In this document: in pieces, positions 1-42,076 of the stretch
Layout: each line of letters opens with the position of its first letter
Position numbering within the stretch: the stretch's first letter is position 1
Source: Planctomycetaceae bacterium
Lineage (GTDB): Bacteria > Planctomycetota > Planctomycetia > Pirellulales > Pirellulaceae
Assembly: GCA_005798335.1 (NCBI GenBank)
Contig: SYJV01000499.1
Coordinates: forward strand, 1-42,076
Length of the DNA stretch: 42,076 bases
Direction of reading: 5' to 3'
Notes under the pieces: model-generated
Databases searched by the model: none
Told to the model about the DNA's origin: nothing
What the model saw: only the letters and a program-made list of their open reading frames with translations
Made by a program: the position numbers and the translations under genes

Positions 1-424
1 CAAAGCCAAGCTCAACCCAATCCTCGCCTAGCGGCTGCGGGTTAAACGACGAAATGGCTAGGGCCAAAAGCCATGCCTTGCACACAAAATGGCGCTGTCC
101 AACTAGGGTAAGGTCGTAGGTGAAAGTTGTCGCATCGATCGGCGGGTCGATCTGCTGAATTCGATTCCAATTCGAAACTGGCATTCCGGATGGCGTCGTG
201 GGTAGAAACATACCATTTGGCTCATAGCCATCGACTGATTCGGCCCCCACGCTCCGTGGATATTTTTTCGAACCTCGAGCATTTACAAGTAGAACTCCAG
301 GGCCTGGCAACTCAGTAACAACACCATGCACCGCAACCGATGGTCCTAGGACATGAGTAAAGGTCGCTAAGCGATGCCGTTGGGAATACAGGGTACGACT
401 GGCCAATCGGCGCTCGGCGGCGCA
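1..424. other. No recognisable gene
   Basis: This stretch precedes the end of the large minus-strand repeat protein. The only open frame of note is a 63-codon plus-strand frame (127-318) with no recognisable domain and no clear ribosome site. I see no tRNA-like or terminator-like structure. It may be intergenic sequence or the decayed edge of a neighbouring gene outside the window. Confidence 0.4.
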
Positions 425-3400
425 TCAGAAATCAAATTTGTCGGGTCGCCAGAGCTGGTATTGTTCGTCGAAGAGCCAGTCCCAGCGTTCGGCCTCAGTT
501 AATCCGACCATACCTACCACCTGCTCAAGCGCCGATAACACTACCCGCTGTTGCTCGGTATTATCGAGCGGGAGTGCGCTTAGTGCGAGCACTGCCTGTT
601 CCGGCGCGGTCAGAAATGCAGTCCCGAATAAAAAGTAAGGTGCTTTATCGAGAGGCAAGTCAAACGTGTCATCACCTGCGGCAAAGGCGATCTGCCGTCC
701 AAGCTGGGCGTCGTATCGGGCTATCGTGGCTCCTAACAATCCATCGCTAAGTCGGAGTTGGCTGGTCTGGTCCACTAAGCCTAAATTACACACTGGACCA
801 CGGCAACCGCTGTGGCACTGCTTGGCACTCCGCATGGCCAGCGCGCGCCATTTGAACGAGTCGAGTAATCGATGATCGATTTTAGCTGTGATGGGTAACA
901 GCGAACAAGCGACGCTGGCGGCGGTATGGAATTTCTCTTCAGAAGCAGGCACATGCTCCAATTCGTCGAAGGCCTGATATAGGAATCTGAGCGCCTGGTC
1001 GCGATCCCGGTCGGCGATAGCCGCCGCAATGGCGCCTAAAGAGTGACCACGCGCAAGTCGGGTTTTGCATGGCTGCGCCAACTTCAATGCTCGTTCGACA
1101 TCGAGTTTGGCGATGCGGTAGCAAACTCTTGGGCAATACATCTCTCGATATTCGCCGGGACAAGCATCGAGTACGAGGGCCGCGCGAACCGAATCGGTAA
1201 GAGCGATTTGATGAGCCAGATTACCGAAGAGCCGTCCACGCTTGGATTCGCGTTCGGCCGAATTATGAATAGACTGCTTTTTGTCTTGCGACCCTTTTAT
1301 CGCTGCGCGGTCTGGCGAGTCAATCTCGCTTTGAACCAAGCGCATTGCCGCCTCCACATCATATCGAGCCAATTCCCAAGCGACGGCAGAATGGGCATAG
1401 AACCAGCGTTCGTTTTCGGAAGGAATTTTTAGCGCAACTTGAGCATCTTCCAAAGCGCGTTTTGCGCGTTCGCTAGTGTCTCCTGAGTCGAAAAGAGTTC
1501 GAGCCAATCCGGCGAGGCACTCAGCTCGCCAATGCGGTTCTTTTTCCGCTTCGACGGATTGATTGGCTAACTTGATCCAAGACTGAATCCAGGGATTTTC
1601 CGCCGGCTTTTCTTCGCTGGCGCTAGCGAGTGCCTTGATGCATTCTGTGTAACCCAAAGCGCGATGATACCCATCCTTAATTGTTCTCAGCAGTTGATCG
1701 GCGGCAGTAGGATTAGTGAGAACTAATTCAGCGCACCTGTGGCTCCGAATTACCGTATCGGTGAAATCAGAAAGATCCTGTTCGTTGCCAATTGCTGCAA
1801 AGTCAATCGCATACTTACCGTGGAGATCCAATGCGGACTCTGCGTTGTGCCTGGCCAATAGCAAAAGTCCTTGGAACTTCAATCGTTCGTCGGTTCCCTC
1901 CAGTATTCGTTTGACAGTTCGTCCAAGCAATATCTTGACTGCCCGCTCCGAACTATCGCTTACGTCTGCCCACCCGACGCGCTGGGTTAGCGACTGCGAT
2001 TCTTCGTTGCGAATTAACGTGATATCGACTTGAGGTGTCCCAGGTTCAACCAACGATCCCGTCGTTTGAAAGCCGTCGGCGCGCACAAAGATCCAGGCAC
2101 CGTGGGATGGTAAATCGGTGAGGCTGACTTCACCGATTGAATCGGCGAGATGCTGTTTCGTGTGCATCCCACTCTTGTCGCCATACCAGACCTTGATTGC
2201 TGCCCGAACAGGACGTTGGTTCGAATCGACACAGCGAATCCGAACACTGAAACTCGCAGCACCACTATCGGTTCGAGGCAGCTTGAGATAATCTCGCCCC
2301 GATGTTCCTATCGAACCCTGCAATCGAGCATCTTGATGGATAGTGAATTCGCCCAGATCAAATGTCTGATCTTCCGCTTGTCCAGTGTTGGGCGGAGGAA
2401 TCGTAACCCATCGTTGAAGGTGTCCCAAGTACTCACTGCTGACCCTTTCGTCAACTTCCTCTCTAGCGCCGATCCAGATGGAGTATTCTCCGGGTGGGAC
2501 CCCATCAATCGCGAACTCGCCGGATTCATCAATGCGAAAATGGCTCGTAGGAGCCTTTACGTCCGGCCTGAAGGGGCCCTTGATGCGAGACGCAAGTGAA
2601 AACGTCCCGGTGGAAACTCGACAATTCTGGAGTTGCGCGTCCAGTCGGACTCGGCCCACAACGCGGCGTCCAACCTGTCCCAGCGTGACGTGATAGGTTT
2701 TTCCCGCGACGAGTGACATCGTCTGCGATGGTCCACTGCCTCCTTCAAGCATGGGACCGCGTTTCGCGATGATCTTGGTGGCACTAAGCGTGCCGTCAAT
2801 TCCCCCCGGCAATTCGAGAGTGAACTTTCCATGCCCATCCACCTTCGTTTGAATGTCAAAGTAACCGTATGGTCCGAAAGGTGAATCGATTCCTGACTGA
2901 CCTTCTATCTCAAATTTGATATCGGAATACTTGTCCGTCGTATCGGTTTGATATAGTTGCCCCTCGATGCGAGCATAGGGACGAACGAGAATTTCGGCCG
3001 GCGTCTTGAAATCTTGCTTACGAAGATGGGCGAATCCGCTTTTCGAGAAAACGAACAAAGTGAAATCGTCGCCGGGGTCGGTGAATGAAAACGCACCGTC
3101 GGCACTCGTCTTTACCTGTAAATCATGATTGTGGGTTATCCCTCCGGCGCGAATGTATGGTCGCGATGCCTTAGTTCCCAAGATAACGATAGCATCCTTC
3201 GCTGGCGAGCCATCCGGCTCACACACGATACCCTCAATTTGCGCAGTTGGTTTCAGTTCGAACTTCAGGTCGAGATCGCCTTCTCGGATATCATGCAGTT
3301 CTGACTCGACAGGAGCAAATCCTGGTGCTTCGATGCGAACAAAGTACTGATGATCGCTGTCGTAAATCCTCCGCCTAGCTTGACCAGTGGTAGTTTGCAC

Positions 3401-4501
3401 AGCGTCGTGGCGATTAAGTTGTCTTTCTGATCGAAGTTTTCCAATGATGATGTTGAAATTCTGAATAGTCTCGCCCGAGCTTTGATCGACGGCGCGAACC
3501 GTGACGATTGCCTCCGGAAGCATCTGGACTTCGATTGGCTTGATCGATGGCGATATGTTTTCGAGTCGAGGATGAGTCCAGCCTTGGCGGTAGAAGCCGT
3601 AGGCGAATGGTTGATCGGGTGCGCGGTTCCAAACGCACTCGCCGTTTTCGTCAGTCACAGGCTTGTCGAATTGGTCATCCCACGTGAATTTATTGAGAAC
3701 GCCATGCCATTGAGAGAACTCCAACGAGGCTCCCGAGATTGGCTTGCGGTCGGGGCCAGCGACGCGGAACCGCACCGGCGTCCCGTTTCTGAGCACCACG
3801 TCTTGCGTTAACGGTGCGCCGTTCAACCTCACCGGAATCCTGTACGGAGCATACAGCGGATGGAAAGCCACAAGGCAGGAATCGAGGTTCGGATCGCAAT
3901 GTGGAAACTGAAACCTTCCTTGTTTGTCGGAGCGCAACGTTAATGCATGATCGGTCATAACGTACGAAACCAACTTGAGCTGCACGTCTTCGATCGGCAT
4001 TCCTCGCTCATCAATGACGAGTCCGGAAAGTGGCTGACCCTTGGATAGGACTGCCTCGAATTTTTCGGACCGAAGGTGGTCAATGTCGCTCGCGGCAATT
4101 TTGCGACTCCACTGGTTGGGATCACTGCAGTAGTCGTCATGAATCAATTGTAGATCGATGGCGCTGATTTCCGAGGGAGCGTTTAAAATGCTCCACCACC
4201 CTTCCTTATCTGTAGTCGCAACGTATTTTGCGTTTCCCGACGGACTGTCAATCGAAGCGTGTACCTCCACTCCTTCAATGCCCACGGTACCATTGGAGAC
4301 AACTCCGCCAATCGGTATCCCTTTAACCAGCTTGAATTCAAAAGTTTCTGGCGGGACTTCACACTTGATTGGTCTTTGATTCCAATACTTGCTTTGATAC
4401 ACGTAGTCGGGCGACTTGACCCTAACGTTAAGCCATTGCGGACGAGTCTTGGGCCACTGGACTCGTACGACACCCTGCCCATCGCTCCGATAGTTCTCCA
4501 C
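425..4501 (-). CDS. Giant carboxypeptidase-regulatory-like repeat protein, probably the severed C-terminal part of the M56 gene
   Basis: An open frame of 1358 codons from a GTG. The first ~860 residues are a series of beta-sandwich units resembling CarboxypepD_reg or bacterial Ig-like repeats, for example residues about 60-105, 150-200, 240-295 and 425-475, each with a G-x-V...G-x-P-(I/L) entry and a D-x-x-G-x-(F/W) exit. The last ~450 residues are alpha-helical and Ala/Leu/Arg-rich, like TPR or HEAT-type repeats. The GTG has no well-spaced ribosome site. The frame stays open 23 more codons upstream, encoding the start of another such repeat (LDANGQPVANAPV), until a TAG at 4571-4573 that is also the stop of the M56 peptidase. 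Planctomycete M56 proteins often carry such repeats at their C-terminus, so this is probably the second half of one protein of about 1840 residues. Independent expression cannot be excluded. Without its membrane partner the product would lack a signal peptide. Confidence 0.75.
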   Translation of the reverse strand: MENYRSDGQGVVRVQWPKTRPQWLNVRVKSPDYVYQSKYWNQRPIKCEVPPETFEFKLVKGIPIGGVVSNGTVGIEGVEVHASIDSPSGNAKYVATTDKEGWWSILNAPSEISAIDLQLIHDDYCSDPNQWSRKIAASDIDHLRSEKFEAVLSKGQPLSGLVIDERGMPIEDVQLKLVSYVMTDHALTLRSDKQGRFQFPHCDPNLDSCLVAFHPLYAPYRIPVRLNGAPLTQDVVLRNGTPVRFRVAGPDRKPISGASLEFSQWHGVLNKFTWDDQFDKPVTDENGECVWNRAPDQPFAYGFYRQGWTHPRLENISPSIKPIEVQMLPEAIVTVRAVDQSSGETIQNFNIIIGKLRSERQLNRHDAVQTTTGQARRRIYDSDHQYFVRIEAPGFAPVESELHDIREGDLDLKFELKPTAQIEGIVCEPDGSPAKDAIVILGTKASRPYIRAGGITHNHDLQVKTSADGAFSFTDPGDDFTLFVFSKSGFAHLRKQDFKTPAEILVRPYARIEGQLYQTDTTDKYSDIKFEIEGQSGIDSPFGPYGYFDIQTKVDGHGKFTLELPGGIDGTLSATKIIAKRGPMLEGGSGPSQTMSLVAGKTYHVTLGQVGRRVVGRVRLDAQLQNCRVSTGTFSLASRIKGPFRPDVKAPTSHFRIDESGEFAIDGVPPGEYSIWIGAREEVDERVSSEYLGHLQRWVTIPPPNTGQAEDQTFDLGEFTIHQDARLQGSIGTSGRDYLKLPRTDSGAASFSVRIRCVDSNQRPVRAAIKVWYGDKSGMHTKQHLADSIGEVSLTDLPSHGAWIFVRADGFQTTGSLVEPGTPQVDITLIRNEESQSLTQRVGWADVSDSSERAVKILLGRTVKRILEGTDERLKFQGLLLLARHNAESALDLHGKYAIDFAAIGNEQDLSDFTDTVIRSHRCAELVLTNPTAADQLLRTIKDGYHRALGYTECIKALASASEEKPAENPWIQSWIKLANQSVEAEKEPHWRAECLAGLARTLFDSGDTSERAKRALEDAQVALKIPSENERWFYAHSAVAWELARYDVEAAMRLVQSEIDSPDRAAIKGSQDKKQSIHNSAERESKRGRLFGNLAHQIALTDSVRAALVLDACPGEYREMYCPRVCYRIAKLDVERALKLAQPCKTRLARGHSLGAIAAAIADRDRDQALRFLYQAFDELEHVPASEEKFHTAASVACSLLPITAKIDHRLLDSFKWRALAMRSAKQCHSGCRGPVCNLGLVDQTSQLRLSDGLLGATIARYDAQLGRQIAFAAGDDTFDLPLDKAPYFLFGTAFLTAPEQAVLALSALPLDNTEQQRVVLSALEQVVGMVGLTEAERWDWLFDEQYQLWRPDKFDF

Positions 4502-4570
4502 CTTTTCATTGCGGTACTGAAGGCAGGTCTCAACCGGCGCATTGGCAACAGGTTGGCCGTTTGCGTCGAG

Positions 4571-5950
4571 CTAATGAAACTCCGTGGTTGCAGGCCAGGG
4601 TGTGCGCGCTTGTTCATCGGAATCGGGTGTCGATGCTCCGGAAAGATTCGCATCTGCCTTGAAAGCAACTCCCTCGTTGGTTGAAGTTTGCGAAAGTCCC
4701 GGCAGCACAGCCATCGCAACCAGCAGTACGCCCAGCCCTGAAATCCAAGCAAACCTCGATCCACGAGAGATTCGTTGGTCCATAATGCGTCTAAATCGGT
4801 CGGCCAAAGGAATCCGATCTGTCGACATGCTGACAGCGAACCCCGAGCGCGGCCGATGGCAACCGCAGAGGTTCGCCACGTTGAGCAAGGTTTGACAATA
4901 CTCACTCGGACCCGCAACTCGCGATTCCAGCAGTGCGTCGTCGCAACAATCTTCCCGTACGCGACGAATAGACTTGTTCAACACCCACGCAATTGGATGA
5001 AACCACCATACGATCGCAATAACAATCTGAATGGCGTTGATCACTAAATCACCTCGCCGATGGTGAACCAATTCATGCGCCAATGCCACTCGAAGTTCTT
5101 CGTCAGATAAGTGCCCGGCGCAAATGGATGGGACAACAATCGTCGGTCGCAGTACACCGAAAGAATATGGGCCAGTCCTTTCCGAACTGACGAGTAATTC
5201 AGGCAATCGACGTACTTGTAAGACTTTGGCAGTCTCGCGATACGTAGCTTCCAAGCGTCGGTCAGGACTCATCATGGATCGCCTGAGTCGATGAAGGCGC
5301 AACAAGCGAACACTCAGCATCGCAATGCAAACTAGCATCCCAAATGCATGCGCGAGTACAAGCCAACCTAGGCCGCTGACCGCCGCGATTGGAATCATGG
5401 CGGCCTTGAGCCAAGCTTCGGTCTGTGAAACGTTGCCCGATCCGACAATTGATTGGCGCAAGTGGATGGAGGCGCTGGACGATTCGTTTATTGGCGATTG
5501 AATCACGCCAGCCAGCAGGTCGCGCGCGGATGAAGCTGTAATCGACTCGCTGTGCCTACTCGGTTCGATAGGAACTGTGGCCTCACTTTGCGACTCAGAC
5601 CGACGACTGGCTGATTGTCCTTGCACTTCCGAAAGCTGTGTCACGGTAGCAATCGTACTTTGGCTGCCGATGATTTCCTTTGTTCCGCCCGCTTGTACAT
5701 TTGCAGAAATCTCAGCTCTCGAAATTTCAATCCAACCGAATACTCCAGTCGGTAACGAGTAAAGCGGCGGGAACGCAAATTTGGCCAACGCAACCAACAA
5801 GATTGCATATCGAATTCGGGCTGAAATACGCTCGGCCCATCGAACAAAGAGTATCAAGATGCAACCAACCAAAGCCGCTTGCCAAGCCGCATTCCCAACC
5901 TGCCAAGTCCATGTATCCGCGAGACTATTGAACGCCTGCACCATGTTCAT
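4571..5950 (-). CDS. M56 family (BlaR1/MecR1-like) membrane metallopeptidase
   Basis: A polytopic membrane protease of the BlaR1/MecR1 type, which in known systems senses an outside signal and leads to cleavage of its cognate BlaI repressor. Hydrophobic segments lie near residues 22-38, 47-64, 184-215, about 305-325 and near the C-terminus (VLLVAMAVLPGL). The zinc motif HELVH is at 292-296, followed by the EDCCDD stretch typical of the family. A Ser/Gln/Glu-rich loop at about 85-180 probably lies outside the membrane. The ATG overlaps the blaI stop by four bases (ATGA), so the two are translationally coupled. The protein stops at a TAG just after the last membrane segment and a short linker, exactly where carboxypeptidase-like repeats begin in the same frame downstream. 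It therefore looks truncated relative to planctomycete homologues that carry an extracytoplasmic repeat domain. The signal is unknown; beta-lactams are only one possibility. Confidence 0.88.
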   Translation of the reverse strand: MNMVQAFNSLADTWTWQVGNAAWQAALVGCILILFVRWAERISARIRYAILLVALAKFAFPPLYSLPTGVFGWIEISRAEISANVQAGGTKEIIGSQSTIATVTQLSEVQGQSASRRSESQSEATVPIEPSRHSESITASSARDLLAGVIQSPINESSSASIHLRQSIVGSGNVSQTEAWLKAAMIPIAAVSGLGWLVLAHAFGMLVCIAMLSVRLLRLHRLRRSMMSPDRRLEATYRETAKVLQVRRLPELLVSSERTGPYSFGVLRPTIVVPSICAGHLSDEELRVALAHELVHHRRGDLVINAIQIVIAIVWWFHPIAWVLNKSIRRVREDCCDDALLESRVAGPSEYCQTLLNVANLCGCHRPRSGFAVSMSTDRIPLADRFRRIMDQRISRGSRFAWISGLGVLLVAMAVLPGLSQTSTNEGVAFKADANLSGASTPDSDEQARTPWPATTEFH

Positions 5951-6414
5951 GATCGGCTCCCCTTTGCATTTTGACGCTTGCTAGACTTCTTCTCCCGAGG
6001 CGGCACAGACGGTTTCTTCGGTTCTGCGGAGTCTTGTTTTGACGTCAAGTCATCAAGCAGATTTTGAAGCTGCCCGATTTCAGATGCCGTGAGCGGTTTG
6101 GTTTCAAGTAAAGAAACGATCAAGTCGACTCCGCTTCCGCCGAAAACGCGATCTACGATGTTGCCGATCACTCGCCCACGAGTCTTACCGGGTGCTACTT
6201 TTGCTGTGTAGAAAAAGGCTTTCCCTGTCACCCCTTTTTCCCGTGCAACAAATCCCTTGCTCGACAATCGATCGAGGAGAGTACATACCGAGGAGTGCGA
6301 AAGCGGTCGTCGCTCGGCAAGCATTTCCCGTACTTGACGAGCTGTCACCTGCTCCACTTCCCAGAGACACTGCAATACATCCAACTCCGCAGGCGGTAAA
6401 TCTGGCATGGCCAT
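5947..6414 (-). CDS. blaI: BlaI/MecI/CopY family transcriptional repressor
   Basis: A winged-helix repressor of 155 residues, slightly longer than the usual 120-130. Residues 1-75 form the DNA-binding domain (PPAELDVLQCLWE, then TARQVREML and SHSSVCTLLDRLSSKGFV) and residues about 80-130 the dimerisation region. A Lys/Ser/Pro-rich tail (about 125-155) is extra. Known family members bind TACA-nn-TGTA dyads and are inactivated by a paired M56 peptidase, which is encoded directly downstream with an ATGA overlap. Two such dyads overlap the promoter 50-80 bases upstream, so the operon is very likely autoregulated. ATG at 6414 is preferred; the ATG two codons later is also possible. Confidence 0.92.
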   Translation of the reverse strand: MAMPDLPPAELDVLQCLWEVEQVTARQVREMLAERRPLSHSSVCTLLDRLSSKGFVAREKGVTGKAFFYTAKVAPGKTRGRVIGNIVDRVFGGSGVDLIVSLLETKPLTASEIGQLQNLLDDLTSKQDSAEPKKPSVPPREKKSSKRQNAKGSRS

Positions 6415-6460
6415 AAGTGGTTCCTAGTCGTGGAACTCGGATACTCCAAGATCGAATATC

Positions 6461-6493
6461 GACAAATGTAGATAATAAATCGACAGTTGTCAA
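6461..6493 (-). promoter_or_regulatory. blaI promoter with two overlapping BlaI-like operators
   Basis: On the minus strand a TTGACA (6488-6493) and a TACATT (6465-6470) are separated by exactly 17 bases, a good sigma-70-like promoter. Two dyads of the form GACA-nn-TGT(C/A) lie at 6482-6491 and 6461-6470, with centres 21 bases apart (two helical turns). One covers the -35 and the other the -10. They resemble the BlaI/MecI consensus TACA-nn-TGTA. Predicted transcription start is near 6458. Binding is inferred from position and symmetry only. Confidence 0.7.
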
Positions 6494-6734
6494 TATTTTC
6501 AATTAGCAAATATGCCAGGGTGCACTACCACCAACGATTTGACGATAGGCAAGCCAACAGAATCAAACAATAGTGTTGCGTAATCCTGTTCGATGTGCGA
6601 GATAAGTATGGTAATTTATGGTCAACGAAGTGAACCACAATTCAATTGAGTGTCGGAAGCACGCAAGTCCAAAATCGAACCTGGTTGCGGTGGCCGATGC
6701 ATCTTGCAGTCGAAGTTTATAAAAGGAATGGAAC

Positions 6735-7205
6735 TTGAATCGAGATCGAATCGAAGTTTACGTGAGTGGAGGGCGGCGTTTAAGCGATGCCTTCCAAGGA
6801 TTGAGCAAGAGTGATTTGCTGGCTACGCCAATTCCGGGAACGTGGAGTTTGCAGCAAATTGCCGTACATATGCTGGATAGCGATTTGATTGCCAGCGATC
6901 GCATGAAGCGCATCGCCGCCATGAAAACGCCTCTGTTGATCGGTTACGACGAAACGGCGTTCAGCCAGTTGCCGGGGACGAACGAGATTGATGCACTGGA
7001 AGCCTGCGATCTGTTCGATCGCAATCGCCACATGACCGCGATCATCCTACGCCACTTACCAGACCAGGCATTTCAGCGAGTTGGTGTCCATAACGAATCA
7101 GGGTTGGTAACTTTGGAGCAAATGGTGGACAGGTATATCGACCATCTGGAAGGTCACCTAGTCCACGTGCGTAAGAAACGCGCATTGCTTGGTAAGCCGA
7201 TTTAG
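6735..7205 (+). CDS. DinB family protein (putative metal-dependent hydrolase/transferase)
   Basis: A 156-residue cytoplasmic four-helix-bundle protein of the DinB/YfiT superfamily, a fold shared by thiol transferases and damage-inducible proteins of mostly unknown function. The family's three metal-binding histidines are visible: one in WSLQQIAVHMLDSD (about residue 45) and two near the C-terminus in DHLEGHLVH. The start is a TTG preceded by AAAAGGA with 7 bases of spacing; the nearby ATG at 6728 is out of frame. It stands alone, with an inverted-repeat element downstream. The substrate cannot be predicted. Confidence 0.82.
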   Translation: MNRDRIEVYVSGGRRLSDAFQGLSKSDLLATPIPGTWSLQQIAVHMLDSDLIASDRMKRIAAMKTPLLIGYDETAFSQLPGTNEIDALEACDLFDRNRHMTAIILRHLPDQAFQRVGVHNESGLVTLEQMVDRYIDHLEGHLVHVRKKRALLGKPI

Positions 7206-7246
7206 CTGATGTAAGACGGTCACTCTTGGCCGTCCAAGATGCACTA

Positions 7247-7346
7247 GGGGTCGCGCGTTCAAAATTCAAAATTGGCGGGAGTGGAACTCGGGCGGTATGC
7301 CAAACGCTATCCCCGCCAATTTTGAATTTTGAACGCGCGATCCCCC
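7247..7346. repeat. Long inverted repeat (29-bp perfect arms, 32-nt loop)
   Basis: The left arm 7251-7279 starts TCGCGCGTTCAAAATTCAAA and its exact reverse complement is 7312-7340. Flanking G4 and C5 runs extend the pairing with one unpaired base. It lies between the DinB gene and the dehydrogenase. The outermost 12 bases TCGCGCGTTCAA, preceded by TAGGGG, recur at 38436-38453. It looks like a non-coding REP/MITE-type element. There is no U-tract for a classical terminator, although it could stop transcription after the DinB gene. Confidence 0.85.
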
Positions 7347-7466
7347 AAGGCTTGAACTTGACGTTAGATCCGGCTAGCATTTTGCGACCGCGCCTCTCAT
7401 ACACTGTCGTGTTAGATGGTTTGTATCGCGGTTTACTATGAGATTACTAAAAGGATACAGAGTTCG

Positions 7467-8255
7467 ATGCACTACTCGTTTGTGGGCAAGAATGCCTTAG
7501 TCACTGGTTCTTCGAAGGGTATTGGCAGAGCCGTTGCGATCGAGCTGGCGCGAGGTGGTGCGAATGTGACGATTAACTGCAGTTCCAGTCGCGGTGTTGC
7601 AGAAGAAGTGCAGCGGGAAATCGAGAGTCTGGGACGCAAGGCAATCGTCGTCCAGTGCGATGTATCGGATCAAGCTGCTGTAAACGACATGGTTCAGCAG
7701 ACAGTCGACGCATTTGGCAGCCTTGACCTGTTCGTCTCCAATGCCGCGTACAGTGATCGCCAACTATTGGTGGAAACCGACATGGCAGGGTTTCGGCGCA
7801 CCATTGATGTCTCGATGTGGGGAGCGTTCTATGGATTGATGGCCGCGTCACGGCGAATGGTCAATCAAGGTACAGGAGGAGCCATCACCATTGTCAGCTC
7901 GCCTCACGCAAAAATCGCTTTCCCAACCGCCATGGCTTACAATATGGCCAAAGCCGCCATTGACCATATGTCGCGCACCGCAGCCATCGAATTGGTAAAG
8001 TACGGCATTCGCGTGAATGTCTTTCATCCCGGCTGGATCGATACTCCTGGCGAGCGAAAATTCTTCACGGAAGAGCAATTAAAAGAAGGTGCTATGAGCT
8101 TGCCACTAAAACGACTCGGCAGCTCCGAGGAAATGGCCCACGGAATTTGCTTTACGCTCAGCCAGGAAGCCGCCTACATGATCGGCAGTACGCTCACCAT
8201 GGACGGAGGTGTTGAACTGCCATGGTGGTCCAAGCGTACCGAAGGTGGTCAGTGA
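7467..8255 (+). CDS. SDR family NAD(P)-dependent oxidoreductase
   Basis: A classical short-chain dehydrogenase of 262 residues. The nucleotide-binding TGSSKGIG is at about 12-19, followed by an NAAY motif, a catalytic Ser in IVSSPHA and the YNMAK catalytic Tyr/Lys pair. The C-terminal TLTMDGGVELPWW is typical. The ATG at 7467 begins MHYSFVGKNALVTG and has AAAAGGA upstream; an in-frame ATG 17 codons earlier gives an unconserved leader. It resembles glucose 1-dehydrogenase or 3-oxoacyl-ACP reductase-like members, but the substrate cannot be assigned. A DUF4058 gene follows 17 bases downstream, so the two are probably co-transcribed. Confidence 0.9.
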   Translation: MHYSFVGKNALVTGSSKGIGRAVAIELARGGANVTINCSSSRGVAEEVQREIESLGRKAIVVQCDVSDQAAVNDMVQQTVDAFGSLDLFVSNAAYSDRQLLVETDMAGFRRTIDVSMWGAFYGLMAASRRMVNQGTGGAITIVSSPHAKIAFPTAMAYNMAKAAIDHMSRTAAIELVKYGIRVNVFHPGWIDTPGERKFFTEEQLKEGAMSLPLKRLGSSEEMAHGICFTLSQEAAYMIGSTLTMDGGVELPWWSKRTEGGQ

Positions 8256-8272
8256 CCATTCTAGAGCACTTT

Positions 8273-9049
8273 ATGCCCTCTCCGTTTCCTGGAATGAACC
8301 CCTATCTCGAACAGCCGGATGTTTGGCATGACTTTCAACAAGGGTTCGTAACGGCAATTCGCAATGCTCTGACACCGCAAATTCGCCCTAAGTACATTGC
8401 CAAGATAGACGACAATATCTATCTGCACGAATTGGACAATGCGAGCCGACGACTGCTGGGACGACCCGATGTAATGATACTTGAGCCAGACAAGCCCGGG
8501 AAATCGCCTGCCACAAACATGGTTGCGGATCTCCCAAAAGCTCAGGGGATTGTGCTTCCGGCAGTCGATCGCATTGATGAACCCTTTATTGAAATTCGCG
8601 ACGCCCAATATCGCGATTTGATAACGGTGATCGAGTTGTTGAGCCCCACGAACAAAGCCGAGGGTCCAGATCGGACTCAATATCTTTCAAAACGGCATGC
8701 ACTCATCGCGAGTAACGTTAACTACGTAGAAATTGACTTGCTGCGTGGGTATTCTCGCATGCCGATGCAGGGGTTAGCCAAATGCGATTACTGCGTCATG
8801 GTAAGCAGGTGCCATCTACGACCTCGAGTAGACCTGTGGCCGATTGGACTCCGCGAAACACTGCCGCGCATTCCGGTTCCGCTGCGCCGCGAGGATAGCG
8901 ATGCCGTTGTCGATCTGCAAACATTGCTAAACGATGTGTTCGATGCGGCTGGCTATGCCGACTACATCTACTCCGGCTCACCACGCCCGTCGATTGCAGA
9001 CGCTGATCGAAGCTGGTTGGCGGAACAGCTTGGTCAACAACTACCTTGA
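8273..9049 (+). CDS. DUF4058 family protein
   Basis: A 258-residue protein opening with MPSPFPGMNPYLE, the hallmark N-terminus of DUF4058, which fixes the start at 8273 rather than the in-frame ATG 17 codons earlier. The core contains RPDVMI, EPFIEIRD, VIELLSPTNK and YVEIDLLRG. The acidic residues and the P-x-NK segment on alternating strands resemble a PD-(D/E)xK-like nuclease fold, but that is my inference. The family is abundant in planctomycetes and cyanobacteria and has no established function. The gene is intact and ends five bases before the convergent acetylesterase gene. Confidence 0.85.
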   Translation: MPSPFPGMNPYLEQPDVWHDFQQGFVTAIRNALTPQIRPKYIAKIDDNIYLHELDNASRRLLGRPDVMILEPDKPGKSPATNMVADLPKAQGIVLPAVDRIDEPFIEIRDAQYRDLITVIELLSPTNKAEGPDRTQYLSKRHALIASNVNYVEIDLLRGYSRMPMQGLAKCDYCVMVSRCHLRPRVDLWPIGLRETLPRIPVPLRREDSDAVVDLQTLLNDVFDAAGYADYIYSGSPRPSIADADRSWLAEQLGQQLP

Positions 9050-9054
9050 CGGAA

Positions 9055-10260
9055 TCAACGTCGGAGTGGTCCCTGATTCTTCATCATGGAGAGTGTGGCT
9101 TCGGCGAATGCCTGGCCCATGAGTGCGAAAGTCTTTGCGCAGCCAAGATAGTGATAGCCGGCATTGGAAGCGCCACGCGCCCAGAGTGCGGCTTGTTCGG
9201 GAGTGATGAGTTTCGCTTCAAAGTTCGTCAAATACTCACGTTTTTGTTCGGCGGTCATTGATCCGTCGGCGTTGGCGTGATCGCGATGCTTTGACTCGAG
9301 GAAAAAGCTCATCTGCCGCACTTTATCCCGTTTCTCCGCGATGGCTCCGAGTTCTTCGGACCAAAATGGCGCTGTCGGCACGGCGGTCACGTTGCCGCGA
9401 AACTCAGGAAGCGCCGCAGGCGCGGACATCGCTTTACGGAACTCTATGGTCTGCTCGTTTGGCTTAGCGCCACCGACTCCCAGCACTCCGATTACAAACG
9501 GCATCTTTGGCGCGCTCAGATCCTTACGGACATCGCGGATGAAGTGCGCCATCGCGCTGCTGTATGCATCGTAGCCACCAGATTTGGTGCGATTCGGATA
9601 AGTACCAGCATCAACGAGGTCGTTCCAGCCCTGAAGCCAGACAAAACCAGAGATCTCAAATCCTTGCCTTTCGTCATAGGTTGGACAGACTCGTTTGATA
9701 TCGCCCAGTACATATCGAACATGCTCGATCATGAGCCGGTAGTAGCGACCGGTTTCTTTCACTTTGGCCGCCTTGATCGCGTCCAGATCCTTGCCCCGCT
9801 TATGGAAGTTCGCGAGCTGCGAGTCGCTGAATACATACGGTCCAGCGCTTGGTGAACGGAAGTCGGTGTGCAAACTCTTGCCACCCCACGCGGTTTTGAT
9901 GATGAGAACTGGCTCGTCGAAAGTGGCGTCCATCGTAATGCCGAAAGTGAACTCGGGACCGATCTTGCCGCCGTCCTGATCGGGCTGGCGACGCGCGCCG
10001 TATCCAGCGGTCAGCTTACCGTGGCCTTCACCGTTCTTATCGCGCATGCCGGTGAGATAGGAAATCCAGGCGCCATCGCAGACACGTGGTTTGCCATCCG
10101 TTTCAAGCATCTGGTTCAACAACGGAACGGTTGCGGGATCGTCGCCGATGTAATCAAACGTCTCGATCTTGGCATGACCTTCCATGTTGGACTGGCCGGC
10201 CAGAATGAACACTCGCAATGGTTTAGACTGCGCTAATGACGAGTTTGCAGTTGCAGTCAA
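9055..10260 (-). CDS. Sialate O-acetylesterase-like (SASA/DUF303) protein, start disrupted
   Basis: An SGNH-type esterase of the DUF303/SASA group, which removes acetyl groups from sugars. The nucleophile block FILAGQSNMEGH follows the N-terminus, and GFVWLQGWNDL is the conserved central block. The C-terminal HYLGCAKTFALMGQAFAEA resembles the catalytic His block of planctomycete relatives. The first available start is a TTG at 10260, giving only a short leader before the fold. Upstream in the same frame lies a convincing signal peptide (KPISTIFLGAILSIL then TATANSSLAQS), but the frame closes at a TGA (10303-10305) with no start codon between. One A fewer in the run just after a nearby TTG would restore a signal-peptide start. 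It follows a sulfatase gene by about 58 bases and probably shares its mRNA. Confidence 0.85.
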   Translation of the reverse strand: MTATANSSLAQSKPLRVFILAGQSNMEGHAKIETFDYIGDDPATVPLLNQMLETDGKPRVCDGAWISYLTGMRDKNGEGHGKLTAGYGARRQPDQDGGKIGPEFTFGITMDATFDEPVLIIKTAWGGKSLHTDFRSPSAGPYVFSDSQLANFHKRGKDLDAIKAAKVKETGRYYRLMIEHVRYVLGDIKRVCPTYDERQGFEISGFVWLQGWNDLVDAGTYPNRTKSGGYDAYSSAMAHFIRDVRKDLSAPKMPFVIGVLGVGGAKPNEQTIEFRKAMSAPAALPEFRGNVTAVPTAPFWSEELGAIAEKRDKVRQMSFFLESKHRDHANADGSMTAEQKREYLTNFEAKLITPEQAALWARGASNAGYHYLGCAKTFALMGQAFAEATLSMMKNQGPLRR

Positions 10261-10318
10261 TATAGATAGTATCGCGCCTAGGAAAATCGTGGAAATGGGC
10301 TTTCAAGTTTATGTGTTG

Positions 10319-11863
10319 TTATGGCCTACTACGGCCGCGTGACTTGGATTGTTCGAGCAGAGATTTCAGCTCGATCACGATCTCGGGCCGAGTAGCATAG
10401 AGGTTTTTCGTTTCGCCGGGGTCCGCCGCCAGGTTGTAGAGCTGACCGGATGCTTCCGGGGCCGATTCGGGAACGATGAATTGCTTGAGGTCGGGACTAT
10501 TCTCGTAACGGTTTCCGCCGGAACCAATGTGGTCGATATATTTCCAGTCACCGCGACGAATCGAAAGCGTGCGCACGCCACCGAATGCTTGCTGCAAAAG
10601 AAAAGGACGGATCGGGGCGTGCTCGCTATTGAGCCATGCCGGCAACATGTTGAAACTGTCCTCGGCTGAGGCAACTGGCAGCGGCGCGCCGATGATGGCG
10701 GCGATCGTCGCCATGACATCGGTGAGACTAGTGAGCTGGGCGTTCGTCGAGCCGGCTTTCACTTTGCTCGGCCAGCGAACTAGGAACGGTACACGATGTC
10801 CGCCTTCCCAACTATCGCGCTTCATACCGCGCCAGGGACGCGCTCCATCATGACCATAGTCGGCTCGCATGCGAATGACGCTGGTTGTCTCCGGACCGTT
10901 GTCACTGGAGAAGATGACAATAGTGTTGTCGGCGATTCCCAAGGATTCGAGCGTCTTCAGCAGTTCTCCAACGATCTCGTCCAGTTCAACTATGAAGTCT
11001 CCATGCGGTCCAGCGTTTGATCGACCCTTGAATTGCGGCGCGGCGAACGACGGCAGATGCACGGCTTGAGCGGAGTGAAAGAGAAAGAATGGTTTGTTTG
11101 GCGATTGTTGAACATGACGCTCGATAAACTCGCGGCTTTTCTGCAAGAAGACGAGATCGACGTCCTCCATCGCATAGTCTGGCACAATGAGCCCAGCGCG
11201 GCAATCGTTCGCATAGGGATGTTTGGGTAACTTCAACTTATCGACGATTTCTGTCGGAGGAATGGGCACTAAGTCGTCTTTGATGAAGGCGTACAGCCAA
11301 TCCGTCGTGGGGCAACAGGCAGTTCCGAAAAACGATTGAAATCCATGATCGACCGGTCCACCTTCGATGCGTTGCGAGAAATCCACCCGACGCACTGCGT
11401 CGACTCCGTTTCCACGAACAGGTTGTCCTGCATTGTCGCGGAATGTCAGTCCGATATGCCACTTTCCGACGCACGCTGTTGCATAACCGTTGTCGCGCAG
11501 TAGGCTTGGCAGCGTCAGCCGACCTGGAGTAATCAGCGACGGCCCGCCAATTCCCGTGAAGACCGTACCGCCATTCGGAACCCGAAACGCCATCTGACCG
11601 GTCATCAAGCTGTAGCGCGTCGGAGTGCAAACTGTGCAGGGACTGTGAGCGTCCATGAAACGCATCCCCTCGCGCGCCAAGCGATCGATGTGTGGGGTCG
11701 CAATTTTCGATTGCTCGTTATAGCACCGCACATCGCCATACCCAAGGTCGTCAGCCAGGATAAGAAGTACGTTGGGTCTGTCGGACGCCGAAAGCTGGCT
11801 ACAAATGAATACAGCCATGGCGTTAAACAGTAGAACAAGGGAAGTAACGCTGTTGAGTTTCAT
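10319..11863 (-). CDS. Secreted arylsulfatase (S1 family)
   Basis: A 514-residue type I sulfatase that hydrolyses sulfate esters, probably on a polysaccharide. Residues 1-26 form a signal peptide (hydrophobic LVLLFNAMAVFI, then SQLSAS). The metal-binding LADDLGYGD is at about 36-44. The formylglycine motif CTPTR has Cys79 as the residue to be converted. The distal metal site appears as IVIFSSDNGPETT, and the C-terminal half (RRGDWKYI, LYNLAADPGETKNL) is typical of arylsulfatase A-like enzymes. The acetylesterase-like gene follows in the same direction, which suggests a sulfated and acetylated substrate. No strong ribosome site precedes the ATG. Confidence 0.93.
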   Translation of the reverse strand: MKLNSVTSLVLLFNAMAVFICSQLSASDRPNVLLILADDLGYGDVRCYNEQSKIATPHIDRLAREGMRFMDAHSPCTVCTPTRYSLMTGQMAFRVPNGGTVFTGIGGPSLITPGRLTLPSLLRDNGYATACVGKWHIGLTFRDNAGQPVRGNGVDAVRRVDFSQRIEGGPVDHGFQSFFGTACCPTTDWLYAFIKDDLVPIPPTEIVDKLKLPKHPYANDCRAGLIVPDYAMEDVDLVFLQKSREFIERHVQQSPNKPFFLFHSAQAVHLPSFAAPQFKGRSNAGPHGDFIVELDEIVGELLKTLESLGIADNTIVIFSSDNGPETTSVIRMRADYGHDGARPWRGMKRDSWEGGHRVPFLVRWPSKVKAGSTNAQLTSLTDVMATIAAIIGAPLPVASAEDSFNMLPAWLNSEHAPIRPFLLQQAFGGVRTLSIRRGDWKYIDHIGSGGNRYENSPDLKQFIVPESAPEASGQLYNLAADPGETKNLYATRPEIVIELKSLLEQSKSRGRSRP

Positions 11864-12007
11864 GTAAGAATGTCGGCTCGCTCTATTTTCTCGTTGTATT
11901 GTCGCGGTATGGCGATTGAATTGACGAAGCTCGAGTGCAATCGAGCTTGGAAATTTTCAGCGGTATGTAGCCAGTTTGGCTTTCATGTCAGCCAGTCAAA
12001 CGCTGGT

Positions 12008-13417
12008 TTAATTTTTGGAATTCTTTGCAATCGCTGATTCGAAAGCTATTGTCTGCGGATCGTCGGTTCTCTTCATGTGGCTGAGCAGCTTTTGACTCAG
12101 CGATGCCACTTCACTTGCATACTTCGCGTCGTTGATGAGGTTCTTGCGCTCCGTTGGATCAATTGCAGTATCGAACAGCATCAGTGTTTCGCCATCGACA
12201 AGCTGTTTAACACGCGTCTGAATTGTCGCGTCGGTCGAGGCATCCATTGCGGCGAAACTCAAACCACTCATGGCCTCGACACGAAACTTGTTGGGACCAC
12301 CCACCCAAGCATGAAACATCAATGCGCGATTCTTCGTACGGATGCACCGCTGTGCAAACGACTTGCCGCTGCTGACTGTGTTGACATGCGTGATGACGTA
12401 GTCTCGATCGGATTGTGTCTCGCCTTTGAGCAGCGGTACCCACGAGCGACCGTCCATTCCTGTTGGCGGGTTCACGTCGAGCAACTGCAGCAGCGACGGC
12501 ATCACATCGACACTGCTGACGAACTCGGTGCGCGTCTGCGGTTCTTTCATGCCGGGGATGCGGATCAGCACCGGCGACGATGTGCCGTTGCTGTACACCG
12601 TCGCTTTCGAGAACGGGAAGGACATCCCGTGATCGGACATGAAGACCACAATCGTGTCAGCGTCTCGACCTGCCGCAATCAACTCCTTCATCACCAGCCC
12701 GAACGCCACGTCGAATCGGCTCACGCTCGAATAGTAATGTGCGACTTCCTCGCGAACGCGTGGGATATCTTCCAGGAACGCCGGAACCGTCACTTCGTTC
12801 GGTTTGAAGACCCTCGCGCCGTCGAGCAGGTCGTTGATTTTAGCCTTCATACCAACTCCGGCAACGAACGGTCGGTGCGGGTCGCAGATATTGGCATTGA
12901 TGAAGAACGGCTTCTTCTCAGTCGCTGCGTTGTCCAATAGTTCGCGGAACCTTTCTGCAAACTTCGTCGGTCGTTTGCCGAGTGCTTGTTCGCCGGTCGC
13001 GTGCCAGGGGAATTTATCGGCGGGAGCCATGTGTGCTATTTTGGCGATAGCGGCGGTATAGTATCCATTGTCGCGCAGCACCTCGACCAGCGTCGGCACG
13101 TCGCGCCGAATCGGATTGAACCCGAGCGCTCCGTTGCGATGCGGAACGCGGCCTGTCATCAGGGCCGACCGACCCGGTTGGCAGATCGGCACCGTGACAT
13201 GACTATTGACAAATCGGTGCGCAGTTTTCGCGAACGCGTCGAAGTTTGGCGTCGCTCCGAGCGTGTTGCCATTCCAACCACTCGAGTCTGCGTTCATGTC
13301 GTCAGCGGTGATGATCAGCAGACTCATTTTTTTCGGCGGCTGTGCAGCCAGCGCGCTGCACACGCATATCCAGGGTATTGCGATCAGCATCGAGGCAAAG
13401 CGGATTAATGTAGTCAT
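12008..13417 (-). CDS. Secreted sulfatase (S1 family, heparan N-sulfatase/iduronate sulfatase-like)
   Basis: A 469-residue sulfatase with an N-terminal signal peptide (residues 1-25, ending CSALAAQ). Metal residues lie in IITADDMNADSSGWNG. The formylglycine motif is CQPGR with Cys79, which fits the general C-x-P-x-R pattern with Gln in the variable second position where Ser or Thr is usual. FMSDHGMSFPFSKATVYSNG supplies the later metal and sulfate ligands. The C-terminus DPTERKNLINDAKYA is characteristic. AAAGGAG lies 11 bases before the ATG. It is in the same orientation as the other sulfatase, with 144 bases between them, so it may be a separate unit. Confidence 0.92.
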   Translation of the reverse strand: MTTLIRFASMLIAIPWICVCSALAAQPPKKMSLLIITADDMNADSSGWNGNTLGATPNFDAFAKTAHRFVNSHVTVPICQPGRSALMTGRVPHRNGALGFNPIRRDVPTLVEVLRDNGYYTAAIAKIAHMAPADKFPWHATGEQALGKRPTKFAERFRELLDNAATEKKPFFINANICDPHRPFVAGVGMKAKINDLLDGARVFKPNEVTVPAFLEDIPRVREEVAHYYSSVSRFDVAFGLVMKELIAAGRDADTIVVFMSDHGMSFPFSKATVYSNGTSSPVLIRIPGMKEPQTRTEFVSSVDVMPSLLQLLDVNPPTGMDGRSWVPLLKGETQSDRDYVITHVNTVSSGKSFAQRCIRTKNRALMFHAWVGGPNKFRVEAMSGLSFAAMDASTDATIQTRVKQLVDGETLMLFDTAIDPTERKNLINDAKYASEVASLSQKLLSHMKRTDDPQTIAFESAIAKNSKN

Positions 13418-13502
13418 CGTTTCAATTCTCCTTTGGTCTGATTGTCCACGATACCTCCTCGTCCATCATATGTCCAAGGCAGGCATGCTGTTCAAGCACG
13501 AT

Positions 13503-13876
13503 CGCTTGATCGGAGCGCCGATACTCTTGAATTGATCGGAGGCCAGCTCTTCGATCAGGGAATCATTCATCGCAATGCCGCCAGGACGCGAAGGCGCAAG
13601 GGACGCCACTTCAGCTTCTTCGCGTCTTAGCGTCTCTGCGTCTTTGCGTTGTTTTCCGGTCATAGTCCATTCACCACTCGATGGATGCCGTCGCGCTTGA
13701 TCGGAGCGCCGATACTCTTGAATTGATCAGCTCTTCGATCAGGGGTTCATTCATCGCAAAGCCGCCAGGACGCGAAGGCGCAACGGACGCCACTTCAGCT
13801 TCTTCGCGTCTTTGCGTCTCTGCATCTTTGCGTTGTTTTCCGGTCATAGTCCATTCACCACTCGATGGATGCCGTC
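13503..13876. repeat. Tandem duplication (two ~185-190-bp copies) downstream of the GxxExxY gene
   Basis: Copy A (13503-13692) and copy B (13694-13876) are nearly identical apart from a 7-base deletion and scattered changes. Both contain the degenerate CGCGAAGGCGCAA and CTTCGCGTC-TTTGCGTCTC units and finish with the same ~30 bases. In copy B these bases are the last codons of the GxxExxY gene (GIHRVVNGL and stop). Copy A therefore carries a stranded duplicate of that gene's 3' end. The 13418-13843 stretch has no gene. Confidence 0.88.
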
Positions 13877-14224
13877 CTTGACGACCCGTTCGCCGAAATT
13901 GATGACCATCCCCAGTTTCGTTCCGGTCAGCTGCAGGTAGGTCAGAGTTTGCGCCTCGAAGATCGCGTTGTACTCAGCGACTGCCTTGCATTCGACAACG
14001 ACCAAGTCGCCGACAATGACGTCAATCCGCAGCGGCGACGCGAGTATTCGGCCTTTGTACGGAATCGGAAGACTTACCTGACGCTTAACCGACAGACCGC
14101 GTTGTTCGAGTTCCCAGACCAGCGCTTCTTCGTAGACAGATTCCAACAACCCCGGCCCGCCAAGCGTGCGATGAACCTCAATGGCTGATTCAAGAATCAG
14201 TCGGCTGATTTCATTTTCTGTCAT
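13844..14224 (-). CDS. GxxExxY protein (PD-(D/E)XK nuclease-like)
   Basis: A small protein of 126 residues with the signature G25-x-x-E28-x-x-Y31 in GPGLLESVYEEAL. The RIDVIVGDLVVVECKAV block has D68, E78 and K80 in PD-(D/E)xK spacing. The family is scattered through bacteria in apparently mobile copies with no established function; DNA cleavage is inference from the fold. The gene is full length. It is embedded in degenerate GCGAAGGCGCAA-type repeats on both sides, and its last ~10 codons are duplicated 184 bases downstream. Confidence 0.88.
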   Translation of the reverse strand: MTENEISRLILESAIEVHRTLGGPGLLESVYEEALVWELEQRGLSVKRQVSLPIPYKGRILASPLRIDVIVGDLVVVECKAVAEYNAIFEAQTLTYLQLTGTKLGMVINFGERVVKDGIHRVVNGL

Positions 14225-14250
14225 GCTGGTAATCCTGAATCAAGAATAAA

Positions 14251-14330
14251 CGCGAAGGCGCAAGGACGCGAAGACGCAAACGGAAGAACGAGTTTTGTCA
14301 TGATTCTTTGCGCCCTTGCGTCTCTGCGTT
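14251..14330. repeat. Degenerate repeats in inverted orientation upstream of the GxxExxY gene
   Basis: The left half (14251-14280) reads CGCGAAGGCGCAAGGACGCG and continues AAGACGCAAA. The right half (14308-14330) carries the complementary TTGCGCCCTTGCGTCTCTGC. Together they could fold into an imperfect hairpin. The same unit family is found on the other side of the GxxExxY gene, so the gene is bracketed by it. The rest of 14225-14501 holds nothing recognisable. Confidence 0.75.
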
Positions 14331-14501
14331 GATTGATTTGAAAGCTGAAACAGTTGGGCTTCTTTACTTCGCGATCGGTGTTGCCTCGTCAGGATATATG
14401 GGCGCGACGGAATTTGCATCGCGACTTTCGTGATTCTGCAATGCAATTACGCTAAACTGTGCGGAAGTGTGGTTATTTTGTTTCTGGTGCGAGAATGTTA
14501 G

Positions 14502-17285
14502 ATGCGATTCAGATCAGCGTGTTATGTACCTTGTGCTAAGCCGATTGTTTTCAAGTTGGCATGTGGATGGGAATTTTTTCTTGGGATTGTGTGCTGTTTG
14601 AATTTAGTTACCGCGGCAACATCTGCGGAGGGGTTGCGATTCGACGTCGATATTCAACCAATCTTGGCGGCGAAGTGTGCAAAGTGCCACGGGGAATCTA
14701 AACAGCAGGCAGGACTTCGCTTGGACACCGCAGCCCATCTACTGCGCGGCGGAGAATCTGGGCCGGCGATCACGCCTTTCAAGGCCGACGATAGTCTCTT
14801 GTTTCAACTCGTTCGCAACGGCGAAATGCCTCCCAAAAACAGCGAACCGCTTTCGGTGAGCGAACTGGCGCGCATCGAAAAATGGCTGACCGACGGGGCG
14901 GTGATTTCTACGGAGTTGAAGGCTCAGAAGATCGTCACGACAGAGCAGATCGTGCCGCTGATGTTATTGCGATGTGCACCGTGCCATGGTGGCCGGCGCC
15001 AAGAATCCAACTTGGATGTGCGCACCAAGTCGGGCATGTTGCGCGGAGGAAAATCTGGGCCAGCCGTAATCGCGGGCCAGCCCGAGGATAGTTTATTAGT
15101 CAAACGAATTCACGCCGGAGACATGCCACCCCGAAGGCAATTGGTGTCTGTCAGTATCAAGCCGATGGAAGCGAGCGAGCTGGAACTGCTGAAGAGTTGG
15201 ATCGCCAGCGGCATGCCGGAGGCGAGTTCGGCAGAACGATCCGCGCGTATGCAGCCATCGCAGGTCACCGAAGAAGATCGCCAATTTTGGGCTTTTCGTT
15301 CACTGGCGCCGCCGGCAACAGTCTCGTTTCACTCCAGTGAAAAGTCGGTTGGCGGTACAGGCTCCTGCCGCAATCGAATCGATCAATTCATTCATGACAA
15401 GCTGCAAGTGAAGGGGCTGGACTTTTCTCCCGAGGCAGACAAGGCGACACTTTTTCGGCGAGTGCACTTCGATGTTGTTGGCTTGCCACCTGATCCAGAC
15501 GATATGCAAGAATTTGTGGCCGATCGTGATCCACGGGCTTACGAGAAATGGGTGGAGCGACTGTTGGCATCGCCTCGATACGGCGAGCGTTGGGGCAGGC
15601 ACTGGTTGGATGCGGCGGGCTATGCGGATTCGGAGGGAGCGCAAAACGAAGATCGCATCCGTTCTAATATGTGGCGATATCGCGATTATGTGATTCGTGC
15701 TTTTAACTCAGACAAGCCCTATGATCAGTTTCTGCACGAGCAATTGGCCGGCGATGAACTGGTAGACTACCAGCGCGCGGATGACATCACCAACGAGATA
15801 TACGACAGCTTGGTGGCAACCGGATTTTTGCGAACGGCGCCCGATCGAACATTCGCAAACATCACCAATTTTGTTCCAGATCGGCTGGAAGTGATCGCTG
15901 ACGAGATTCAGATTCTAGGATCGTCGGTACTGGGTTTGACGATGCACTGCGCACGCTGTCACGCGCATAAATTCGATCCGATTTCGCAAGTCGATTACTA
16001 TCGGCTGGCCGCGCTGCTGAAAGATGCGCTGGACGAACACGACTGGCTCGGTCCCGAGCAACGTAGTTTGAAACAAGTAACGAAAGCGGAACGCGATACT
16101 TGGTTGCAGCATGACGCACAGATCACTTCGGAGCTAGCGCCACTGAAGGAACAACTGAAGTCGGTGAGCGACGCCGAAGAAAAGAAAAAGCTGGAAGCAA
16201 GTATCAAGGACTTGGAAGCCAAACGCAAGCCAGAGCCAAGCATCCGCGCGCTGTGGTCTCGTGGTGATCCATCGCCGACTTTCCTGTTGACGCGAGGCAA
16301 TTACCTTACGCCCGGAGTTGAGGTCGAACCTGGTGTCCCTACTGTGTTGGCGAGCGGATCGGCTAGTTTCGTTATCGAACCGCCTCGGCATGACGCAAAG
16401 GCGACGGGACGGCGCTTGGCACTGGCGCGGTGGCTAACGCAGCCCGAGCATCCGTTGACGGCGCGAGTTTTTGTCAATCGCCTGTGGAAGCATCATTTCG
16501 GTATTGGGATCGTTTCGACGCTGAGCAACTTTGGCAAAACGGGTTCGCCGCCCACGCACCCCGAGCTGCTCGACTGGCTAGCGTACGAATTGGTTCGCCA
16601 GGATTGGAGCCAGAAAGAAATTCATCGATTAATTTTAACTTCAACTACTTACCGTCAATCGTCATTGACCAGTCAAGATCGATTGGAATCGGACCCAGAC
16701 AATCGTTGGTTATCTCGCATGCCACTGCGTCGCTTGGAGGCGGAAGTCTTTCGCGACAGTTTGTTGTACGTTGCTGGTCGTTTGGATCTCTCCGCGTTTG
16801 GTCCTCCGGATGGCGTTGAGGTTCGAGACGACGGTTTAGTGTTGTCCCAAGGATTTGCGGACGGTGGACGTCGCAGCGTGTATGTACTGCATCGCCGGAC
16901 CAAGTTACCCACGTTGCTGGAGAATTTCGACTCACCGCAAATGGGACCGAATTGCATTCAGCGCGGTGAGTCGACTGTCGCACCCCAAGCCCTGCATTTG
17001 CTAAACAACGCCGCCGTTCACAGCTTAGCCAAACATTTTGCGGACTCAGTCTTGCGAGCGGGAGAAATTGAGGACAAACGGTTGGTGGTCCGAGCGCACG
17101 AGAACGCGTTTGGCTCAGCTCCCACCGAGGCGGAAATCGAGGTAGCTTTGGAATCGTTTGCTGCATTCGTAAGCGCATGGCGGGCTGCGCTCCCGAATGC
17201 GGACAAGAGGGAAGTTCGCGCACGTGCATTGCAGAACTATTGTCATGCACTGTTCAATTCAGCAGGTTTCCTGTACGTGGACTAA
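14502..17285 (+). CDS. PSD1 and planctomycete cytochrome C domain-containing protein (DUF1549/DUF1553)
   Basis: A 927-residue protein of the type greatly expanded in planctomycetes. A hydrophobic N-terminal segment (about 17-40) is probably a signal peptide. Two planctomycete cytochrome-c-like domains follow, with haem motifs C59-A-K-C62-H63 and C158-A-P-C161-H162, each trailed by L-x-T/V...LLRGG-x-SGPA and the GEMPP/GDMPP turn with the Met ligand. DUF1549 starts near 290 (IDQFIHDKL) and contains a third CxxCH (C483-ARC-H487). A short Glu/Lys-rich coiled stretch lies at about 540-580. DUF1553 occupies the C-terminal third (RVFVNRLWKHHFG, YRQSS, RLEAEVFRDSLL). The DUF1501 gene follows by 13 bases, as is usual. 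The pair is thought to act outside the cytoplasm, but its biochemical role is unknown. Confidence 0.94.
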   Translation: MRFRSACYVPCAKPIVFKLACGWEFFLGIVCCLNLVTAATSAEGLRFDVDIQPILAAKCAKCHGESKQQAGLRLDTAAHLLRGGESGPAITPFKADDSLLFQLVRNGEMPPKNSEPLSVSELARIEKWLTDGAVISTELKAQKIVTTEQIVPLMLLRCAPCHGGRRQESNLDVRTKSGMLRGGKSGPAVIAGQPEDSLLVKRIHAGDMPPRRQLVSVSIKPMEASELELLKSWIASGMPEASSAERSARMQPSQVTEEDRQFWAFRSLAPPATVSFHSSEKSVGGTGSCRNRIDQFIHDKLQVKGLDFSPEADKATLFRRVHFDVVGLPPDPDDMQEFVADRDPRAYEKWVERLLASPRYGERWGRHWLDAAGYADSEGAQNEDRIRSNMWRYRDYVIRAFNSDKPYDQFLHEQLAGDELVDYQRADDITNEIYDSLVATGFLRTAPDRTFANITNFVPDRLEVIADEIQILGSSVLGLTMHCARCHAHKFDPISQVDYYRLAALLKDALDEHDWLGPEQRSLKQVTKAERDTWLQHDAQITSELAPLKEQLKSVSDAEEKKKLEASIKDLEAKRKPEPSIRALWSRGDPSPTFLLTRGNYLTPGVEVEPGVPTVLASGSASFVIEPPRHDAKATGRRLALARWLTQPEHPLTARVFVNRLWKHHFGIGIVSTLSNFGKTGSPPTHPELLDWLAYELVRQDWSQKEIHRLILTSTTYRQSSLTSQDRLESDPDNRWLSRMPLRRLEAEVFRDSLLYVAGRLDLSAFGPPDGVEVRDDGLVLSQGFADGGRRSVYVLHRRTKLPTLLENFDSPQMGPNCIQRGESTVAPQALHLLNNAAVHSLAKHFADSVLRAGEIEDKRLVVRAHENAFGSAPTEAEIEVALESFAAFVSAWRAALPNADKREVRARALQNYCHALFNSAGFLYVD

Positions 17286-17298
17286 CGGAAGCAAACAA

Positions 17299-18756
17299 AT
17301 GGCTCGTACTTCAGACGTTTCCACTACTGGTATTCATCGGCGCCGATTTGGGCAAGTCGGTTCGGCATTGCTGTGGACCGCGCTAACGCAATTGCTTCAT
17401 CGCGATGCTTGCTCGATGGAAGATGCTCGGCAGCGCGCTGGGAGTGGACTGGATACGCGCGCTGTCGAACACTCAAGTCAAGCCAAAGCCGTGATCCATT
17501 TGTTCATGAATGGTGGTCCGAGTCAGATGGATTTGTTTGATCCTAAATCGGAATTGGAAAAACGGCATGGAGAGGATTATTTCAATAAGATCGCCGGCGA
17601 AGTCGAGTTTCCCGATGCAGCCGGCGCGCTGCTGAAAAGTCCGTTCAAGTTCTCTCAGCACGGTCAATGCGGAGCGTGGGTGTCGTCGGCAATGCCCTTT
17701 TTTGCTCAGCAAATCGATCGCGTGTCATTGATTCGATCGATGTATTCAACCAATCTCACTCACGAGCCAGCTCTGTATAAGATCCAATCTGGCAGCGAGT
17801 TCATCGGGCGCCCTACACTTGGCGCTTGGGTAACGTATGGACTGGGGAGCGAGAACCAGAATTTACCGGCTTACGTTGTTCTAGACGATCCGCTGGGATT
17901 GCCGGTCAACGGCATCGATAATTGGACCAGCGGATATTTGCCGCCCCAGTATCAAGGTACTCGATTTCGAGCCACTGGCGCTCCGCTACTGGATTTGAAG
18001 CCCGACTTTGAGGAACCGGAATCGATTACTGTGATGGAGCGAAACCTCATCGCGCGGCTGGACAGGCTGCACGAGCAATTGCGTCCAAGCCGTCCGCAGT
18101 TGGGAGCCAGAATTGCCAGTTACGAATTGGCGGCACACATGCAAGTTGAAGCGACCGATGCTCTCGATCTGTCGCAAGAAACCCAGGCGACGTTGCGCAT
18201 GTACGGCATAGATCGGCCAACGACGCAGTCCTATGGCAGGCGATGTTTGATAGCGCGCCGCTTGATTGAACGAGGGGTTCGCTTCGTTCAGTTGTATATC
18301 AACGGTCAGATTTGGGACAACCACAACAACATCGCTACCTCGCTGAAAGAAGCGTGCGATCGGACAGACCAACCTGTTGCCGCGCTGCTGGCGGATTTGA
18401 GTCAGCGGGGGTTGTTGGACGAAACGCTGGTACTGTGGGGTGGCGAAATGGGACGCTTGCCGATCGCGCAGTTGCCAAGTAACAAGGACGCGAGCAAAGC
18501 GGGGCGCGACCACAACAAGAATGCGATTTGTACGTGGCTAGCTGGCGGCGGAGTCAAAAGTGGCTTCGTTTTTGGGGAAACCGACGAACTTGGCTTCGCT
18601 GCGGTTGAGAATCGAGTGAGCATCGAGGACTGGCACGCGACGATTCTGTATTTGCTCGGTATCGATCACCAGTCGTTAGTCGTCGAGCGCAACGGATTGA
18701 ACGAGCGGCTGACCGGTGTAACACATCCTAGAATCATCAAGGAAATTCTTGCCTAA
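17299..18756 (+). CDS. DUF1501 domain-containing protein (sulfatase/alkaline phosphatase-like fold)
   Basis: A 485-residue protein, nearly always paired with PSD1 proteins in planctomycetes. The start at 17299 gives MARTSDVSTTGIHRRRFGQV followed by a hydrophobic segment, which looks like a Tat signal with a twin arginine; an in-frame ATG 34 codons earlier lies inside the preceding gene. Conserved blocks include AVIHLFMNGGPSQMDLFDPK, the mid-protein RRLIERGVRFVQLY, and LVLWGGEMGR with GRDHNKNAICTWLAGGGVKSG. The fold is related to alkaline phosphatases and sulfatases. The activity is not established. It is probably exported together with its upstream partner. Confidence 0.94.
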   Translation: MARTSDVSTTGIHRRRFGQVGSALLWTALTQLLHRDACSMEDARQRAGSGLDTRAVEHSSQAKAVIHLFMNGGPSQMDLFDPKSELEKRHGEDYFNKIAGEVEFPDAAGALLKSPFKFSQHGQCGAWVSSAMPFFAQQIDRVSLIRSMYSTNLTHEPALYKIQSGSEFIGRPTLGAWVTYGLGSENQNLPAYVVLDDPLGLPVNGIDNWTSGYLPPQYQGTRFRATGAPLLDLKPDFEEPESITVMERNLIARLDRLHEQLRPSRPQLGARIASYELAAHMQVEATDALDLSQETQATLRMYGIDRPTTQSYGRRCLIARRLIERGVRFVQLYINGQIWDNHNNIATSLKEACDRTDQPVAALLADLSQRGLLDETLVLWGGEMGRLPIAQLPSNKDASKAGRDHNKNAICTWLAGGGVKSGFVFGETDELGFAAVENRVSIEDWHATILYLLGIDHQSLVVERNGLNERLTGVTHPRIIKEILA

Positions 18757-18916
18757 TAGGATTAATCGTTAGGGTTTCTCCGCCAGTTGTTAATCTAGTG
18801 AGCGCGTAGCGAACGGCGGAAAATCTATGCAGTCCTCATAGTGCTTCGTCGATGAAAGCGATGATCGAGGTAACGGATTGCCTTGTAATAGCTCAGCTTC
18901 AGAGGGATCGACGGAC

Positions 18917-19480
18917 ATGAAACAATTCTCAATATTGTTGCTAGCTTTAGGAGCGATGAGCTCTGGTGCTGTACAGTTACCAGCCCAGCACTATGGGCCA
19001 GTACACAACCACAATAGCAGCATCGATCGTTATCGAAATAGCCTGTGGCCGATGCCGTTTCGATCCCAAGATACTTGTTCGGTACTGACCTATCTTGAAT
19101 TGCAGCGCAACAAAGGCTGGCAGCTAGCCAACACCTTGGGGACGCATTGTTTTGACCCCATGCGGAATATTGTCTCGGAAGCTGGGTACGCGCACATCGA
19201 GAGCATTCTTCGCAAGGCGCCAGCGGATCGACGAGTTATCTTCGTGCTGCGGGGTGCAGACGATGCTCAGACTCGCAAGCGGATCGAAGCAACTCAAGTG
19301 GCTGTTTCGCGATTGGTACCAACCGGTACGCTGCCAGAATTGTACGTAACCTCATCGGAGCCGTTGGGCTCGTCGGGAGCTTACCAAACTGCCGTTCACC
19401 GCGCGATCATGGAAACCGTACCTCCGCCTCGCTTGCCGCCTGATCCAAACGCCGGTACCAACGGTTCGGGCGGGCAGTGA
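18917..19480 (+). CDS. Small secreted hypothetical protein
   Basis: A 187-residue protein starting MKQFSILLLALGAMSSGAVQ, a clear signal peptide cleaved near the LPAQ. The mature part starts with HYGPVHNHNSSIDRYRNSLWPMPF and contains a predicted alpha/beta core (RRVIFVLRGADDAQTRKRIEA) and a Pro/Gly-rich tail. I do not recognise a named domain, although the YRN-x-x-WP-x-PF motif looks conserved in planctomycete secreted proteins. The ATG at 18917 is chosen because it directly precedes the signal peptide and has AGAGGG upstream; the in-frame ATG 13 codons earlier adds an unlikely leader. It is about 160 bases beyond the DUF1501 gene. Confidence 0.8.
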   Translation: MKQFSILLLALGAMSSGAVQLPAQHYGPVHNHNSSIDRYRNSLWPMPFRSQDTCSVLTYLELQRNKGWQLANTLGTHCFDPMRNIVSEAGYAHIESILRKAPADRRVIFVLRGADDAQTRKRIEATQVAVSRLVPTGTLPELYVTSSEPLGSSGAYQTAVHRAIMETVPPPRLPPDPNAGTNGSGGQ

Positions 19481-19536
19481 TCGAAATATATTGCGCGGTT
19501 GACGCAGGATGACTTGCTTCAATCGCTTGTGACTTT

Positions 19537-19569
19537 TTCACCGAACGTCCCGCGGGACGTTCGCGTGAA
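19537..19569. repeat. Strong palindrome (22-bp perfect core)
   Basis: The core 19542-19563 (CGAACGTCCCG joined to its reverse complement) is a perfect palindrome. TTCAC on the left and GTGAA on the right extend it, with one bulged C at 19564. A weaker hairpin (GTCCC-TAC-GGGAC) follows near 19597-19609. There is no adjacent U-tract on the plus strand, so a repeat element or binding site fits better than a simple terminator. Confidence 0.75.
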
Positions 19570-19634
19570 TGCGATCGGTGCCTGCTACCGACATCTTGTC
19601 CCTACGGGACCTCAGAACCCAGCCGTGATATTAC

Positions 19635-19741
19635 GCTAGCTAGTACGACAGCGTTACAGTGTCGGCTTTTGCTCCGCAAAAGCGTCCTTTCGCGGAGCGA
19701 AAGGCGACAATAGAGCCACGGCGCGCTGTAGTACTAGCTAA
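19635..19741. repeat. Cloverleaf-like structured repeat element
   Basis: An outer imperfect inverted repeat of 19 bases (19635-19653 with 19723-19741, built on CTAGCTAGTAC) encloses an inner TGTCG/CGACA pair (19660-19664 with 19705-19709). That pair encloses two adjacent perfect 8-bp hairpins with 3-base loops: 19665-19683 (GCTTTTGC-TCC-GCAAAAGC) and 19686-19704 (CCTTTCGC-GGA-GCGAAAGG). It lies in the 472-base gene-free stretch 19481-19952. The design suggests a REP/MITE-like non-autonomous element or a structured RNA. Confidence 0.8.
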
Positions 19742-19952
19742 CTACGTTGACTGAGCTTCTGAATCGCGATTCTCGCGACGAAAATAGGTCTGCAGGGCCT
19801 GGAAAACTGGTGATTGGCGCGCCGTTGGGCTATGATTGTGGCCTTTTGCTGTGCGAATTCTGTACGCTGCTCAACATGCCCTCGATGCGTGCTGGGTACG
19901 CGCTACGCGTATTGCAATTCGAAGTTCGAAAAAGTCAATCAAAAGGGAAAAC

Positions 19953-20759
19953 ATGAAGATCGTACGCTATCGAGATTCTCAGGGAGCTGTTCAGTTCGGA
20001 AGACTCCATGCGGATGGCAAAACTACCAGGTTGGAAGGCGATCTGTTTGCGGGGCAGGTTGATACTGGAGTTAGTGCGGACGTGGCGAAATTGCTTGCGC
20101 CTCTCGAACCCAGGGACATTATTTGCATAGGCCTGAATTACCGCAAACACGCAGCCGAAGGCAACAATCCCATTCCTCAGTTCCCAGTCGTTTTCATGAA
20201 GAATAGCGGCACGCTGCAAAATCCGGAGGATCCGATCGTGCTGCCGCGCAAGTTGCGCAGCGAAACTGTCGATTACGAATGCGAGTTAGCGGTGGTGATC
20301 GGCAAAACGTGCTTGAATGTTTCCAAGGCGGACGCGCTCCGTTACGTTTTGGGATACACGTGTGCCAATGACGTCAGTGCTCGCGATTGGCAGCAGAAGT
20401 ATGGTGGCAGCCAATGGTGTCGCGGTAAGACCTTTGCGACATTTTGTCCGCTCGGGCCATGTTTGGTTACAGGCGATGAAATTCCCAATCCCAATTCTTT
20501 GGGTATCCGCACAATACTGAATGGTCAGACAATGCAGGATTGGAATACTGATGACATGATCTTCGATGTGCCTACGTTGATTGAATTTCTCAGCGGCAGT
20601 ACGCGATTGGCTGCCGGAACGGTGATTCTGACGGGGACTCCACACGGAGTTGGTGCGGCTCGCAAACCACCGGTATTTCTACAAGGAGGCGATCAAGTAA
20701 CGATTGAAATCGACGGAATCGGGGCATTGAAAAACCCGGTAATTGAGGAGAGTCTGTGA
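19953..20759 (+). CDS. Fumarylacetoacetate hydrolase (FAH) family protein
   Basis: A 268-residue cytoplasmic FAH-domain protein that probably hydrolyses or decarboxylates a 2,4-dioxo acid. The N-terminal ~65 residues form a small cap. The catalytic domain starts at IICIGLNYRKHAAE, with metal ligands in DYECELAVVIG, then GYTCANDVSARDWQ, FATFCPLGPCLV and the final VILTGTPHGVGA. It is closest in look to sugar-acid pathway members such as 2,4-diketo-3-deoxy-L-fuconate hydrolases, but that is inference. The ATG at 19953 has AAGGGAA upstream; an in-frame upstream ATG would add 39 unconserved residues. It is the first gene of a three-gene operon, with its stop overlapping the aldolase start. Confidence 0.9.
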   Translation: MKIVRYRDSQGAVQFGRLHADGKTTRLEGDLFAGQVDTGVSADVAKLLAPLEPRDIICIGLNYRKHAAEGNNPIPQFPVVFMKNSGTLQNPEDPIVLPRKLRSETVDYECELAVVIGKTCLNVSKADALRYVLGYTCANDVSARDWQQKYGGSQWCRGKTFATFCPLGPCLVTGDEIPNPNSLGIRTILNGQTMQDWNTDDMIFDVPTLIEFLSGSTRLAAGTVILTGTPHGVGAARKPPVFLQGGDQVTIEIDGIGALKNPVIEESL

Positions 20760-21541
20760 TGCCAGCGCCGAAACTGGGAGGACTTTTAAAGGCCAAGATG
20801 TTGCGTGGCGAAACCGTGTACGGGACGCTGATCCAGAACGCGGTGACACCGGCGCTGGTCGACTTTCTGCCTGAGAATACGCTAGATTTTGTGATTGTCA
20901 GCGCGGAGCACAACTCGCTAGACCTGGCTGAGTTCATGCCGCTGCGTTATGCGCTTGCCGGCAAGGGGATCGCTTGTCTGGCGCGAACGCACAGTCGCGA
21001 ACCGGATGATGTTTCTAAAGTCTGCGATTCCTTTGATGGCGTCGTCGTGCCCTACGTCGAGGATGTCGAGCACGCCAAGCGACTGGCTGCGGCGGCGGTG
21101 TATCGACCGCTGAAGGGCCAGGCGCTCCAGAGAGTGCTCAGCGAAGGAAAATGGCCCAGTGAGAAGACTCGGCGTTACGTCACGGAAGAGAAATGCGCGG
21201 ACACGGTCTTTATCCCTATGATCGAATCGGTGTTGGGCGTTGAAAACGTCGAGGCAATTTGTTCGATCCCTGGTGTGAACGCGCTGTTCATCGGACCGAA
21301 TGACCTGACCACGAATATGGGAATTCCCAATGAATATGAACATCCCGATTTGTTGAAAATGATTCAGCGAGTCATCGATAGCGCCAATAGTCGGCACATT
21401 GCGGCGGGATGTTGGTTCGGCAAACCAGAGCAAGCGTTGAGAACGATTCGGCAGGGAGCCAGGCTGGTAGTTTATTCGAACGATAGCAACATGTTGCGCG
21501 ACGCGATGGTCCAAGCATTCACTCAGTTTCGCAAAGGTTGA
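20759..21541 (+). CDS. HpcH/HpaI aldolase family protein
   Basis: A 260-residue class II (metal-dependent) pyruvate aldolase of the HpcH/HpaI family, which splits 2-keto-3-deoxy sugar acids or 4-hydroxy-2-oxo acids. Recognisable blocks are VYGTLIQN, DFVIVSAEHNSLD (the catalytic region), LARTHSREPDDV, GVVVPYVEDVEHAK, FIPMIES (metal Glu), ALFIGPNDLTTNMG (metal Asp) and a C-terminal cap. GAGGAG at 20745-20750 is 8 bases before the ATG at 20759, whose TGATG overlap with the FAH stop indicates translational coupling. A GTG one codon earlier is also possible. The neighbouring FAH enzyme suggests a shared sugar-acid catabolic route that ends in pyruvate. Confidence 0.9.
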   Translation: MPAPKLGGLLKAKMLRGETVYGTLIQNAVTPALVDFLPENTLDFVIVSAEHNSLDLAEFMPLRYALAGKGIACLARTHSREPDDVSKVCDSFDGVVVPYVEDVEHAKRLAAAAVYRPLKGQALQRVLSEGKWPSEKTRRYVTEEKCADTVFIPMIESVLGVENVEAICSIPGVNALFIGPNDLTTNMGIPNEYEHPDLLKMIQRVIDSANSRHIAAGCWFGKPEQALRTIRQGARLVVYSNDSNMLRDAMVQAFTQFRKG

Positions 21542-21549
21542 ACAAGGCC

Positions 21550-22245
21550 ATGGCCAAGACGATTCTTGGGATCGGTGCGCACTACGACGACTGTGTGTTT
21601 GGGATTCCTGGCATCCTGCTCAAGTCAGTGCGCAAAAACTATCGCGTCGTGGTATTGAATCTGATCGGCGACTATCGAAATTGGCCGCCGGTGAAAGGAC
21701 GAGATCGCGAGTTGGTGGACGGTTCGATTCGTTTATCCGCTTCATTTGGCATCGAAATGGAGTTTCTGGATTTCGCGGGCAGCCGCTTTGAAGATAATCT
21801 GGCGGCCAAACAAGCGGTCGCGCGCAAAGTAGCTCAAATTCAGCCCGAGGTCGCGTTCATGTTGTGGCCGCACGATCGACATTCGGATCACGAGGTTGCA
21901 TCGCGACTGAGCACCGTTGCACTGAAACATGCCGATCGGTTGCTGGACGAGCCAGTCGCATTTCGTCCGGCGCGCCGCAATTATTGGTATGACAATGGTC
22001 CCGGACATACGATCGGATTCGAGCCCAACACCTTCGTTGATGTGACCGACGAATGGCCACAGGCGATGGATTGGCTGGGTAAGTTAATGGCTCTAATGCG
22101 CAACGTAAATTACGATATGCACAAACTGGACGGGGCCCAGCGCACCAAAGAAGTTTTGGCCGCGTATCGTGGTACAACTTGCGGAGTGCGTTACGCTGAA
22201 GCTTTGCGGAGTGTCAATGAATATCCGCAGGAGATACTCTCGTAG
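21550..22245 (+). CDS. PIG-L (LmbE-like) family deacetylase
   Basis: A 231-residue zinc-dependent N-deacetylase of the PIG-L/LmbE group, which removes acetyl groups from N-acetylglucosamine-type substrates. The family motif AHPDD appears as AHYDD in ILGIGAHYDDCVFG, and the second block reads WPHDRHSDHEVASRL with the zinc histidine. The substitution of Pro by Tyr is unusual but keeps the His and Asp residues. The ATG at 21550 lies eight bases after the aldolase stop; a TTG at 21538 overlapping that stop is the alternative. As the last gene of the FAH-aldolase operon it suggests that the catabolised sugar is N-acetylated. Confidence 0.88.
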   Translation: MAKTILGIGAHYDDCVFGIPGILLKSVRKNYRVVVLNLIGDYRNWPPVKGRDRELVDGSIRLSASFGIEMEFLDFAGSRFEDNLAAKQAVARKVAQIQPEVAFMLWPHDRHSDHEVASRLSTVALKHADRLLDEPVAFRPARRNYWYDNGPGHTIGFEPNTFVDVTDEWPQAMDWLGKLMALMRNVNYDMHKLDGAQRTKEVLAAYRGTTCGVRYAEALRSVNEYPQEILS

Positions 22246-22300
22246 ACGAATTTTTCGCCAAGAACGACCAGTTCTCAATTTTCGATGTTCCGGCTGTGAT

Positions 22301-23062
22301 TCAATCCGGCTTGGACTCCGTTTGCCGGGCCTCTTCAGCCGCACTCTGCCGGACGTAATTTGCGGATAGGCTCTCTGCAGTGCTGGTTTCTCCTCGCAGG
22401 AATTTCGCTAGGCCGATTAAAGCCACTTCGATCGATCTAGGGTCCCAAGTAGCCTCTGGAGAAATTTGCTGGCGAGGACGCCCAGTTGCACATGCGTTGG
22501 GAGTGTATTGACGCAAGCCTGAGCCGGTGACGAGCAGGCGTTGCGTTTCGGGTAGAAGTGCGTCGGTAGTATCGTCAACTAGAGATCTCCAGGGCGCGCG
22601 AAGCCAAGTATCAGCATCGACAACCCGGCTAGGTATTCGCACCGACATAGAACCGCCGGTGTTGATCTCCCAGGCACCTGCAAAAACTTGTTTGCGATAC
22701 GCATTGATAATCGGCACAACTAAGCTGGTTGATAGTGTTGGGTGCTGCAAAGCTATGCGTAGAGCGAGACATTCGAGAGTATCAACACCGACGATGGGCA
22801 GACGCCAAGCAAAGGCTAGCATTTTGGCGGTGGCCAATCCAACGCGAAGACCTGTAAAAGACCCCGGCCCCGTGGTTACGCTGAGAAAATCCAGCGATTG
22901 CGGTCCGATAGTCTCGTTTCGGAAGATGTTCATGATTGCGGGAGCCAAGCTCTGCACACTTCCTTGATCTCGCGGCAGTTCCTGACTGATGACTTCTAAA
23001 TCGTCATCGAACAACGAAACGCTGCCACCGAATCCCGAACACTCAATTGCCAGATGTCTCAT
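22301..23062 (-). CDS. tsaB: tRNA threonylcarbamoyladenosine biosynthesis protein TsaB
   Basis: TsaB is the dimerisation partner of TsaD in forming the essential t6A37 modification of ANN-decoding tRNAs. The ASKHA-fold start HLAIECSG is followed by the hallmark TTGPGSFTGLRVGLATAKMLA and VGVDTLECLA, and the C-terminus ends in SANYVRQSAAEE, the usual YLR-type ending. It is 253 residues, slightly longer than E. coli TsaB (231). The ATG at 23062 (MRHLAIECSG) is chosen over a start 13 codons upstream. It is divergent from the first phosphoesterase and convergent with the PIG-L gene; no tsaD or tsaE is adjacent. Confidence 0.92.
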   Translation of the reverse strand: MRHLAIECSGFGGSVSLFDDDLEVISQELPRDQGSVQSLAPAIMNIFRNETIGPQSLDFLSVTTGPGSFTGLRVGLATAKMLAFAWRLPIVGVDTLECLALRIALQHPTLSTSLVVPIINAYRKQVFAGAWEINTGGSMSVRIPSRVVDADTWLRAPWRSLVDDTTDALLPETQRLLVTGSGLRQYTPNACATGRPRQQISPEATWDPRSIEVALIGLAKFLRGETSTAESLSANYVRQSAAEEARQTESKPD

Positions 23063-23272
23063 AGGTCGCACGATTGTGCTGAAAAACGCGGCTGCAACCA
23101 AGATTCTGAGTAGGCAACCCCATTTGGCGGCAATCCCAAATAAGTTGAATCTGTCCCAGGCACATCCAGTTCGGCTTGCCCAGAATGAAATGCTAAACCT
23201 ACAATGTCAATCACTTTTAGTTTCGATATGCAAGCTGCCCGTAAGCTGCTACCCCCCTGCGGAGAGGATTCG

Positions 23273-24031
23273 GTGCGCCAGGCTCTGATTAGCGATATAC
23301 ACAGCAACTTCGAAGCACTCACGGCAGTCTTGGCTGATATTCAACAGCAGCGAGTCGACCGCATTGTATGCTTGGGGGACATTGTTGGGTACGGTCCAAA
23401 TCCCTGTGAATGTTTGGACATGATAATCGACAAAGCTGACTTTACGATCTTGGGAAACCACGATCAAGCGGCTTTGTTCGATCCGGAAGGGTTTAACCCG
23501 GTAGCTCTGCGAGCCATCTATTGGACTCGCGATGTGCTTGATCGAGCGCCCGGACGCGCCGCGATCGTCCATCGTCGCTGGGATTTCTTGAGCGAGTTAC
23601 CCAAGTCCAAGTTCGAGAACCGTGTCCTTTATGTCCATGGTTCGCCGCGGGACGCGACCAATGAGTACGTGTTTCCCGAAACGGTTTACGACCAGAATCG
23701 AATGAAGGCGCTTTTTGACCGAGTAGAATGGGTTAGTTTCCAGGGCCATACGCACATGCCAGGCGTATTTACCACCGACGGCGAGTTCATCTGTCCCGAG
23801 GACTGCCAATACAAGTTTAGGCTGGACGAGGAAAAGCTGATGATCAATGTCGGGTCGGTGGGTCAACCGCGCGACGAAGATCCGCGAGCTTGTTATGTGG
23901 TCATGGACGATCGCAAGCAAGAGATCGAATTTCGCCGACTCGAATATAATTTCGAGGCGACGATAAAAAAAATCTATAACATTCCCGACTTGGACAATAT
24001 GCTGGGCGACCGATTGCGCGGAGGTCGTTGA
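23273..24031 (+). CDS. Calcineurin-like metallophosphoesterase (first of a tandem pair)
   Basis: A 252-residue two-metal phosphoesterase of the MJ0936/YfcE-like group with every family motif: SDIHSN, CLGDIVGYGPNP, GNHD, YVHGSP and FQGHTHMPGVF. A GTG at 23273 with AGAGGA just upstream gives MRQALISDIHSN, matching the paralogue; an ATG at 23204 would add 23 unconserved residues. It is about half identical by eye to the next gene, including the distinctive INVGSVGQPRDEDPRACYVV and the ending LGDRLRGGR. The substrate is unknown; protein or nucleotide phosphates are possible. Confidence 0.88.
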   Translation: MRQALISDIHSNFEALTAVLADIQQQRVDRIVCLGDIVGYGPNPCECLDMIIDKADFTILGNHDQAALFDPEGFNPVALRAIYWTRDVLDRAPGRAAIVHRRWDFLSELPKSKFENRVLYVHGSPRDATNEYVFPETVYDQNRMKALFDRVEWVSFQGHTHMPGVFTTDGEFICPEDCQYKFRLDEEKLMINVGSVGQPRDEDPRACYVVMDDRKQEIEFRRLEYNFEATIKKIYNIPDLDNMLGDRLRGGR

Positions 24032-24259
24032 TCGATTTCTTGAATGTCGACAATTTTGCAGCCGTTGTTCACGAGATGAATAGCGCGATTGTGGGCGACT
24101 TGACACAACAGCCATGGGCAGCGGAATACAGCACTCAGTGCGTCAATTCCTCGCAGCTATCTGCCCTGAATCGACGGACTTGGTTAGAATGTGGGGCTCT
24201 TTGGCTTGATCTGCGGCGGGAACGTTGGCAGCAGCGACCAGCGATCAAGTGATTTATCA

Positions 24260-25021
24260 ATGGAGCATTGGCAAGTGCGCCGCGCGATCGTCAGCGACAT
24301 TCATGGCAACCTAGAAGCATTGAATGCGGTCATTTCTGACCTGCGCAATGAGGGTTGTGAGCAGGTCATTTGCTTGGGCGATATTGTTGGTTACGGTCCA
24401 GAACCGCAACGGTGCGTCGATGTTGTTGCCGAATTTGATGCTTGCATACTCGGCAACCACGATTTGGCTGCTCTGTTTGACCCAGAGGGATTTAGCAGCG
24501 CCGCCGAGCAGGCGATTATTTGGACTCGCAAGCAAATTGAGAATGCTGGGTCGCCGCAAGATTGCCGGCGCAGGCTGGAATTCTTGACTCATCTGCCACG
24601 GACTCGCCGCGAAGGTGGCGTAATGTTTGTGCATGGTTCAGTCCGCAATCCGATCAACGAATACGTATTTCCGGAAGATGTCTACAATCGTAGAAAGATG
24701 GATAAACTTTTTTCGATGGTTCAGCGAGTCTGTTTTCAGGGGCACACGCACGTTCCTGGTGTGTTTACTCACGAGATGCGTTTTTTGAGACCCCCGGAAA
24801 TTGACTTTAAGTACCGCTTGAACGACGACAAAATCATGGTGAATGTTGGATCGGTTGGCCAGCCCAGAGATGGCGACTGGAGAAGTTGTTATGTGATTTT
24901 AGAAGAACCTTACATTATTTTTCGGCGAGTCGAATACGACGTCGAAAAGACGATTTCGCACATCTACGAGATATCTGATTTGGACAGGTTTCTGGGAGAT
25001 CGGTTGCGCGACGGTAAGTGA
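24260..25021 (+). CDS. Calcineurin-like metallophosphoesterase (second of a tandem pair)
   Basis: A 253-residue paralogue of the preceding gene with the motifs SDIHGN, CLGDIVGYGPEP, GNHD, FVHGSV and FQGHTHVPGVFT, NVGSVGQPRDGDWRSCYV, and the ending LGDRLRDGK. The ATG at 24260 starts MEHWQVRRAIVSD; an in-frame ATG 23 codons upstream would add an unconserved Gly/Ser-rich leader. About 230 bases separate it from its twin and hold no gene. The next genes encode an FHA protein, which binds phosphothreonine, and DnaE. A role in reversing protein phosphorylation is therefore tempting but unproven. Confidence 0.9.
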   Translation: MEHWQVRRAIVSDIHGNLEALNAVISDLRNEGCEQVICLGDIVGYGPEPQRCVDVVAEFDACILGNHDLAALFDPEGFSSAAEQAIIWTRKQIENAGSPQDCRRRLEFLTHLPRTRREGGVMFVHGSVRNPINEYVFPEDVYNRRKMDKLFSMVQRVCFQGHTHVPGVFTHEMRFLRPPEIDFKYRLNDDKIMVNVGSVGQPRDGDWRSCYVILEEPYIIFRRVEYDVEKTISHIYEISDLDRFLGDRLRDGK

Positions 25022-25156
25022 TACGAACAGCAGGCAGGCTTAACTGAGCAAATGACTTGCCTGTTCCCCAGCAGTGAAGCAAAATACAATTCCATTGGTT
25101 TGAGGCGATTTTTCGCTGACCGGGACGTAGCTCGACCCTAAGGACGATTTGCCGCG

Positions 25157-25852
25157 ATGCAAACGATCACTTTACGTGTTATCACCGGTGCGGATCGCGG
25201 AAGAGTATTCGCCGGTCTGCGTCCACCCATCACCATTGGACGCGAGGAAGGAAACGTTGTCCAACTGAACGACGAACGAGTCAGTCGATTTCATGTAAAG
25301 ATTCAGGAAGATGACGGCAGGCTGGTGGTTACCGACTTGGAAAGTACCAACGGTACCAAAGTAAACGGGCACTCTTGTAACTTGAAGATACTTCGTTACG
25401 GCGACACAATTTCTGTCGGCCGCAGCGTTTTGTTGGTAGGCACTCGCGAGCAAGTTGCGTCGTGGTTGCGAGGCAGTGATAAGGGTGCCAACGACAAGCG
25501 CACCGATGGCACCGTCGGGCAGCCTGGCGAAGAGTCATCGGAACTGGATGGCAGCACGGGACTGGTGGCCTCCTCGCATTCCCCAAAGCCCAAACGCATA
25601 AGCCCACAGCTTCCGCGCGGCTTGTCGCCCGGTCAAGCTGCTGAGCTACGAGAATTGCTGGACCACGTACATGATGGCTTGCAGGCCATTTACGAGCGCG
25701 CCGGCGTCGAGGAAGATCGCGGACGAGTGATCTTGGATCTGAAAGCCTGGCAACTGCATTTGGCGATTCAGAGTGAATTGGCGGAACTCATCCGCGGAAT
25801 CGAGGACCCTCAGAGCTTGCCTCAGCGTCCCAGCGATACCGGCCCGGAATAG
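25157..25852 (+). CDS. FHA domain-containing protein
   Basis: A 231-residue cytoplasmic protein. Residues about 5-95 form a forkhead-associated domain, which binds phosphothreonine peptides, with the conserved IGREEGN, ERVSRFHVKI and DLESTNGTKVNG. Residues about 100-150 are a Gly/Ser/Asp-rich linker. The last ~75 (LPRGLSPGQAAELRELLDHV onward) are predicted helical and not part of any family I know. AAGGA lies 12 bases before the ATG. It sits between the second phosphoesterase and dnaE in the same direction, with gaps of 135 and 111 bases. Confidence 0.9.
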   Translation: MQTITLRVITGADRGRVFAGLRPPITIGREEGNVVQLNDERVSRFHVKIQEDDGRLVVTDLESTNGTKVNGHSCNLKILRYGDTISVGRSVLLVGTREQVASWLRGSDKGANDKRTDGTVGQPGEESSELDGSTGLVASSHSPKPKRISPQLPRGLSPGQAAELRELLDHVHDGLQAIYERAGVEEDRGRVILDLKAWQLHLAIQSELAELIRGIEDPQSLPQRPSDTGPE

Positions 25853-25963
25853 GCTGACGTCGATCGTCAAGTTTCTTGTTCACTGTGGGGAATTCTCCGC
25901 AGGAGCTTGAGAATCTAGAATGCGGCTTCACAATCTGTTCGATGCCCAGCGAAGGATGCTCTT

Positions 25964-28900
25964 ATGGCGACACGTCCGTTTGTTCATCTCCATTGTCACA
26001 GCCACTATAGTCTGCTGGATGGGGCTAGTTCGATCAACAAACTGATCGATCGCGCAAAGCAGCACGGCATGAATGCGTTGGCTCTAACGGACCATGGCAA
26101 TCTTCACGGCGCACTGGAGTTCTATCAAAAAGCGAAAGCCAGTGGGATTAATCCGATCATCGGCTACGAAGCCTACGTAGCACCCGGCAGTCGATTTACG
26201 CGCGAAGCCGCCAATTCCAAAGAAGCCGCGTATCATTTGACGCTGCTGGCGCAAAATACGGTTGGCTTTAAGAATCTGATCAAGTTGGCTTCGAAGGCCA
26301 GCCTGGAAGGATTTTATTTCAAGCCGCGCATCGATCGCGAACTGTTGGCCGAATTGTCGGAAGGGATCATCTGTCTGAGCGGCTGTGTGTCGAGCGAATT
26401 CTCGCGAGCGATTCTTCGTGGCGGTGACACGTCTCAGATGGAGCATCAAGCGATCCGCATCGCGCAATGGTTTCACCAAGTGTTTGGCGAGCGGTACTTT
26501 GTCGAAATCATGAATAACGGTGTACCGATTCAAGCCCAAGCCTTGCAAGGTGCGGTGGCGATCGCGAACCGAATTGGCCTGCCCTTGGTAGCCACCAGCG
26601 ACGCGCATTATGTCGATCGCAGCGATGCGGAAATTCAGGATGTGTTATTGTGTATAAACACGGGCAAGTTTCGCACCGATAGCAACCGCATGAAAATGGA
26701 AGGCGATCAGTTTTTTCTGCGCTCGCCCGAAGAAATGTATTCGCATTTTCCGGGTTTGGAGAGCGCTGTAGAGCGCAGCCAGTCGATTGCGGACTCAGTC
26801 GATATCGAATTGGAATTGGGCAAGCGACATTTCCCGCGTTATTCTTTGCCTGGGCAGCGCGAACCGGATGAGTATCTACGCGAAGTTTGCATATTGGGAT
26901 TAAAGGAGCGTTACTGGGGTGACGAGCTGATGTTGCCCGGCGGACAACTGTGCCAAGTTGTTGCCGATCGGTTGGATCGCGAGCTGGGTGTAATTGGACG
27001 GCTTGGTTTTGCCAACTATTTCTTGATCGTGTGGGACTTTGTTCGCCACGCTCGCGAACAAGGTGTACCAGCCACCGCGCGTGGCAGCGGTGTCGGTGCA
27101 CTGGTTTGTTATGCGCTCTATTTGAGCCATGTTTGTCCCATCAAATACGATCTACTGTTCGAGCGATTTCTGGATGAAAATCGTAGAGAAGCTCCTGATA
27201 TCGATATTGATTTTTGTAAGGACCGGCGGGCGGAGATTATTCAATACGTTCGCGATAAGTACGGCGAAGCCAATGTGGCTCAGATTGGAACGTTTGGGAC
27301 TCTGCAAGCTCGAGCTGCGATCAAAGATGTTGGTCGCGCGTTGGGTATGCCTTTGGCTCGCGTCAATCAGATTACTGAAATGGTGCCCGAAGAGCTGAAG
27401 ATCACCATTGACAAGGCGATCGAAAAGAACGAGGAACTGGCCAATCTCTATGCCAGCGACAATGAGATTCGAGAGTTATTGGATTTCGCCAAAAAACTTG
27501 AAGGGCTCGCTCGTAACGTCGGTACGCACGCGGCGGCGGTGGTGATCGCCGATCAACCCTTGACTGAGTATGTGCCTCTGGGGCGAGTGTCGGGCAAGAG
27601 CGATATTATCACGCAATGGTCGATGGGCGACGTCGAGTCGGCTGGATTGCTGAAGATGGACTTTCTCGGGCTTCGCAACTTGACGATTCTCGCCAAAGCG
27701 GTCGAGATTATCGAACAAACGCGCGCCACGAAATTGGACATCCTGCGTTTGCCAATGGACGATGTGGCCACGTTTGCTCTGTTACAGCGCGGAGAAACTA
27801 AAGGTGTGTTTCAATTGGAAAGTGGCGGAATTCGCGATCTTCTCCAACGTATGAAACCTGACCATTTTCGCGATATCATCGCTACTAATGCGCTCTATCG
27901 GCCGGGACCGCTGGAGGGCGGTATGGTCGACGACTATGTGGCGGTAAAGCATGGCCGCAAACAGGCGGAGTATATTCATCCGGTGATGAAGGAAATCCTG
28001 GAAGAAACGCACGGAGTGATGGTCTACCAGGAACAAATCATGCGCATCTTGAATCGCTTGGGAGGTATCGAGCTAGCCAACGCATACACTTGTATCAAAG
28101 CGATTAGCAAGAAAAAAGAATCGCTGATCGCCCAGAATGAATCGAAGTTCATGCAGGGGGCAGTCGAGAAAGGTGTATCCGAGCGGGAAGCGCGCCAGCT
28201 ATGGGAAATGATTCTCAAATTTGCGGGATATGGATTTAACAAGAGCCACTCCACTGCTTATGCGCTGGTCGCTTATCAGACCGCTTATTTGAAAGCTCAT
28301 TATCCGGTTGAATTCATGGCGGCATTGCTTTCTGGCGATATTCAAGGAAGAAATTTCAAGCGTAAAGATTCGCTAGTCGAACATTTCGAAGATTGTAAAC
28401 GCATGGGGATCACTGTCGTTCCTCCCGATGTCAATCATTCCAATTTCGACTTTACCGTGGCCGATGGAAAAATCCTCTTCGGCATGGCCGCGATTAAAGG
28501 CTGCGGGAATTCAGCAGGCGAAGCGATCGTTCGCGCTCGAAACAAAGGAGGACAATTCACGTCGATTTTCGATTTTAGCGAGCGTGTCGATCCAACCGAA
28601 TGTAACCGTGCGACCATCGAAACGCTGATCAAAGCCGGTGCCTTTGACTCAATCGCTAGCAACCGAGCAGCACTCTTGGCAGTGGTGGAGAAAGCGATTC
28701 AGGCTGGATCAGCCGCGCTGGCCGATCGCAAGAGTGGACAGATGAATTTGTTCGATTGCTTCGCTGAGGAATCGACTACGACTTCCAAGCCCACACTGTC
28801 GTTACCCGACATTCCGGAATTTCCAGAGAACACGAGACTGTCCATGGAGCGCGACGTGCTTGGCATGTATTTCTCCAGTCATCCACTGGCACGCTATGAA

Positions 28901-29524
28901 GAATCGTTCAAATCGTTTTGCACACATACCTCGGACCAAATCAAAAATGTCAAGAATCGAGCCGAAGTCTATGTGGGCGGAATGATCTCCTCGATCAAGA
29001 CAGCCAATACGCGAAATCCCAAACCTGGCGCGCCGAGCAAATATGCCAACTTCGATTTGGAAGACATGGAGGGTGCCATGCGCTGCATCATGTGGCCAGA
29101 GGGATTTGCGGCCACTGGCCACCTGGTTCAACCTGAAGCCGTCGTTGTGATTCGAGCCACAGTGGACAAACGGGACGGCGGCGACGAATTCAATTTGTTT
29201 GTCAATGAACTGATGCCGGTCGAGGAAGCCAATTCTCGCTTTACATCCGGAATTCGCATCTCCATCGACGAAGCCAGCCATACCAGCGAACTGATCCCAA
29301 AGCTGAACGAGGTACTGCGCGGCTATCCTGGGAAAATGGAAGTCGCGCTCGATGTTCAGCTCACCGAGGGTGAAACTGTGCACATCAAAGTACGGCGCCA
29401 TCGCGTGGATATTAATCCTGAATTAAGAAATCGGCTCGACAATTTATTGGGGCAAGGAAAACACCGGTTGATAATGTCGCCGCCAACTCCGAAAGCACCC
29501 TCCACTCCTCGACGAGCCAGGTAG
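25964..29524 (+). CDS. dnaE: DNA polymerase III subunit alpha
   Basis: The replicative polymerase of 1186 residues, close to the 1160 of E. coli. Domains in order: PHP (1-280), palm with the catalytic PDIDIDF (D412 and D414), thumb, fingers (about 560-810), helix-hairpin-helix (about 850-910), OB-fold (VYVGGMISSIKTANTR, about 1000-1080) and a C-terminal tau-binding-like region. In the PHP domain the metal-site residues H10, H12, D19, H44, E69, H91, C141, D213 and H215 are all present, unlike in E. coli, so it may be an active 3'-5' proofreading exonuclease (inference). GAAGGA lies 7 bases before the ATG. The stop is TAG. Confidence 0.97.
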   Translation: MATRPFVHLHCHSHYSLLDGASSINKLIDRAKQHGMNALALTDHGNLHGALEFYQKAKASGINPIIGYEAYVAPGSRFTREAANSKEAAYHLTLLAQNTVGFKNLIKLASKASLEGFYFKPRIDRELLAELSEGIICLSGCVSSEFSRAILRGGDTSQMEHQAIRIAQWFHQVFGERYFVEIMNNGVPIQAQALQGAVAIANRIGLPLVATSDAHYVDRSDAEIQDVLLCINTGKFRTDSNRMKMEGDQFFLRSPEEMYSHFPGLESAVERSQSIADSVDIELELGKRHFPRYSLPGQREPDEYLREVCILGLKERYWGDELMLPGGQLCQVVADRLDRELGVIGRLGFANYFLIVWDFVRHAREQGVPATARGSGVGALVCYALYLSHVCPIKYDLLFERFLDENRREAPDIDIDFCKDRRAEIIQYVRDKYGEANVAQIGTFGTLQARAAIKDVGRALGMPLARVNQITEMVPEELKITIDKAIEKNEELANLYASDNEIRELLDFAKKLEGLARNVGTHAAAVVIADQPLTEYVPLGRVSGKSDIITQWSMGDVESAGLLKMDFLGLRNLTILAKAVEIIEQTRATKLDILRLPMDDVATFALLQRGETKGVFQLESGGIRDLLQRMKPDHFRDIIATNALYRPGPLEGGMVDDYVAVKHGRKQAEYIHPVMKEILEETHGVMVYQEQIMRILNRLGGIELANAYTCIKAISKKKESLIAQNESKFMQGAVEKGVSEREARQLWEMILKFAGYGFNKSHSTAYALVAYQTAYLKAHYPVEFMAALLSGDIQGRNFKRKDSLVEHFEDCKRMGITVVPPDVNHSNFDFTVADGKILFGMAAIKGCGNSAGEAIVRARNKGGQFTSIFDFSERVDPTECNRATIETLIKAGAFDSIASNRAALLAVVEKAIQAGSAALADRKSGQMNLFDCFAEESTTTSKPTLSLPDIPEFPENTRLSMERDVLGMYFSSHPLARYEESFKSFCTHTSDQIKNVKNRAEVYVGGMISSIKTANTRNPKPGAPSKYANFDLEDMEGAMRCIMWPEGFAATGHLVQPEAVVVIRATVDKRDGGDEFNLFVNELMPVEEANSRFTSGIRISIDEASHTSELIPKLNEVLRGYPGKMEVALDVQLTEGETVHIKVRRHRVDINPELRNRLDNLLGQGKHRLIMSPPTPKAPSTPRRAR

Positions 29525-29777
29525 TTCAGCCGAATTTGGTTGATAAGTGATTCTCATCCGGAATCGCCAACCTACCATGAGAGGGGGCTGGTTTGGTGAT
29601 GTTTGGCGACGAAAAGGGCCGCCCGTCAAGATGCTGATTGCGTTTTCTACCGTTGGCGATTAATGTGGACGGAATCGCAACTTGTCGAAAAACGGTTGGG
29701 AGCGTTTCGCCGCCGCCTTGTCGGTAGTATTCGGCGAAACAATTTTGTCTCGCAATTTCTGTCTGAGGATTCTTCCG

Positions 29778-31256
29778 ATGCGATTTGGTCGAACCAGCAA
29801 TTGGATTAGCCACTTCAACGGTTTGGTGATGGTTGTTGTGGTTCTGTTGAGCTCTGCTATGGTCGCAAATGGGCAGAATACCAATACAGGTACCAATACC
29901 GGTACCAATACAGGTACGAACACGGGTACCAATACCGGTACGAACAACAACAACAATAACAATTCACTTTTTCAACCTGCTGGCGTTGAGATCGACGCAC
30001 AGGGCGTGTTGAGAATTCGACAAAATGATCCGCGCGTAACCATCGCGCAGATGCGTGCAGCACGACAGACGCTGCCTCCCAAATTGTCGCGACCCAGCAA
30101 AATGCGCATGGTGTCGTTGAATCGTTTGGAAGAGTCGTTAGCGAAAAAGTTGAACGATAAAAAAGCCGCGGTGGACGATGAGATGCTCGCTCTGGCGGGA
30201 TTGACTCGTATCGAATACGTCTTTTACTTTCCAGAAAGCCGCGACATCGTCATCGCTGGTCCAGCGGAAGGATTTGCCAGAGATTCAACCGGCAGGACTA
30301 TCGGCATCGATACTGGAAAGCCAACCTTGCAACTGGAGGACTTGGCTGTCGCCTTGCGAGCTTATCCTCCCATGGGAGATTCGACCAATACGATTGGCGT
30401 CTCAATTGATCCGACTAAAGAAGGTCTAGCACGTATGCAACGAGTCCTCTCGGCGATGGGAGGTCAGTATAATTCGCCAGCAGATATTCCAGGAATTGTG
30501 AATGGTCTACGTCAGAGTCTGGGGCTACATACGGTTACCATTCGCGGTGTCGCACCTACGACGCACTTCGCGCATGTGTTGACGGAAGCAGACTACCGCA
30601 TGAAATTAATTGGCATAGGACTTGAACCTCCCACAGTTCCGATGCTCAGCTATGCCGCACGTCTAACTGCGAACCAAACGTCCAACAATGCGATGATCCG
30701 CTGGTATTTCGTGCCGGATTACCAGGCGATTGCGGAGAGCGAGAATGGTCTAGCAATGCACATGGTCGGGCAAGGTGTCAAACTGATCGGCGAGGATGAA
30801 ATGGTCGCGACCGACGGAACGCGCAAGTCGACTGGTCGAGCTACGAATCCAGCCAGTCGCGATTTCACCACCGAGTTTACCAAGAAGTTCAACCAGATCG
30901 CCCAAACGAATCCGATCTATGGACAACTTCGAAATCTTGTCGACATGGCGATTGTCGCCGCCTATATCCAGGACCGTCATTTCTACGATCAGGCCAACTG
31001 GGACTTAGGCGTTCTGGGTGACGAAAGCCAGTTCCGCACCCAGCGTTTTGCAGCACCTCAACAAGTAGAAACCGCTGTCAGTGCCGTCACGAAAGGAAGA
31101 AGGCTTATCACACCGATCGGAGGTGGCGTGCTAATTCAGGCGCGACAAGCCTTATCGTCCGAAAACATGCTCACCGACGAGCAAAACCTGGCCAACCAAC
31201 AAAGGTCAGCTATACGAGTCGAACATCTGGCAGAAGGCCAATGGTGGTGGGATTGA
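29778..31256 (+). CDS. DUF1598 domain-containing secreted protein with Asn-Thr-Gly repeat
   Basis: A 492-residue planctomycete protein with a signal peptide (MRFGRTSNWISHFNGLVMVV, then LLSSAMVANGQ). Immediately after it is a low-complexity stretch of TNTG repeats and seven Asn. The remaining ~420 residues match the DUF1598 pattern (PAGVEIDAQGVLRI, LTRIEYVFYFPESRDIVIAG, EDLAVALRAY, DYRMKLIGIGLEPP, IRWYFVPDY). Function is unknown; the export signal and repeats suggest a periplasmic or surface protein. The start is set at the ATG at 29778 because it begins the signal peptide; an upstream in-frame ATG would place it internally. It follows dnaE by 253 bases. Confidence 0.9.
   Translation: MRFGRTSNWISHFNGLVMVVVVLLSSAMVANGQNTNTGTNTGTNTGTNTGTNTGTNNNNNNNSLFQPAGVEIDAQGVLRIRQNDPRVTIAQMRAARQTLPPKLSRPSKMRMVSLNRLEESLAKKLNDKKAAVDDEMLALAGLTRIEYVFYFPESRDIVIAGPAEGFARDSTGRTIGIDTGKPTLQLEDLAVALRAYPPMGDSTNTIGVSIDPTKEGLARMQRVLSAMGGQYNSPADIPGIVNGLRQSLGLHTVTIRGVAPTTHFAHVLTEADYRMKLIGIGLEPPTVPMLSYAARLTANQTSNNAMIRWYFVPDYQAIAESENGLAMHMVGQGVKLIGEDEMVATDGTRKSTGRATNPASRDFTTEFTKKFNQIAQTNPIYGQLRNLVDMAIVAAYIQDRHFYDQANWDLGVLGDESQFRTQRFAAPQQVETAVSAVTKGRRLITPIGGGVLIQARQALSSENMLTDEQNLANQQRSAIRVEHLAEGQWWWD
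29880..29939 (+). repeat. 12-bp tandem repeat, five units, coding for TNTG
   Basis: Five consecutive 12-base units (ACCAATACCGGT and variants) encode TNTG five times and run into a run of Asn codons. Third positions vary between units (ACC/ACA/ACG, GGT constant), so the array has been partly shuffled. Copy number can change without altering the frame. This is likely a length-variable linker between signal peptide and domain. Confidence 0.9.
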
Positions 31257-31513
31257 ACCGACAACGGGCCGCTATAAAAAACCCCACTCAATCTTGAAGG
31301 CCGAGAGGACGTAATGAAATTGCTCGGTCGCGCGGCAGCGCGATCAGGCTGGCGAGAGCGTGCAGTTTGATCGCGACGGCGGGCGGCGCGGCGGGTTTGT
31401 TTGCGAACGGCAGCATTGGATAGAACGTCCTTTCTAGCGCCTAATCCACCGATTCCCTATTTCAAGCAGAATGGGAGATCGGGACGACAACGCATTCGGT
31501 AATCACAGGCAGG

Positions 31514-31960
31514 ATGTCGTATTTGTTAAGATTGCCTCGTCAAGCCAGGTCTAACTTGGCTGTTCTTCGCCGAGCGGAGCTTCCGGGTGTCTCGTTGGTT
31601 CAAGTGATTCACGTGGCAAGCGAAGGGTCGCTCGACGAAGCTTGCAGATTTGCCGAGCTGGGCATCGATGCTTTGCTACTCGATTCCGGTGATCAGCGGC
31701 TTCCCGTGAAATTACTTGGAGGAACCGGCCGCACACATGACTGGTCGATCAGTCGTCGAATTCGCGATGCGGTAAACGTCCTTATATTTCTTGCCGGCGG
31801 ATTGCGTCCCGATAACGTCGCCCGCGCGATAAGCGAAGTTCAACCATTTGGTGTGGATGTATGCTCAAGTTTGCGAACGAATGGAATACTGGATGAACTC
31901 AAGTTGATGCAATTCCTGCGCGAAGTCAATCGTTCAGTATCCGCAATGGGTTCGTCGTGA
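31514..31960 (+). pseudogene. N-terminally truncated phosphoribosylanthranilate isomerase-like (TrpF) gene
   Basis: A 148-codon frame. The strong TrpF-like blocks are VSLVQVIHVASEGSLDEACR, GIDALLLDSG, GGTGRTHDWSISRRI, FLAGGLRPDNVARAI and GVDVCSSLRTNGILD, which correspond to the C-terminal ~135 residues of a ~210-residue barrel. The N-terminal strands, including the KICG motif with its catalytic Cys, are missing. The 257 bases upstream (31257-31513) do not encode them in any plus-strand frame I read, and the in-frame upstream sequence stops at a TAA (31442-31444). It is probably a remnant. If translated it could not form a full TIM barrel. No other trp gene is nearby. Confidence 0.72.
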
Positions 31961-32053
31961 CATAGCTCGCCACTCTGTTTCTCTCGCTGTTTATTCAGTA
32001 TGAGAGTTCTTGCAGTGGTGTTGTATCAAAGACCATAAAGTCTGGGCAAAGTG

Positions 32054-34471
32054 TTACGTAGACGTTGGTTGTTGCGACCTGCGCGCCGTCGAGAGGTGCA
32101 GAATCACATACCCGACTAAAAGCGATGCACAGCCTCCTGCCAACCATGTGGCGGGCAAGTGCTCGGACTCCTCAAGGCCGATTCCCCAAGCTTTTAGTTG
32201 GTCTTCAAAATGACCAACGGCGAGCAACAAACTGTTGTGGATCGCGTGCAGGAATATACCAGGCAGAATGCACTGAGATCTCCATGCAATCCACGCCAAT
32301 ACGATGCCGATAAAGGTTGTGGGGAGGAATCGCTCGACGGCCAGTACGTTTGAGGTCAACACGTGCATCAATCCAAACAAAGCCGCCGAACCGAAGATCG
32401 CGCGCCGCATCCCATATTTTCTTAAGGATGCCAAAATGAAGCCTCTGAAAAACCACTCTTCGCAAATCGCGGGCGTTAGCGCGAAGACAAATAGTACGAA
32501 CGGAAGCGGAAGCTGTTGCAACTGCTGCTTGAACTGCAAGGCTTGCTCGAACTGCAATGTTTCGATCCACAGGTTCTTGCCAAGTATGATGATCTCATGC
32601 GCGATCATCCACATGGAGCTGCCAACGAGCAATAATCCGGGGAGCCAATACAACCACTCGTGAATCGTTCCGACACGCAATAAGAACGTGCTCCGCCAAG
32701 CAATGCGTCGATGCCAACTGACCAACGAGGGCAGGCCCATGATCAAGAGGAATGAAACCAAAGCGCTAAGCGCCAATTTGGCGGGCAACGATTCTGAGAT
32801 CGTCGGCAATCGAGTTGAAGCGACGAAGTAAAGCGGAAACATCACAGCCATCGTCATCGCCATCTGCTCGACTTGCGGATATAACGCCGCCGATTTTGGT
32901 CTACGTAGCAAGTCGCGCCAGCTTCCTTGGCTGCCGTGCAACGATGCATCGCGTCCGAAGGACCGGCTTGCGAAATAAATGGCGATTATTGCGTAAATAG
33001 CAGTACTGGTTACCGCAATGATACTCGTCTCAAGTTGACTGGCACCGGTGAGAACCTCGCGAGCCAAAAGTACTATATTTACTAGCGGAATCACGGCTAA
33101 GATCTCGTTGTACTCGATGCCTGGCAAAAGGCTGAGCACGCCAGGTGCCATGGCTAACAACATCAGTGGAATCAGGTAGGCCTGAGCTTCTTTGAAGCTG
33201 CGCGCAAAACTGGTAATGGCCAGCAACACCGCAGAAAAAAACATGGCGAACAAGATCAGCAAGGGGAAGATCAAGAGAATCGTCTTGATCGAAATCCCTG
33301 CCGCGCCAAAAATCACCGCACCTAACCCGCTGGACCATAGTGTCACTGACATCGCCAGCAAATTTGCCAGCGCAGTGAGCATCGCGACCGTCACGACCGC
33401 AACGTACTTGGCCAACAGCAGGACCGTTGACGATGTTGGTGAGACGATCAATGCCTCCATCGTGCCGCGTTCGCGTTCACCGGCTGTCAAGTCAATCGCC
33501 GGATACACCGCTCCGGCGATGGTCATCAACACTAGCACCAGTGGTACCAAGGTCGCAACAATTGCAACGTTATCGCCAGTGATGCGGACCGGAATCATTC
33601 GTTTGCCAATCGCTGGCATGTTCGGAATACGAAACTGACGAATTACCTGAGTTGCTAATTGTTCGTTGATCAACGTCAAACGCCGCTCAACAAAGCTGGC
33701 CGCGTGCTCACTCCGCAAATCATTCTCGCGATACCGCATCTGCATGGTAACTGGTCCTAAGCCAAGCTCAAACCGCCATCGGCTGCGACCTGGGGGAATC
33801 TGGCCATTGGGGGCCTGAGATTGCGCCGAGTTGTTTGCCGACTGGGATGGATTCGGCGGAGCAACCAAGTTTTTGCCAGCAGGATCGCTGGTCTTGGGGT
33901 TTTCTTTGGCATCGTCGGAAGAACTAGTATCGTTATCGTTCGCGCCTTCGGTACTAGGCGGCGTCGCCGGTGGATTATTATCAGGCGCGGGCGCTCCGAC
34001 GTTGGCTGGCTGGGTAGCGATTTTTGTGACCATTAAATCGACCGCACCGTCGCGCAGCATCTTGTTGGCGTCTCGATCGATAACAATGATTTGCAACTGA
34101 GTAGCCGCAGTCGTTGTCGCTGGTTCGGATCGACTTCCACCTGGCGTCAGTGCAGTTGAGTTCGGCTGTGCAGCGCTGCTGAGCGGTGAATTTTCGGCTG
34201 ACTCCAAAGCTGCTACGATTCGCGATCCCTGGCGCAGCATGCTGTTCAGATCGATACCCGTCTGTTCGCTGTCGACGCCAATGATAAATTCCTCTTGGGA
34301 ACCGGCAGGCTGGTTGGTGAGTAGAACTCGTTGCAGAATCAGGCTTAGCAACGGATACACCAACAGCGGCATCAACACCAGCGTGATAATGGTGCGCCGG
34401 TCGCGCAGAGATTCACGCAGCTCTTTCAAACACAAGCGTTGGATTCTCGCCACATTCAAGCCTGGATTCAT
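32054..34471 (-). CDS. ABC transporter permease fused to CPBP intramembrane protease
   Basis: An 805-residue polytopic protein. The N-terminal part is a NatB-like ABC-2 permease: first membrane segment IITLVLMPLLVYPLLSLIL, a large extracytoplasmic loop (about 60-300) with a Pro/Asn/Asp/Ser-rich low-complexity stretch, then five or six further segments around LTAGERERGTMEALIVSPTS. The C-terminal ~250 residues form a CPBP (Abi/Rce1-type) protease with EEWFFRG (catalytic Glu pair and Arg), FGLMHVLTS and LHAIHNS. The ATG at 34471 overlaps the ATPase stop by four bases and is preferred over an ATG 51 codons upstream inside the ATPase gene. This fusion recurs in planctomycetes. The substrate is unknown. 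Confidence 0.92.
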   Translation of the reverse strand: MNPGLNVARIQRLCLKELRESLRDRRTIITLVLMPLLVYPLLSLILQRVLLTNQPAGSQEEFIIGVDSEQTGIDLNSMLRQGSRIVAALESAENSPLSSAAQPNSTALTPGGSRSEPATTTAATQLQIIVIDRDANKMLRDGAVDLMVTKIATQPANVGAPAPDNNPPATPPSTEGANDNDTSSSDDAKENPKTSDPAGKNLVAPPNPSQSANNSAQSQAPNGQIPPGRSRWRFELGLGPVTMQMRYRENDLRSEHAASFVERRLTLINEQLATQVIRQFRIPNMPAIGKRMIPVRITGDNVAIVATLVPLVLVLMTIAGAVYPAIDLTAGERERGTMEALIVSPTSSTVLLLAKYVAVVTVAMLTALANLLAMSVTLWSSGLGAVIFGAAGISIKTILLIFPLLILFAMFFSAVLLAITSFARSFKEAQAYLIPLMLLAMAPGVLSLLPGIEYNEILAVIPLVNIVLLAREVLTGASQLETSIIAVTSTAIYAIIAIYFASRSFGRDASLHGSQGSWRDLLRRPKSAALYPQVEQMAMTMAVMFPLYFVASTRLPTISESLPAKLALSALVSFLLIMGLPSLVSWHRRIAWRSTFLLRVGTIHEWLYWLPGLLLVGSSMWMIAHEIIILGKNLWIETLQFEQALQFKQQLQQLPLPFVLFVFALTPAICEEWFFRGFILASLRKYGMRRAIFGSAALFGLMHVLTSNVLAVERFLPTTFIGIVLAWIAWRSQCILPGIFLHAIHNSLLLAVGHFEDQLKAWGIGLEESEHLPATWLAGGCASLLVGYVILHLSTARRSQQPTST

Positions 34472-35274
34472 GATGCGGCCTGGCCCAGTGGCTCGTTCAG
34501 CGAACCGCTGATCATCGCCAAAAACATGTCTGTGAGGTGCTGTTTGCCGGTTACTTCTTGCAAGTTTCGCAGCGTACCAACGTGGATTAATTGACCGCGG
34601 TGCACTAAGCCAAAGCGATCGCACACGCGCTCAGCTTCATCCAGCCGATGCGTGGACAGCACAACTGCTTTACCTTGCGCCTTGAGGTGGGCAATGAACT
34701 CGAAAACGGTTTGACTGCCGACCACATCCAGTCCACGCGTGGGTTCATCGAGCAGCATTACGGGAGGATCATGCATTAAACCGCGAGCCAAAATTACGCG
34801 CTGGCGCTGGCCAGTGCTCAACGTGCTGCAGCGCTGGTCCACAAATTGATGTAACTGCAACATGTCACACAAATTGTCCAGCCTCTCGGTCGCCACGTGT
34901 GGTGGTATGGAATACAAGTCGGCGAAATAGAACATCATTTCGCGAACCGACAACCACGGATACACACCATCGTTCGTAGAAACCAAACCGATCTTCGAAC
35001 GCACGCCCGCGGAATCGGGCCCTGTGCGAATGCCATCAACCTCGGCATATCCTTCGTCTGGACGGAGCAAACCCATGACCATACGCAAGGTCGTCGTTTT
35101 GCCGGCCCCATTGGGCCCCAGCAATCCAAAGACCTCTCCCGTTTCCACTCGAAACGAAATTCCATTAACGGCGGTAATCGTGTTTCCGGACCAACTAAAT
35201 CGCTTAATTAACTCGTGAGCAACAATCAAAATTCGTTCTGCCGCTGAATCATCTTGCATCTGCCGTAATGTCAT
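34468..35274 (-). CDS. ABC transporter ATP-binding protein (NatA-like)
   Basis: A 268-residue ATPase with Walker A GPNGAGKTT, Q-loop near IGLVSTNDGVYPW, signature LSTGQRQR, Walker B VMLLDEPTRGLD and H-loop STHRLDEAE. The C-terminal region after the nucleotide domain is short. The ATG at 35274 is the first ATG (a GTG lies 8 codons earlier, another ATG 5 codons later); no clear ribosome site decides between them. The overlapping downstream gene is its permease partner, so the two make a complete exporter. Similarity to sodium-exporting NatAB systems is by family only. Confidence 0.92.
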   Translation of the reverse strand: MTLRQMQDDSAAERILIVAHELIKRFSWSGNTITAVNGISFRVETGEVFGLLGPNGAGKTTTLRMVMGLLRPDEGYAEVDGIRTGPDSAGVRSKIGLVSTNDGVYPWLSVREMMFYFADLYSIPPHVATERLDNLCDMLQLHQFVDQRCSTLSTGQRQRVILARGLMHDPPVMLLDEPTRGLDVVGSQTVFEFIAHLKAQGKAVVLSTHRLDEAERVCDRFGLVHRGQLIHVGTLRNLQEVTGKQHLTDMFLAMISGSLNEPLGQAAS

Positions 35275-35433
35275 ACGAACCGGTCTGCGGAATACCACTG
35301 CCCAGTGTACTCGATGCGGAATGTACGAACCACACTGGCAATCGGATCGTCCATTCGGAAGAAGTCAGTAGAAATTGACGCAGAATCTTGATTAACTCGC
35401 AGGCGCCGGCGAGAATACCAGGTGAACCAAAGA

Positions 35434-35940
35434 CTAGTTCCGAGCCAACTTCAAGATCGTCGCAAACTCCGCAGGCCGCACGGGTTGGACGCTCAATCGA
35501 GAACCGCGACGTAGCAATTCCATCTCGGCCAGCGCCGGTATTTTACGCAGATCATCGAGCGTTAGTGGCATGGCGAATTTGGAATTGAACTGGATATCCA
35601 CCATGAACCAGCGTGGATTTTCAGAGTCGCTCTTGGGATCAAAATGAATATCGTTGGCATCAAACGCTGTGTGGTCTGGGTAGCCTTCCCGTACGATAGT
35701 AGCCAGCCCGACAATGGCCGGTGACTCAGTATTGCTGTGGTAAAACAACACTTGATCACCGATCTTCATTTCGTCGCGCAGCATATTGCGCGCTTGATAG
35801 TTCCGCACGCCATCCCAATGAGTTGTTTGATCGGCAGTCTGGGCCAGATCGTCGATCGAGAATACATGCGGTTCGCTTTTTACCAGCCAGTGCCGGACTT
35901 TGCCGGATGTCGCGCGTCGGTTCGCCATTAACATCGCCAT
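35434..35940 (-). CDS. EVE domain-containing protein
   Basis: A 168-residue protein of the EVE/thymocyte nuclear protein 1 family, a PUA-like fold thought to bind modified bases in DNA or RNA. The signatures are HWLVKSEP, THWDGVRNYQARNMLRDEMK, GDQVLFYHSN, IVGLATIVREGYPDHTAF and PRWFMVDI. It is full length; three alternative ATGs lie in the first 6 codons and the first is listed. It is monocistronic, between the ABC operon and the SHD1 gene. In other bacteria EVE proteins occur near modification-dependent restriction, but nothing here suggests such a system. Confidence 0.93.
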   Translation of the reverse strand: MAMLMANRRATSGKVRHWLVKSEPHVFSIDDLAQTADQTTHWDGVRNYQARNMLRDEMKIGDQVLFYHSNTESPAIVGLATIVREGYPDHTAFDANDIHFDPKSDSENPRWFMVDIQFNSKFAMPLTLDDLRKIPALAEMELLRRGSRLSVQPVRPAEFATILKLARN

Positions 35941-35985
35941 CGATACAAATACAGCGCCAAGGGAATCGCGGCAGAATCTTGCTGC

Positions 35986-37254
35986 TTACTGAACACTATT
36001 TCTGCCAGGCCGATTTCGGTTCGGTCCCGGACCACCTGGCCCCGCGGGCCCACCGGGGATCATCGGAGTCGCTGGAACCATGCTGGCAATTTGTTCTACC
36101 GCGCTATCAAATTCTTCTTGAGTTGACGCGTTGGCCAATGAACCCACAATGCCACCTAGAGTAGCCAGGCCGAGAGTAACGGAGGTTCTTGTCTGCGCTG
36201 TTTGCTGCGGCGTGAGGCTGGCCAAGTGAGTCTTGGCGCCTGCCAGCGCGCTTTGCCAATTGTCGGCAACCGGAGCTGGCAACCAAGTGCCATCGACAAA
36301 CCGCCATTCTTGCTCAGGCGATGGATTGCCGTTGTGTGCCATGAACACCACGGTCGCTTGTTCAGCAGACTGGCGCACAATTTTGTATTGAACGTCCAGC
36401 AGACCGTGCATCGCACCCTCCGAGGAACTCTTGGTGTTTCTCGCGGCAGCATTCTTGGCAAGCTGAATCAGCGGATTGGCCAGGGCGGTTGCCAGGCTGC
36501 ATACCCAAGGTCCGACGCGACCGGACTGAAAATTGCCAGCAGACCAAACCGATTCACTGGTAATGGCGTCGGTCAACAATACCAAATTAGGCCAGTTGGC
36601 TTCCAATTCCGCCAATTGTGTTGCGGGTAGTGCAGCGACCTGGGGATGCGCAAAAATAAACTGTTTCTTTTCGCGCATGATCTTGCCCGACGCTTTCGTG
36701 ATACTAGCGATTTGTTTGAGCAAAGGCTCGCCGGCGACCCGAACGGCCTGCACGACCAAAGCATCCACTTCTTGACGCATGGCTGGCGGCATCGCATGCC
36801 AGATAACTTTCGGTTGCCCAGCCTTTAGCTCGCGCAGTGTCGTATCGAGAAATTGCTGGACCGTCGGGTTACGTGGGTACGGTGACGAGCCAATATCGAA
36901 AGTGGAGCCAACTGCGATAGGCGTGACGCGCGTTGGCGGCGGCGCTGCAAGTTTTTCAAAAGCTTTCGGATTGGCCAGCTTTCTCGCTTGCAGTTGGCTC
37001 GCCACACTGAGCTTTTCCAGGGGAACTTTGATGATCTTGCCCTGAGTGTTTTTGAGGACAACAGAACCTCCCTCGATCTCGACAAAAGTCGCTTGTACTT
37101 TGAACGATCCCGAAACATCGGACCATGTCGCGGTTGGGCCAGCTTGGGCGATTAGATCGCACTGTGGGAAAATGCCTATACAGATCGCGACGCCCATTGC
37201 GCTCAGCCATGTTTTGGTGGCTCGTCTGAACACCAGTTCGATTGTTGACGTCAT
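35986..37254 (-). CDS. SHD1 domain-containing secreted protein
   Basis: A 422-residue protein. Residues about 15-38 are a signal peptide (AMGVAICIGIFPQCDLIAQA). Residues about 42-92 are an SHD1-like (Sla1 homology domain 1) small beta domain (TWSDVSGSFKVQATFVEIEG, then VVLKNTQGKIIKVPLEKLS), common in planctomycete exported proteins and proposed to bind peptides. The ~300-residue middle part is helical and unrecognised. The C-terminus is Gly/Pro/Asn-rich (GGPAGPGGPGPNRNRPGR), probably disordered. AGAGGAG is 10 bases before the ATG. It is a single gene in the same direction as its neighbours. Confidence 0.85.
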   Translation of the reverse strand: MTSTIELVFRRATKTWLSAMGVAICIGIFPQCDLIAQAGPTATWSDVSGSFKVQATFVEIEGGSVVLKNTQGKIIKVPLEKLSVASQLQARKLANPKAFEKLAAPPPTRVTPIAVGSTFDIGSSPYPRNPTVQQFLDTTLRELKAGQPKVIWHAMPPAMRQEVDALVVQAVRVAGEPLLKQIASITKASGKIMREKKQFIFAHPQVAALPATQLAELEANWPNLVLLTDAITSESVWSAGNFQSGRVGPWVCSLATALANPLIQLAKNAAARNTKSSSEGAMHGLLDVQYKIVRQSAEQATVVFMAHNGNPSPEQEWRFVDGTWLPAPVADNWQSALAGAKTHLASLTPQQTAQTRTSVTLGLATLGGIVGSLANASTQEEFDSAVEQIASMVPATPMIPGGPAGPGGPGPNRNRPGRNSVQ

Positions 37255-37394
37255 TACCTAAGAACTCCTCTGAACAACTCGGATCTGAGAAAGATCATTC
37301 TAGAGAGCACGCGCTATGGTTCGCAATCAGGCGCGTTGCCAGCCTGCAATTGAGCGTGCGCTCCTGAACGCCAAGCCGAGTTGTTGTTCGACGG

Positions 37395-38315
37395 TCACAT
37401 CACGTTCTTGAGAGATTCGCAGGCTTTTTCGGCCTGTTCGACATAATTTAGCGAGATGTCACGGCACCATAGTTCACTAAGTTGTGCAAAAACAGGTCGT
37501 TTCGCTGGAGCTTCGAAGGCGATATCACCAAATCGGCTGGCTGGCCATAGGCATCCACTGGAGCCTGTCAGTAACAGTTCGCTGGCGACGCCCGCAATAT
37601 CGACACGCACAGATGTGAATTCGACTTTAAAACCAGCTTGTTCTGCCAACCGCAGCGTCCTTCTGAGGCTGATTCCGTTGAGCACTTCTTGTTCCAGAGG
37701 GCAGATCAATCGTTGGTTCTTGTCGACAATGATGATATTTGCCATCGACGATTCGGTAACGGAACCATCCATGGACAGCAGCACCGCACCAGCGTGTGGC
37801 AGTGAAATCTGTTCAGCTTGGCAATCCGCGAGGTAATAATGCAGCCGCGCGCGAGTCTTGATCTGAGGCGACCACACCTGCGGCGGTACATTGCGGCACT
37901 TGGCGATGACCAGCGCCTGGCCCGATTGATACCAAGACCTAAGGGCCATCCAATTCAGTGGCGTTGAATGGACGATTACCGTTGGAACCTTTCCGCGTGG
38001 GCCATGCGACGCGCGACCAGGAGTCACCATTACAACAACCGAAAAATCGAGTCCCGCATAAGCGCCCGCGTTCTTGCGCACGCACTCATCGATCAGCTTA
38101 GTCAACTGGGCAGCCTCGGGGGCCTGAATGCCAATTGAATTACACGAACCAATTAGGCGACTGACGTGCAGATCTTTGTCCAACGGCTTGACGTTGCAAG
38201 TTCGCAGTCGATCCACAACGACGGCGCCTTGCATTAATCCCCAATCATCCAAAGCCAAAGCAGCGCTACTCTCTGATCCCCATTTTCCATTGCAGTACGC
38301 TACTTTTTCACTCAT
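37395..38315 (-). CDS. Aminotransferase class IV (PLP-dependent)
   Basis: A 306-residue fold-type IV PLP enzyme related to branched-chain aminotransferase and aminodeoxychorismate lyase. The PLP lysine is at about residue 153 in SPQIKTRARLHYYLAD, with downstream TESSMANIIIVD and LNGISLRRTL contacting the cofactor. Choosing between amino acid transaminase and lyase is not possible from sequence alone. The ATG at 38315 has AAGGAAG about 5 bases upstream; a GTG two codons earlier sits inside that site. It is divergent from the M81 peptidase, and both use the same ~190-base intergenic region, which contains a perfect hairpin. Confidence 0.88.
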   Translation of the reverse strand: MSEKVAYCNGKWGSESSAALALDDWGLMQGAVVVDRLRTCNVKPLDKDLHVSRLIGSCNSIGIQAPEAAQLTKLIDECVRKNAGAYAGLDFSVVVMVTPGRASHGPRGKVPTVIVHSTPLNWMALRSWYQSGQALVIAKCRNVPPQVWSPQIKTRARLHYYLADCQAEQISLPHAGAVLLSMDGSVTESSMANIIIVDKNQRLICPLEQEVLNGISLRRTLRLAEQAGFKVEFTSVRVDIAGVASELLLTGSSGCLWPASRFGDIAFEAPAKRPVFAQLSELWCRDISLNYVEQAEKACESLKNVM

Positions 38316-38431
38316 CCACACTTCCTTATTTTCGCGCCGTCGGACTCAATGTTCACATTCTTACTGCGATCCCCTATTGCGCCAACAGACATACATCCCA
38401 TATAACACATTGCTAAGAATCGGCGCATTTG

Positions 38432-38463
38432 GCATTAGGGGTCGCGCGTTCAACCCCTAATGC
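38432..38463. repeat. Perfect 10-bp hairpin with the TCGCGCGTTCAA loop
   Basis: The stem GCATTAGGGG (38432-38441) pairs exactly with CCCCTAATGC (38454-38463) around the 12-base loop TCGCGCGTTCAA. The loop and the preceding TAGGGG match the outer edge of the inverted repeat at 7245-7262. It is 46 bases upstream of the MlrC start, within the transcribed leader if the promoter lies further up. Either a dispersed repeat or a leader hairpin is possible. Confidence 0.8.
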
Positions 38464-38509
38464 ACAGTGCTAGACCTTTGCATAAATCGAAATTGCCAGG
38501 AACTTGTTC

Positions 38510-39997
38510 ATGATTCGTCGTGTTCTGGTCGCGGAACTGAAAACCGAGACAGCAACATTCAATCCTTGGCCGACGACGTTCGAGGATTTCAGAGTTTATC
38601 GAGGCCAAGAGATCTTGGAACGTTACCGCGGGACGCTGACGGAGATCTCGGGTGCGATTGATATTCTGCAGGCCGAACGCGCGATCGAAATTATAACAAC
38701 CGTAGCTGCAGATGCGGTCTCGGGTGGCAGGATTCGAACTCAATGCCTCGATCGATTGATCGGTGAGATCATCGACAGCGCGCGAAAAAATAATGATGTT
38801 GATGCAGCGTTCATTTGCTTGCACGGAGCCATGGCCGGCCAAGATGAAGATGATCCCGAAGGACGATTGCTCGCCGAACTGCGATCGATCTTCGGCCCAA
38901 AGCCCGTAGTCGTATCGCTTGACTTGCATGCAGTACTAACCGATCGCATGATCGAGAATGCCGATATACTGGTTCCGTTCCACACTTATCCACACATCGA
39001 CCAATATGAAACTGGTCAGCGATCCGCGCGGTGCTTGCTGCGCTTAATGAGTGGCGGTACCAGACCATCGATTTCGCGGATCAAATTGCCCATGCTGGTG
39101 CGCGGCGACGAGCTATTGACCAAGTCGGGGCGTTTTGGCGAAGCGGTCCGCATGTGTCAGCAGATCGAGCGTGATCCACGAGCCCTGGCGGCTGGAGTGA
39201 TCATTGGTAACGCGTTTACGGACGTGCGAGACTTGCAGTCGAATGTAATTGTCACTGTAGACGAAGCGGTCAGCGCTGATGCGAGCTCGTGGGCAAGCGA
39301 TCAAGCATTGACAGTGGCACGCTTCATGTGGCAACATCGCAAAATTTTTCAGGCTCAACTCGTTCCGCTTGACAACGCGCTCCGCCTGGCAAGCCAGACT
39401 CAAGGTTTGACCGTTTTTTCTGACGCCGCCGATGCAACTGCCAGCGGAGCCGCGGGCGATAGCAACGCGATTCTCGTCGGCTTGCTGAATACCAATTTCC
39501 CAAAAAAATCGCTTGTACCGATCGTTGACGCGCCGGCAGTAGCGGCAGCATTTGCCGCCGGCATCGGTGCGACCATCGTCATCGCGTTGGGTGGGACACG
39601 AGATCCGGGACGATTCTCGCCGTTTGTGGTGCAGGCAAAGGTGAAGAGCTTACATGATGGACAATTCACCTATGAGAACGGTACTGTAGGAAACGCCGGA
39701 CGAGTCGCCGTGTTGTGTGCGGGCTGCGTGACGATTATGGTAACCGAACGATCGGTCTACATCGTTGGTAGAAAAGTCTTTGACGCTTATGGATTAGATC
39801 CTCGCCAATTCGATTTGGTGGTGGTCAAATCGCCGAACGGATTTCGTACATGGTACGAGTCGATAGCGGCGCGTATTGTACCCATCGATGTTCCAGGTTC
39901 CACCAGCGCCAACTTGAAGTCGCTGCCATTTCAACATTGTGTGCGTCCTATTTTTCCGCTGGACGAGAACGTAATCCCTGGCTTTAGTTTGGAGTGA
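38510..39997 (+). CDS. M81 family metallopeptidase (MlrC-type)
   Basis: A 495-residue protein of the MlrC/M81 family, zinc enzymes first known from breakdown of linearised microcystin and now found widely. The N-terminal catalytic part has VLVAELKTETATFNP, CLHGAMAGQDEDDPEGRLL, VVVSLDLHAVLTDRM and PFHTYPHIDQYETG. The C-terminal part (VFSDAADATASGAAGDSNAI, RVAVLCAGCVTIMVTER) is the family's conserved distal domain. CCAGGA lies 7 bases before the ATG at 38510, which decides this start over the TTG two codons earlier. The stop overlaps the next gene's GTG, so it is coupled with an enolase-superfamily enzyme. The physiological substrate here is unknown. Confidence 0.9.
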   Translation: MIRRVLVAELKTETATFNPWPTTFEDFRVYRGQEILERYRGTLTEISGAIDILQAERAIEIITTVAADAVSGGRIRTQCLDRLIGEIIDSARKNNDVDAAFICLHGAMAGQDEDDPEGRLLAELRSIFGPKPVVVSLDLHAVLTDRMIENADILVPFHTYPHIDQYETGQRSARCLLRLMSGGTRPSISRIKLPMLVRGDELLTKSGRFGEAVRMCQQIERDPRALAAGVIIGNAFTDVRDLQSNVIVTVDEAVSADASSWASDQALTVARFMWQHRKIFQAQLVPLDNALRLASQTQGLTVFSDAADATASGAAGDSNAILVGLLNTNFPKKSLVPIVDAPAVAAAFAAGIGATIVIALGGTRDPGRFSPFVVQAKVKSLHDGQFTYENGTVGNAGRVAVLCAGCVTIMVTERSVYIVGRKVFDAYGLDPRQFDLVVVKSPNGFRTWYESIAARIVPIDVPGSTSANLKSLPFQHCVRPIFPLDENVIPGFSLE

Positions 39998-41118
39998 GAG
40001 CCTTGAAAATCACTAACGTCGAACCAATACACTTGCGGGTTCCCAACGTTGAAGCTATTCCCGATGGCACCCTCGACGTGCTCGTCGTGCGGATACACAC
40101 GGACGCGGGCATTACGGGTATTGGGGAAGTAACCAGCCAATCGTATGTTTGTAAAGCCTGTTTCGAAGCCCCGCGCTCCGCCGCACGACGCCATGGCTTG
40201 ACCTCGATCTTGCTGGACGAAAACCCACTGGATGTTGAGCGATTATGGCACAAGATGTATTACCAGACCAATCGCTATGGCCGTCGCGGAGCCGCCATCC
40301 ACGCTATCAGTGGAGCCGATATCGCGTTGTGGGACATCAAAGGGAAAGCAGAAGGCAAGCCGATTTATGACTTACTCGGTGGCGCCCATCGCCAAACAGT
40401 TCGCGCCTACGCGTCGGTCTTGTTTGGCGACACGCCTGACGATACAGCGCAATTGGCGCGCGATTTCGTCCAGCTCGAATTGTCGGCCGTCAAATTCGGT
40501 TGGGGGCCGTTCGGTAAAGATGCTCAAGTTGATTTAGCACATGTCCGCGCGGCGCGCGAAGTACTTGGATATCAACGCGATTTGTACGTCGATGCGGGAC
40601 ATGCTTGGCAGTGGGAAACCGCGCTGCAGCGCGCCGAGATGCTGGCGCCTCTCAAGATCGGTTGGCTTGAAGAACCTCTGTCGCAAGACGATCGCCGTGG
40701 ATATGGAGAATTATGCAAGCGCTCGCCCGTACCAATTGCGGCCGGCGAAGGCGATGTAACCCACTGGGACTTCGAGGATCTAATCGAACGTGGAGTTCAC
40801 ATCGTCCAGCCCGATGTGGCTTTCTGCGGTGGGTTGACCGTTTGTCGTCAAGTTTCCCAGATGACCGAAGCACTTGGCCGCCGCGCGGTTCCTCATTGCT
40901 TCAGCACGGGTATCAACCTTGCAGCCTCCTTGCATTGGATGGCGTCCGTCCCAAACGGAGATTTGGTCGAATATTGCCTGCGACCATCACCCCTGATGCG
41001 CAAGCTTGTTCGCAACCTGCCGCCGCTGATCGATGGACGAGTTCCAGTTCCCACTGGTCCAGGATTGGGAATCGAGCTAGATGAAGAAATTCTCAACCAG
41101 TATCGCGTGAAATACTAG
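39994..41118 (+). CDS. Mandelate racemase/muconate lactonizing enzyme family protein
   Basis: An enolase-superfamily acid-sugar dehydratase or racemase of 374 residues. Magnesium ligands are D200, E226 and E252 (VDAGHAW, WLEEPLS, AGEGD), with K167 in SAVKFGWG and the D274/H301 catalytic dyad (QPDVAFCGG and PHCFSTG). The second Lys of the mandelate racemase K-x-K is replaced by Gly. GTG at 39994 overlaps the M81 stop by four bases (GTGA); TTG at 40003 with GGAG 8 bases upstream is an alternative start. The likely reaction is dehydration or epimerisation of an acid sugar, but the substrate is not inferable. Confidence 0.92.
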   Translation: MRALKITNVEPIHLRVPNVEAIPDGTLDVLVVRIHTDAGITGIGEVTSQSYVCKACFEAPRSAARRHGLTSILLDENPLDVERLWHKMYYQTNRYGRRGAAIHAISGADIALWDIKGKAEGKPIYDLLGGAHRQTVRAYASVLFGDTPDDTAQLARDFVQLELSAVKFGWGPFGKDAQVDLAHVRAAREVLGYQRDLYVDAGHAWQWETALQRAEMLAPLKIGWLEEPLSQDDRRGYGELCKRSPVPIAAGEGDVTHWDFEDLIERGVHIVQPDVAFCGGLTVCRQVSQMTEALGRRAVPHCFSTGINLAASLHWMASVPNGDLVEYCLRPSPLMRKLVRNLPPLIDGRVPVPTGPGLGIELDEEILNQYRVKY

Positions 41119-41129
41119 GCGATGGAAGT

Positions 41130-41867
41130 CTAACTCTTGCTCATAACAGTCGCGGAATCTAGCATTTGCAAATGGTCGTCGGCTTGTGTTATCGCGTCGA
41201 GTGCGTCAGCGACATTATCGATTTGGCGAATCTGCTCCAGAAACGACGTGCTCAGCAGCAATCGCGACAGGCGCGTCAAGACCCGCAAATGGACTCGGTC
41301 ATCGGTGGAGCAGATCAACAGAAATACGTCCGTCGCGTGGCCCGATCGATTTCCAAATGGGATAGCCGTGGGCGTTACTCCCAAGACGATCAATGGGCCT
41401 CCTAATATCGATGTTTGCGGTCTGCGCGGATGTAACAGTGCAACACCTGAATCGAGTGCGGTTGGGTGCAATTCTTCGCGCGCCTCGACGGCTTGGACCA
41501 TCTTGGGAATATCCCACAACAGCCCGGTCAATTGACCAAGCTCGCACATGCGACGAATGACGGACGACCGAGTCCTGGCTTGCAATGGAATTTCGATCGC
41601 CTCGGGTGACATGAGATCGCGCAAACTAAGCTCGTCAACCTGCGAATCGCTCCACCGATTGACCACTCGCTGAACTTGCACAAGTTGTTCGCCCTGGCTG
41701 GTTCCGATTCGGTTCTCCAACCAGCCATGCAGCTCAGCTTCGGCAAATCGCCACACTTGTCCAACTCGGCGCCCTGGCAATTGACCACGTTCGGCCAATT
41801 TGATTACTTGTTGCGGCGTGAGGTGAAGGTACGTTGCAAGTTGATCTACGTCCAAATCGCTAGCCAT
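41130..41867 (-). CDS. HTH (excisionase-type) domain fused to PTS IIA-like (PtsN) domain
   Basis: A 245-residue cytoplasmic protein. Residues 1-50 form a MerR/excisionase-type helix-turn-helix (LDVDQLATYLHLTPQQVIKL, PGRRVGQVWRF). Residues about 80-235 form a PTS EIIA type 2 domain of the nitrogen-PTS kind, with the phosphorylatable His at H146 in SGVALLHPRRP. This arrangement is known from planctomycetes. It may be a phosphorylation-dependent DNA-binding regulator, but its target is unknown. It is convergent with the enolase-superfamily gene 11 bases away. The 209 bases upstream to the window end hold no gene that I can recognise. Confidence 0.9.
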   Translation of the reverse strand: MASDLDVDQLATYLHLTPQQVIKLAERGQLPGRRVGQVWRFAEAELHGWLENRIGTSQGEQLVQVQRVVNRWSDSQVDELSLRDLMSPEAIEIPLQARTRSSVIRRMCELGQLTGLLWDIPKMVQAVEAREELHPTALDSGVALLHPRRPQTSILGGPLIVLGVTPTAIPFGNRSGHATDVFLLICSTDDRVHLRVLTRLSRLLLSTSFLEQIRQIDNVADALDAITQADDHLQMLDSATVMSKS

Positions 41868-42076
41868 GGTCGGTACCCAAGAGCATCTCGTAAACGTGAA
41901 ATATTGAGTTGCTTATTGTCGCGCAGACCGATCGAATGGGCTAGTCAAAATCTGCCGGTTTTTTTCCGGAATCGGCAATTATTTAGGCGAGCGGCAGATG
42001 GGAATTTACCAATACAAGCCCGAAGCGCAAGCGAGTGCGTCAAACCAGCACGCGTTAAAAGAGCACACGTCAATCC

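Follow-up and report, generated by a model that had tools for sequence, protein, structure and literature searches.

An M56 peptidase gene on the minus strand of the window (the whole stretch of 42,076 nucleotides analysed here; it belongs to contig C468 of a draft genome of 8.46 Mb in 558 contigs) ends at a TAG codon, and beyond this codon the same frame stays open for another 1381 codons. Is this one gene that was interrupted, are these two genes, or is the stop read through? Translation of the window's ORFs gave a single frame of 459 codons, TAG, 1381 codons and a TGA at 425-427, in which the first start codon after the TAG is a GTG at 4501, 23 codons (69 bases) on. No further stop or frameshift was found in the 1381 downstream codons. 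An open stretch of this length has a chance probability of ~2.9e-27 at this base composition, and the G+C pattern at the three codon positions is coding-like along the whole downstream frame. Thus the layout described in the original prediction, i.e., an M56 stop followed in the same frame by 23 codons, a 1358-codon frame and an otherwise intact reading frame, is borne out (Table 1). Based on the data below we consider it highly probable that this is one M56-repeat sensor gene interrupted by TAG, be it in the organism itself or in the assembled sequence alone.

Table 1. Positions in the window of the interrupted frame, its upstream neighbour and two genes that end in TAG
Feature	Position	Strand	Evidence or remark
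BlaI/Penicillinase_R-family repressor, 155 aa	5947..6414	-	PF03965, 81.3 bits (cut-off 22.6)
M56 (BlaR1-type) membrane metallopeptidase, 459 aa to the TAG, HELVH motif	4571..5950	-	PF05569, 119.5 bits (cut-off 31)
In-frame TAG, inside first beta strand of first repeat domain	4571..4573	-	Alignment of homologues
23 sense codons (LDANGQPVANAPV...) from TAG to first start codon, continuing first repeat domain	4502..4570	-	Translation
1358-codon GTG-started frame: carboxypeptidase-regulatory-like repeats, then C-terminal module	425..4501	-	PF13620, three stretches
C-terminal module, ~600-620 residues	425-2290	-	No Pfam match above cut-off, no NCBIfam match
PIG-L gene, TAG-ended	21538-22245		
dnaE, TAG-ended	25964-29524		

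The gene directly upstream, on the same strand, encodes a BlaI-family repressor whose TGA overlaps the start codon of M56 (ATGA), indicating that the two form a BlaI-M56 operon. The arrangement resembles that of the BlaR1/MecR1-BlaI/MecI pairs (PF05569 with PF03965), in which the repressor also comes first, the codons overlap and the peptidase has an extracytoplasmic C-terminal region; the window ectodomain, however, is made of carboxypeptidase-like repeats, whereas that of BlaR1/MecR1 is a penicillin-binding domain. The whole-protein NCBIfam model blaR1_generic (NF000326) gave 96.1 bits against a cut-off of 400, so that by this model the protein does not qualify as a BlaR1 beta-lactam sensor. 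The M56 part passes its Pfam cut-off (Table 1), and the HExxH zinc motif is present in its translation as HELVH. After the stop, CarboxypepD_reg scored 95.8 bits in all over three stretches, in agreement with the carboxypeptidase-like repeats first read there, and Pfam matches to DUF6795 and MG4 start 2-3 residues past the TAG. When the read-through protein was scanned with Pfam, a sub-threshold Big_1 match alone spanned the stop, with a gain of ~1 bit, and the other domains gained nothing. For the repeats NCBIfam returned one sub-threshold lipoprotein match and nothing more, a phmmer search of the 1381-aa frame against the PDB gave no match at E <= 0.01, and a protein scan of the genome contig collection with the 1358-aa frame gave 8 pattern matches, of which none was confirmed. 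The C-terminal module has relatives in proteins whose N-termini are signal-like, and on contig C235 of genome G028 (L157) three of these stand in tandem; the module and M56 were not seen in one frame among the loci examined.

With the own genome excluded, 29 loci homologous to the downstream part were examined, 9 of them taken from 23 matches in one search and 20 from 59 matches in a search of 241 family genomes. L057 is truncated at the edge of its contig, which leaves 28 informative loci. At 20 of these, M56 and the repeats lie in one frame that crosses the junction without a stop; the other eight (L049, L054, L055, L086, L087, L088, L095, L100) encode repeat proteins that stand alone, the sequence retrieved around them giving no M56 match; and a stop at the junction was found at none of the 28. 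The junctions of the 20 fused homologues were aligned with that of the window by MAFFT, and in these homologues the column of the window stop has V (14), I (4), L (1) or A (1), hydrophobic in every case and with no adjacent gap. As this column is a hydrophobic residue of the first strand, the TAG lies inside the first repeat domain and not in a linker. The window thus has what is expected of a gene interrupted by a nonsense codon: all 20 homologues carry a sense codon inside a domain, and homology continues in the same frame past the stop.

Planctomycete M56 proteins with long repeat ectodomains (L052 of G011, L053 of G037 and L102 of G098) share a common order of M56, last membrane helix, linker and first repeat, and the first carboxypeptidase-like repeat of the window has the same strand pattern as theirs. 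These three are uninterrupted single frames of 1307-1415 aa, whereas in the window the first repeat contains a TAG. Elsewhere in the window genome M56 occurs at six more places, all in longer stop-free frames (651-1364 aa), and among the four inspected, L003 and L006 carry similar repeats and L005 and L007 other ectodomains. The prevalence of fused homologues and the lack of a stop at the junction in any of them support the earlier proposal that a single protein of M56 and repeats was divided, either by a recent nonsense change or through an error.

We propose that the ancestral single gene was the second gene of the BlaI-M56 operon and would have encoded a BlaR1-like membrane sensor, with M56 at the N-terminus followed by the last transmembrane helix, a short linker, long extracytoplasmic repeats and the C-terminal module. 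In BlaR1-type systems the ectodomain senses an outside signal, M56 is activated and BlaI is released from DNA, and judged by these systems the normal state of the window sensor would be similar. The TAG would end the protein ~45 residues past the last membrane helix and remove the whole ectodomain, so that if translation stops there the most that the cell would make is a membrane peptidase that retains HELVH and lacks the sensing part. The 1381 downstream codons would then be untranslated or nearly so, and they may look intact since the change is recent or exists in the consensus only. As short M56 frames that have no ectodomain exist in relatives (L137-L140, 354-397 aa), the leftover piece need not be useless.

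These short frames are also consistent with two working genes, one for an M56 peptidase that ends with the TAG and one for a repeat protein translated separately, through coupling or from an internal start. The stand-alone repeat proteins at 8 of the 28 homologous loci point in the same direction, and so does contig C37 of G011, a genome of the same genus, where M56 occupies a frame of 834 aa and a second, separate frame of 576 aa behind it matches the C-terminal part of the window protein. All eight stand-alone homologues, however, carry a hydrophobic segment at the N-terminus (Kyte-Doolittle mean over the best 15 residues 1.78-2.70), whereas in the 150 codons after the TAG no transmembrane-like or signal-like segment was found (best mean 1.17), so that a product of the downstream part is predicted not to be exported. 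The C37 locus likewise indicates that split layouts occur, though with an export signal that is absent from the window. In addition, as the GTG lies inside the first repeat domain, a product made from it would lose that domain. This GTG has no Shine-Dalgarno-like stretch, which is weak evidence, many planctomycete genes having none. Homologues divided at this very point, with separate ribosome sites, the case that would have refuted the original prediction, were not found among the 28 informative loci, and the stand-alone proteins are not such a case since they carry their own signal-like N-terminus. On balance two working genes appear unlikely, and for annotation the two ORFs are better described as one interrupted gene than as an M56 peptidase plus a separate giant protein; beyond annotation the significance of the stop is small. 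The G011 locus (L154:3084-8955) has two separate frames after M56, 576 and 503 aa long; it is the 576-aa one whose N-terminus is signal-like and whose sequence is similar to the window's C-terminal module.

Programmed or regulated readthrough of the TAG, yielding a minority of full-length sensor, would suit a downstream frame that is open for all of its 1381 codons, and single in-frame stops with a homologous frame continuing are seen in other M56 genes of the order. In-frame stops occur in G028 C81 (TAA), G007 C130 (TGA), G007 C633 (TAG and TAA) and G037 C8 (TAG). These stops, however, are of all three kinds and fall at unrelated places (mid-M56, ectodomain, repeats), which argues for scattered decay or errors and against a recoding signal at a conserved site. 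Inside the M56 domain in-frame stops are rare, with one in 149 matches in 20 genomes. Elsewhere in the window TAG terminates normally: all seven other TAG-ended ORFs kept there, dnaE and the PIG-L gene among them, have a Pfam match, and in each the next stop follows within 2-24 codons. RF1 is present (435.3 bits, cut-off 423.25). A CUA anticodon was found in none of 27 tRNA loci, a weak result as scoring covered 150 of 291 candidates and the set lacks several isotypes. None of the 28 homologues has a stop conserved at the same place and in the only orthologue found the junction is deleted, so that the conservation expected of recoding is not seen. The earlier view that readthrough is less likely, as TAG serves as a normal stop in dnaE and the PIG-L gene, is therefore upheld, and we regard readthrough as very improbable. 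Still harder to credit is a general switch, by which leaky or reversible in-frame stops would turn the M56 sensors of this planctomycete order from a short sensorless peptidase into a full-length sensor and back; on that reading the window TAG may be one switching case, and the M56 genes with stops in G007, G028 and G037 may be others. Rather than a new kind of regulation, the most likely explanation is that the gene broke recently in the ordinary way or that the sequence contains an error.

As for the other interrupted genes themselves, the one on G028 C81 (L050:3275-9757) is an M56-repeat gene with an in-frame TAA at 6713-6715, mid-repeat, and its homology to the window protein crosses the TAA. 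A long open frame past the stops is also present in L141 (G007 C633; TAG, TAA), L133 (G007 C130; TGA) and L134 (G037 C8; TAG); homology crosses the stops in L133 and L141, and in L134 a match across the stop was obtained in one search only. The latter three are the interrupted ones among 20 loci chosen as the shortest or stop-bearing among the M56 matches listed, a biased choice that gives no rate. In a control with the downstream query, an in-frame stop was found in one of 59 non-own matches from the 241 family genomes (no more than two candidates scored in each), namely the remnant in G013.

Within the preferred explanation of one interrupted gene, the TAG may exist only in the draft consensus, due to base-calling, assembly or strain mixture, while the living gene is whole. 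The genome being a 558-contig draft, and the downstream frame being intact with a coding-like composition, are consistent with such an artefact. Yet 19 of the 20 residues in the stop column (V, I or A) are at least two substitutions from TAG, so that a one-base error is no simple fit; as these residues are not one base from TAG, either the ancestral residue differed from that of most relatives or more than one change took place. In addition, in the G013 assembly the orthologue is genuinely degraded or deleted, which makes actual decay plausible as well. We therefore view a consensus artefact as a serious possibility, though a somewhat doubtful one. If the change is real and the downstream part neutral, the TAG must be young: a neutral frame this long would be re-broken with 95% probability after ~17-33 changes, or 0.4-0.8% divergence, when indels are assumed to be 5-15% of substitutions, and after 71 changes, or 1.7% divergence, when indels are left out.

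The only orthologue found belongs to G013, the MAG Pirellulaceae bacterium SJ586 of the same genus, in which the remnant lies on contig C59 (JADYZV010000059.1; L048:7204-8197). Among the 241 family genomes, BlaI was matched at E <= 1e-30 in the window genome and G013 alone, and the downstream part was matched at more than 60% identity in G013 only, with no more than two candidates scored per genome; a scan of the genome contig collection with the BlaI alignment returned one locus, the G013 record. The G013 BlaI is intact and 71% identical to that of the window. Its M56-repeat gene is reduced to three recognisable pieces that stand in different frames, namely 17 codons from its start, 38 codons that correspond to window 2615-2728 and 75 codons from its end, and ~3.2 kb and ~2.0 kb of window sequence have no counterpart there, indicating two large deletions. 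Thus the two loci share an orthologous BlaI, the M56 start and the C-terminus, but G013 keeps fragments only, and as the junction is deleted G013 is silent on whether the TAG was once there. No conserved neighbours beyond BlaI-M56 were found in the first 20 kb of the G013 contig. As the sole orthologue found survives only in pieces next to a BlaI that is whole, cells seem able to do without such a sensor, and the fresh stop here together with the deletion remnant in G013 suggests a turnover of the expanded BlaI-M56 sensor systems in Pirellulaceae in which the sensor is lost and the repressor stays. Between the window and G013, pN and pS are 0.181 and 0.731 for BlaI, 0.137 and 0.714 for the last 75 codons, and 0.200 and 0.553 for the 38-codon piece, indicating that purifying selection acted on the protein over much of the period after the two diverged.
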